From: Botrytis cinerea B05.10
Lineage: Eukaryota > Ascomycota > Leotiomycetes > Helotiales > Sclerotiniaceae
DNA length: 64,000 bases
NCBI RefSeq assembly: GCF_000143535.2
Contig: NC_037316.1
Coordinates: forward strand, 1,364,001-1,428,000
Reading direction: 5' to 3'
Both the position numbers and the translations under genes were made by a program. The notes below the pieces were generated by a model. It saw only the letters and a program-made list of their open reading frames with translations. It did not search any database and was not told the origin of the DNA. Shown in pieces: positions 1 through 64,000 of the stretch. Within the stretch, counting starts at the first letter, position 1. Every line of letters begins with the position of its first letter.

Positions 1-2174
1 CAAATGCATAAATTATGTTGAAAAAGTTACATACCGATTCCCATACCTTATTCCATTTGTCCATATCAATGGTGGATAGTGCGGGGTTCAATCCCAGTGA
101 GCGGTTCAGCTATCAACAATAATTCGAGGGGCTCCAAAACACTAGTGCAGCGGCAATATGTCGTGTTACCCACCCAGATCTCAAACCAGATCTACGCAGG
201 TGAGAGAAAAATTGTTTCTACCATGCAAGATACCCTAGCGGTCTCTGCAGTAAAGTGGAAATATCTTCGTTGGATCCTTGTTCCAAATCAGCCAGCGCCT
301 AGATGGGTCCAGAAATCGGGTGAATCCCTTTTTGCTTCGTTCCCGGAAGTAGATGTGATTTGAACACATTTTATCCACGCATTTCCACCCTTGCTGCTAA
401 TTCTCTCCAATATTGTCGTGTAATGCAGAATATTTGGTGAGTACGGATTATGAAGGGTTTGATATCCTTTAGCCCCCAATCCCCACCTGATAACGAATAG
501 ATCGCGAAAAAAGAAAGCTTACAGATGTCGATGAATAACTATACACCCTTCGAAAGCTTCAAGAAAATTCTCGAAGTATTAGTCTCCCGAAAACTCTCAA
601 TCTTCTTACGAAGGTTTATTTGAAACTGGAACAGATTGATCATTTTCAATTGAGATGATGTTGTGATAGCCCTTGCTAGCCCTTGCTAGCCCTTGATAGC
701 TGAGATTCCCACGAGACCCATAGCAGGGTATCGAAATCGATCGTATACCCTTGAAAAATGGCTTTTGAGGGGCGCCACTGACACACCATACTGAAAATGG
801 CTCTGGATTTGACAGAGGAGCTGACACTGCCTGTTGGGATGAGGGAAAATACCACTTTTCCCGTGTGCCAATAAAGGTTCCACTAAACGAGAGTTTTCAT
901 TTCATTCAATTGATTAGTTATCCTAAAGTCAGATTGAATGAAGTGTACCGTAGCCCAATTGATCCTAAATTTGGTGTGAGTTGGTCAGGTGTATAAAAGA
1001 GTAATGATGCTAAATTCGGATTGAGAGAGCTAACTAGTTCAGTCAGGTACGAAGCAAATAGAATGGGTGCCATATAGATGCCTTATTGACTCTAAATAAA
1101 AATACTTACTAGGTGGATAGGTACTTTCAAGGGGTTAGACGGAGGAAATGTCTAAAAGAGAACAAAGCTCCCTCTAATGTAACATTCAATCTAAAATCCG
1201 ATCGAAAAAAATTAACTCACTAACTTTACTTCCATCTCTCTATTGGCTCCAAGTACATATTCTTTTGGGTGGTATTTAGTATCTTGTACTTCATTGCCAT
1301 TAAATCCTCAATTGTCACTACATAGCACGAGCCGAGAGTGACAATGGTGACGACTTGCCGGGTCCCGATGGCCCTGTAGTTTTCTCTTAGCGTGGCCGAG
1401 TGGCCCTTACCGAGATAAGCATGGCTTGCGACTTACCACCGTGGGTCCTGGACCATTCCCTTGGGAATACCACATAAAACTAAATCTTGCATTTCGTTGA
1501 ATGAGATCTATACAACGTTCAAATCTTGGGTAGATCTAAGACGTCCACAATAATGTGTGTTTTAGTGGAACCGGCTTCCCTTGCTTGGAATTCCCCGAGC
1601 AATAGTCTGAGGGGAAAATAAGTAAAGTAAACAAGGCCGCACAGAGGAATTACCCGCAGAAAATCAAGTAATATCTCTTGCATCGATGCTGTCAGAGCTG
1701 ATATTATCGAAAAAAATAGATTAGTTCTGACTGGTCGAAGGACACGAGCGAATAGTTCTCTATTCGATCGAGGCGGCATGAACTCTTCTTGAGATACCTA
1801 TCGGGATTGAAGATTCTTTCCCATCCATGATATGTTCAAGAAGTATCTCAGCCTCATGTGTTTTCTTCTCCGAGTGTGAGCAATGAAGAAAGATAAAAGG
1901 AGCCCTTTCGTCCATGTTTTCGAAATATTTCTCACCATCATCTCAATCAGTCTTCTCTGCACATCGTCTTCGTTTCAAAATCCATAACAAACTTCCAACT
2001 ATCATCCAGTCGAAAACTCACCCGCCCTCACTACTTCGATAACTCATCGACAAGGAGAAGTTGCATTTGATCATCTACAACTCTTTGTCTTTCTAGTTTT
2101 CAGTTCCTGGTATCTGAAAACCCTTTCATCAGCACTCACACCTGACAACTACCTATACCCACCTTAACCTCAAC
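1..2174. other. intergenic region, no gene recognised
   Basis: No open frame here resembles a known protein or shows a convincing exon chain. The DNA is AT-rich, with one more GC-rich patch near 1330-1460 that contains a short hairpin (ATTCCC-TT-GGGAAT near 1453). A triple 10 bp direct repeat lies at 667-696. The last 200 bp or so, rich in C, T and A and poor in G, are probably the promoter and leader of the velvet gene. Confidence 0.6.
667..696. repeat. three tandem 10 bp units
   Basis: Unit TAGCCCTTGC is repeated three times head to tail, the last copy ending in A. It is a short local duplication with no visible coding role. Confidence 0.8.
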
Positions 2175-2722
2175 ATGTTGTCTATTGCAGTCCAACCTCC
2201 CGCGAGAGTTCGTCCAGGTTCGATCTTGTACCCTCCTCTGATTGTTCAACTCAGTAGTGAGCACGATCTTTATGAACATCTTGCGGGTTACTGGACTTGT
2301 GTTTCACTCATCCATTACGCCACTGGCCAAGTGATATATGAACAAATGGACGGGAAAGCTGCAGACTCTGCGCATCCTATTGCTCAAACCAGATCTAGAG
2401 GTGTGCGCGATCAAGCGTACTTCTTCTTCCCAGATCTTGCAATTCACGCTCCCGGTCGCTATCGCCTGAGAATCAGTTTAATGAGAATGGACTATTCTCC
2501 CGAGTCTGGCCCAGATGGTGCAGTCGTTTGCGATGAACAAGTCGACACACGCTCGATTACTGTGGAAGAGTCCGGACCAAACTATTCTCGACCGAGTAAG
2601 GGCTCCTCTATCACTTTTTAGAGGACACAATTGGCTAACAGATGTGTTTAGATTCTCAAGAACGTGCTTTCATTCGAATGCTACGAGATGACGGTCAAGA
2701 TGTTCCAACTCCAGCTCATTGA
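2175..2722 (+). CDS. short velvet-domain protein
   Basis: Two exons, 2175-2595 and 2652-2722, split by a 56 bp intron (GTAAGG donor, GCTAAC branch site, TTTAG acceptor), give 163 residues. The whole protein is one velvet domain. It begins with a VQPPARVRPG segment, then PPLIVQL and the central RDQAYFFFPDLAIHAPGRYRLR signature (residues about 78-99), and ends in ERAFIRMLRDDGQDVP. Velvet proteins (VeA, VelB, VosA, VelC) are fungal DNA-binding regulators that form homo- and heterodimers in the nucleus and couple development to secondary metabolism. This one lacks the long disordered extensions of VeA or VosA, so it may act mainly as a dimer partner (inference). Without the intron the frame would run into an unrelated tail, so the spliced model is preferred. 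I cannot say which subfamily it belongs to. Confidence 0.88.
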
Positions 2723-3666
2723 GCGAGGTTGGCAGAGACGAAAATGCTGAAGTCTCACAACATAAGGTGGTATAGAAGTGCGGGGTAATGGTGGGATTTT
2801 CAATATTCATACTTGATGGCTTTGGGATCTGGGGTTTGGAATTTAAGTTCTGGTTTTGGTTGGTATAGCTTTTGAATTTCCTACTTGGTGTTATTATTCT
2901 CGATCCTTTTCAAAGGAGTATATACCATACTTATCTCTTGGCCTTTTGTTTGGAAATGGGCATGATTTGCTATGGTGTAATGAGAGAGGGGAGGTTATTT
3001 GCCTTCTGGATCAGATATGATTAAATGCTCGAATATGGATGGCGTTGAAAAAGGAAGGGTTTTGTTATTATTATTATGACTTCATCAATCGTTCTTAGAA
3101 AAGAATAGGAATGAACTATCATCCCTTTGAAACGAAACCTTGACGTGACTTTCTGTGTTTGATCTTGTGAAATGGTGCATTTCTCACTGAAGAAGTAGAA
3201 CAAGTGACAATATTGAAAATGTATGGGATTTGACAGAGAGCTCTCCAGTACTTGTATACAACGCTCCAAAAAGTGCGTTGGAAGAGAAGAGCGAGCAGAG
3301 GACGGCAATAGCCAAGCCTTCTTAAGGCGAGCTGAGACGAAAGCAGAAGGAATCTGATATAATGTTGGCCATTTCTCCTATGCCAACTGGATTCTCAAGG
3401 AAAATCTGGTGTTACCGTTACCGTTACCATGGCCATTACGATCAGAGTGGCTTGAGAGTCAAGAGTGGCGATTTCATGGCTTTATGGCTTTGAATATTTT
3501 CCAGAAAGAATTTAGAACATTAGTTTTATATTGGCCTTGTATTGGCCTGATATTCAAGGCAACACATAAGGCGGTCAATCAACCAAGCCCAAAAACATGA
3601 AGCAACCCTGCGAAACCTGCAGAAAAATCCTTTGAGGGGTGGTGGGTTAGTTGACCAGTAACTTTT

Positions 3667-3673
3667 TGAGTCA
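3667..3673 (+). promoter_or_regulatory. CPC1/Gcn4-type site TGAGTCA
   Basis: A perfect TGA(C/G)TCA palindrome lies 112 bp upstream of the first ATG of the arginyl-tRNA synthetase gene. In fungi this is the binding site of the bZIP activator of general amino-acid control (Gcn4/CPC1/CpcA), and aminoacyl-tRNA synthetase genes are known targets. The regulation is inferred from site and context. Confidence 0.6.
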
Positions 3674-3697
3674 CCAACAAGAATCGAGAGTCATAGG

Positions 3698-3703
3698 TAT
3701 AAA
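3698..3703 (+). promoter_or_regulatory. TATA box of ArgRS gene
   Basis: TATAAA lies 82 bp upstream of the first ATG and 25 bp downstream of the TGAGTCA site, a sensible arrangement for a fungal core promoter. Confidence 0.45.
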
Positions 3704-3784
3704 TCAAGTCTCTCTTCATCGTCGCCCTTCACCACAATATAATCTCCAGGAAGAGGAAGTGTTTTTGTTCCTGTCTTCAACCAC

Positions 3785-5972
3785 ATGAGCTTCGCCTTTT
3801 CTATCCTCCGCAAGAATTCCCGTCACTGTTCGAAATTGATCTCAACTTCTATCCAAAATACCCCTCGATTTAAACCCCACAACAACTTCAATTCTTTTCG
3901 CACATTTTCAAGCACAATTTACAAGATGGCGACGACAACCTCGTCCTCAGACTTCATTTCGGAGAAACTTAAGTCTTTGAGTGTCTCGGATTTGCCCAAG
4001 TTCCCTAATTGTCACCCTGATGTGAACATCAACGATATCTACAGAGCTCACATTACTTCTCACTTGGCTGAGATTACTGGTGTTGATTCCGCCATTATCT
4101 ACCCTGCGTTGGCATGGACAAATACTTTGGACAAGGGTGACTTGGTGTTGCCTGTACCAGCTTTGCGAGTCAAGGGTAAAAAGCCCAACGAGCTCGCAGA
4201 AGAATGGGCAGCAAAGGTATACTTGTCACAATCCATTTAGATCATGAGGATAACTAACAATTTGGGCTGGATAGTTTCCTGAATCACCTCTCGTTCATAA
4301 GCCTACCACCAATGGTGTCTATCTTCAATTCTTCTTCAAAGCCGACAAACTCAACGAGCTTCTTATTCCTACCATCATCCAACAAAAGACAAGCTTTGGT
4401 CAAAACAAATATCTCGGTCTCGTCGATCCTGAAGATCCATCAAAAGGACAAAAGAAAATAGTCATCGAATTCTCGTCCCCAAATATCGCAAAACCTTTCC
4501 ACGCTGGTCATCTTCGAAGTACAATTATTGGAGGTTTCTTGTCAAATCTTTATGCAGCGGTTGGATGGGATGTTACTCGTGTCAACTATCTTGGAGATTG
4601 GGGTAAACAATATGGATTATTAGCTTTAGGATTTGACAAATACGGAGATGAAGAAGCTTTAAAGGCAGATCCTATCAACCATCTCTTCCAGATTTACGTC
4701 AAAATCAATACAGATGTGAAGGCTGAGGCTGATAAGATGGCAGCATTGGAGGCAGAAGGAAAGACGGATGAAGCATTGCATATCAAGAATGAAGGTTTGG
4801 ATGAGCAAGCCCGTCGGTACTTCAAGGCCATGACGGAAAACGATGAAAAAGCAATTGCGCAATGGGCTAGATTCCGTGAGCTCAGTATCAAGAGATACAG
4901 GGAGACTTATGCACGATTGAATATTCATTTTGATGATTATTCTGGAGAATCTCAAGTTAAGGCAGAGGTAATGGAAGAGACTGGAAAGAAAATGGAGGAA
5001 ATGAAGATTGCCGAAGAGTCGCAAGGTGCTATGATTGTCGACTTCACCAAGCACGTGGCCGGAAAGGTTGGCAAAGGTCTTGGAAAAGCAATTGTCAAGA
5101 GAAGGGATGGCACAGCACTTTATCTTACCAGAGATATTAGTGAATTGTTACAGCGAAAAGAAAAATACGACTTTGATCAAATGATCTATGTTGTCGCAAC
5201 TGATCAAGAGTTACATTTACAACAATTGTTCAAGATTATTGAACTTTTGGGTTACAAGGAACTCCGAGACAAGTGTCAACATATCAACTTTGGATTGGTT
5301 CATGGCATGAGTACTCGTCGTGGTACTGTCAAATTCTTGGATGATATCTTGAGAGATGTTGCCGAAAAGATGCACGAAGTTATGCAGAAGAACGAGGCCA
5401 AATATGAACAGATTGCCGACCCAGTAGCTACATCTGATATCCTTGGTATCAGCTCTGTCATGGTACAGGACATGAGTGGTAAACGGTAAGTAAATTGGTT
5501 ATTTTTTTCTTATATTTTCATAATCTGGAATTCCAAACTAATTCTCTTTAGTGTAAACGGATACACTTTCAACATGGAAACTATGACATCCTTCGAAGGA
5601 GACACAGGTCCATACCTTCAATACGCCCACGCTCGTCTCTGTTCTATCACCCGTAAAGCAGCTCTTACTCCTGAAGAAATTGCTTCGGCAGACCTTTCAC
5701 TCCTCACTGAAGTCCACGCTCAAAACCTCATCAGAACACTTTCCCAATACCCAGATGTCGTTCAGAACACTGTCAAGACTCTAGAACCAACAACCATCCT
5801 TACATATCTCTTTAAGATGACTCATGTTCTTAGTAGTAGTTATGATCATCTTAGAATTATGGGTAGCGAGAGAGAAGTTATGAAGGCTAGAATGGCTCTT
5901 TATGATGCAGCTAGAGTGGTGCTTTGGAATGGTATGCGCATTTTGGGATTGAGTCCTGTGGAAAGAATGTAA
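3785..5972 (+). CDS. arginyl-tRNA synthetase, probably dual cytosolic/mitochondrial
   Basis: Three exons, 3785-4216, 4275-5485 and 5552-5972, give 687 residues. The enzyme charges tRNA-Arg with arginine (class I synthetase). The HIGH-type motif is HAGH at residues 220-223 within FSSPNIAKPFHAGHLRSTII. The KMSKS counterpart is degenerate (GMSTRRG, about 488-494), as is normal for this enzyme. The C-terminal DALR anticodon-binding domain holds GDTGPYLQYAHARL. Residues 1-47 have no acidic residue and are rich in Ser, Arg and Lys, like a mitochondrial presequence. Met48 (base 3926) begins a normal cytosolic N-terminus. The first ATG has C at -3 (weak); the second has A at -3 and G at +4 (strong). 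One gene may therefore make both isoforms by leaky scanning (inference). Both introns keep the frame and have clear borders. Confidence 0.95.
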
Positions 5973-6896
5973 ATGATGAGTGGATGAGTTATAATGAATT
6001 TCAAGAGAGGATAGAAGAACTAGGAGCCACGAGCTTGGATGGGTGTTTCATAAGTTGAAAGGGGGAAATCTCAACAAGAGAGATGAATGGCGATCTGCAG
6101 ACCGAGTTGAGTTGAACCAGTAAGAATATTGCGTGGTTAAGATTCGAGGAAGCAAAACTGGAGAATTTTATTGTCCAATGTAGTGACATCTGAAAAGATA
6201 GGTAGATCAATATCATGGTATAAAGCAAACTTATAAGGTCCAGTTGTAATCGTCTCTTCCGACCTCAACTATAACATGATTGATATACATCTGCAAGAAT
6301 TCGAATGTTAACCAAGCCCAGCCTAGCCTAACCCAATTATCATTTTCCCATCTTCTCTTTTCCATGGCAATATGTTCCCATTTGCTCGCTACTTGTTAAA
6401 TGATATAAAGACATATATAATTGTCGGCTACGCCCCTTGGAACTTTGAGGAAAATGACAACCCCCACCATTTCGGCCCGCACGACGCGGGGTAGAGGTGG
6501 GGTTAAGCTCTTTAATATTCAAATGAATTCTTGGTTCCCTCGCAATACCTTCCCTCTGGAAACATGCTGCACACCTATATCTATCCTTTAACTGATCTCT
6601 AGAGCTCAATTACGAATTGTACAAGTTGTGTGGGTTTGCAGCCAACATATGAACAAAAGACATATAAAGAGCGATTCCTCTACCCCCATTTTCCCTTCGG
6701 CTTCGGGGCCAATTCTTCCATCTATCAGAGTGTCGGTTTGCAATTGCCGATTTCTATGATTCCTGATATTAGTAAGGGGTTCCGACTTATAAGTTACGAA
6801 GCTGGGTTTTTGCGTACAGAAAGATATAAAATTCTTGCTTTTTTATACTAGCTCCGACAGAGTGAATATCTACCCATCCATCCATTCGTCGTCACC
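5973..6896. other. intergenic region between ArgRS and SDR genes
   Basis: AT-rich spacer; the first part is probably the ArgRS 3' UTR. A TATAAA box at 6825-6830 sits 67 bp upstream of the next start codon. No gene was recognised on either strand. Confidence 0.6.
6825..6830 (+). promoter_or_regulatory. TATA box of SDR gene
   Basis: TATAAA lies 67 bp upstream of the ATG at 6897, the right distance for a short fungal leader. Confidence 0.4.
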
Positions 6897-7889
6897 ATGC
6901 CTACAATCCTCATAACCGGCGCCTCGGGCTTCATCGGACAACTCCTCGCCACGCACCTCCTCACCAGCCATCCCACCGCCCCAGAAAATAAACTCATCCT
7001 CACCGATATCATCACGCCTTCTGCTCCCCCCTCTCCCCATCCCCAAAACACGCAATGTATCCAAGCCGATCTCTGCAATGCCGACTCCCTCTCTTCCCTC
7101 CTTTCCTCAGCCGGAACAGTCGACACCATATTCATCTTCCACGGCATCATGTCTTCCGGCTCGGAGCAAAATTTCGAGCTCGGCATGAAAGTAAATCTGC
7201 ACTCTACACTTTCCCTTCTCGAAGGAATAAGAAACACCCCATCCTTGAAACCAGAAGGTAAATTAGTCCGTGTTATCTACGCGTCTTCGCTCGCGGTCTA
7301 CGGACGACCACTCCCGGAAACAATCACAGAGGACACGCATCCCACGCCCGAAGGCTCGTACGGATGCCAGAAATTAGCATGTGAAACTCTCCTGCAGGAC
7401 TATATCCGCAGGGGGTTTATCGAAGGACTAGCATTGCGGTTCCCGACGATTAGTATTCGGCCGGGGAAACCGACGCAGGCGGCAAGTTCGTTTCTGAGCG
7501 GCATGATTCGAGAGCCGATGGCGGGGAAGGAATGTGTGGTGCCGATTAAGGATCGGGAGTTTGTGAGCTGGATGTGCAGTCCGAGGACGCTGACGGAAAA
7601 TTTGATTCACGCGATGGAGATGGATTTGCAGGGGGTGGATGCACATCGGCGAGCGGTGAATTTACCGGGGAAGGGAGCGAGTGTGCAGGAAATGTTGGAT
7701 GCGTTGGTGAAGGTTGGGGGAGAGGAGAAGTTGGGGTTGGTTAGGGAGGAGGAGGAGGCGGCGACGGTGAGGATCTTGAGAAGTTGGGGGGTGAGGTATG
7801 ATAATGCGTTTGCGTTTGGGTTGGGGTTTAGGGAGGATAGAGGGTTTGAACAGGCGGTTAGGGATTATGTGGAGGGCTTGAAAGGGTGA
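6897..7889 (+). CDS. extended SDR, D-erythronate dehydrogenase-like
   Basis: Intronless, 330 residues. The N-terminus MPTILITGASGFIGQ carries the GxxGxxG dinucleotide-binding motif of extended short-chain dehydrogenases (Rossmann fold). Catalytic residues are the Ser in VIYASSLAVYG and the Tyr and Lys of YGCQK. The stretch GIMSSGSEQNFELGMKVN and the later FPTISIRPGKPTQAASSF resemble the DenD branch, which oxidises D-erythronate with NAD+ in bacterial four-carbon acid sugar breakdown; fungi carry homologues of unclear substrate. No partner kinase or aldolase of that pathway lies nearby, so the substrate remains open. The first half of the coding strand is C-rich and the second half strongly G-rich. 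Alternatives are other NAD-dependent epimerases or dehydratases. The family call is firm; the substrate is a guess. Confidence 0.88.
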   Translation: MPTILITGASGFIGQLLATHLLTSHPTAPENKLILTDIITPSAPPSPHPQNTQCIQADLCNADSLSSLLSSAGTVDTIFIFHGIMSSGSEQNFELGMKVNLHSTLSLLEGIRNTPSLKPEGKLVRVIYASSLAVYGRPLPETITEDTHPTPEGSYGCQKLACETLLQDYIRRGFIEGLALRFPTISIRPGKPTQAASSFLSGMIREPMAGKECVVPIKDREFVSWMCSPRTLTENLIHAMEMDLQGVDAHRRAVNLPGKGASVQEMLDALVKVGGEEKLGLVREEEEAATVRILRSWGVRYDNAFAFGLGFREDRGFEQAVRDYVEGLKG

Positions 7890-8449
7890 TAGATAGGGAA
7901 TAAAGGATGAGGGAAGGGAGAGAAGGAGAAAAGCATCCTATATATCAACTTTTTTGGAAATACTCGAAATCAGATCACGTTCTATTGATGGTATTTTGCA
8001 CTTAATCACACTAATACGGCAGCAGAGAATGCTCCGTCTCTCTTCCTTAGCCACCCGAAGGATTGCTGCACAAAGGATGGGATCGGAGATGTAAACATAT
8101 ATTCTGAATTCTAACGACGCGATTCAATATGCCGACGAGAAAACCAAATAAACGTCCAGATCCTAACGTAGAATGAATGAAAAGAATTCAAGCATCTCTA
8201 CTTTAATCTGCAACATACCCCAATTTAATCCACTCCTTCTTCTCTATACCATATCTCACCACATCAAGAGGGTGAGGGTGAGGAGGATTAATGAAACAAA
8301 GACACGCCAAAATCATGTTTAAGCAGGTATCCAAGAAACTACTCATCTGGCTGTCAAGGCATGTCGATTGCATTAACTTCAAATTTCGAAGAATCTTGTG
8401 CACCGCGCACCTAACATAGCCTATCATCACCATCTCTATGACCTATCTG

Positions 8450-8740
8450 CTATTATCATTAACAATGCAATGATCTATACAAAATAGTATTATTTTACTT
8501 ATTTTTAAAGTACAAATTCAATGAATTTAAAAGACGAAGAAAAAGAAAAATAGTAAACATAGAGTCTTTATATCTACAAACTTATATTTAGAATATCTTG
8601 AATATTAAATATTTTAAAGATAGTAAAAAGAACACTAAAGCCTATTTGAACTACTAATAATATTTTAGTAGTAACAATAGTGTAAGGAATTAATAGTAGT
8701 GAACAATGTGTAAATTCGGTATCTTCTATATTTGAACCAA
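8450..8740. other. AT-rich island
   Basis: A run of nearly pure A/T sequence with many TA and AAT steps and no open frame stands out from its flanks. Such islands in filamentous ascomycetes are often transposon remnants mutated by repeat-induced point mutation. No terminal repeats or transposase remnant is recognisable here. Confidence 0.35.
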
Positions 8741-9280
8741 TTCAAGAGGATGTATATTCATGATATATATGACGCTGCAATTGCGGCGCAGTACTCGAAT
8801 TGAATTCAGACATGTTGAAACTCCTACACGCATGCATTCGAATTGAGTAACAAAGTAGAGTCTTGATAGTAGCATGACGGTATGTGAAATTTAAGGGAAA
8901 CAGTAAGGAGAAAAGAAAGCAACTCATAATACCTTTGATTGTACTCAAAGCTTGAGGCCGTTCGCAATTTCAAGTCGGAATCTTGGCTATAGACCAACGG
9001 TCATATGGACACAGAGGAGAAAGAAGGCAACAAATCTTTAAGGGATCGCATACGAATTTGATTAGGAGAATCTTCCAACCGGCAGAACACAATTCGACAT
9101 GATATCCACCGAAATCTTGAAGGTTCTGTCATGAATTAGATCGATATCTCTTTCCCATAGGAACAAAGTGGACAGCGCGACAGTACACCAAAGTCAGGTG
9201 TTCAGTCATAAAAAAAATGAATCTCTGTAATTGTAAGTGCAGTATATGAAAAGGCAATAGAGTACTTAGATAGTAAATTC

Positions 9281-9323
9281 CGAGCGCAGCGAGCTATGGG
9301 GGTTTGGGGGCTTGCCCCCATGA
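9281..9323 (+). repeat. 43 bp dispersed GC-rich element, copy A
   Basis: Begins CGAGCGCAGCGAGC, followed by a GGGGG...CCCCC self-complementary half. A copy differing at three positions lies in inverted orientation at 16909-16951. A further GC-rich patch follows at about 9370-9411. Nothing coding overlaps it. Confidence 0.75.
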
Positions 9324-9460
9324 TAACACTTTTTATCAATCAAACAGACAATCGGTGTTGATACAAATGACTGACGCTTCGCTGACCCTCCGGGGGCCAC
9401 TGCCGTGGAGGCAGAATATTTTTCTTTGAAAAAATAAAGTAAAATAAAAAATATATAAAA

Positions 9461-9537
9461 ATATCAAATATCAAATATCAAATATCAAATATCAAATATC
9501 AAATATCAAATATCAAATATCAAATATCAAATATCAA
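9461..9537 (+). repeat. heptanucleotide array (ATATCAA)11
   Basis: Eleven perfect tandem copies of ATATCAA lie just downstream of the 43 bp GC-rich element and in AT-rich flanks. Confidence 0.95.
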
Positions 9538-9923
9538 ACAATCGACACAATAAATGAAGCAGACCGAAACCTTCCTGCAGCAATTCCCATTGACTTGAAC
9601 CATGGTTATGACGTTGACATGAAATGAACATCAACCACGGAGGTAGCAGTTACTCAATGCATGCCGCAGATTTGTATTCCTGGGTCAAGAATCATAAAAT
9701 CCCATTGCTTGAATCTCAATCGATTGATGTAGCCCTACGATATGATGATCCCGAGGGAAAAGATATTATCGGATGTTCAAGGTGCGTACTGGCTGTCACA
9801 GTCTGATAATAAATGCATGCATGATAAGCTTTTGCATGCAAGGATTGATGTCGTGCACGACTTGTAAACTCAACGTGCGACAAGAATGTTACAAGATGGG
9901 ACGGACGATCCTACAAACTGATG

Positions 9924-9972
9924 GAGATGAAGAAGAAGAAGAAGGAGGAGGAGAAGAAGAAGAAGAAAAGGG
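9924..9972 (+). repeat. GAA/GAG purine tract
   Basis: Almost uninterrupted GAA and GAG triplets on the plus strand. Its translation would be a poly-Glu run, but no supported gene contains it, so it is treated as a trinucleotide microsatellite. Confidence 0.75.
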
Positions 9973-11488
9973 AGCAGTTGAGGAGCAAAGGAAAAAAGAA
10001 CAGGTTGGAAAATGCTTGATAATGCTTGAGTCTAACTCCGTGTCGGTGCAATTGACATGACGGGATCCCAAAAGAGTAAATTTCTCGAAATTCCATCGAC
10101 TCTCCCAAAGAAGAAGAATATGCAATGGTCAGTGGTCCATGTTCCATGTTCCATGTTCCATACCACACAGGGAAAGAAAGTCTTCCGAACGATTGGGATA
10201 ATCATTGCATTCTGTTGCGGATCCATCAAGCCAATATGTGAAACATTTCATCTGGATGTCTCGTGTCGGAAATCGTTCATTCAGATACATACACATACAC
10301 ATCCACATACACATACTCATACTCACCACCCACACCACTTTACCAAGCAAGCGTGGCAAGAGTTACTTTTTATAGAACCATCCAAGGCGATCTCATCACA
10401 TAACATCACGTCAGATACCCAAACACCATTCATTTGTATGCGTTATTTAATCGGCCTTCTCTTCTCCATTCAGCTTGATGGCAAAATGGAATCGTCTAGA
10501 TACGATTTCTTCCCTGATAAAATGAAGGTTTCCACATATATGTTTCGCACGACCAATCTAGGAAACCGGTAGATGAAGGATTTGTGATGGAATTCGCGAC
10601 GTCGTATATCACAAATGGAAAAATAAAAGGGGGATAAAGATTCTTCCCCCGAAATTTGATGTGTGTGCATGCGCGCTTCGTGGGGTGACTGACTACTGGA
10701 GCTGGTGTAGAGTAGAGGTGTACATACATCAACGTCGAAAAAAAAATAAGCCTCGAACAACGAAAATGTCGGAGCAGAACGGAAGTGTGAACCTTGTAGT
10801 GTACATTAACGATTAGTCAAAATCCCTTTCGGGTCCTGGAAATCCTTGCTGTCCCCTTGCATAAACTGGGGTTGGGAGAAAAGGTGGGAAGAGGGAAGGG
10901 TCCTCACAAGGCTGCTTCTTTACTCTTTTGGGGGTAGATCGGGCTCGGTCCTGGAAGCGAAAGACAATGTATGTATGAAGTGGTGAAAGTTGGGTTCGAC
11001 GTCAAGTGGAATCGAGAGGGGTCATTTGGTCAAAAAAATCCCCCTTACTTTTCAACAATTCGTGAATGTTTAGCTGGTTGTGGGAATTATGCTGTGAGAA
11101 TAAGATGGGGTGGGATGGGATGGGATGGGATGAGATTGATATGACGGTCTATATGTTTGTAGTCGGAGGGGGATGAACTTTGAAACTCAATGCAAGGTAG
11201 TTAGTGTATGTGAAGTATTCCAGACAGGAAGATTCCACTCATCCATTCAATCTACTCTTCGAAGAACAGCTATCTATGTCAAAACTAACTACATACCTAA
11301 TACGACAATCCTCATTCGCCATTAACATCCGACTCAATATCGTCCGGGAAGGTCCAGACGGGAAAAGATATCCACAACCCGCTCCCCGTTTAGCGGGTCG
11401 TATTGAATAAACATCAACCAGCTAGCTGATTTTCACACCCAAATCCTCATCTTCATCTCAACACTTAGCATGTGTTCCCCTGCGATCC

Positions 11489-11508
11489 CGTCCGATGTTC
11501 TTCGGACG
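11489..11508. promoter_or_regulatory. CCG-N8-CGG inverted repeat upstream of malic enzyme
   Basis: CGTCCGA and TCGGACG form a perfect 7 bp inverted repeat around a 6 bp spacer, about 265 bp upstream of the malic enzyme ATG. It contains TCCG-N8-CGGA, a shape typical of Zn2Cys6 dimer sites, including those described for the acetate regulator FacB. The regulator is not known; this is inference from shape and position. Confidence 0.35.
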
Positions 11509-11772
11509 ATTAGTGAAACCCCAACGAAACTACCAGCATGCTGTTACAAATTTTCTTCTTCTGAAAGCTCACGCGCTGCGAGTCTCCAGATCCCAGTTCT
11601 TCATCATGGAATAACCTCCGTGTCCATCGAAAAGGTGCCCACTTAAATGTATTGCGAACGACCGTGTCGTCCCATCAAATATATCAATGATGAACATTCT
11701 CCCACGAGATTTTTTTTCCTTCCCTTTTAAATTCGTCGCGCTACCGTAGAGTCTAGGAAACTTTATTTTCAA

Positions 11773-14087
11773 ATGGCTTCTTCTTATAACTACAGCACAT
11801 CCAGTTCTGAAGTCGGAACTCCATACACTCCTAGATCTTCTTCTCCTACTTATTCCGTCGCAAGTCGTTCTTCTTCTACCACTATCAGTAAACGCATTTC
11901 CATTTCTACAAGTCGGAGAAATACAGCTATGAATCCTATAGGTGGCATTGACATTGCTGCCATTGAAGCAGCCATGAAGCAGTCTTCTCTTGACCACCTC
12001 AAAGGTTATAGTCAGACGAATTATCCCACGGTCACTCAATCCAATGATACCGAATACATCTCCCAAGAATCCGCCCAGGGATATCAGGTTCTTCGTGAGC
12101 CTGCATGGAATAAAGGTACATTCTCATCTTCTCTCTCTCTCGCATTTCCAACCCCTCAAATTTCTGATTCGCAAAAAGGTACCTCCTTTACTCCCGAAGA
12201 CAGAGTCAACAAAAACCTTACTGGTCTCATCCCTCACGTCCTAGAGAGCCTCGAAACCCAATGTATCCGCGCCATGAGAATGATCAATAGTCGCACTACC
12301 CCCATCGATAAATACCTCTACCTCTCCAACATCAAAGCCCAAAACACAGATCTCTTCTACCGTCTCTTGATCGATAATATCGCTACCCTCATGCCCCTCG
12401 TCTATACCCCCACCATCGGTGATGTCTGTCTCCAATACTCCACTCTATATACCCGTCCAGAAGCATTATATATTTCCATCAAACAACGTAAATCCATGAC
12501 TACCATCCTCAGAAATTGGCCATATCCAAATCCTTCGATTTGCGTCGTGACAGATGGATCACGCATTCTGGGTCTTGGCGATCTCGGTGTTAACGGTGTT
12601 GGAATCTCGGTTCGTAGCCTGCCCCCTTTTCCCCTCAAAGAATAAAAAACATCTCCTCCCCTCCCTCTCAAACCTCAACCCTCCCTTGCCCCCTCCCCCT
12701 TCTTCCTCTCAAATCCTAACCCCCTCCCAGATCGGCAAGCTAGCCCTCTACACCGGCGCCGCCGGAATCCACCCCTCCCAAACCCTCCCCATCGTCCTCG
12801 ACTGCGGAACCGCCAACGAAGAAAATCTCCGCGACCCCCTCTACCTCGGTCTCCGCATGAAGCGTCCAGGCCCCGAAATCGAACAGCAATTCATGGATGA
12901 ATTCATGGCTGCCGTCAAGGAAGTCTACCCCGACATGCTCGTGCAATTCGAAGATTTCGAATCCGAAAAGGCCTTCAAGTATCTCGATCGTTACAAGAAG
13001 GAAAAAATGTTTAATGATGATATTCAGGGTACTGGAGCGGTGGTGTTAGCTGGGTATGTGTTTTTTGTTTTGCGTTTTAATTTCTCCTCCCCCCCCCCCC
13101 CCCTTTTAGGAAATGATATCGTTTCTCCCAAATTTCCACTTTTTTACTCTTCATTTTTCATTCTAAATCTAACACACATCAATTAGCTACATCGGTGCAG
13201 TCAATCTCTCCGGAGTCCCCATCGAAGATCAACGCCTGGTCTTCATGGGCGCCGGCTCCGCCGGCGTCGGCGTCGCAAAACAAGTCATGGAATACTACAC
13301 CCGACGCGGCCTCAGCGAAAAAGACGCCCGCGACAAATTCTGGCTCGTCGACACCAAAGGACTCGTGACCACCGACCGCGGCGACAAATTAGCCGCACAC
13401 AAGAAAATCTTCGCCCGAGATGACAATCATGGCCATCAATTTGCGACGCTGGAAGAAGTCATCGAGTATGTGAAACCGACGGCGTTGATCGGGCTAACGG
13501 CTACTTTTGGCGTCTTTACGGAATCGGTGGTGAGAGCGTTGAAAGGGAGTGTGGATGCGGGCGGGTTGGGTCGCAGACCCATTCTCTTCCCGCTCAGCAA
13601 TCCCCTCACGAAAGCAGAATGTACATTCGAACAAGCCATTACCTGGACAGAGGGAACGGTAATTTTCGCCTCGGGCTCCCCCTTCTCGCCCGTCACGATC
13701 AAGCATTCCGATTCTTCATCGTCGTCGTCGTCGGAAAATTCCACGACCTATTATCCCAATCAGGGAAATAACGTCTACGTATTCCCGGGATTGGGACTCG
13801 GAGCGATTTTGGCAAAGGCGTCGAGAGTCACCGATGCCATGGTGTATCAGAGCGCGGAAGCGCTGTCGGGATGTTTGAATCGCGAGGAGTTGATGATGGG
13901 GCTTATTTATCCGAAGATTGGCAGGGTGCGAGATGCGAGTGTGGTGGTTGCGAGGGAGGTGATGAAGGCGGCGAGGAGGGAGGGCGTCAGTGGGTTGAGT
14001 GAGGAGTGTTGGGCTGTGTGGGAGGAGTGGGGTGATGTGGCGTTGGAGAATTGGATTAAGAAACAGGTTTATGATCCAAGGTGGTAG
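11773..14087 (+). CDS. malic enzyme (malate oxidoreductase, decarboxylating)
   Basis: Four exons, 11773-12115, 12179-12609, 12731-13053 and 13187-14087, give 665 residues, close to the 669 of yeast Mae1. The enzyme converts malate to pyruvate and CO2 with NAD(P)+. Visible family motifs are NKGTSFTPEDR, PLVYTPTIGDVC, RILGLGDLGVNGVGI, IGKLALYTGAAGI, VLDCGTANEENLRDPLY, FNDDIQGTGAVVLAGY (metal and substrate site) and the second dinucleotide site FMGAGSAGVGVA. The first intron is 63 bp, a multiple of three and without an in-frame stop; family continuity across NKG|TSFTPEDR shows it should be removed. The N-terminal 55 residues are Ser-rich and basic with no clear presequence, so mitochondrial or cytosolic location is open. 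A Ser-rich insert (HSDSSSSSSSENS) sits near the C-terminal third. NAD versus NADP preference cannot be decided by eye. Confidence 0.95.
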
Positions 14088-16908
14088 AGGGAGTGTCTGA
14101 GTAATTGAGAGGGTTGGGTAGGAGAAGATTTTTTTTTGATTTTTTTTTCGTTGCTGCCTTTTTTTTTGCTTTCGAAAACTGGCTGGCTGGCATGCTGGAG
14201 CAAGATACCATGACTTTTTAATGCGATTTTTCTGCTTTTCATAGTTAGTTATATGGATACGCTATGATAATAGGGGTAGTAATAAACACTACAATTTTAA
14301 AGCCTTACGTTGGTAGTAGATATCTGAATGGATCGAATAAGAAAGAAGAAATATTATGAATACAAAGCATACGTGAATGACCGGTTCAGTTCTAGAAAGT
14401 TCAATTGATACTCTGGATACTCGTGATAATTATCCACCACAACAGCACCTTACCTATTTTCATTTTCATTCTTCGACTCTTCCTTTCTCTCTTTCACTTA
14501 CCAAGTTCCACGACAAACTCCATATAATAATACATCATATCATATCACATCACATCACATCACATAGTAACCCCAAGTTCAACTCAAGACACGAAAGTAA
14601 ATCAACATCTCAAATCCATCCCTTGATTTAGACTTCCAACCAATTATCCTGCTTGCGAGGCGGAGATACAGGCTAGGAAATACAAGGGAATTCCTCCATC
14701 ATCAACGGTATATCATATAGTACTCTATACGTAGTGAAGATGTATGGATTGGATTGGATTTACGGGTTGGATATGTATCATGATATGTATATACAGCGGT
14801 GAAACAAATACGAGATTGTTTGTTGTAATACTATACGATACGCAGTGGAGATATACGAAATATACGTACATGTTGTAGACAAATCAGATACGTATACCCA
14901 GACCTACAACAAAAAAATTTATTCTAATAGTGAATGTAGTGTAGATATATACACGCAATAGACGTAAGTGCTACACACACCACGGTAAGCATATTGAGGT
15001 ATGCAATAAGCAAGAGCTAGTATGTTCCGATACTATACGTAACAGACGTACGTACTAGAGGCATACCACGGTGCGTATCCCTAGATATGCAACAAAACAT
15101 ATCCCCAATACCGATTTGATCAAACAGCCCCACCCGACTTCAAAGGGAGGGAAGAGGGAAGAGAATGCGAGTCTGGAGTATGATATCGATTGATTGAGGA
15201 GTAGATGGTAATGGAGTAGATATATATATTGTATTACCATATATATTTATAGGCAACGAAGCAGTGAATACACGATAGGAAAAGGCCAAAACATTGACTG
15301 GGGAAAAAAAAGAACTTTCTATGCTGTAATGTAAATACGACATATTATGTATACGGAACGAGACTATCGAAAAATAAAACTATGGTAGAGGAACGAAAAG
15401 TATGGAATTGATATCTTCATTTTTACCAGCACTAGAGAATACAAAAATCATGGGTAACTTCTAGTGCGATTTGAAGAATGTATGGCTGTGAACTTTCAGT
15501 AGTGTGTATATATGTTTGATTTAGAGAACTCGAGAACCTATTCAGAATGATAGGAGGATGAGATGATAGTTTCTGTGTGGATGTATAGCCTGGTGAGCTT
15601 CGCGACTAAGGAGAAGATATTGAGCAATGAATGTAAAGACGGAAGTAGGGAAGGGTTTGAAGACCCCGAGTGAAGGATAAATTGGAAATGGGAGGGAGAT
15701 GTTGAGTATGTAGTAAGAAGCAGGGGTTGAAGAAGGTAGAGGGATAAAGTATGTAAGCATGTATATCATACATACTGTTACAAGTACATCATAAACATAA
15801 ATAACTGAGCAGGGCAAACGCGGAAAACAGAAAATATACCAGAAAATCCAAAAATATTAAACCCGAGTATAAAATGAAATCTAGCCAATTTTGCAAAGAA
15901 ACCAGCAATACACAGTGAGCCTTCAACCTACGTCGACACAGCGATGCCGCAAAAATCGGTGTGCATTTCCTTGTTGGTGGCGCTCTGCATAGAAGATATG
16001 TAAAGTCCGCAGATATTTTGGGCTTATGAATACGACCACGTGTGAAAAGTGTATGCGAATAGGCAACTAAGAAATTATGATTATTTCGAAATCTTACAGT
16101 TGGTTGTTAAATCTGACTCTAGATATAATGATGATATCGAATCATTTTTCGGTTGTTTATTCTGACAGCCGGAAAAACAATATTTGTTCCCAGAGGGTTG
16201 GTTCCGCGATTTTCGTCTAATTGATGTTGAAGTACGTATGTATATCCGGCTGCCGAGGATTGAAAACTTCATGCGATGGCGATACCGAATGCGAGTATCC
16301 TAGATGTATATGTTTGCAATGCATTTGCATTTGCATTGACTGTAGCCTAAAGTCAAAATGCGAGCGATGTTGAGCTATCACTGGGTGTAGTGACACAATC
16401 TAGACAATGGAAACAATTCAGATGTTGGTGTTGTTCTGTGTTGGAAGCACATATCTGGAGGGGGAGATACATGCCTCGTAAGGATGCCCACCACGCATAC
16501 CCAACAAGGGCGAGGTACATAAGACGGTGAAGAGAATACCACAACATCTGGAAGCTGACAATGTCGCCAGGGGGGAAAGAATGCGACAATGGTGAAACGA
16601 TGTGAAGGATGGATAAAATGATTACCTACCAAGTTCCAGTACGAGGTATGATTGGCCTGCATGGCTGTTTGATGATGTATGAGGAGTGAGTGGGAGACGA
16701 GGGAGAGAAAGTACCCAGGAGGTAAGATTTGCTTTGTTTCTGATGCACGCTTGAGGCGGGATGGTGGCTTCTTGGAAATAGGCAGCATCGATGGCATATA
16801 TATATGTCTTTCAAGGTTGTGAAAGACGTCAGCTGTGATCCGGATTGGGAAGAAGACGTGGGATAATAAAAGTGGAGTCGGTGTGAATCATGTGACAAGT
16901 AGACTTCA

Positions 16909-16951
16909 TGATGGGGGCAAGCCTCCAAACCCCCATGGCTCGCTGCGCTCG
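16909..16951 (-). repeat. 43 bp dispersed GC-rich element, copy B
   Basis: On the minus strand this reads CGAGCGCAGCGAGCCATGGG and continues into the same GGGGG...CCCCC half seen at 9281-9323, with three differences. The two copies face opposite ways 7.6 kb apart. Confidence 0.75.
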
Positions 16952-17518
16952 AAGATTTTCACTGTGGAGTGATATGTGCCTGGTCTTCGGGGTGTGTATG
17001 CTCAGGTAAGCTAGGTTCCATACACAATGCCATACACAATCATGATAATTCCCCATGACCACGTGGTTTCAGCATTCTCGTGTGTTTGTTTTTCCGGTCC
17101 TTGCATTTCATTTCGCCTTCCGTAGGCTCCAGTATTTGGAGAGAGAATGTTTTGTTTTTTTGTCTTGGTAGTGGAACGCGGCACGAAAGGAGAGAAAGAG
17201 GAGGGGGGGAAGGAAAGAAAAAAGGGATGGGAATAGAACGTCAACACAATAAATAAGACATGATACAAGATATGTATTTATGTGTGAACGAATCTGTTGA
17301 TATATTTATATATATGCGATACAATCTACCCAGTACCCAGTAAGGAGAAAAGGATCGACAGATTGAAAATCCGGGGAAAGGAAGCTATTCTATTACTCGT
17401 AGTACATGATCTCTTCTCTAGCTGCTCACGTGCCACCAATTACAATGCAGCTCCCGGTCACTAGGGAGCGACGCTCATAGGTTCTCAGCTGCGATGCCAC
17501 ACAGATCGCCAAGATAGC

Positions 17519-17608
17519 CTCGACCTCGAATTCGACCTTGACCTTGACCGTGATCTTGACCTTGACCTCGACGGGAGACATGAGGCATGAGACATGAGAC
17601 ATGAGACT
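17519..17608. repeat. GACCTT hexamer array followed by ACATGAG heptamers
   Basis: Imperfect tandem units around GACCTT(G/C) run from 17519 to about 17571. From 17577 there are several ACATGAG or GCATGAG copies. Both are simple tandem duplications in noncoding DNA. Confidence 0.7.
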
Positions 17609-17875
17609 ACAGCGAGATGGCGTTTGGATATTCTGACCTGCAGCTGTAGTCTTTGTTGACATCGACGCATGGCATGAATTTCCATCATCACGTTACCTCC
17701 CTCTCTAGACAACTTCTCACCCAGCACGTGAATTCTTCCTCGATTTCTCGATTGAATTGCCATCTACATTTGCTCATGGACGCGCACATGAATCATATCG
17801 ATGCATTCATGAGGTGTGTACATGTTACAATGTTCTCGTCCACCAAAACCAACGCAAACCCAACCCAACCCACAT

Positions 17876-17917
17876 TTTCCTTTTCCTTTTCCTTCTCCCT
17901 TTCCTTTTCCGCCCTCC
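17876..17917 (+). repeat. TTTTCC pyrimidine tract
   Basis: A run of TTTTCC-like units on the plus strand. It gives rise to open frames in several registers, none supported as a gene. Confidence 0.7.
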
Positions 17918-18586
17918 ACATGCATCGTCAGCCAATACCCGCCAATGTCCGCCCTCCACCTTTGCCGCATCGCTGGTGTCTTTGACATAATGGGTATTAC
18001 ATAAGCACTCTCCGCCAATCACCTCTCCGCTGTTCATTCCAGGCAACAATATTTGGGACGGCGAAGAGCTGTAGGCATCCGAATTCAATCAAATTCGCTC
18101 TCAGTTATCTACATGATTCATCAACCAGAACCTTGGGTTGGGGAATTGATGAAGTTACGGGGTGACCGAAGTACCTTGGTATCCTTTGCACCTTATCATC
18201 CAAGCTGCTCCGTTGGTTTTATCTGCACGCTGGCCTGTTTTCCTTCTTTTTGCTTCATATACACACACGATCACATCATCTCATACAATAATACGGTTTG
18301 CTTCTATTGCTGCTTCTCTCATCGTATTCCTGTGTTAATTCACATCTCATAATCGAGGGGTTGCGTGTTGGTACTCCACTTTCCATCGCTGTTTATCCAT
18401 TACCCGCCGCCGTCTGATGATCTGAACAACTCAAAAAACCCACAGTCAACATCACATCTACAACCACCACCGCAACCACACCGACAACTCTGATCATACC
18501 CACGACACCAAGCCATCCATTCTAGACACTACATACCACAACACTCATTCGAAGCACCACACAATACCACACCCCTTCCATCCATC

Positions 18587-21500
18587 ATGGATCAATACTT
18601 TACAAATCCAATGCCTCTTCAGAGGAGGCTAACCAAAATCTATACCGATACCAAAAACATCTATGATTTCATCAAAGAGCCCGTCAGAAATGTCGAAGAT
18701 CACGAACTTCAATTACTACATCGAAAATTACGTATTCAACAAAGCCGTTTGGTCTCGTGGGGTTTGGAATGGTCGGATCCTTCACAGTCACCTGATATCG
18801 ATGAATCGGTATCAAAGGCTGGTTTGTCTGAAATTGTCGGAAATGTGATGTCAACGATCAAGGAAATCTTGGCCGAAGCCGAACCATTATGGCAATCTTC
18901 CAAAAGGTCAACAGACGAGAGACCATCGGAAAAATCGGAAAAGAGTGCTTTGATTCAATGGGACAAAACGAGGTTTGAGGATTTGATTCGAGATTTAACC
19001 ATGTCCATTGATACTTTATATGATTTATCAAAAACACGTCAGACAGCAAGGACGGGTCTGCAAACCTCGGAAGCTTCAAGCTCCAAAGACAAATCTTCAG
19101 GATTCGAAGAACGACAATTTGAATCAACGAGAATGTCAGCACCACAACAAATAGACCCAGCAACATTGATCTGGACGGGGAATCAAATCATTGCGACGCG
19201 TGGTACGTCACGATCAATATCAAATAACACTTTGAGGCAGATAGTTTTGATGAGAAGGTCGGTCAATTCTTCGGATTTGAGGCAAGCCATTGATCAACCT
19301 CCCGATCCAATTCCGGTCTTGGTCGAATATGCCCCTTATGATCCTATTTATTCGGTTACTGGAATCACTCCATCGATGACTCGATTCGAAAAACTCTTTG
19401 CGGGGATTTCACAGTCTTATTATTCATCGGATCGATTGCCAGTTGGATTACTGCGTCTCATTGGATATTATGAAGATGCAGAGCATTCGAGATTTTGTTT
19501 ATTATTCTCTTTACCCACAAATTTTGGGCCGATGGACATTCAAAGCCCAACTTTACAGATGCCTATAATAAGTTCCTTGTCTGAGCTTTTGATAAGTCCT
19601 GCATTCGAACCCAACCTAGAGGTCAAGTACAGATTGGCCTACAACATAGCCAATGCTGTGTTTGATCTACACTCGAAAGGCATTGTTCATGGCAACCTAC
19701 TTCCTTCCAATGTTCTCTTCATTGAACACCCTACTCCACCACGTGCTTTTGATTTGACACAGATTAATATGCGACAATCGTATCTAGGCTCCTTTGATTT
19801 GTTTTCGGACACGGCTACGGATTCCGGTCCAAGTTTTGACTCGGTCAGTATGTTGTATAAGCATCCTCTGGATCCGAGAAGTACCAAATATACCAATCTA
19901 TCTCAAGAGAGCAAGTCCTTGGATTTATACAGTCTCGCGATGATCCTTATTGAAATTGGTCTATGGGGCTCTTTATCCGAATTATTTCCAAGGGCGTCTC
20001 AAGTCCCTTCAAATCCTACTGAGGTTCTCAAACGCCTCGCATCTAGGTGTGGAAACATCTATGTCAAAGCAGTGAAAGCATGTTTGAGTGCTCCTGAAGG
20101 AGAACTTTCACGAAAAGCAAGACCAGATGTTATGCATCAAAAAGTCTTTTGGCGTGTGTCGAAAGCACTCAATACTTGTTGTTCACTTGACGATGTTTCA
20201 GATGATGATAGTGAAAGAAGTGACGAGCCATCACTTGTACCTACACCTGTGAAGATTGAAGCCCCATCTTCATCTATCAAGGGATATCGTGAACGACGAG
20301 ATGCAAAGATTGATATTACTGCTCCTCAGGAACCAGAAATCAATTGGGGCGAGAAACCGATTCGTGAAAAATCCCCTCAAAAAGCTACTGTTGAGTGGCC
20401 AGAAAAGAAATCTTCTGGTGAGTTGATACCCTTTCAAATACCCTCTCATAAAATTTGTCATCTAACTTCTCTCGTCTCAGCCATTGAACCAATAAAGTCA
20501 AAACCCAAGCTCAAGACATTCCCCGCTATTCGGATTAGTCAGGAGCATATCAATTTGTGGCATACCAATATCATGCCACATGTCAACCACGTTCTTCGAA
20601 GTTTTTATAAGAAATATCCCGAATCGGTCGAAATTTCTCTCGAATCAGTTGGTGAATCATCTACGAAAACGAAACCTACCATCCTCGTCATATGTACAAG
20701 TGTCAACAAGGTTCGGAGTATACTGAAGAAGAGTCTTGTTTATGACAAAGCTACATATGGCTTGAAAGTTTGTCGTGGAAAGGTTGTGAGGGCGAGAAGT
20801 GGCGGTGTAAAGCGAAGTATGGCACACGGCGATGAACTTGAAGCGAAGAATACAGAACATCAAGAGCGTCCAAAGAATGGTGCTAGTATGGGGGCATTTA
20901 TCAATGATCATCATCTTCCACCTGTGTCCTTCGGAGGTCTCGTTACAGTCGATAACAAACCTTATGGAATGTCTGTTCATCATATGTTGGATGATCCTTC
21001 TGATAACGAAGATGAAGAACAAGTTCAGCCATCAAAACCAATTCTTCGCTCTTCAGCTCGTCCTCAAGCCCTTCCTCAATACCTCGAAATGCCAGATTTA
21101 ACACACTCGGATACATCCTACTACTCGAGTGGTGATGAAGAATACAATTATAGTTTTACAGATTACTCATCTTCTGGTTCATCATTTGATTCCGATTCAT
21201 CCCCTTATGCATCAGAAGATGAAGATGATTCCGATGGCGAATTTCCTACTCTCGAACCAGGAGATATCCCTCCTATCCCTGTCTCTTCTTCAAACGTTCA
21301 CAATTATCCAATCACCCAACCAGCTATCGATGACATCGATCCAGATTTTTACCCTGATCCCGAAACTAGAGATGAGGATCATTTAGATTCATGTTTATTG
21401 GGTAGTGTCTATACGAGTTCTGGAATCCGTCGATTAGCTCATGAAAACATCACTCATGAAATTGATTGGTGCCTTTTCAAATTTGAAGAACATCGTCTAC

Positions 21501-22888
21501 CAGATTTTTCTTCCTCAATGTCCCTAAAAGCACAACCGACAGGCGTTGTGCCTTTAACGGATCTTCCAGATCTACCAGTGAAATGTACAGCTAGAACAAG
21601 TGGTACACAAACCGGACGAATACTTCCTTCAATGTCTATTCTCAAAATTTTCGGTCGAAAAACTCCATCTATGAGTTGGCAAGTCGCGGGTAAAATCGGG
21701 GTTCCAGGTGATAGTGGAGCTTGGGTTTTAGAACGAGGAGATGATATCAGTACAGGACCAGGAAATAATAGTGGAAGAATTGCTGGTAGTGTATTAGCAT
21801 GGAGTCAACGGAGAAACGTCGGATATATTTGTCCCATGTGGATTAGTATTTTGGATATGGCAAATTCGTTGAAGTGTGACAATATTGGATTGCCAGGTAT
21901 TGAAATACCTATTTGGAGTAAGGTGTCTACAAGAAAGGGAAGAGATACTGTCTCGCCTGTTCTTAGAAAAGCCTTTAGTTTTACGAGTGACAGGAATATT
22001 GGTGGATGGGATAGCGAAGACGAAACACATAACTTGAGAGACAATCAACCTCAGAGTGGAACTTATCCGGTGGTTATCGATGATGATCTTGCGGATGATG
22101 AAGATGAATTATCGGGTGTTTTAGGAAATTTAAAACACGTGGGATCTGATCATGAGTTTGAATATGCAGATCATGGTGAGTATGATGATGATGATGAATC
22201 TTATGATGAGGAAGAAGAGAGGGAATATTGGAGTCGATTTAAAGCCGCAAGTGTTAGTCCGGAACGTGTAAAGGGAAAGGGTACAGATGATGAGCATCAA
22301 TATCGACATGAGCTTCCGGGTGATGAACATCAATATCGAAATGAGTTTGCGAATGATGAACATCAATATCGACATGAATTTGCAAATAATGAGCATCAGT
22401 ATCAAAATGAGTTTGCAATTAATGAGCATCAATATCGAAATGAGTTTGCAAATGAATATGATCCGAATCATCAAGGAATTGAATATCAGCATTCACTTGA
22501 GAAAGAAGTTTTGATCTCAAGCGAAGAAGAACCAGAACTTTTGGCTACACTTGGTCAACCTTCTCGAAGAGGAAGAGGATTCGGAGTAAGAACTTTTAGT
22601 GGCGATAAGAGTTTGGAAATCGATATGATGGTGGGAGGACTCAAAGGTTTGAGTATTGAGGGAAATACAATGCCTGGGAAGAATACAGTTTTCAGTATGG
22701 ATGGAAGTGCAATTGGAGATTTCACGGTTGGCGGAGCGGGAGAATTTGATGTGGGAGGAAGTGGACAAAGGAGAGAAACGAGGAGTCGAGGAAGTGGGAG
22801 TGCGCATTCGGGAACTGGAAGTTTGGGAAGTTTAAATGGGATGGTTCAGGGAGAGGGGAATAGGCAAAGGGTTAGGGTTAGGGGTTAG
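18587..22888 (+). CDS. HeLo-like / pseudokinase / trypsin-fold protease multidomain protein
   Basis: Two exons, 18587-20417 and 20481-22888, give 1412 residues. The 63 bp intron (GTGAGT donor, CTAAC branch site, CAG acceptor) has no in-frame stop and would add 21 residues if kept. Residues about 1-110 resemble HeLo-type domains of fungal incompatibility proteins ([19 protein letters not shown], then a helical segment). Residues about 190-530 look like a protein kinase fold in which the catalytic loop is [11 protein letters not shown] (His368), with Asn for the catalytic Asp and no DFG, so probably a pseudokinase. Residues about 740-1080 look like a trypsin-fold protease: His in SVHHML (777/778), Asp in IDWCLFKF (939) and Ser in GDSGAW (1022). 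Acidic stretches separate the parts. Five 11-residue repeats near 1214-1268 and a Gly-rich tail follow. A role in self/non-self or cell-death signalling is a guess. Confidence 0.85.
22289..22453 (+). repeat. five 33 bp coding repeats
   Basis: Five tandem 33 bp units encode (D/N)EHQY(R/Q)xE(F/L)xx-type 11-residue repeats near the C-terminus of the multidomain protein. The frame is kept through all copies. Unit number may vary between strains. Confidence 0.9.
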
Positions 22889-22912
22889 GTGTTAGGATTT
22901 AGGATTTAGGAG
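22871..22912 (+). repeat. degenerate TTAGGG-like array over a stop codon
   Basis: GTTAGGGTTAGGGG and related units run through the last codons (VRVRG), the TAG stop and the first 3' UTR bases. TTAGGG is the telomeric repeat of most filamentous ascomycetes, so this is a short interstitial telomere-like tract. Confidence 0.65.
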
Positions 22913-23550
22913 TTGGGTTTGGAGTATTATTATCACGATTGTGTTTGAGTGGGGATTGGGATTGGGATTGGATTGGGATTGAAATAGGTATGGGAATCAA
23001 AATTGGGATTAAAATTTATGAGTGTACGTGCATGCATTGGGGAATTATATCGGTATACCATGGCATGGATATTCGAGTGGGGTTTCTGGAATTTCTAATG
23101 GGATTGTTTAGAATCTATGAGGGGGAAAAGAAATGTAATGGAATTTCTTGTATATATTTTCGAGTATTAAAATATTACCTCTCATGGAAACCCTACATGG
23201 GATTGAGGAATTAAATTTGAATGAATTATTGCTCCGCTTCTACGTAGCTGATAAGTAAGATACTATCAAATATATATTATTCACAACGTCATTTACCTTT
23301 CAACTCTCAAAAAAAAATATAAGTAAATAAAAAGACGGGAAACTCTATATGCACATACATATTTATATATCATATTGATATGTAAATCAGTATAATAAAT
23401 TATATTTGTATGTATGTATATATCTTTTTCTATCGATATATATAAATCTCACCTTTCTTTCTTTCTCTCTCTTCCAAAAATACCCAAAAAAAACTAGAAT
23501 CTAAAAACCAAAATTAAAATCAGGAAAAAAATTGTGTCTGAAGGGAATTG
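22889..23550. other. 3' UTR and spacer
   Basis: Contains GGGATT repeats just after the stop and an AT-rich stretch near 23260-23520. A run of seven A (23525-23531) is the Pol III terminator of the tRNA gene on the minus strand. No protein gene was recognised. Confidence 0.6.
23525..23531 (-). terminator. Pol III terminator of tRNA-Lys
   Basis: Seven T on the minus strand, about 20 bases beyond the tRNA 3' end, form a typical oligo-T stop for RNA polymerase III. Confidence 0.75.
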
Positions 23551-23651
23551 AGCCCAACGGGGGGGTCGAACCCCCAACCTTGTGATTTCTGAAGAACTCA
23601 TAGATATGGAATCATAAGAGTCACACGCTCTACCGATTGAGCTAGCCGGGC
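23551..23651 (-). tRNA. tRNA-Lys(CTT) with a 28 bp intron
   Basis: On the minus strand the cloverleaf is complete: acceptor GCCCGGC with GTTGGGC (two G-U pairs), D-arm GCTC...GAGC, anticodon stem TGTGA/TCACA with loop CTCTTAA (anticodon CTT), and T-arm GGGGG-TTCGACC-CCCCC. The discriminator is T, as in yeast tRNA-Lys(CTT). An intron at plus coordinates 23587-23614 follows base 37, the canonical site, leaving 73 nt mature. A-box (TAGCTCAATCGG) and B-box (GGTTCGACC) are perfect. Confidence 0.96.
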
Positions 23652-23689
23652 TGGCTGTCTATCTTTTTATATGATGGATGTTCTGGGGG

Positions 23690-23885
23690 GGCTTGAGGAG
23701 GATTATATTGTAGGGATGGGAGGGGAGGGGATGGGATGGATTGAGGAGGAGGAGAGGAGGACAGGAGAAATTTTGAGAAAAAATTTTGAGAAAAAATTAA
23801 AAAAAAAATTGGGGTGGGGGTGAGTGGGGGTTTTGAGAGAGAGGATCAGTTTGGTGGGGGGTGGGGGGTGAGTGGGTTGGTGGAG
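23690..23885 (+). other. G-rich, possibly quadruplex-forming segment
   Basis: The plus strand carries many G-runs of three to six with short spacers, notably at 23811-23830 (GGGG, GGGGG, GGGGG) and 23856-23876 (GGGGGG, GGGGGG, GGG), separated by an AAATTTT-rich part. The arrangement fits G-quadruplex formation; this is a sequence-based inference. Confidence 0.5.
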
Positions 23886-24288
23886 TATGATGATGATTTA
23901 TTAGTCTAGATAGTTATTAGATAACGTTAACTATTAGATCGATAGATTCTTATTATTGGTATAACGACCAATTGGACGTGCGTCATAATCATACATACCT
24001 ATCGTTACGCATTACTTCGTACCGTGGAAGTGCATTTGGTGTTTAATTAAGTTAGCTGGTGGGTAAGGTTAGTAGGTACCGGTCGTCGAAAGCTAGGTAT
24101 GAAGTTAACTTTCTCCCCTTCCTTCGCGTTCGTCCGTGGGGAAAGTCACGTTTATGAGCTAGGTACAATGTATTATATACGTGAGCGTCGACGTCGACGT
24201 CGCGGACTTCGTCTCATCTCATCTTATCTCATCTTATCTCGATATCAGGGTAGGAAATTAGAGGTGCCTGGGATTGAGTATTACTTAA

Positions 24289-24368
24289 TTGTATTGTATT
24301 GTATTGTATTGTATTGTATTGTATTGTATTGTATTGTATTGTATTGTATTGTATTGTATTGTATTGTA
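24289..24368 (+). repeat. pentanucleotide array (TTGTA)16
   Basis: Sixteen perfect tandem TTGTA units. Open frames on both strands across it are repeat translations and not genes. Confidence 0.97.
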
Positions 24369-26394
24369 CTGTATGTACTATTTTGTGAATTGATTCGAGA
24401 TGGTCAGTCGATTTTGGGAAAATGTTATAGGGTTTGAGATATTGAGAGGAAAAGTTGAAGAATTGCATCGTCGGAACCTCGATTTCGGAAGATTTCTGTA
24501 CTTCTCTCTCTGTCGAATTCTGGGGTGGGGATAATGTCGATATGGATGAACTAGTATCTATGATTGATCCATCTAGATTCCAAAGACTCGGTCAAGTGAA
24601 TTTGGTAGCTTACATCCTCTCCCGGATGGTACCCCTCGCTTGTGGTCTACAAATTCATTATGCAGCTCCGCCACGAAGATAGCCAGCCAGGTTACTCTCC
24701 TTGTCCTAACATCGTGCAGCATGTGCATCTACATTTAGAGTTGAATGCGTTCTGACTGTAGAAATACGTACCTCGTCTGTCTCATTTCGTTAATCCCTAC
24801 ATACAATCTGTTATCTTCCATTCAGCCGCCTGCTGTAGATGTTTCTTGCAAGTAAACGCCATCCCGAGTAGGGATGGGCTGACTCGACTTCACATGGGAT
24901 TTGGGCGGCTGGTCTATGATGAGAAATCAGATCTGTATGCAGGTTTGTATTATAGATGTGGCTGCATATCAATACCACCTTCCTAATAGTCAGATGGGTA
25001 GCATTGATTCACCGGGTGTGCACGGCAAAAATTACAGGCATAATCATTTATATAGATTCTGGTGAGTACACCGCTCAATTGGAAGTGCTTCATAGTCACA
25101 TGCGGCTGAAATGTATTTGGTGTTCAGCTGGTTGTAGAAAGCTATGAAATTATCGTTCGTTCGTCGGTGCGGAAATTTATGAGCTAAAATATGGTAAATC
25201 ACACGTGATCGTCGCGAACCTCATCTCTCTTGTTCACCTAGGAAGGAAGCGGCCACCTATTGTGTATTGTTGTTATTGATACAATGATTCAGAAAATAGA
25301 TACTCGCTTCGAAGAGCATTGTGAGAGTTGAACCTCGTAACTTTAATTGCTGGTATGGGACTCTAGGAGCGTCTGGTGACCTGTTCTCGGCACCGACGCG
25401 TCGACAGTGATGTCTGGTGTATGATGAAAGATCGATCTCTGCCATGGCTTGTACTTCCTGCATATTGTGCGGATAATCTCCTGAGGCTTATATATCTTTC
25501 CACAAATTGGTTTGCTTAGATATGGAACAACAAAGTTTGTCCAAATCCTGGATGCGGGGTGGAGAGATATCTCTAAGTTTATTTGGCTCATGGTTGGACC
25601 CCAAAATGCCATATTTGAGCTTCATTGTCGCAAATATGGATGATGTGGTGAATTTATGAGATGGGGATGTAAGAATCGGCGTGTTTTGGGTAGAACACAA
25701 ATATATCTCGACTTCGATGAGAGAGACAAAACACTTGTCGTCAATTTCCAGAATGCGACTCACCAAGATAGGTATGCTCGAAAGTCTCATCGAAAGTCCC
25801 GGTCGTCATTGCACTGCTTCCAACAATCAGCCTAGAAGAGATCGTATGAAGTTCATGATCTCAATACAGGAAACGATTAAGAGCTCTATAGTCCATGTTG
25901 ACTTAATTGTGCTGCAAGTTCAACATCAGGACGATTTTCACAAATTGAGTGGTTTGAGCATGAATACAAAGCAGCAACTGAAATCAACCTTGGAATCATG
26001 GCAAATTCTGGTGTTCACAAAATCTCAGTACATCGGGAATTTACCCCTGATTGTACTAGCTCAGATTTTTGAGATAATCTATAGATTGAACAAACCAAAC
26101 CAATAGTTGGCAACTTAAAGATTATGCAAGTTTGGTCTTCTAGGAATGGGATATGTAATCACGTGTATATTTGAAACCTTGAGCTAGAGCTTGAGCTGTC
26201 CTCTTGTAAGAGCTTTAGCTTAACATTTCATTTCCCGCTAAATTATTTTCATATAAAGAAATAAATTTCTCATATTCCTCTCCTCAAACATTTGGTTCAT
26301 ACGATATCGAATCTCTAAAGAAAAGAACCATCATTTACTTCGACATCATTCAAGCCCTTCTCCCTTTAATAAAAGCATCGTTCGTCTCAAGAAA

Positions 26395-26790
26395 ATGGTA
26401 AGTTACTCTGAAATATGCTCATACACTACAACATAATTTTAAAACTTAAAAATGCAGTCACCATTATCAAATTCATATCGACCAGCATTCGCGCACTGTT
26501 CGGACACAACTCAACGCGTCAATCAAGCTCTTAACTTCTTCGCTCGTCACAATAATTTTACCAAGTTTCCCGAAGGAATGGAATGTATCACAAGCAAAGC
26601 TATGAAGGTGACAAACGACCAAGCTGCTGCTGGTGCATGGGCAATGATGTCTGCTCTCCTCTTTATCTTTCTAATGATTATTCTCAATTGCAATTTCAAA
26701 TACATGAATTGGTCAGGTCCTGATCGTAACTTTGAGCAAGAGGAAGAAGAAAAAACTCCATTTCTTGCACAGGAAGAGAAAAGCATTTAG
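26395..26790 (+). CDS. small single-pass membrane protein A
   Basis: The likely model has two exons: 26395-26397 (the start codon alone) and 26458-26790. The 60 bp intron begins GTAAGT and ends GCAG. It gives 111 residues starting MSPLSNSY. An unspliced start at 26452 (MQSPLS) is an alternative with the same reading frame. Residues about 1-60 hold two Cys (AHCSD, MECITS). One membrane segment (AWAMMSALLFIFLMIILNC, about 63-81) follows, then a short acidic cytosolic tail (EQEEEEKTPF). No known family was recognised. It is first of three adjacent plus-strand genes with similar layout, and this recurring pattern is the main argument that it is real. Confidence 0.55.
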
Positions 26791-27327
26791 GGCATACCCG
26801 GGGGAAGATCTTCGAGATTAAGATATTTCGGGAGTTTAGGAGTTTAGGAGTTTAGGGTGAATGAAAGATATGCGGGCAAGATATCTTTGGTCCTGTATTC
26901 TCATTTACTTCCATAGCTTTATTATTCGAATTAAATTCTTTCGAATATCTATTTTTCTTTTTGGATGAATGCGTGTGTGGTGGTTTCCTCTGTCATTGGG
27001 CTTGGCGGATTGACTAGGTAACACTAAGTTATCTAGCGAGCTAACTAGCGAACTAGATAGGGGACTAAAGCAATTGACGTCGACATTTAAGTTGTTCTTT
27101 CCTGTGATAACGAGTGACAAATCGTGCAATTTAAACCCAGGGCTGGCAATTGAGGATAGTGTAGTAACCTTTTGTAAACACTGCAAGATATTTCTTTCTG
27201 TGAATAGTACTCTCAATCACTCGCTGTCTTTCTTTCCAACACTTTCACACCAACACGACCACAGCCATATACAGTATTTTGAAGAAAATTTTCCAAGGCT
27301 AGAAAATAGCGATAGTTTTCTTTCAAC
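26791..27327. other. spacer between small membrane protein genes A and B
   Basis: Holds a short GAGTTTAG triple repeat near 26830-26855 and CTAGCGA repeats near 27036-27056. No gene was recognised. Confidence 0.6.
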
Positions 27328-27838
27328 ATGGTAAGTGTGCTTTCGATTCCGGGTGGTCCAGAAGCAGAATGTCGAAAGGTTCAGACTAGAGTACCATGGA
27401 GATATTTCGATTCGATGAACTCATTTTAGTTCCTGAGTTCTTTAATTAACTAACTTGACTTGAATTTCAAATACTAAAAACTTTCTCCGGCAGGAGCCAG
27501 TCCAATTTTATCTCAACTATATTTTTCTATCGAGCTCCTCCCTTCTTTTCGATTCCTCTAGCCTCTCAAACTCGACTGCCACTGATGAATGCAAAGAGAT
27601 TGAGGATATAGTGTGCAATCGGAGACTATACTTAATAGGAATGATGATATTATTCAGCATCAATTTTATTCTCTCTACAATGCGATTATTTTCAAGAATT
27701 CACGACAATCGCCAACAAACAGTGAGACGAGATGTTGCAGCGGAAATTCCAGACTTGCGGGAGGAGATTAGATCTAATAAACTTAAGGAAAAGAGTTCTT
27801 CTGAATTACACTTAAGGGTTTTTGAGAGGATAACATAA
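27328..27838 (+). CDS. small single-pass membrane protein B
   Basis: Proposed exons are 27328-27330 (start codon alone, ATG|GTAAGTG) and 27494-27838, separated by a 163 bp intron with a CTAAC branch site and a GGCAG acceptor. The product has 115 residues beginning MEPVQFYLNYIF. It has an N-terminal part with two Cys (DECKEIEDIVC), one membrane segment (YLIGMMILFSINFILSTMRLF, about 47-67), and a basic/acidic tail predicted helical (DLREEIRSNKLKEK). No family was recognised. The same ATG-only first exon as in gene A supports the structure. It could also be a chance frame, but the hydrophobic segment followed by positive charges looks designed. Confidence 0.45.
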
Positions 27839-28585
27839 GACGGTACCAAAAAAGAGAGAGAAAGTTTTCTTGGGAGATCTGGTATAAATCGTTTTGTACA
27901 GGGACATTAAAATGTGCGAAGATTCATAGCGATTCGTACATGCAAGCAATTCAGAGATAGAAGTACAACAGCAAATTAAATTTTTTATTTTTTTTCACAA
28001 CTAGATCGAGTGGTGTTTTGACCAAGCTCTTGATATCGTGAATTATAAGTGTTCTGGACCTATGAGATGGTGAAATTATTTTAAGTGTATGTGTAGTCTT
28101 CTCGTGACATACTAAAATACTGAAGATCTTTTGACACTCAAGGACTCTGAATCAGTAGTATTGGGTAATTCTGACCGACCTCAGGTTTTATGATTGGAGC
28201 CACGTTATATATAGACTCTTTTCTAGTCTAACCTAGAGATCTAGAGCACAGATCTGAAGTAACTTTCCGAAGCTAAAATGAGAAACCTTGAGCTAAGTCT
28301 AAGACTGAGACCCAATATTGGACTATCGATATTAAGCTTCGCACAATCTATAATTGGAAAGTGCACATGTTACATATATTCCATTAACCCTCTATACCTC
28401 CTTCATCGTTTTGTACTCTTTCAGTATCTAAAATAGTCACCCAACCAATTCTGAACAACACCGTCATCATCATACTTCGAGGTTCTCTTGAAAGTTGACC
28501 GTTCAGAATTTTCACACCACGAATAGATTTCACATCAACTTATTCATTAGCAACTACACATACTTTAAGTCATTCGACCGTCATA
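27839..28585. other. spacer between small membrane protein genes B and C
   Basis: AT-rich; nothing recognisable. The last 100 bp are probably the leader of gene C. Confidence 0.6.
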
Positions 28586-29005
28586 ATGTCACCAGCTTAT
28601 TACCGAACGTGGCACATTATCAGATCTATTTATACAACCGGTATATATATGCAACCAGACATCCCGTCATCCGAATCAAATAGCACATCGGAAACAGACC
28701 ATGCAACAGCAGAACCCGATCCAACCAGCCCTTTTGAAAACACAGTTCACACAACCTCAACAATGACCATACTCGCGCTCCTCTTGGTCTTGATTATTGT
28801 AATGTGTGTACTCATCTGGTATTGTTATACTAAGAAATGGGCCGCGGTGCACAAAGGACATAAGAAAGCTAAGGAAGTGAAGAAAAGCATGCAAGCAAAA
28901 GAAGAGGCAGACTTGGAGGGAGCAAAGGAAGAATTGAGAACGAGTACTTCTAAAAGCAAAGATGCTTCAGTCATATGTATCAGTGTCTCAATTGTCAGCT
29001 CTTGA
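28586..29005 (+). CDS. small single-pass membrane protein C
   Basis: Intronless, 139 residues from the first ATG. The N-terminal 66 residues are polar and Ser/Thr-rich (SSESNSTSETDH), with several possible N- or O-glycosylation sites. One strong membrane segment follows (MTILALLLVLIIVMCVLIWY, about 66-85), then a Lys-rich helical tail (HKKAKEVKK) with acidic residues. No family was recognised. The order of parts matches its two upstream neighbours though the sequences are not evidently homologous. A membrane-anchored surface or signalling adaptor role is a guess. Confidence 0.55.
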   Translation: MSPAYYRTWHIIRSIYTTGIYMQPDIPSSESNSTSETDHATAEPDPTSPFENTVHTTSTMTILALLLVLIIVMCVLIWYCYTKKWAAVHKGHKKAKEVKKSMQAKEEADLEGAKEELRTSTSKSKDASVICISVSIVSS

Positions 29006-29605
29006 TACCTCAGCTTAAGCGTTGAAGTTTTTGATTTTCAAATGTACGGATATCGAAAGACATTAGCGGCTGATCCTCTTGTACAAAATATGTAATCGCG
29101 TAATGACAAACAAATGAACAATCGACTCAAACTCGACTTGTCGAAGTACTATGTAGTGATCTTCATATTAGTGTAGAAGAACTAAGGTCAGTTGCAAGGT
29201 GTTCATTACAAATAGTTGCTTGAAGTGTCATTGAACCAAGGTCGAGGTGGTTGAAAATGAATGGCGCTGATCTAGCGTCATTCTTGCCCACAAACATATA
29301 TATTTCTTCAATAATTCTGATACTTAATTTTTCACACATACTTCGCATCATTTTTGAACAAATATCATAATTATCAAATTTTAAATCGAGAACGAAAGGC
29401 ATCGCAATAGAACTCACAAGAAGTGATTTATTGACTTACATCTGACCTTCGCTCTTTCCTCCACAATTTATTAAAACTAATAACGTAGGATCTGAAGGGT
29501 TAAGTGATAACGATTAATCCAATTTTTCTTTCCGATAAACTCATATCTCCTGTCTCCATTGGTATGTTGTTCCAATAATCCTCGAATTCCTTAATTTACT
29601 GATCT
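29006..29605. other. spacer
   Basis: AT-rich with no clear gene. An 84-codon frame on the minus strand (29163-29417) lacks support. Confidence 0.55.
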
Positions 29606-31153
29606 ATGGAAGATAAACTTGATAAACAAGTCTATCTTGATCAGCTCGCTACCGAATCAACAATGCCACAAAATCCGGATCGTAATGCTTATTACAATGA
29701 AGGAGAATCAAGCAAGAGTATCGAGAGAGATAACTCTGATGGTTCCCTGCGCTGTCCAGTTTTCGTACAGGATACCGATGAGGTGGTGGATGAGGATGGA
29801 AATGTGTACCTCTGCTGGGTTGACGAAAAAGCATGGGAGGAAGAACAGAAAGCTCGTCAAATTGCTGTTTTAGCCTCTCGTTATGCCTCGTTATCAGAAG
29901 CTCTCGCCGAGTCTTCTAATATCACTCCAGCAGTAGAGAATTCATCGACTGCCATGCCAATTGCGATAACGACCGCCAATATGTCTTCAGTTCCATCAGC
30001 TGCCGCGGAAACATTTTCGAACACTCCTATCGCCGACGAGAGTGACGTTCATTCCAAACCCGAGGATAATGAGGGAGCTCTAAACACCGACACAGTGGAG
30101 GCTACTCCTAGTATTTCCCCAAACAATACATCCATCAGTACTTTCTATCAGCGGATACTCAGAATCCAGCGCGAGGGACAGTGGTCTGTTGAGGGATTGG
30201 CTGATCCTGTGTGGGACTTAGTCGGTAAAATACTATTCACTACTGGCCTTTTCATGTGGTGGATATTCCCAGAAAAATTAAGAGATAAATTAGAAGCTCG
30301 TTATGCAGATTATCTCGCTTCTGGAACCGAAATTTCGAGCACGGTCACTGAGCAGAAGACTCGTTTAGAAGAGGATGAGAATGTAAATCTGTTAGGGAAT
30401 GATGCGGCTGTTCCCAATCAAGGAGATGGTACGAATAATCTGGAAGATTCAAATTATTGGGAATCTTTGGGAGACCTGGACCTTCTGAACCATGTGGGCG
30501 ATTACACAATCGAGGCCGAAGAAGAGGCTGACTATAGCGGCGGCAAAAGACAATTAGCTTACCTCGAAGACGCCCAGGGAAAGGTACTTCAGGTTCTCTT
30601 TGCAGTGGCAGATATTTGTGATCAGGACCTAAATTCTATTAGCGATGAATACATGGATCGTCTAAAGGAGAAAGTAGTACGAGATGCAAGAGCAAATCAG
30701 ATTTTTCTGCAGACGCCGATTATCCTGCGGGAATGGAAGGACGATGATGCTTATGACGAGAATGGTCACCGTATCTTCCCTGATGTTTTGCCTGGAGATG
30801 ATGACGGAGAAAATGCAGAAGAAGACAAAGACGACGATAATGGAGGTTCTGATGGGGATGATGATGATGATGATGATGATGGAGAAGAAGACGAGGAAGA
30901 AGAATACGAGGAGGAAGAAGAAGACGACGAAGACGAAGAAGACGAAGAAGACGACTGGGGACAACTATGGGACCTACCATGGAGAGAGAACAGAGAGTTG
31001 AGAAATGTAGTGGAAATCGATATTCCGGATCTGTGGGAGGAACTTTTTGAATTCGCTGAAAAGTGTCCGCGGGATCTACGTATTTCGAAATATTCGCAGA
31101 GACGATATCGTAGGAGATCCGGGGATTTTCGTCTTTTGCTGTATAGAGGCTAG
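29606..31153 (+). CDS. acidic protein of unknown function with one hydrophobic segment
   Basis: Intronless, 515 residues. The protein is acidic and Ser/Thr-rich in its first half. One hydrophobic, Trp-rich segment (LVGKILFTTGLFMWWIFP, about residues 209-226) could anchor it in a membrane or pack against one. A long Asp/Glu run follows (about 400-450), encoded by GAT/GAC/GAA/GAG repeats. It ends in a more ordered stretch with WRENRELRNVVEIDIPDLW and a basic C-terminus (SQRRYRRRSGDF). No family was recognised. It follows the three small membrane proteins on the same strand. The length of the frame and its ordinary codon use support a real gene. Confidence 0.7.
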   Translation: MEDKLDKQVYLDQLATESTMPQNPDRNAYYNEGESSKSIERDNSDGSLRCPVFVQDTDEVVDEDGNVYLCWVDEKAWEEEQKARQIAVLASRYASLSEALAESSNITPAVENSSTAMPIAITTANMSSVPSAAAETFSNTPIADESDVHSKPEDNEGALNTDTVEATPSISPNNTSISTFYQRILRIQREGQWSVEGLADPVWDLVGKILFTTGLFMWWIFPEKLRDKLEARYADYLASGTEISSTVTEQKTRLEEDENVNLLGNDAAVPNQGDGTNNLEDSNYWESLGDLDLLNHVGDYTIEAEEEADYSGGKRQLAYLEDAQGKVLQVLFAVADICDQDLNSISDEYMDRLKEKVVRDARANQIFLQTPIILREWKDDDAYDENGHRIFPDVLPGDDDGENAEEDKDDDNGGSDGDDDDDDDDGEEDEEEEYEEEEEDDEDEEDEEDDWGQLWDLPWRENRELRNVVEIDIPDLWEELFEFAEKCPRDLRISKYSQRRYRRRSGDFRLLLYRG

Positions 31154-33205
31154 AAGATTTTGTGTGCGGCAAATTACTCTCGTGCCGCTGAAAAGTTAAT
31201 CGACTACTCTTGTTCCCTATAGAATGTATTGTAGAATCTATCATAGAATCTAAGGGGCGTGAGAGTAAACCGTCTTCCAATTCATTCCAGGGCTTGAGAG
31301 TAATTTGCCGTTTGCGTTATTATCTACTGCGCATCGATTCACATCTTATAATTACTACTACCTACTATCTACAGATTTCCAATCCAAGACTTAGGGCAGG
31401 ATAGAATAATCAAATCATCAGAAGATAGAACGAATAGAATGAGATAGAATAGACCAAGATGATACATGGTAGGATAATAGTGAAAGAACACTCAATTTCT
31501 ATTCCATCTTCTACAGCACTTAAGTAAAATCATCAAATTACAAATTATGTCCAACGATTCTTCCTTTCTCATAAAAATAAAACTACATCCCATCATCATG
31601 AATGATCATCCACGTTACAAACACCCAGATACTCAGAGAATAGAATGAGCATGTGATCAGAAGAGCAAGAGAACGGGATAAAGAAAGGATAGATAGGATA
31701 AATGTCCCGAACACAAAATCCCATCGGCTAAAGAATATAGGAGAGGAGAAAGATAAGAAAGAAGTAAGCTGAAAATCTTTTACACGCTGATGCACGCTAG
31801 CTTCTCCCTTTCAATTTCAAGACTGGTGTCAATCTGCATTAGCACCAGTATCAATCACAATTGTATCACCATACCATCCCGGATTCCCATACAATTTTAA
31901 GACTCCATATACCTTTTTACCCATCTCAACTCCGAAAAATATGCACTCAATTGCTAATCCCCAAAACTTCATTTGTGGAAGAATCAATTTCGCGAAAATG
32001 AGTTATATCTAGCTTATAATACTGTTCTGCATATTGATTTTGACACAATTGTCAAACAGACAAAACCTACTGCTATTTTCCAAGCCCCTAATACAATCTC
32101 CATGATGCGACAACCTTCACATGTGTTTCAGCCGGCCAAAGTTGTGATACCTCTCCACAGGTTGTGAGAGGGCCCCGCTAAAATTTGCCCTCGTGCTCAT
32201 CTAACGTATCAGGGATGTCTAGAATCCTTGGAAAGTTTATTTAATAGGATACCGCTTTGCTCGCGTTCAAACGATAAATATTGCAGAGCTACGAGAGAGG
32301 CATTGGATTGCCATCACGAACTTGGATCAACACAAATCCCAACATGATTGGAGCGGCGCCATCTCCTCATTGTTCATCCAATTCTCCCTTCCCAATCTCC
32401 GCCTTCAATTCAGCATTTCACCTGCGATATGACGAAGCTCGCGCAAACCCTAAGAGAAAGAAAATGAATCCCCTAATAGAATTGAGAAAAGCGCGAAGCA
32501 ATAAAAGCTGGCAGCAAAGAGGTCGCATAAAGTAGTGTCAAATATCTCAACCGATGGCTGAACCCACTTTCGCATTCTGAACAATTGGAGCGGAAAGGGT
32601 GGTGTCAATGTTCCTCAGGGGGAATAATTTATTTGAATACAGTCCCGTGCCGTGCTAAGTGCATATATGGGCATAAAAACGGGTAGGGCTTATCCACCTC
32701 CTTGTGCCCATTGCATACGCGATGGTTGAAATCAACTCACTTGATACATGATCGTACATAACATACGATGAATAAATGACAGGGTACACCAAAGCCAAAT
32801 AGACTCTCCAAGAACCTTATCAAGCGTGCAATATATTTTTCGATACATCAATTCGAATTGCCCAATAAAATGATCAGGATGGTTTCAAGATCCCACAACA
32901 CTTGTTGAACTCCTCATTAGAACTCGAGAATCGAATGGCATTTCAATCTTGTGTTGTAGTATGCGATTCATTTCGTTCGTCCCGTGCATATGTATCTAAG
33001 TTTTCTAACGCAATCATACACCACTAAGGCACGTCGCGAAAACTGATTCAGAGCTGGGGGCAAAAGACGATCATGCTCTTTAGCGTGGCCCTTGATATCG
33101 GCCCCGACATTGCATGAACACCATGGAGTAGCGCACAGCGTAACTACTAAGTACACTGTGGAGAGGGAAAAAACGGAAGCTAGATGGGAAACCGTGGGAA
33201 ATCAT

Positions 33206-33269
33206 AACGAAGTCGCGTCAGAACGAAGTCGCATCAGAATGAAGTCGCATCAAAACGAAGTCGCATCAA
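33206..33269 (+). repeat. 16 bp minisatellite, four units
   Basis: Unit AACGAAGTCGCATCAR occurs four times in tandem with one or two changes per unit. Confidence 0.93.
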
Positions 33270-34204
33270 AACACTACCTCATCTTCGTTCTGTCCATCCA
33301 GTGAAATACACTGACTAAATGCAGTTACACTCGGACTAGGTGTTGCAAAGGAGGGGCAAAGTAAATCTTGATTCCTCATAATGATTAACATCTGAAAGAG
33401 GGGCCCGAAAATATGATAATCATCCACCCATGCACTTCCCCGTACATGCATATAGCACGGACCCCACCACGTGTGAAGTTTGACGTTGGGCACGAATTAT
33501 AAGGAAGAGGTTGGGTGGATTCAGTGGGTTGAGGGAGAAAAGCATGGGAAAGATTTTTTTTTCTATGGGGATGGGATTTTGTATTTTGTTGAGCTAAGCC
33601 GGGAGGCTGGCCCGGGGTACTTTTACATATAGAGTGAAGAGCTGATGGCAAATTTCTTGGAAATGAATCACGCAACGGATCAGAATGTGTACCGGGCGTT
33701 CCCGATTTTGGGCATGAAAATATATAAAGGGAGGATTATGAATGAGAAAAATGGCTAATAGTATGAGGAATCTGGGGCTTAGGCTGAGTATCCACCCCGG
33801 GGAATTGAAAAAGAAGGAACATTTCGGAGGAACATTTCTTCGAAGAGCTGGGGTTGATATTATTCATGATGAAATAACTTGGAAGTTGTAGAAAAGAAAA
33901 AGTCTTGTGAGGGGCAAGGCTACTCGGTACGATGTACATATGCAAGGCTTTGATCCGTATCACATTTGATTACGCATGGTCGGCGATAATTCGCCCTTAT
34001 TTGAATGGGTAGAAAGAGAGCCTCACTAGAAGTCCAAGTCTAAGCCATGCTGGAAAATGATTTGTTTCAGAAACACCGATTAGGAAGTTTGTTGTACTCC
34101 TTATGTTGTGTGTATTTAGTTAAACGGCGATACATGAAAGTTAACGCATAAGTCATGAAGAGTACAAAGAGTAAAGCCCGAGACGAGACGAGACGAGAGA
34201 AATG

Positions 34205-34221
34205 CACGTGGATTTCACGTG
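34205..34221. promoter_or_regulatory. two CACGTG boxes
   Basis: CACGTG occurs at 34205-34210 and 34216-34221, 11 bp centre to centre, in an otherwise gene-free stretch. CACGTG is a bHLH site (Cbf1/Pho4 type), but no adjacent gene was identified, so function is open. Confidence 0.25.
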
Positions 34222-37200
34222 TCAACTAAGACAAAGACAGCGCAGATCGATCGACATTATCATGTGATGCATCTCTTCACCCAAAAAATCATCCCTAAAT
34301 ATCTACTTCTGCACTGCATTAAACGTATGCATCAAGTCCTCTAGCTCCCAAAAGGGCAAATGGATGCATTGCGCCACCGATGCAAAAGTCTCCTTTTGGT
34401 ACACATTACACATTACGCATCAAAACCCTTGCAGCCTTCTAAGGCGGGAAGAAAGGATGAAGAATGAGGCGACGCGGGAAGGGAGAAATGTGTCAAAAAC
34501 CTTGAAATTGATTGCCAATACTTGTACACGCAAAATCGAATCATTCGTGATTAACCATCTGGAGTAGAAAGAGTAGTGAAGAAGAAACAAAAATCAAAAA
34601 TTATGAGTGCGCGATCTAAATCTCCAAATGTAATTTCCTGATTCTTCTTGAACATTCTCAATCGCTTATGAAAGTGGTCAGAAGGATAAATTTGTAAATT
34701 TTGAATGGGTGTGAAGTCTCAGTGTAACATTGGATGGGCATTTCTTGGGACGAGTGACTTTTTTTGAGTCAGAATTGTGGGGATATACTTATCCCCTCAT
34801 CCATAGGCAGAGGGTAGGTGCCAGTATGTATTCCTCCCCCGAATAGGAAATCAAGAAGTCCAATAAATGATATATGGTGAGGTGACTCAAAGGCAGATGA
34901 ATCTACGTACAGATGTAGGCAGCTAAGCACGGGAAGTATGGGTGGATGCAGGTCTACGGCGTTGAGATCCCTTTCTTCAAAGGGTGGAATGCAAAAACGG
35001 TGGGACACATGATATCGAGCAAGCAAAAGATAAACTAATAGGCAATTGAGGGACTCGCAGGAATAAAAAGGTAATTGTGGCTTGAAGTAGACTATGGCAA
35101 AGTGCAAACCAAACGGCAGTGCAGTGTAAAGAAGCGGTGAGGTGTGGTAAAATTGAGGGTGTAGTGGGCTGAAATATCATTCATCGAGGTGATATGTTGC
35201 GGCTTGAACTTTTATTTTAGTTTCAAAGTTGATTGAGATATCTGTTATTCGTTTGACTCCCCCAAGAAGATTTGACGTAAAGATTGTTCTTTTGGATGCA
35301 ATAATCCGATGCTTATTTGATATTCTATATTTTGGGCTTGTGAAAGCGGAAGTATGCCATTGTCTTGTGATAGTGAGTGAAAGATAGCAGGATGGAGGAG
35401 GGGTAAGTCTCAGCCTTTTATACAAGTAGCGCAAGGGAAAGAAAAGATTGTGAAGAAGTGTGAGATGGAGGGGAAAACAATACGAAGGGACGAAACGATC
35501 TGCTGTATAGATAAGATACACACACAATAGATAGTGGTGCAGAAATGCTACCACTAGATAGCAAGTCTGTTCTTGTCCCGTCTTCTATCTCGTTTTCATC
35601 TACCGTACAGGAGGATGTAAAGGCTTTGACGCAACCAATTTATGCCTCTGACTCGAATCGGTACTTGGGTTCCTGGGTACCTAGGTACGTACAATAAATA
35701 CGTGCATCGAGTACGACAGCGGGTGTTACCTGTCAGATTTTTTGGGTTTGTACATGAGAATCAAGGTGATGTGAACATGTGCTCCCGATCTTTGCTTGTG
35801 CGTCCTCTACCATCGGTCGGAAAGACGACCGAAAGGGATTTAAACTAGGTAGGCGAGGGTAGTAGCATCCCTTTTGCAGTAGGTTACAGTAGTGCCGAAA
35901 ATCGAGTACTGTGTATGGGGATTAGTAAAAACATTGCATTTAATGCATAATGGTGCGCCCCGAGTTGATGCTCTGATTGGTGAATTCTTTACTCCGGCTT
36001 TGAGAATGAGAATCCTTCCAAAGGAAAAAAAAAGAAGATGTTCGAAGAGTAATCAGGAATAATGTTTAGAAATGGCAGGAGCGAGAAAAAGCCGCGTCAC
36101 AAAAGCTCGTAAAGAGTCCTAAAAGATTAGCAAAGAAGAATGCCAATTGTTGGTTGAGTATATATGACTTGCAGCATATGCATTGTGCTGCGATGCGTTG
36201 CCTGGGGACTGTTGGTTACCAATGGTGATGATGATACCCGGTGATTCTGAAAACTCGATGTTACAACAAAATGCTTGGTTTGAAACGCGTTGACTGGCAT
36301 TCATAGAGCAAAACGGAAGAAGAATAAGAAGAACAATAAATTGAATGCATGCTCGTTGCTGGGCAATCTCGAAGGCAGATTTCGAAAGGAAGAATGCAGA
36401 TTCTATGTATTGAATCAACCGATGGTATTGGATGGCAAATGTGATTTGCCGACGGATTGAGTTGCTGGAGAATAGCCATGGAAGAAAGCCGAAATAAACT
36501 GGTTGCTTGCACAACAGAGTGATTGAACGAATGAGTGAGGTTCACAAGTCCATGTTTCTGCCATTGGTCTTGTTAAATTCGACTTTTTCCAATGCATTAA
36601 AGACGGCTTGAGATGGCGTTTGTTGCAAAGTGGCTGGTTTTGTTTCCTCGTTTCGGTTGGAACCAAATCAAACTAATTGATAATTCTTTGGTTAATTGCT
36701 AATGCTTCCGAGAGGCATCGAGAGTTCGAACAGTCATCATTCGGAAAATCTCACAAGTCATTGACCTATTGAGTACACTTGTCCATTAGGATGCAAGCTA
36801 GTACCTACATCGTAGGTATCGTGTCGACGTGCATATACTACTTTAGAGTGTATGCAGGTAGCTCGGCGTGTGAGCAAATAATCGGTTGGTGTTATGTACG
36901 GGAAGAAGTATTGTGAAAGTAGATGGGTCTGGCGATGTGGGCTTAGGTACCCACGGTACATCGTGCATTTGGTGCAGTGCATCAATTCTTCCATTTTATC
37001 GTTTATGAGATCGACGCTGGAAAGCCGCAACCAACAGTTTTCCCATTTGCCAATCATGGTTACTGCTGGATGATGATGATGATATCAAGTAACATGAAAT
37101 GTGCAGAACTAGACCAGGAGGCAACTCTTGTGTATCAAACAGCCAGACAACCAGGATTCTGAAGCACCGTCGTCGTCGGTGTGACTTTGAAACCAAGTAC

Positions 37201-39178
37201 GGTTTTATGTATCATACATCGTGGGTTACTCAACTAAAAATATCCCGTGCCGTATCTTTAACGATTATTATTGGGGAAGAAAAGTAACATTTGCCGCCTG
37301 GTTAAAATAATTGATCTGGGCCATTGGAAAATGAAGGGGAGGAATAGAAAGATACAGCGAAGCGAAGTGGATGAAGGAGGCGCAACCATGAGCTATCCCC
37401 GCAAATAAACTTCTAGAATTCCAATTCTCCATTCGCAAATCCCTTCATCCCTTCATCCCTCGCAAATTTTCCTACTCGGCCTGAATCTTGACAACCAGTT
37501 AAAGACTATCCTTACACTTTCGTTCTCCCCTTCGTCAATCCATTTATTGTAATCTCATCCCATACCTTGCCATCCGTTTCATTTCCCTTCATTCTTTGCC
37601 AACACCATCAAGAATCGGAAACATTACCATTCATCATCCATCCATACATCTCTTACTCCTCGGCTACCTTACATACTTCACCATTCTCACTGCTGCATTC
37701 AATTATTTTCAGCTCAAAATAGACATCTTAATTTAACGAGGAGTCACACCTACATACGCCTACCACCCTTCTTTTTTTCCCACCCCCCCTAGTCTTTTCT
37801 AGCTACCTTGAGATGAGATTTTGGGACGGAGTATTCATATCCCAACTCCACTTATCACAAATACATATTGATACCCAATGAGCTCCTGAATCCTGTACTA
37901 CGACAAGCATTAGGCTGGAGGACCGACAGACAAGTTACAACACGGCGAACGATTGAGAAACTTTTTCTCTCTCTCTCCCTGATTTACCCCCTGCAACGAA
38001 CTTACGGAGGGATTTAACCTACGGGAAACAAAAACATCCTCGTATGTTGCGGATTTTCCAAAAAGTACAAAGCTACGAGCAAGACCGAATTATTGACCAA
38101 GTCAACAATTTTGTCTCCAAGACATTGAAGGACGGCAAAGAACTACATTACCCTTCCCAAACCACCCACAGGAATAATTTTGGAAACCGCAGGAAAATAG
38201 GATACCCCTAACGGACCCGGAACCAGACCCAATTACAGCAAACCTTCATCTTTCCCAAGGACAGTCACAAAATAGCAGCCAGAAACCGGACAAGGATTTT
38301 GTTTTCAAGGATTTCCGTATTTTTGTTCCCATTTGGATGCTCCCATTACCCAAGGATTAGGAGTATTTTCTGCAAAGAAAAGCCAAAAAACAACGGGAAA
38401 ATATAGCACCATTAGTCCCCGGTGTACTTATTTTTCCTATTCCTTTATATTTTACCACAGCTTGAACCAGGTCAGGTCTGAAGAGTGTATGCACTTCGTA
38501 CCGTGTATCATCTTTTCATTCCCCATTCGGACTTTCTTCTTATACTTTCAGCAGAAAGTTTATGAGAGGTTTTACCAACGTATCCTCGTTGACCAGACCA
38601 TAAGATCCTATCACATCATTACAGATTCTCTCTTCGATAAAAGTCCCCTTTACCCACACATCCACATCTACTATCTACTTTCCCCCCTCAGCCCCCCTCC
38701 TCTAGGGTTCTTCTTTAGCTGCCGGGTTGCTGATCCATATCATATCATATCGCATCGACATTCAATCCTAGGCTCCCACACCATACTATTCGCTATCGAT
38801 AAATCGATTCGATAAACCCTACGGACCACCACCAACCACAATTCGTCCTTCTAGTCAACCTGGCAAAGAACAATCAACGACAGAAGAAAACTAAAAGAAG
38901 AAAAAGTCAAACATTACCCGTTACTCCAAGTCTCAGCTTTCTATCAAAGTACTACCTCATTGACACTACTGCGGAATTGCGTCGCTCGTCCAATCACTGA
39001 TTAGTGTCTTCACTATTTTTCCCTACGGACTCACAGATTAGACACTAAAAAGGAGCTTAGACTCCCCATATTTCTTATTTACGACTACTCTTACTTTTTT
39101 TTATTTTTAATTCATCCCTCAGTCGGTTCATCCACACCACACTTCCCGTACACCCCGTCAACCAAACTTCATAACAAC

Positions 39179-39180
<2 letters not shown>

Positions 39181-39210
<30 letters not shown>
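39181..39210 (+). repeat. (CA)15 microsatellite
   Basis: Fifteen CA dinucleotides about 170 bp upstream of the start codon at 39381, in the presumed 5' leader. Confidence 0.95.
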
Positions 39211-39213
<3 letters not shown>

Positions 39214-39380
39214 CACAGCACAGTACTACCTCCGTGCGACATCAATTGCTACTATATAAGTAGAAGCGTCCAGTACGTTTTCTATTGACACTCAGCAACC
39301 TTCCCGTCAACCCAACGCATCAGCACCAACTACCCATACTGTTGTTGACGACCTTCACTGTCGTCGCTCCAATATAAACA

Positions 39381-41351
39381 ATGGGTGGCCCACGTGCCAT
39401 GTACCTTGAAGAGGAAGACGAAGACACGGGCAAAGTTCTGAAAGGTACTCGACGAAGCGCAAGCGTTAAAGCACCCTCAAGGGAAAAGGTCAAGGAACGT
39501 CCAAAGATTACCACTCGCGATCGCACATCAAGCAAAGCTTCAAGAACAAATAGCGACTCGGGATACTCGACCGGAGCGATTCCTACAGGTTCAGAGATAT
39601 CGTCACCCGATGCGGTACAAGATGTCGAATACACAAAAGAAAGTAAAAAATCGCGAAGACCGTCTACGAATCAAAGACGCCCTTCAACGGTCGAATCACG
39701 TCCACCACAGACACTTAAGAACAAGGAGACCAAGGAGCACCGAAGATCTCTCAGTGTCAAGACTGATGCGAAGCCAGAGCATTACGGAGTTAAAACTCCT
39801 GTTACATCTAAACATCCTCAACCTCCCGTCATCACGCAACCCAGCACCGCATCTGTCCCTATGAGACCTCGCGCATTAACCCACGCTCAAACATACCACG
39901 GTGGCCAACGACCTTCCAGTTACCACGCCGCCTCTGCTTCAGTGTCTGCTGCCTATCCTCCATTGTCCAGTTCTGCATATTTCCAACCTGTTCATCAATC
40001 GGCGCAATTTCAAGCTCCACCTCCTTCACCAGCATTCAACAACTATGCTGTCGTCCACCCTCCTCAAGCTTCTAGCTACTTTCAATCTCAGGAAGCTCAA
40101 CCTTCATCGCGCTCTCTTTCCGCCCGATTTGAACCTCAACAAAGGGCTTCTCAATATGGTATTCGACCCGAGCCAGTTCAAACACCCCGAATGATCACAG
40201 GGGGCTATGAGCGAGAGTACCAATACAGCGAAGATGATTATGATGATAGTTACGAATCTTCTAATGAAGAGCCAATCGGGAGAACCATCACCAGTAGCAT
40301 ACGTGTACCATCTGGGATTCCCTCAAGGACAAACAGCTCTGCTGTATCGGAAAGCAACTTTAGCAAGGCAGACAGTTCGCGCAGTCGCGAAAGTAATTAT
40401 AGCGAAGTGGAAAGCAGTTACAACAAGAGCAAGAGCAGCAGAGGCAGAAGAGACTCTAAGGCTATGCCACCGCCACCCAAACCTACTATGCGACGACCAA
40501 CAGTCAATGTGCCAGTATACGACGATAATCTTTCCCAATATAGCGTTGAAGAGTACCACGAGGAACCTCCTCGTCAAGCAGCTCGTCCTCGTCGACCAAG
40601 TCCTCATCGAAACTCGGTTTCGTATGATGTGAGCGAATTGCCCAGAGAAACAGAGAGATTTAGACTTGAGACTGCTAGCAAACACAGACGCCGACAAAGC
40701 TACTATGGGCAATCTACATCTGCCTCATCCACTCAAGCATCTACCACGGGATCAAGTGGCTATAGCGCAAAGCTTTCCGCGGCAGCCGATTATCTTGAGG
40801 AAGTTAGTGGTCCAACCATCCCTCTCACTGCTGAGGCTTTGAAAAAAGAACAACGAAGACAGGCTGGAGGTAGTAGCAGAAGCACAAAGAGCAGTGGAAG
40901 TCATGACCTAAGTGATTATCGAGGCACACAAACCACTCGTACGACCCGAAGTGGTGGTGATGATAATGTTACAATCGAGGTCACTGGTCAAGCTAAAGTC
41001 ACAGTTGGTGGAGCTGAAATTCAATGCGAAGAAGGAGGAAAAATTCAGATTCACCGCACAGAAACAATCATTCGTGACGGAAGCGAAGCAACTGCATCGG
41101 AATATGAGCATGGATACGGACTTAAATTACTTGATGATCGTGAACGCCGAAGCCGACATGACCGAAGTGACAGTCAATCAGGCCGATCGCGCATGAGATC
41201 ACAACATTCCTACACCCGAGTCTCACCTCGACCTCAAGATCGGGACAGAGCACCTCGTGAACGCCGTGAGGATTATGAAGCTCGCACTGCCAAGGATTAC
41301 GATTCTCGCAATTCCAACTGGGAGTCTTCAACCACTTCAACTTGGTACTAA
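39381..41351 (+). CDS. disordered Ser/Arg-rich protein with a small conserved beta-rich core
   Basis: Intronless, 656 residues. Most of the sequence is disordered, rich in Ser, Arg, Pro and Gln (SREKVKERPKITTRDR; AYPPLSSSAYFQPVHQS). A compact segment near residues 525-580 (NVTIEVTGQAKVTVGGAE, then IQCEEGGKIQIH) looks like short beta strands, and I recall similar segments in uncharacterised fungal proteins. The C-terminus is RS/RD-rich (RERRSRHDRSDSQSGRSR). Many Ser/Arg motifs could be kinase targets. Start chosen at MGGPRAMYLE, preceded by a long leader. No catalytic motif was seen. A scaffold or regulatory role is a guess. Confidence 0.75.
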   Translation: MGGPRAMYLEEEDEDTGKVLKGTRRSASVKAPSREKVKERPKITTRDRTSSKASRTNSDSGYSTGAIPTGSEISSPDAVQDVEYTKESKKSRRPSTNQRRPSTVESRPPQTLKNKETKEHRRSLSVKTDAKPEHYGVKTPVTSKHPQPPVITQPSTASVPMRPRALTHAQTYHGGQRPSSYHAASASVSAAYPPLSSSAYFQPVHQSAQFQAPPPSPAFNNYAVVHPPQASSYFQSQEAQPSSRSLSARFEPQQRASQYGIRPEPVQTPRMITGGYEREYQYSEDDYDDSYESSNEEPIGRTITSSIRVPSGIPSRTNSSAVSESNFSKADSSRSRESNYSEVESSYNKSKSSRGRRDSKAMPPPPKPTMRRPTVNVPVYDDNLSQYSVEEYHEEPPRQAARPRRPSPHRNSVSYDVSELPRETERFRLETASKHRRRQSYYGQSTSASSTQASTTGSSGYSAKLSAAADYLEEVSGPTIPLTAEALKKEQRRQAGGSSRSTKSSGSHDLSDYRGTQTTRTTRSGGDDNVTIEVTGQAKVTVGGAEIQCEEGGKIQIHRTETIIRDGSEATASEYEHGYGLKLLDDRERRSRHDRSDSQSGRSRMRSQHSYTRVSPRPQDRDRAPRERREDYEARTAKDYDSRNSNWESSTTSTWY

Positions 41352-42783
41352 ATCTTTTGCGTATCATATTTTATTTTCCTTCGGCGATTTATTTCTTGAA
41401 TATTCGATTTAGCGACATGTTTCTTTATGACGATTTCATATCATTTCTTTTTGAATTTCTTTTTTCGAACATCCTTCTTCTCTGTGCATATTGTTGTGTG
41501 GTCGTTACTTTCTCCTCTTCTTTGGGGTTTTCAGAAAAGCGGAAAAAGTTTATACCCCAAAAGCACTTGAGAGCACTTTTTCTGTTTGTTTTTTCTTTTT
41601 CTTTCCTTGCGGCGGAAATGGAAATGTTTCAATATGATGAATGTACGACTTGTATGAGTTATGGTTATGAATCTCCTTTTCATGTCTCTTATCTTCTTTT
41701 TGGCGATTACCTTTTGATTTTGGATTGAAAGTATTGGGATTGGGATGAACTACAGATGCATGCAGTTTTGCTAGCAATGGCAGCATGTAAGATATGAATT
41801 ATCGACAGAGATGTTTTTAAGAGTTGGCGCACATGGCTGGTACATGGTCTGTTTGGTATGATATATGAAAAGGATGGGGGGAACGGAAAATGGATGAATG
41901 GATTGGGTCTCCTTTAATGTTAGTGGGGACTCGTCTATCTATCAGAATTGTTTCCAGAACCTTCAGGATTGGATTGATCGACTGATTGATTGTGGATTAT
42001 AAGCTTTAGGGTAGCTTTAGATAGCTTTAGGATAGTTTTAAAATATGATACCCCTTTATATTTCCTAGTCGTTGGGTTCTTGCAGTGAAGTGAAGTGACT
42101 GCATTGTCAAGTAGATACCCCAATGCGAGATTGAGAAATAGTTGTATCTTCTCGTATACTAGACAAGGAGTGCTTCGGGACTAACTAGAGAAGTCCCTAG
42201 CTTTTGAAGTTTTGTGGATGGTCCATGGAGTTGCGATGCCGTGTGGTGCGATGCGGTCTGCATAGAGTGCGTTGGGAGAAGAAGTGTACGCCCCGCCTCG
42301 CATGCGCTTCTTTCCCTCTATTATATGGATGGATAGGCGAATGATGATAAAGATCTTAATTTCATAATCTTGTTTTTGATGCCTTTCACTTGAGCGTTTG
42401 ATTGATTGCTTTGGATTTATTGCTTTGGATTGATTCATCCCAGATTTATGATGTGTGAAGCTGAAGGTTGCTTCTTCTAGTTACTTTTGTTCTTATGGTT
42501 GATATTTACTGTTTTGAGAAATGATGTCTGGAACATATATATGTATATACATCTGCTTTATTTTATCGTTGATGGGATGATGATGGTTCATAGTGAGATA
42601 TGATGGATAGGTAAATTAGAGGTTGATATTCACTTTCCAATCTCTTTGTATAGGCTCGTACTTGGTATATTTCTTCCTCTTCTGCTTTGCTGTCTATATT
42701 CTACTCCTGAGAATTCACCATCATCTCCCGCCAAGCTCATTCCTTATGGCTCTAAACCAACTCGGTGATCATATCAAAAAACG
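41352..42783. other. 3' UTR and spacer before tRNA-Ser
   Basis: T-rich 3' UTR-like sequence to about 41.75 kb, then AT-rich spacer with a triple AGCTTTAG repeat near 42002-42030. No gene was recognised. Confidence 0.55.
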
Positions 42784-42974
42784 GGCACTGTGGCGGAGTG
42801 GTTACCGCGACGCCCTGCTACCAGCTGGTTCATCCTGGTACGTCTTCTCATCCTGGTAATCGGTAATTGGTACCTGGGGGGTCCTATGGTATTGGTAATG
42901 ACGAGGAGATTGGATGGACGGCTATTGTACAGGCGTTTCCTTCGGGAGTCAGAGTTCGAATCTCTGTGGCGTCG
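42784..42974 (+). tRNA. tRNA-Ser(GCT)-like gene with a 110 bp intron
   Basis: Mature parts 42784-42820 and 42931-42974 (81 nt). The A-box is TGGCGGAGTGG and the B-box GTTCGAATC, both perfect. The D-stem is GCG/CGC. The anticodon stem is ACGCC/GGCGT with loop CTGCTA+A, giving anticodon GCT at 42817-42819. The long variable arm pairs TTCC with GGGA, as in type II tRNA-Ser. The T-arm is CAGAG-TTCGAAT-CTCTG and the discriminator is G. The intron follows base 37 but is 110 bp, far longer than usual. The acceptor stem (GGCACTG with TGGCGTC) has one A-C mismatch and three G-U pairs, so this could be a decaying copy. Confidence 0.78.
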
Positions 42975-44781
42975 AATAATAATTTTTTTTTTTTTTTTTT
43001 TGGTTTTTTGGGGGGAGATCGGGAAGGCTTTCGAGTTGGAATTGGAGATTGGGGACTGGGACAGTGAAGAGAGAGGGATTCGTGGATCTGATAGTGAATG
43101 GATCAATTCACTCACTTTCTATCCACTTGAGTTTCGATCATTTACGGATTTACTCTTTGTTTTTGGTACCTAGTTTAGATCGAGAAGAGGTTTAAAAAGC
43201 TGCCGAGGCAGTTGCAGGTCTTTCTGATGTGGGTGTTAGAGCGCGAGAGGTTAAAAATGGTTGATGTTTGGAAAGAATTGGAATTCGTGGTTTTTATGAA
43301 CATCAAGTCGCTATTTAGCGCGGTATATATGCTTCAATGTTTATGCGATGTTAGATATAACATTTGTGCGAATGACACACATGTATATCTTTTGATTTGG
43401 TGAGAAGTTTGGAACTTTATGGACTACAAGAAAGAGATCTTTGCAATCGATCAGATGTTGAACAACGCAAAGAGATTTGTAGCATACAGTATTCGAAGAA
43501 TATGCAATTCACAAGTAGAGCATGTGATGCAACATAGAATGCAAGAACGCTCGTACGGACATTGGTCATCAGATACCGGTAAATTAAGAGGAAGCAAAAG
43601 TTAATGGAAGATATGTCCTGAATCATTGTCAAATCGCTATTATGCGAATGCACAACAATAGACTAAATTCTCCATCCAAACCCCCGACAACCGTGCCGAA
43701 GACCGTCCCGAAGTCGGCACGAAACTCAGACATGCAACCAAATCTTCAATATGTCATCTCGAACATGATCTAGCGAAGCTACACCGAGGACAAATATCGG
43801 CTGAAAAATGAGATATGCAACAGTTCTCGGGTGCTGACTGCTGGGTAGTATTAGCTTGAGGATAAACACCGGGATGGCGAATGAGATGTGTAAGCAGAGA
43901 AAAATACCCGGTGAATTTGACCTATTAGATGGCTTGTGCGAAGTCATGAGGGGAGAAAAAAAAAAGTTTGGGAGCGTTTTGAGCTGTCTTAGGCTGTAAT
44001 GGATTCTAGTTGTCAGTGGCTTCTCGACGGATGGGAATATCTAATGGGTGGGAGTAATAAAGCTGATATGATTCGCTGGCTACTCTCATGTGGCATTACG
44101 AAGAGAAAGATGGTGTGATGAGTATCATCGGGTATTTGGACTAGTCTACGATATCCATCCAGAAGCACGGTCAAAAAATGGATGAGATCAACAAAGTAAT
44201 GTTTTTAGCGAGGGTTTAGGGGCGGGGTAGGGAGCTCGACTTGGCACGTCTAGGGTATCTTTCTAGAAGGTCGAGAATTTAATGATTCATGTGCAGCAAG
44301 CAATAAATGGTGCTCAAATAACCAATCAAGAAAGCGCAGTTGGCTTAATATGAGACGATAGTAACGTTAAATTTCTAGGCCTGAGATAAAAATCTCGTCG
44401 TGATCGTTAAATATTTGAATAACATACTTAAAGGGATGCTAGAACGTGAGGTGATGGATGGGAACACGGATATGGAGATAAGTAATTTGCTATATAACGA
44501 TATAATCGTTTTCTCGCAAAGTATGACGACCCTTGAAAGATACGCTGATCAGACTAGCACATGATTGGATATGGACCACTGTTTTTTTTTCTTCGAGGTT
44601 ATGAACGTCTAATTCTGTAGCATCTCTCTGCCAATATTTTCTCATAAGCTATCAGTTTCGGGTCTCTTCAAACCACGTGTGCATATCGGCAACTATGTCA
44701 CAGAAGGTGACGTGTTTGCACACTCCAGATATAATATTTTCAGAATAACCCCGCATGATTTATTGGTAGATTGTACCTGAC
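42975..44781. other. spacer downstream of tRNA-Ser
   Basis: Starts with the Pol III terminator and continues as AT-rich sequence. No supported gene. The part close to 44781 is downstream of the minus-strand histidine phosphatase gene. Confidence 0.55.
42983..43001 (+). terminator. Pol III terminator of tRNA-Ser
   Basis: A run of 19 T begins 8 bp after the tRNA 3' end, an unusually long oligo-T stop. Confidence 0.8.
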
Positions 44782-45959
44782 CTATGCTAACTTCAAAGAT
44801 GTCTTTGTAGCAATACCATGATCGCTTATCCTTCCAATCGCTGTTTGTATCTTGCTCGCCTGGGTTGTCATCGGTCCTGGCTTTGATAAAATTATTGGTC
44901 GTGATCCGACGCCCTCAATGTTACCCCCCTCGACTTTGGTTGGCGGAAAATCTTCCTGGAAAAGCTTGAATAATACATCCTCATGAGTTTCACATCTCTT
45001 TGAAGCTTTTAGTATCTCCTCCTTGGCATTCTTCGAGACATCCTTTGCAATGGTTTTAATAACCACCTTTATTTTTACAGCAGAGGCTTTCTCGGAAGAT
45101 TCAGAAGGCTTGTATGTCAAGGTCTCTGGGAGTATTGAAGGGTCCAACGGTTCGGAATGGACCCGGTCTGATTTTGATATCATGTCTTGATTCAGAGGAT
45201 GAGATCTATAAAATTCGAGGCCACTCTTGTCCAGAGAAAGATGAGGTTTCCCTTTATCATCAATCAAATAGCTGCGGACTTCGCCAGATCGCCAACCTCC
45301 AAGATTTGAGTCCTATTAGCTTCTGCATACTTGATTTGACTCGGCACGCAACTTACCCCCTCGATTAGTCAGTTCTCTTAGGACACTTCCATGACTAACT
45401 ATCACAACTTCGACTATGTTGGTAGTCGATCGCAAGTTATTGAGTGCTAGTTTTAAAGCAGCGATCTTCCACTCCTGGCTTTTCGGAGCCCATTTACCAG
45501 AAGATTTATCATTCCACCCTTCTTCAACTTTATCGAAGTCTACTTGTTCGCCGAAATGTTTGTGTAGATACTCTTTGTCCATTCCTATACCGTTCGGCGA
45601 AGAATCCCAATTCTGAAGTAGATCCAAAGCTTGGACTTTTACACCTCTATCAATGGCGCTTTCGAAGGATAAAAGTACTGTACGGATCGTTCTTGTCATG
45701 GGCGAACACCAGACATGTGTGACATATCCGCTGTCTGAAAAATTCTTCGAGAATACCTTGCAATTCGAAAGACCCTCTGCAGTTAGATCTGGATCGCGGA
45801 TAAGACTGAGCTGCTCTGTGAAGAATGCTTGTGTCTTGTGTGCACCCTAATAGTGATTTCTTAGATCTGGCCACCTTCTTATCCTGATTTCTAACAGAGT
45901 TCGGGATGTAGAGAAACACTAACCTTTTCATGACGCACAAAATGTGCTATGACATTCAT
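44782..45959 (-). CDS. histidine-phosphatase-superfamily protein (phosphoglycerate mutase-like)
   Basis: Three exons read on the minus strand, 45959-45924, 45846-45357 and 45296-44782, give 346 residues. The start MNVIAHFVRHEK places the catalytic RH motif (RHE here; RHG or RHA is usual) close to the N-terminus as in the family. SPMTRTIRT supplies the second conserved Arg, and VIVSHGSVLREL the second catalytic His. Such enzymes form a phosphohistidine and act on sugar phosphates, nucleotides or proteins; the substrate is not evident. The last 120 residues are Lys/Ser-rich and not part of the core fold. The in-frame ATG at 46079 would add 40 residues, but its context is weaker (T at -3 versus G at -3 for 45959). 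Introns are 77 and 60 bp with clear GT/AG borders. Confidence 0.82.
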
Positions 45960-47121
45960 CGCGAAGTAGATACTATTGATATGAACTACATTTGAGACGG
46001 CGACAAAGGAAAAGATAGAAAGAGAGGGATATAATAACTTCCTGGAGACTTTGGAGTGCCCGTGTAACCTGGGACTCATTGACTCAGAAGACTATGTTTT
46101 TTGCATAGTTGGATGATAAGTCACCATAAAACCAGGAAACTCCGTCCCATAAAAACATGCAACGCACCCTTCCTCGGTACCAAATCTCCAAGTTGAGCCA
46201 TTGTGAGCCATTTTTTGTTGTCGCTTGAGTCTTTCAAGCGGATGGCTGCATTTAGAAGCCTGGTATGGCTCACTCAGTCATAAAAAGATGGGGTTTGATA
46301 GTTGAACGACAAGGCTGTTTCTGGCATATATTCATCAAATACTATTATTACTTGCTTCTACGAACTTCCAGAGAGACAAAAGAGAGGCATGAACAGTGAT
46401 CTCAGTGCAAGGAAACTTCTGAAAATGGCACACTAAGGGTATTACTCCAGGGACATAAAAAGCGCCTACAACTCCCATTACGAAAGCTTGCAGCTTTCTT
46501 ACAGATCTCAATTCCACCAATCGAGACCAGATACTTCGGACAGGATATTAAAGAGGTTTTGGACAGAGAGAGATTAGCTCATAAATCAAACCGAGCATCA
46601 GGTTGACAATCCACTAGACCTATCAAGCACTTCATCGTCCCATATTCAGCCCTAAACAATTAGACTTTTCTAGTGCTTTCATATATTGTGTGCATATGCA
46701 CGCAAAGCCAACTCAAATGAATTTGATGTGATTGTTTGTTTGTCTAGATCTCTGTCACAAGGGTCTAGAAGCGAGAATCACGACCAAAAATAGATTTAAG
46801 CACGTGCCTGGTTGCTCTGTAAACAAACGACAATAACCAACCTCCCGCTTTTTCCCCAGCCTCGTAATTTATTCCAAGGAACATGAGCTGGCAACGCTAT
46901 CCAACACAGGAACTTTTTGACAGAGTCTTTTAAGTCTTATCAATTCGTTCCGGTAATCTTTCACTTTGTGAAGCTCAATTGACGAATATTTCGATTCACG
47001 ATAACACTTTATCACGGCTGATGGTACGAGGCTGCACTTAGTTGGATGTTGAAGTAAATAAAACTTCATCATCTTCGAATACCAACCCAAGACACGGCAT
47101 TTCCACGAAAAGATATCCATC
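45960..47121. other. divergent promoter region
   Basis: Lies between the minus-strand histidine phosphatase and the plus-strand membrane protein. A CACGTG box sits at 46801-46806, about 320 bp upstream of the latter. No gene was recognised. Confidence 0.5.
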
Positions 47122-48537
47122 ATGCCTGTTATATCTTCTTACGTCTCCCCTCTCCTCAAACGGAACGCCGTTTCTTCTTTATCTTCATCTCCCGACACCG
47201 CTTCCTCCACATCAAACATCATCGCCAAAGCTCTCACCGCACGCGATGTAGGCCAGACAGTTGATCCCTCTAGTGGTGTTACACCTTTCGATACTGTTCC
47301 CAACAAATTTGTCTTCATCATACTTGGATTGATTGGCGCTGGCTTTGTTATCACTGGTATCTGGTTCTTTTTCATTGCCAAAAATGGTGGATTTGTCTTC
47401 CATGAAAATGATTGGGATGATTATAAGTCTACGGTCTTGAGACGCAAAGGTCCCAATGGTACCACTCTTTCTGGAGGTTCAGAAGCTACGGATCTTGGAG
47501 GCGGTAGTATTGTACATGGAGAAAAGAAGAGGAGCACATGGGGAAGAAAGAACAAAAAGAGTAAGAGGGGTGGAAGTGGTATGGAGAGATCGAGATACAA
47601 GGACTATGATGAGGAAGAGAGCTCACTCGGTACACAAAGTGAGGTCACTTATAGCGAAATGAGCGAGGTCAACTACCCACGAAAGGAAAAGAAGCATAAG
47701 AAGAGCAGACTCCGCGGTGGGGACTTGGGCGATGTACCTGAGTCTGAATACGGCGACGACATTGCAGATCTTCGAGCATACCGTCACGAGAAACCAGCAC
47801 GAGTTGGCGGCATGAACAGAGAAAGCGAATCTAGTATGTGGGAAGGATCTACAAACCCTGAAGGCTCAACTGTTTCCGATGGACTTATACAAAACCGCGA
47901 GAGATCTCCTGAGCGTGCCCCCGAGAGACCAAAGAAGAGTAACAACAAAGACAACTACAAAATTCGAAAGGTTATCGGAACGGTTCAAGGCCCACGTGCT
48001 GCTACTTCGACAAAGGATGCTGGCGGTAGCTCGACTTTCTGGAACAGACAGAACACAACTAAGAAGAGTTCAAGACAGAGCGACGTCGGTTCAAGTGTAA
48101 CGGATGATGAGAGAATCAAAGCAGAAGCAAAGAAACTTCAAGATAAGGGACGCGCAGCTCAACGTAGAGATTTCAGTTTCCGCGTTGGTGACGATAATAG
48201 TTCCGCAGCCGGATCTTCCCTCATATCATCTGGTGACGCAGCGGCGATAAGAGAACAAGAGCGCCGTGAACGAGAGGCGAGACGTGCTAGACGTGAAGCT
48301 AGGAAGAAAAGCAGAGATCAATCACATTTAGCTCCACCTGCTTATTCCGCTGCTGAGTCTAGTGTTGGCGGAAGCGAGTTGAGTAGTGTGAGGGAGGATA
48401 GTGAGGTTAGTGGTGATACTGGACATAAGAGTTATCCTTGCTTTATTCCGGGTTTGAGTAGTGAGAGAGGTGGAAATGAAACGGATTACACAGAGGATAG
48501 AAGGAAGAAGAGAAACGGGGGATATAGAAGGGAGTAA
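47122..48537 (+). CDS. single-pass membrane protein with basic cytosolic tail and PPAY motif
   Basis: Intronless, 471 residues. MPVISSYVSPLLKRN opens a short Ser-rich luminal or outer part. One membrane segment at about residues 63-88 (FVFIILGLIGAGFVITGIWF) follows. The remaining 380 residues are charged and largely disordered (KKRSTWGRKNKKSKRGG; NREREARRARREARKK type stretches). PPAY at 405-408 fits the PPxY consensus for WW domains of Rsp5/NEDD4 ubiquitin ligases. The C-terminal part keeps a short hydrophobic PCFIPGLSSERGG segment. The family appears to be fungal-specific and is uncharacterised as far as I know. A role in membrane-protein ubiquitination or trafficking is inferred only from the motif. 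Confidence 0.82.
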   Translation: MPVISSYVSPLLKRNAVSSLSSSPDTASSTSNIIAKALTARDVGQTVDPSSGVTPFDTVPNKFVFIILGLIGAGFVITGIWFFFIAKNGGFVFHENDWDDYKSTVLRRKGPNGTTLSGGSEATDLGGGSIVHGEKKRSTWGRKNKKSKRGGSGMERSRYKDYDEEESSLGTQSEVTYSEMSEVNYPRKEKKHKKSRLRGGDLGDVPESEYGDDIADLRAYRHEKPARVGGMNRESESSMWEGSTNPEGSTVSDGLIQNRERSPERAPERPKKSNNKDNYKIRKVIGTVQGPRAATSTKDAGGSSTFWNRQNTTKKSSRQSDVGSSVTDDERIKAEAKKLQDKGRAAQRRDFSFRVGDDNSSAAGSSLISSGDAAAIREQERREREARRARREARKKSRDQSHLAPPAYSAAESSVGGSELSSVREDSEVSGDTGHKSYPCFIPGLSSERGGNETDYTEDRRKKRNGGYRRE

Positions 48538-49304
48538 ACGATTTGACGAGTGAAAAATGGTTGGGATGCGATGCTTGTATGAATTGGTCTGGGATGGATG
48601 GAGGCAAATGGAAAGCAAATATTGGGACGAAATACGATACGATGTTATGCATGCGATGGTTGGATGCACGGATGGCCAGGCTTGTGGATATAATGGGGAT
48701 GGGTAATTTCATAATGAACCGTGGTTTTGCGTTTTTTACAGGGAGGGAGTTCACATTACATGGCCACGGCCTTTCCAGGAATTGTAAGTGTAGTATCACA
48801 GTTTTAGATAGCAAACATTTGGGTATGCGAATGAATACATATGCATGCACACAGATGGTATATTTTTGTTCTCTACTTGAGCTCGCTACATTGTTATGTC
48901 ATCATAAGAGCAAGTGTTTCTGTTACTCTTCCCAACAAACCAAATATCAAGGAAAACAAACTCCGTAAACAGAACACCCGTCAGTGCTCTCTTTGATCAG
49001 CATATCTTCTACTCTCATTGAAAGTGGAAGTGTCTCAGCTTCTCCGGTAGTGTGACCCATACACCAAAGAGGTTTTGCCGAAGGAAACCCTTCATTAAGA
49101 CACTACTCCGATGTATTGGGTTGGGAGAAGTGATGTTTGTTTCTTCATCCGGGTGTCTGTTCTGGAGGTTTCTCTGCATCTGTTGGGGAAGGTAGCTAGA
49201 GAAAGATAATGATTACTTACCGGTCATTATCATATCAAGGAGCCGACGATCGAATGATTTGATTCAAGATTTATTTTTTTTAATTTGATTTTTCGACTTT
49301 AAAA
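48538..49304. other. convergent 3' region
   Basis: Downstream regions of the membrane protein gene (plus) and RIO1 (minus) meet here. Nothing else was recognised. Confidence 0.6.
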
Positions 49305-51247
49305 CTAGTGCTTATGTTTTGCCGTCGAGCTCACAAGTTTCTTCTTGAGATGTTTGGGAATTTTATCTTTTCTCTTTTCACGCTTCTCTTCTTTGACTGC
49401 TTTCTTGTGCTCCTGTTGTTGAGAGAATAGTGTTAGCTTTGAATAAATATAATTTTAAGCAAATTGGTGGAGATAGTTGAGTGATGGTCAGACATAAAGT
49501 TCTCGTGATTTGTAATCTGGTCCCAGAAGGGAGGTCATGTTTTGTGGATGGAAATTGGGTCATCATTCCGTGATAGAAGTGTCAAGGGTAAAGCGAATAG
49601 CAAAACAAATAATGGAAATGAACATACCTTCTTAGCATCTTTATCCTCGAATCTCTTTCCCCTGGGTGTACCCTTCTCAAATCTCTTCTCATCATCGTCA
49701 TCATCTCCATCCTCTCCATCTTCATCACCTTCCCCATCTTCATCATCATCACTGGCCTGACTAGTACCATCACCCATCGTATCCTCTGCATCCGCTTCGT
49801 TGCCAGAAGACATAGGCATTTTGTCCGCAGCCAACAAATTTCGATACACAAGGTCGCCTCGTTCACCCTTTCCTACTTTCTCGGCATCGCGCTCAAAATC
49901 GTAGACTTGTTCTAGAGTTTGTGGTATGTATTGTTGACGGTAAACTTCATTTTCTACTTGTCGTTTGGCGACAGCTTCTTCAGTTTCATCTTCTTCAGGC
50001 CTTTCAAGAAGTAATTTCTCGAGCGCTTCACTAAGCCCTGGCTCCTGGGTTGGTCCGTCATGGAAAGTGATGAATTGGTAAATAGTTTGTTCGGATAGGA
50101 CTTCGACATTCTTGCGCTTGAAGAAATCGGATACGTTCTTGATATCCATTCGGAGAAATTCCAATGAACGGGGATGGTCGTGCTCAACACTTTGAGAAAC
50201 ATCGATGATGAAAAGTTTTTTCTGATGGTATAACACGTTATACTCACTCAGATCTGCGTGAACAAGTTTACATGTTTGGTACATTCTTCGCATAAGTCCA
50301 ATGAGCTGTAGATAGAGCAATCGATACTGTTCGTCGACATCGTCACCAGATAGCTCTACATCTCGAAGTCTCGGTGCGGCCCATCCCTTTTTATCACCTA
50401 GGAACCCCATGACAAGGACATGTAGACGTAGATGGACAGGTTCTGGACAAGGGATACCAGCCAAATGTAGACGTTTTAAATTTCGGAACTCTTTCTCAGC
50501 CCAAACTTTGACCATAGCTCTATTATTTCCTTTATTGTATCCTGATCTGAATCTATGTTCACCAGTAACATAACGATCACGATCCTTGAAGACCAAGATA
50601 CTAGTCTTGTAGACCTTGATAGCCCGGTGAATTGGTTGCGAGTCTGCGTCCGTCGAAGGAATTGATAAGGCCCCATACACGTTGGCTTCTTTACCCGTAC
50701 TTAAACATCCGTTTACTTCGGAAACAATACCTCTATTGATCATTTGAAGTAAAATCATACGTGTACGAGGATCCAAAACTTGTTCACTCGTCGCACGATC
50801 CGATTTATCTTTTCCATGTGTTTTATGACCTCCATCGAAACTGCCATCCAATCTGATCTTAGCAGCATGTTTTGACAAACTGGTGATCTGATCATCGACA
50901 CTTGCCTTGGTATTCGCAGCCGGTCTTTGGGGGTTTATTCGAGGTGCACCAGTGGCGGTGGCATCATTGAGCTTGCGTTGACGGTTGTAGGATTTGGTTA
51001 AGTCACCGGAAGATGGGTCATAATCGACATCGTCAACGTATCCATCATCTTCCTCATCGAATAAATCATCGTATGCATCGTCTTCGTTATCTGCGGCATA
51101 TTCTGTATTTTCACCAGAAGTTGGAGTCATTGGAGGGGCATCTGAAGTGGCGGGGTGGGCATATCCTTGATTTGGAATATATGTGTGAGACGGTTCTTGT
51201 CCTGCTGCAGCAGATACAGGTGTGGGTATATCGTTATTATCTGCCAT
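49305..51247 (-). CDS. RIO1: RIO1 atypical kinase, 40S ribosome maturation
   Basis: Two exons on the minus strand, 51247-49628 and 49412-49305, give 575 residues; the intron is 215 bp. RIO1 is an ATP-binding kinase/ATPase acting in late cytoplasmic 40S subunit maturation and in the cell cycle. The N-terminus is acidic (DDLFDEEDDGYVDDVDYD). The core shows the P-loop STGKEANVYG, RAIKVYKTSILVFKDRDRYV, the catalytic loop HADLSEYNVLY and the metal-binding IIDVSQSVEHDHP. The C-terminus has a long Asp/Glu run and then a Lys-rich tail from exon 2 (EHKKAVKEEKREKRK), which the family uses for targeting. Without splicing the frame ends in a hydrophobic tail foreign to RIO1. It shares a promoter with SMC3. 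Confidence 0.96.
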
Positions 51248-51593
51248 CTTTTCAATAAGCCGATTAGTTTGGTATTGTGTATCGACCTTAGATGCTTTAA
51301 AAAGTGGTGGGTGAAGAATGACTGATTGAAATTATCATGGAGAATTTCTGCCACAGGGCGGTGAGACGTTACTTTTCTACGCTAAGAATCGCGACCTCAA
51401 TCGCGTTTCTCAAACTTTCAGCTTATTGACGCGACAAACGCATTAAAATCTGGATTGATTACTGATTGTACAGTTGTGCTTGGTGAAACTCTTGCAAATT
51501 ACTCAAAATATATCGAGATCAGCTTTCCCTTTTTGAAGCGCTCTTCATAATCAGCAAGAATCATCGTTGCCCCACTGGCGACAAGTGGTCGCG
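51248..51593. promoter_or_regulatory. bidirectional RIO1/SMC3 promoter
   Basis: 346 bp separate the two divergent start codons. The segment includes TCGCGT at 51401-51406 and ACGCGA at 51429-51434. Confidence 0.7.
51401..51434. promoter_or_regulatory. two ACGCGA (MCB-type) boxes
   Basis: TCGCGT (51401-51406, ACGCGA on the minus strand) and ACGCGA (51429-51434) match the ACGCGN core bound by MBF at G1/S genes. Cohesin genes are known MBF targets in yeasts, so the placement next to SMC3 is sensible, though the link is inferred. Confidence 0.4.
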
Positions 51594-55437
<3,844 letters not shown>

Positions 55438-58296
55438 GTGCATTGAGAGGGAAGTTATCGGTTTTGATGTGTGTATTAGGAGAAAGTGATTCGGCGTTAC
55501 TTTTGTTGTATCTTCTCCTAATTACAATTGAAATGTGTAATTTATTGTATTTAGCTTTGGCTTACTGTGCTTTATAGGAGTGAAGAGGATGGATATATTG
55601 TGGTGAAAGGTTGGCCATGTTAGGAAACACTCAATGTCTAGCTAGTAGTGAGCGAAGCGTTATTACATATGAACTTCAATTGAAAATGGTTGAGATTTTG
55701 TGTGTCATATATTCATTATCTTCTAGTTGATTTTATGTAAGTTGAGAACACTCATATAAAAGCTATACCTGTCCATGAAACAATAGGATTCGTTGTTGTC
55801 CCGCCTCTATTTGACACCCTAGTTAATGTCGATTTGACGGAGAGAAATGAGACAATGCATAAGAATAGATTGCAAGGTACGGGATAAGTCCAACATATAT
55901 TGTCTCTAAGCAGGGGCATTGAATGTTGTCTGGGCGTACTCTATTCACTGTCGGGGCATCTCCCGTACCCTTTTTCTTTGACCTGTAAAAATACACCAAT
56001 CAACCCAAAGAATTTATACTTGAGATCCAATAAAACAGTCCTTCTCATCTCAACAGTGGCACTATCGTCATTATTCTGCTCCCTTTCACCAGAGAATTTT
56101 AATTTTCATTGTCACTGATATTTTATGCTAGATCCCATCTCACCCAATCTAAATAGAGACGTAAACCCCACATCAAAATCCCATAAGAAAGCACGGAAGA
56201 TGTTGCGATCGATCTTCTTGAGGATATAATAAGTTTTACCTTCACTCACCAAGGCCCCTTGTCGAAAGTCTTCCCGCATGTTAAGGTCAGGAATATGGAG
56301 GTTAGAATAATAAGTGTTACGTACCACATATATATTTGCTCAGCAGGTATATTAGACGACGAGCAACCGAATAGTGCATCAGATTTGCGGTAGCTAGTGT
56401 TATGTGAATGATCTTTGATAGTTGGTAGATGATTCACCAGTATAAGTGGAGATCGGGCTGAGTTGGCAGGCTTTCCTGGATGTTCTATGAGTACACGGGT
56501 ATAAAAGGCAATGATTTTGGGGGGAACTAAAGCATACCTAGGCAGAAGATAAGTAAAGTTGCTTCCAAGAGACGGCGGCGCTGATTGGAAGTAAATGTAT
56601 AAAATGATGGGTTGTTAGTATGGCTCAGAGAGTTCAGTATAGCGATGATCAATAGGAAGCGTTCTCTCATGGCACGGCTCTACATCTAAAAACTGGGATA
56701 TATTGTTGTCAAGATAGTTATAGTTTTTACCATACCTTAGATATTGTTGTCCTTGAAAAGTATTATCAGACATGATGCGGCGCAGCTCAACTGCAGAATA
56801 TGAGAGCGATATACACGGGGTTATCAGTTCAATGAAGAGCAAGATTTTGAATCTTCCCGTACTAAGTCCGCCTTGAAGTGGGATGCTCATCTACTGATTT
56901 CTTCGCATTAGCATGCGATTTACAAACTTAACTTTCCTTCCCAATCTCATCATCTACGCTTCTCATTCTCTTTTCTCATGAATCTCCAGCTAATGTGTAA
57001 TCTACTCACTAAATTTGCGTGATACAAGGGGCCCGCAAGCTATCGCTAGGTGGAACCCGAAGATTCTTGCGAACCTTTGCTTCAGCTTCATATTCACGGT
57101 ATATTCTTCAGCCGTTCCTTCAGCATACTTAAAATTCGATTCCAATCTAGTGTCTTTCCAACAGCTGTTGTCACTATAGCCTCTTCTTTGTTGCTATCAT
57201 CTTATTTTCCCGAAAATCGAGGAATATTCACTGAAAATGTGTCTCGTTTGGCTGAATTTGTTAAAAAGAAAAGCTCCAAATATATATTTTGACTCATAAA
57301 ATTCAGTGCAAGTTTCTTGGGCACTACTATAATAGAAATCGAACTTTGAAGATATGACCACTCTAAAAAATATCTTTGCTTGCCATTATGCAACCGAGAA
57401 TTTGAACAATTGTTCGCTGGGTCATCACTTTATCATTTTCACAAAATTTCGAAATTTGACAACAACCGGTCAAGTTCCTCAAGAAGTAGTATCAATAATT
57501 TTCATTGAAACAACGACAACAAAAGAAAATGTTTTGTTCCCTACTCTCCGAGAATCTTCCTCCTGTCACGTAGCTTTTTCCCAGTACGTGTGCTCAGCTT
57601 AGCTCAGCACAAACTCACCCCTTTTCTCCACCCGCCTATGGCCTCACCCCTTTCTCTCCCTATTCGATCCCACTACCGCCCCCCTTCCTCTGAAAAGCTT
57701 ACGGAACCTGTCACCACAAATACCGGAGTAAAGTAAAAGGTAATAAAAAGCAGATAAAGTAAAATAAAATACCTAAATCCCACGCCCTTCCTATTAATAA
57801 ACAGCAAGAAATAAACTCATCGATGAGTCCCCCAAGAGTTGTTCGTGTCATTACTACCCTTGAACGTCTAATGGCTGAACTGACTTCTGCACTTTCTTTT
57901 CTGACTGTATTATTTGTTTTTGTGGCGATGAAAATTTGTGGAGGATTGAGCGATTGCGATTTTCATGATGATTGATTTGATGTTGAGTTTGATACACTAG
58001 AATAATAATGCTATGCTGATTTTGGTGGGAAGCATGAATGAAATATGATGGCATTTCGGGGGTGATGCAAAGTGTGGAGGTGTTGTTGAAACCGTCGATA
58101 TTATTTATAGTGAATGTATGTGATGCTGAAATGGATATGGTGTAATTATCTGAAAATGTGCAAACTTGGCGGCCAAGAAGTGTCGTTTGATGAAAATAAG
58201 AGTGGTGTTGTAAGAAACAGAGCAGTGATGGTTTCAGTAAACAATTTGTATTGATGATAGAAGATGACGAGGCAAGCACATTCATCACTTTCCTTT
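55438..58296. other. spacer with no supported gene
   Basis: SMC3 3' UTR, then AT-rich DNA. A weak set of minus-strand frames (56110-56890) includes one with a signal-peptide-like start, discussed as a low-grade finding. The last 450 bp or so are probably the 3' UTR of the minus-strand coiled-coil gene. Confidence 0.5.
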
Positions 58297-61200
58297 TCAG
58301 TTGACCGGGCCCTCAGTCTTATACATTTCCACGCCAACTTCGAACGATTTGAAATCTACCCAGGGAGCTCCTTCGCAAGTAAACTCGCAATTGAACATTT
58401 GATCTGTTTGGTTGGCATCATCTCTTCCTGCTCTCACTTCCGGGAGGAGAATTTGTTCGTAAGTAGTATGATGCTCCTCAACTTCTTCCTTGGGTTTGAT
58501 TTCCTTGAGGAGGTATTCGGAAGCAGCATGATTTGCCATTTCTAATACCGTGTATAGCTTGCCCGAGTCTGCAAATCCAATAGTATGGTTTTTCATACAG
58601 ACTTTCTGGGTTTTGGGGTCAATTTCTTCAACGACTTTCTCAAATCGAACCATGTAGTATTGAGTAGCAAACATCGGTCGTACCAGTGTTGGATCATATT
58701 TGTCAATATCTTCGGTGTTCATTGGCTTAAATTCAACAAAAATCTTGGTAGTCTTCTGTTTGTCGTGAATGATTTGGCCATGATACATACGGTCTGAATC
58801 CCATCTTTCCAGAATTTCCCGTTGTCTGAACATTTTATTTCTGTGTTCGTTGACAAGCATCTGTGCGTACTTGTTGGCCTTTTCAATATCAAGGAACTTC
58901 TTTTTGAGAATTGCTTCGTCTTCACATTCGTGAAGTGTCACTTGCGTCATGACCATATATAAATTGACCATTTCATATGATGCGGGCTGCTGAGGTTTGG
59001 GAGGTATTTTTTTGGCCATTTGAATCGGTCCTGCAAGTAACGTTGATTGGGTCTCTAGATTACTGGAAGACCGTGGAGCGGATTGTCCCTCAAAGTATCT
59101 TGTCATATTGGGCATTGGTAGGACGATCTGAGCACTATGTTCATCGGGGTTGAGTGTAGTGGTTGCTTCTTGAGCCTCTCCTTCGAAATTTGGATCTTCT
59201 TCAAGAAAATCTTCTATCTCTTTCTCGAAAGCAATGTCTTCCTCAGTCCGAGTTTCTAATTGAACCACATCACTCTTTTCGACATCTTCTTTAGCCTCGG
59301 TGTTGTTTTTTCGAGCGTGCTCTATGTACATTTCCGTAGTCTCTTCGTCCATCGGATCTTCTACAGACTCCTCAGACTCGTCCGAGTCAAAAATTGGTTC
59401 CAGTTTCTTCTTCGGTTGTGGTTGGGCACGCTGAGCTGCATGCAATTGAGCCCGTTCTTTCATAATTTCGGCCGTTTTAATCTTATGCTCTTTCAGAGTT
59501 AGAGCCGGAGGATCATCATCTTCTTCAATTTGATTAGAATCACTGGCAGTATCGGAGGATGAGATTTGCGCCGCGGGCATGCTAGAATGGTTAAGTATAT
59601 TTATTCTAGAAAGAGGTTCATGTTCATGTTCGTTAAATGAAGCCTTTTCTCCCGCACGATTTTTCTTTCGTTTTTGCTCACGCTTGAATTTTCAGTTAGT
59701 GTAAATACATAACGGTGGCTTAGTGTAGAAACGTACCTCTCGCTTCTCCATCAACTTGTCAAGTCTAGCTTCCAGCTCAGAATTACCTAATATCCTACCC
59801 TCTTTATGAGCCTCTTCGATGAGTTCTTTCTCTTTCCTCTTGCGATACTCAACTGTTCTCTTCTTCGCAGATGCAGCTTTTCTCCCCTCCAATCTTGCCC
59901 TGTTCGAATTTTCCTTCCGAGCCTGTGCCGCAGCCTGGACTCTTTGGCGATTAGCTTCAATTTCCTCTCGCTCTGCTTGTGAAATCAGACGAGTTTCTGG
60001 TCTAATTGAAGTAGTAGTAAATGCTACTGGTGGAGGAAGAGGGGGAGGTAAAGTCAATGGAAGTGGGCGGGGTTTCAAGACTGTAAGGTCTGTGGAAGAG
60101 TTCTCAGTGAAATTCTGAAAACCTTCTGACTGTTCACGAGGAACGTATCCTTCGGGCTCATGTCCGGCTAGAGGCTGTAATTTAACACTGAATATGGAAT
60201 CTCCTAATGCCTTTGTTAGCGGCTGGATACGTTTTTTCTTTGGCGTGCTTTTCGATGGTGCTTTAGAAACTTCCCGTGGAGCAACCTTTTGAGCAAATAT
60301 TTCGGGGTTTGGCTCTGCGGGTATGGAATTTGCTCGTTTTTGCTTGGCAGCTGCATTCTCGTTTGCTCTTTTTTTTCGAATGGCTTCTCGCTCCGCGTCC
60401 CTATCTTCGAGAGTCTTGTCACCACTTGGATTGTGAATTGTCTTGGCAAAGATCTCAGTTATACTAGTAGGAGGTCGATCATGCTCTATGGACTGAACAA
60501 TTGTCGAGTCACTACTAAAGCTCCCAGTGAAATTTTGAAGATCATTCGAAATTTGCTGTTCTGGAGTGGCTTCCACAACTGTCTTTCGATTGTCTGAAAC
60601 GAACAGTGAATCTTCATCCTCGACTTCGGTGATTATTGAAGGTGTGGCTTGAGTAGATGAAGTATTTGCTGTATGTGAAGTATCAGTACCGTTTACAGGT
60701 GTTATTTGGGTCTGTGTAGTGGGCAATGAACTTTCATCGTCAATTTCCATGCTTGTTGAAAGCCTGACTTGAGGAGGCTGAGAGTTGACTCTGTTCGAGA
60801 TACCGTCCAAAGCCGTAGACTTTCTCGCAGGCTTCAATTCCGCAATCGATTTTGCTTTAACTTGCGCCTCAAGTTTTTCCAATTGTCGTTTCATTCGCTC
60901 AAACTTAGCTTCATTCTCTTTTCTTTCTTTTTCTGCAGCTTGGACATTTTCCTCGATGACCTTGGATGCAGCCAAATCTCTTTCTTTCTTCTCTTGTAGT
61001 AACTTGTTTGCCGCCTTACGTCTCTCGTCTGCATTCTGTTGCTCCTTCAATGATTGATGATGGCGTTCGGCATCACGTTTGGCTTTTTTTGCTGCTGCTT
61101 CTTTCTCCTTCTCGGCCTGCTCAGCCGCTTTCCTCTCGTTCTCTTTCTTGGCTCTTGCTTCATTCTTCTTTCGCTTCCTCTCAGCATCAATGAGATCTTG

Positions 61201-62928
61201 CTTCTCTTTTTGTTCCCGCACTCTTTGAGCTTCCAAACGTTTAGCTTCTTCACGCTCTCTCATTTCTTCCTCAGTTTCACCAATAACTTCTCCGAAAAGC
61301 TCCGCTTGCAAAGCCTCATTATCTGCATTGAGTTCTTGTCGGATGATCTTCTCGGCTGCTTGTCGTTGTCGTATGTTTTCTTCAGTTTGTTGTCCATTAT
61401 TAGGACTAGATTTAATGACTTGGTGCTGATGAGTATTTTGACCAGGTTGTTGTCCAGTTTTAGTGCCAAGACCATCCTGCTCAGAGATCTCCATTGGAGC
61501 CGATACTTTCATTGGGCCTCTCCTTGTTGGAGTCCAGTGCTGAGGTATAAAAGGCATTGCACTGCGGGCATAAACAGTACTTTCTGGAGTAACGAGATCA
61601 ATAGTGACGCCCGGATTGTTAGATCTATTTGAGTCTCTGGATGGAGTCTGATGAACCTGTTCTGCGACTTCGGAGTTTTTCCTTCGAAATACACTAGACT
61701 TTGGTAGAGCATTTATGAAGTTCATGGGAGCATTATGAGCTCTCACTTGAGACTTAGATCTGCGGCGAAGATCATTTTCCAATGGTGTGTCATAAACATC
61801 GTCGTCATCAATGAGACCATAATCAACCGTTCGGGCTTGACTTGAATAGTTCTGTATGCGATCAGACGCAACTGATCTGATTCTAACTGGTTGATTCTTT
61901 GGCATATGTGGGAGTGGCTTCATCGAGGCAGATTTATCAATTCTCCCTTTCAATCTGTTAGCAGAGTAAGGTTTGGGTACAGCAGATTCAAAGCTTGGCC
62001 ATAATGGCGAGCGAAGTTGGGGCTTCTTTCCCTGCTTTTGAATTCTGACACTGTACATACCATTTTCAGTGCCCAGATATTGAACATCGCTATTGTCGTT
62101 TGAGATTCTTGGGGCTAGACTTTGTGCACGAGAATAACTATGACGTTTTTTTTTCTTGGGTGCACCGACTAGTTCGCGATTGGCTTTTGAACTTTCTTGA
62201 CGACTTCGGCCAGCTGTTCTATGAGCATCTGTACCAGATGACATAGATCCGTAGGTTGACTCCTCCCTCATGCGCCTCTTAGTTTGAGCATTGTTAGGTG
62301 AAAAGACACTTGGCTCTTTGTCGAACTGCCGGTTGTAATCTTTCATTGTAACATAACCTTGGTCCTCATACAAGTCTCTTGCAAGCGAATGACTACGGGC
62401 GACCGATGTTCTGCTAACTGCTGAGGTGTTTTTGAAACTTTCATACTCTTCGAAAACATCATTTGCAACACTCTTATATCGAGCGTCATTGCGGGCAACG
62501 GATTCATTGCGAGACCGCGGGATCGCTGAGATGTGATCATATATAACCTCCTCTACGTTTGTTGTGCGGCCACGTTCAATTCGATTTGGGTGTTCACTCT
62601 GATGTCGCTTCCGTCTGTCCTTCGCAGGTTGAGCGGGACTTGTCACCCTTTTATTATTAATCTGTGGTTGTTGCAAGACGACAGGATATTCATCAGATGA
62701 GCTTCCATCGTCTGAAAAGTCTTGATAAAGCTTCATGGGCGCGATCAGACCTCTGAGTTGTGAATGAGATGTTTTTGGTTGTTCGTAGTATTGATGCTGC
62801 GGGTCCGGTTGTGCCTTAGAGTGATGAGATGTTTCTCTCTTGAATCGAGGCTGAGATTGGTTCCTAGAACTACCACTTGGCAAGGGATCAGGATCCCATG
62901 TATCGTCAAGCTCCATTTTCGACATCAA
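58297..62928 (-). CDS. large coiled-coil protein of unknown function
   Basis: Two exons on the minus strand, 62928-59737 and 59682-58297, give 1525 residues. The 54 bp intron (GTACGT, CTAAC, CAAG acceptor) is phase 0 and joins LMEKRE to REQKRKKNRAGEK in frame. Without it one would annotate a 1078- and a 427-residue protein. The N-terminal 540 residues are disordered and Arg/Ser-rich. A highly charged Lys/Glu/Arg/Ala coiled coil spans about 550-700. Two degenerate copies of a DS(L/I)F...QNFT...S-T motif lie at about 772-810 and 908-950. A Pro-rich run (LPLTLPPPLPPPV) follows. After the junction there is an acidic stretch, then a better-ordered C-terminal domain of about 230 residues (VNLYMVMTQVTLHECEDEAI; FVEFKPMNTEDIDKYDPT). 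No family was recognised. A second Met at residue 5 (MELDD) is an alternative start. Confidence 0.8.
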
Positions 62929-64000
62929 ATTCTTCAGAAGATTGTTGAAAGATGAAAGCGTCAGTGATGTAGATATGAAGTGATGAAGTATAAGGGTAAC
63001 TGGAAGCCGAAAAGGATAAGGGAGCTAAGTTTATTGGATCTGACAGGTCGTCAGTGAAAATTCACAATAAATTTCGAACGTTTGAAAGTTGTTGTGTTGA
63101 ATAAGTGCGGGGTAAAATCTATGTGTAAAGATGAACGAAGGGGGGTAGAAGGCTGGAAGGAGGGGAAGTCAGGGATGCAACTCGAGAAGCATGATCAAGA
63201 CTTCATTGAATAATATAAATAGGTACTTCGAGACGAAGAGAATAGAGGGTGAGTTGCATTCTTTTGGCTTTTGATAAAGAAAAATACTTACCCTGATTCT
63301 GGTGATACTATGTGGTTGTTGTTGCATTGTGGAAAGTGAGGCGACAGGCTTATAGTATCAAGATTTTAGAAAGAAGACTAATATACCTTGACTAGTGTGA
63401 CGACCAGCGCCCCCCAATAGGATATAATAGTTATGAAGAGTAGCACGTGGCCTGAGAATTATGTAGTTTGAATAGAGCTGATGTGAAAATTTAGATCAAA
63501 AAGTTATAAAGAGAAGAGAGAAAATTGCAAGAGAGGCAGACCTCGAATAAGCCCACAGTTCCTTTAAGTGAATTAAACGAGATTCGGCTAGGTGAATACA
63601 TGTATGTCAATGTAGATGACTCAAAACACCTTCAGAAGATCACTTACCCCGCTCCTCAACAAAAATATTTTTTCAGATGAAGCTCACAAGGTCAGAATGG
63701 GTGAAGAAAAGTGGCAATCTTGAGAAAATTATACTTGAGAATATTCATTAAGGCTCGTTTCAGTGAATGGAGAATGAAGTTGCCATAGATCACCAACTAA
63801 TAATATTGATACACTCACAAATGTGAGTGAGGAGAGAAGAGCGCTGGAGCCTATCGGCATAACAGAAGTATGCGGAATGGAATATCACTCGTCTGTCACT
63901 ATGGTAAAAGGTCAAAAAGTTAATCGTATCATCTTTGGTGTATACTTCTCAAAATCAATCGTACTCTCCAACAATTTGGATTCAATACCTCACAGCAGGC
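62929..64000. other. upstream region of the coiled-coil gene
   Basis: Promoter and leader of the minus-strand gene; AT-rich with no recognisable gene to the end of the window. Confidence 0.5.

Follow-up and report, generated by a model that had tools for sequence, protein, structure and literature searches.

A Botrytis cinerea protein joining a HeLo-type region, a pseudokinase and a trypsin-fold protease is very probably the orthologue of the signalling protease SltB

A single protein that carries a HeLo-type N-terminus, a degenerate kinase and a trypsin-like protease could serve cell death, or it could serve a quite different kind of signalling. We asked which of these applies to such a gene in a 64,000-nucleotide stretch of the Botrytis cinerea B05.10 genome (the window, in whose positions all coordinates are given). 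The preliminary description had seen the three parts in one gene, and they do lie in one open reading frame at 18587-22888 (+). The residue numbers in that description, 777/778, 939 and 1022, are 798/799, 960 and 1043 minus 21, an offset that fits removal of the 63-nt stretch 20418-20480. This predicted intron is absent from the Sclerotinia models P0003 and P0005, and the spliced protein would be 1412 aa long if it is removed. Residue numbers below follow the unspliced translation, in which RLVSWGLEW occupies residues 54-62, HGN 368-370 and HH 798-799, while EIDW holds Asp960 and GDSGAW holds Ser1043.

18587..22888, + strand: SltB-like protein, whole coding region from ATG to stop, 1433 codons unspliced, with full-length homologues
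20418..20480, + strand: predicted in-frame phase-1 intron of 63 nt, with GTGAGT, CTAAC and CAG signals
21902..22885, + strand: variable C-terminal tail, residues 1106-1433
22287..22455, + strand: 33-bp (11-aa) tandem repeats within the C-terminal tail

Homologues were aligned after sequences outside a length window of 1050-1450 aa, shorter or longer, had been dropped (196/336 kept). An erroneous fusion of two neighbouring genes is ruled out because the reading frame is unbroken and all 196 sequences align throughout. Among the matches listed (the best 120 of 876, 120 of 179 and 120 of 532), the SltB-like family shows full-length conservation across Leotiomycetes and Sordariomycetes, with about 43% identity to the Sordariomycetes homologues; we take the named fungal homologues among these matches to be Pezizomycotina, mainly of those two classes. 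A listed cluster with a bacterial MAG name (P0042) was taken for contamination. Six signature motifs follow one another in order in 149/196 sequences under a strict pattern, which the other 47 miss. Searches with two peptide patterns gave 19 matches in prokaryote contigs and 12 in viral contigs, none of them a confirmed relative.

The N-terminal region was the basis of the earlier cell-death reading, and its HeLo character is upheld by a Pfam search above cut-off. The predicted model begins with four long helices (residues 14-29, 39-62, 81-107 and 127-156).

18623..19054, + strand: HeLo-type helical region, residues 13-156, lacking a hydrophobic N-terminal helix (PF14479 match, model helices, profile match, hydropathy)

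The whole protein scores 33.3 bits against PF14479 (HeLo; cut-off 23.2, best stretch 19-116) and residues 1-158 alone score 40 bits. The cut-off is passed by 7/8 further relatives, and 10/10 HeLo segments match at E 0.1 or better. A profile-profile comparison with five HeLo sequences from the same genome reached 82.3% (E 1e-5, 136 columns), whereas 20 column shuffles of the same comparison reached at most 1.1%. What the region lacks is a hydrophobic N-terminal helix, on which membrane attack by HeLo proteins relies (PMC12881547, PMC10197012). By hydropathy, 0/194 relatives have such a helix at KD19 of at least 1.0 (2/196 were dropped for an N-terminus other than M or a length out of range), against 1.51-1.95 in five HeLo loci of the same genome; for a sixth locus, L006, which stands outside this comparison, the match was confined to later columns of the profile.

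The HeLo-type region is followed by a region for which structure prediction gives a kinase fold. The earlier view of a degenerate kinase, with HGN for HRD and no DFG, is borne out across the family: the HRD aspartate is lost and a DxG-like motif stands at the DFG place in only 3/196 homologues. At the proposed beta-3 position (VAIK), whose equivalence we infer from the model strand, 195/196 sequences have Glu.

19142..20191, + strand: pseudokinase, residues 186-535, related to DUF7580 kinase-like domains
19694..19696, + strand: Asn370 codon, at the place of the HRD aspartate of active kinases (N in 171/196, D in 6/196)

This protein falls below the DUF7580 cut-off (PF24476; 20 bits vs 27), which 3/8 relatives pass. 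Three HeLo-DUF7580 proteins of the same genome, L001, L002 and L005, share the order of HeLo and then kinase-like region; only L001 passes that cut-off (L002 scores 26.1 and L005 24.0). It is 27% identical to this protein over 222 columns, and profile comparison points to clear homology of the two kinase-like regions. All three differ from the protein studied here in that they possess the hydrophobic N-terminal helix and that the open reading frames read contain no protease. PADLOC and NCBIfam models matched the kinase region only, the best being MkoA (E 2.9e-6) and AfsK (E 0.0027).

Between pseudokinase and protease lie a poorly conserved linker, with pLDDT below 50 at residues 537-539 and 544-557 in a model that ends at residue 560, and a well-conserved domain.

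20192..20506, + strand: variable linker, residues 536-640 (mean identity 22%, gaps 39%)
20507..20791, + strand: alpha/beta domain before the protease, residues 641-735 (mean identity 64%), inside the range matched by rice NARROW LEAF 1 (NAL1)

The C-terminal half of the layout likewise agrees with what had been proposed, a trypsin-fold protease with His, Asp and Ser: structure prediction gives this fold, and the putative triad is invariant in the alignment, gaps aside. We regard His799 as probably the catalytic histidine because of the T-x-x-H pattern found at the catalytic His of trypsin-like enzymes.

20864..21901, + strand: trypsin-fold protease domain, residues 760-1105 (predicted structure and fold comparison)
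20978..20983, + strand: His798 and His799 codons (each H in 195/196, 1 gap)
20993..21250, + strand: acidic insert rich in Ser and Thr, residues 803-888, separating the catalytic His from the Asp (low pLDDT)
21464..21466, + strand: Asp960 codon (HEIDW), proposed third triad residue (D in 196/196)
21713..21715, + strand: Ser1043 codon (GDSGAW), proposed catalytic nucleophile (S in 195/196, 1 gap)
21785..21787, + strand: Gly1067 codon, proposed counterpart of SltB G1156 (G in 196/196)

Net charge is negative over residues 805-886 of the insert in 196/196 sequences. The predicted trypsin-type fold is recognised by structure comparison only and not by sequence searches: this protein matches no Pfam peptidase family, no Pfam family is common to more than 1/38 members in the protease region, and profile searches of that region matched no protease in the PDB. 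The nearest solved fold to the predicted protease model is NAL1 (PDB 8pmi, 8pmg and 7y77, among others), in which an alpha/beta domain and a trypsin fold likewise form one unit. Identity is 15-16%, there was no match at the sequence level at E 10, and NAL1 lacks the HeLo and kinase parts. Foldseek gave TM-scores of about 0.33-0.40 (query) and 0.42-0.52 (target) with loose superpositions (rmsd 8.3-13.0 Å over 474-553 columns), and VIA re-alignment gave 4.5-5.1 Å over 286-296 residues.

The earlier statement that no characterised protein has this layout does not stand, since by its published description SltB of Aspergillus nidulans (AN6132) has one like it. SltB combines a pseudokinase with a serine protease and serves cation and alkaline-pH tolerance (PMC4557415, PMC11011638); its kinase part lacks VAIK, HRD and DFG, and C-terminal to it lies a protease of chymotrypsin type whose His and Ser are conserved (PMC4557415). 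The published distribution of SltB is limited to Pezizomycotina (PMC4557415). It is reported to cut off its own pseudokinase part and then to process the transcription factor SltA (PMC11011638). For sltB, a search for C-terminal-only relatives among fungi gave none (PMC4557415), and in the Botrytis genome the protease module gave a single match. The mutation G1156R in SltB lies 14 residues after Ser1142 (PMC4557415, Table 2), and an invariant Gly lies 14 residues after the catalytic Ser in 180/196 homologues; the spacing of 24 in this protein is due to a short insert. On the published layout and these residue positions, we consider the gene a very probable orthologue of sltB, whose product would act as a self-gated signalling protease.

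Other spacings, taken on alignment columns in 194/196 sequences, agree less well. His and Ser are 244 residues apart here and 220-299 apart in the 194 homologues, outside which the SltB value falls (217 or 203, from His925 or 939 to Ser1142); loops vary in length. The triad Asp of SltB was left among three candidates, D1046, D1037 and D1049 (PMC4557415), whose distances to Ser (96, 105 and 93) recur in 2, 0 and 1 of 194 homologues, respectively. At Ser-16, the place of SltB F1126, no aromatic residue is conserved (P 70, S 21 and A 19 of 195), although a nearer column has Y, F or W in 195/196. PMC4557415 itself gives the catalytic His as 939 or 925 and assigns G1156R to sltB105 in Table 2 and to sltB56 in the discussion.

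For A. nidulans, the SltB pseudokinase is described as possibly a prodomain freed by auto-proteolysis (PMC11011638), and the earlier idea of a degenerate kinase gating a protease fits this well. In B. cinerea, the HeLo region and pseudokinase would together act as a prodomain, holding the trypsin-fold protease at the C-terminus or setting its position, with auto-proteolysis followed by SltA processing as reported for A. nidulans. The self-cut would likely fall within the linker, residues 536-640, and the HeLo region may serve in assembly or docking, not in pore formation. Yeast Ssy5 (peptidase family S64) offers a comparable case, a protease of trypsin fold that switches on a transcription factor by cleaving it (PMC4557415); its family model PF08192 reached E 0.23 in 1/38 members and matched none of the others.

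Three other explanations bear on this reading. The N-terminal bundle could be a generic helical bundle that happens to score with PF14479 and no true HeLo domain, which would suit the modest scores (21.6 to 40 bits across this protein and its relatives, 1/8 further relatives being below cut-off), the mere 8.3% over 25 columns obtained by hhalign against L001, and the lack of any PDB match to the region by profile at E 10. We think this unlikely given the agreement of all ten segments with PF14479, the profile match that shuffling abolishes, and the placement of the bundle before a DUF7580-like kinase in the same order as in L001. Much less probable still is the cell-death or non-self effector of the preliminary description, in which the HeLo region attacks membranes and the degenerate kinase gates the protease. 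It can draw on the PF14479 match, on the resemblance of HeLo plus pseudokinase to MLKL, and on a review of fungal cell-death systems that describes proteases joined to kinase-like domains as well as HELL proteins bearing a kinase or pseudokinase (PMC12881547). Nevertheless, we reject it as the main explanation: none of the 194 relatives has the killing helix, the protein is conserved over its whole length in two classes (among the matches listed), and the characterised protein of the same layout is a stress-signalling protease.

The remaining alternative grants an SltB-type regulated protease and gives it a main substrate in this lineage other than SltA, such as a different regulator of transcription or a component of trafficking. 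NAL1 degrades TOPLESS-type corepressors (PMC12915138), and in sltB alleles trafficking suppression and cation tolerance come apart (PMC4557415), both of which would suit such a substrate. However, genomes with sltA all have sltB and vice versa (PMC4557415), which points to SltA as the substrate in common and leaves a different one improbable. Upstream of the Botrytis gene, 1.15 kb contains 3 SltA sites (AGGCA) where 1.4 are expected, a count reached by 19% of slices and not significant.

Read as an SltB orthologue, the gene ceases to be a presumed cell-death effector and joins a class of stress-signalling proteases that is already known. Annotation from the HeLo match only (as in the database name "het-s domain protein") would mislabel such genes as incompatibility or death genes. 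Three testable points on the Slt pathway follow: the derivation of the protease's front end from HeLo, Asp960 as the putative third member of the triad, and the structural link of the protease with NAL1 of plants. Neither PMC4557415 nor PMC11011638 mentions HeLo, HET-s, MLKL or NAL1 in its main text. The route by which cation stress and alkaline stress act on SltA was left for future work (PMC4557415, discussion); should the prodomain of HeLo region and pseudokinase be the sensor, that route becomes directly testable.

A broader reading, to which we give an even chance, is that the Slt pathway depends on a disarmed MLKL-like switch, in which a HeLo region without its killing helix and a pseudokinase control a NAL1-type protease, a necroptosis-type module having turned into a prodomain and NAL1-type proteases being common to plants and fungi. 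MLKL too unites a four-helix bundle and a pseudokinase in one protein with the layout of a molecular switch (PMC12881547); the likeness is one of layout, and this protein has no membrane-attacking helix and acts through a protease as its output. If this reading is true, NAL1-type proteases acting on transcription regulators are not specific to plants. In gene structure, the predicted intron differs in position from the single intron of sltB (nt 3413-3480, PMC4557415), and the C-terminal tail with its repeats is a further difference from SltB.

The uninterrupted reading frame of the sltB-like gene encodes a protein that we judge very probably orthologous to SltB of Aspergillus nidulans, based on its layout, its distribution, a single protease match in the genome, and one residue test. 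The gene and its surroundings contain the following features.

11731-14087, + strand: malic enzyme-like ORFs (by reading of the ORFs), upstream of the sltB-like gene
18587-22888, + strand: uninterrupted ORF of 1433 codons
20418-20480, + strand: predicted in-frame intron, 63 nt
22287-22455, + strand: 33-bp tandem repeat, 5.1 copies, encoding an 11-residue [15 protein letters not shown] repeat in the C-terminal tail
23551-23651, - strand: tRNA gene (Rfam), just downstream of the sltB-like gene
24288-24374: ATTGT pentamer repeat, 17.4 copies, 97% matches
about 26395-26790, 27330-27838 and 28587-29005, + strand: three short reading frames, by eye resembling single-pass small membrane proteins

All motifs named in the preliminary description are present: RLVSWGLEW (residues 54-62), HGN (368-370), HH (798-799), EIDW with Asp960, and GDSGAW with Ser1043. 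Its residue numbers equal the unspliced numbers minus 21, which fits removal of the predicted intron. Two Sclerotinia models (P0003 and P0005) omit this stretch, and in the Botrytis fragariae model (P0002) a diverged form of it is translated as coding sequence.

Residues 1-1150 gave 876 matches. The best 120 include full-length homologues, 89% identical in two Sclerotinia species and about 43% identical in Sordariomycetes; we assign the species to Leotiomycetes and Sordariomycetes and take one row under a Rickettsiales metagenome name (P0042) for contamination. Among these 120, precomputed annotation places HeLo (PF14479) in 102, DUF7580 in 9, and a peptidase domain in none. The protease part alone gave 179 matches; the 120 listed carry no annotated Pfam domain and few have a species name. 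A Fusarium homologue gave 532 matches (120 listed).

Conservation was counted in 196 of 336 sequences (1050-1450 aa, B. cinerea included). The triad columns are invariant (His799, 195/196 with one gap; Asp960, 196/196; Ser1043, 195/196 with one gap). At the kinase HRD-aspartate position, 171 sequences have Asn and 6 have Asp; at the proposed beta-3 position, 195 have Glu and one has Asp; a DxG-like motif occurs in 3. The protease is thus retained, and the kinase appears to be inactive. Averaged over the homologues, identity to the B. cinerea protein is 71% in the HeLo region, 49% in the pseudokinase, 22% in the linker, 64% in the alpha/beta domain, 76% in the first barrel part, 42% in the acidic insert, 55% in the remaining protease, and 20% in the C-terminal tail.

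SltB is described as a 1272-aa protein found only in Pezizomycotina, combining a pseudokinase lacking VAIK, HRD, and DFG with a chymotrypsin-like protease, and required for cation and alkaline-pH tolerance via the transcription factor SltA (PMC4557415). Our comparison used this published description and residue spacings rather than sequence alignment. The protease module has one match in the B. cinerea genome. In SltB, a selected mutant carries Arg in place of G1156, which is 14 residues C-terminal of S1142 (PMC4557415); the family alignment has a Gly column, 196/196, at the same distance from the catalytic Ser in 180/196. The His-Ser spacing slightly reduces our confidence: 217 or 203 residues from His925 or His939 to Ser1142 place SltB just outside the range of the homologues measured here (220-299, n = 194). 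The family alignment shows no conserved aromatic at Ser-16, the place of SltB F1126, and SltA sites are not enriched upstream of the gene (3 vs. 1.4 expected).

The protein is most likely a prodomain-gated signalling protease. Auto-proteolysis of SltB is reported to free the pseudokinase prodomain, followed by conversion of SltA78kDa to SltA32kDa (PMC11011638). By analogy, the HeLo region, presumably, and the pseudokinase would form a regulatory prodomain, self-cleavage would fall within the variable linker, and the freed protease would cut SltA in B. cinerea also. The insert between catalytic His and Asp, net negative in 196/196, may be a further control element. The triad Asp was left undecided among D1037, D1046, and D1049 in PMC4557415; because the HEIDW Asp is invariant and lies between predicted strands, as expected of trypsin-like enzymes, it is the best candidate by conservation. 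NAL1, the rice protease with the nearest solved structure to this predicted fold, is termed a plant-specific serine protease and shown to degrade a TOPLESS-like corepressor in a maize study (PMC12915138); judging from the fold comparison, such a two-domain protease seems to occur in fungi too. The main texts of PMC4557415 and PMC11011638 do not mention HeLo, HET-s, MLKL, or NAL1, and the HeLo link, the triad Asp candidate, and the NAL1-type fold would be additions to the Slt work described there.

PF14479 scores above cut-off in the protein and in 7/8 further relatives. A profile of 193 family N-termini (57 after hhalign filtering) matched five HeLo sequences from the same genome with 82.3% probability (E = 1e-5, 136 columns; 20 column shuffles, at most 1.1%), and a single HeLo protein (L001) with 8.3% only. 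The preliminary description proposed a cell-death or non-self effector. Reviews name an N-terminal hydrophobic helix as key to HeLo membrane attack (PMC12881547, PMC10197012). The family lacks this helix: 19-residue hydropathy of at least 1.0 was found in 0/194 relatives (median maximum upstream of RKLRIQ, -0.03), vs. maxima of 1.51 to 1.95 at five HeLo loci of this genome (L006 N-terminus left out). Profile comparison shows homology between the kinase-like part and the L001 DUF7580 domain (98.9%, E = 1.3e-17, 27% identity, 222 columns). L002 and L005 likewise pair HeLo with a DUF7580-like region, slightly under cut-off. In all three proteins of this genome the N-terminal helix is hydrophobic and the kinase motifs look degenerate by eye; their layouts resemble that of MLKL, and they would be better cell-death candidates.

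A Chlorociboria protein (P0027) fuses malic enzyme domains (PF00390 and PF03949) to an SltB-like protein, which suggests that the malic enzyme-like/sltB-like gene order is conserved. The tRNA gene, undetected by ARAGORN run with the bacterial code, probably has an intron (101 bases vs. a 71-position model).
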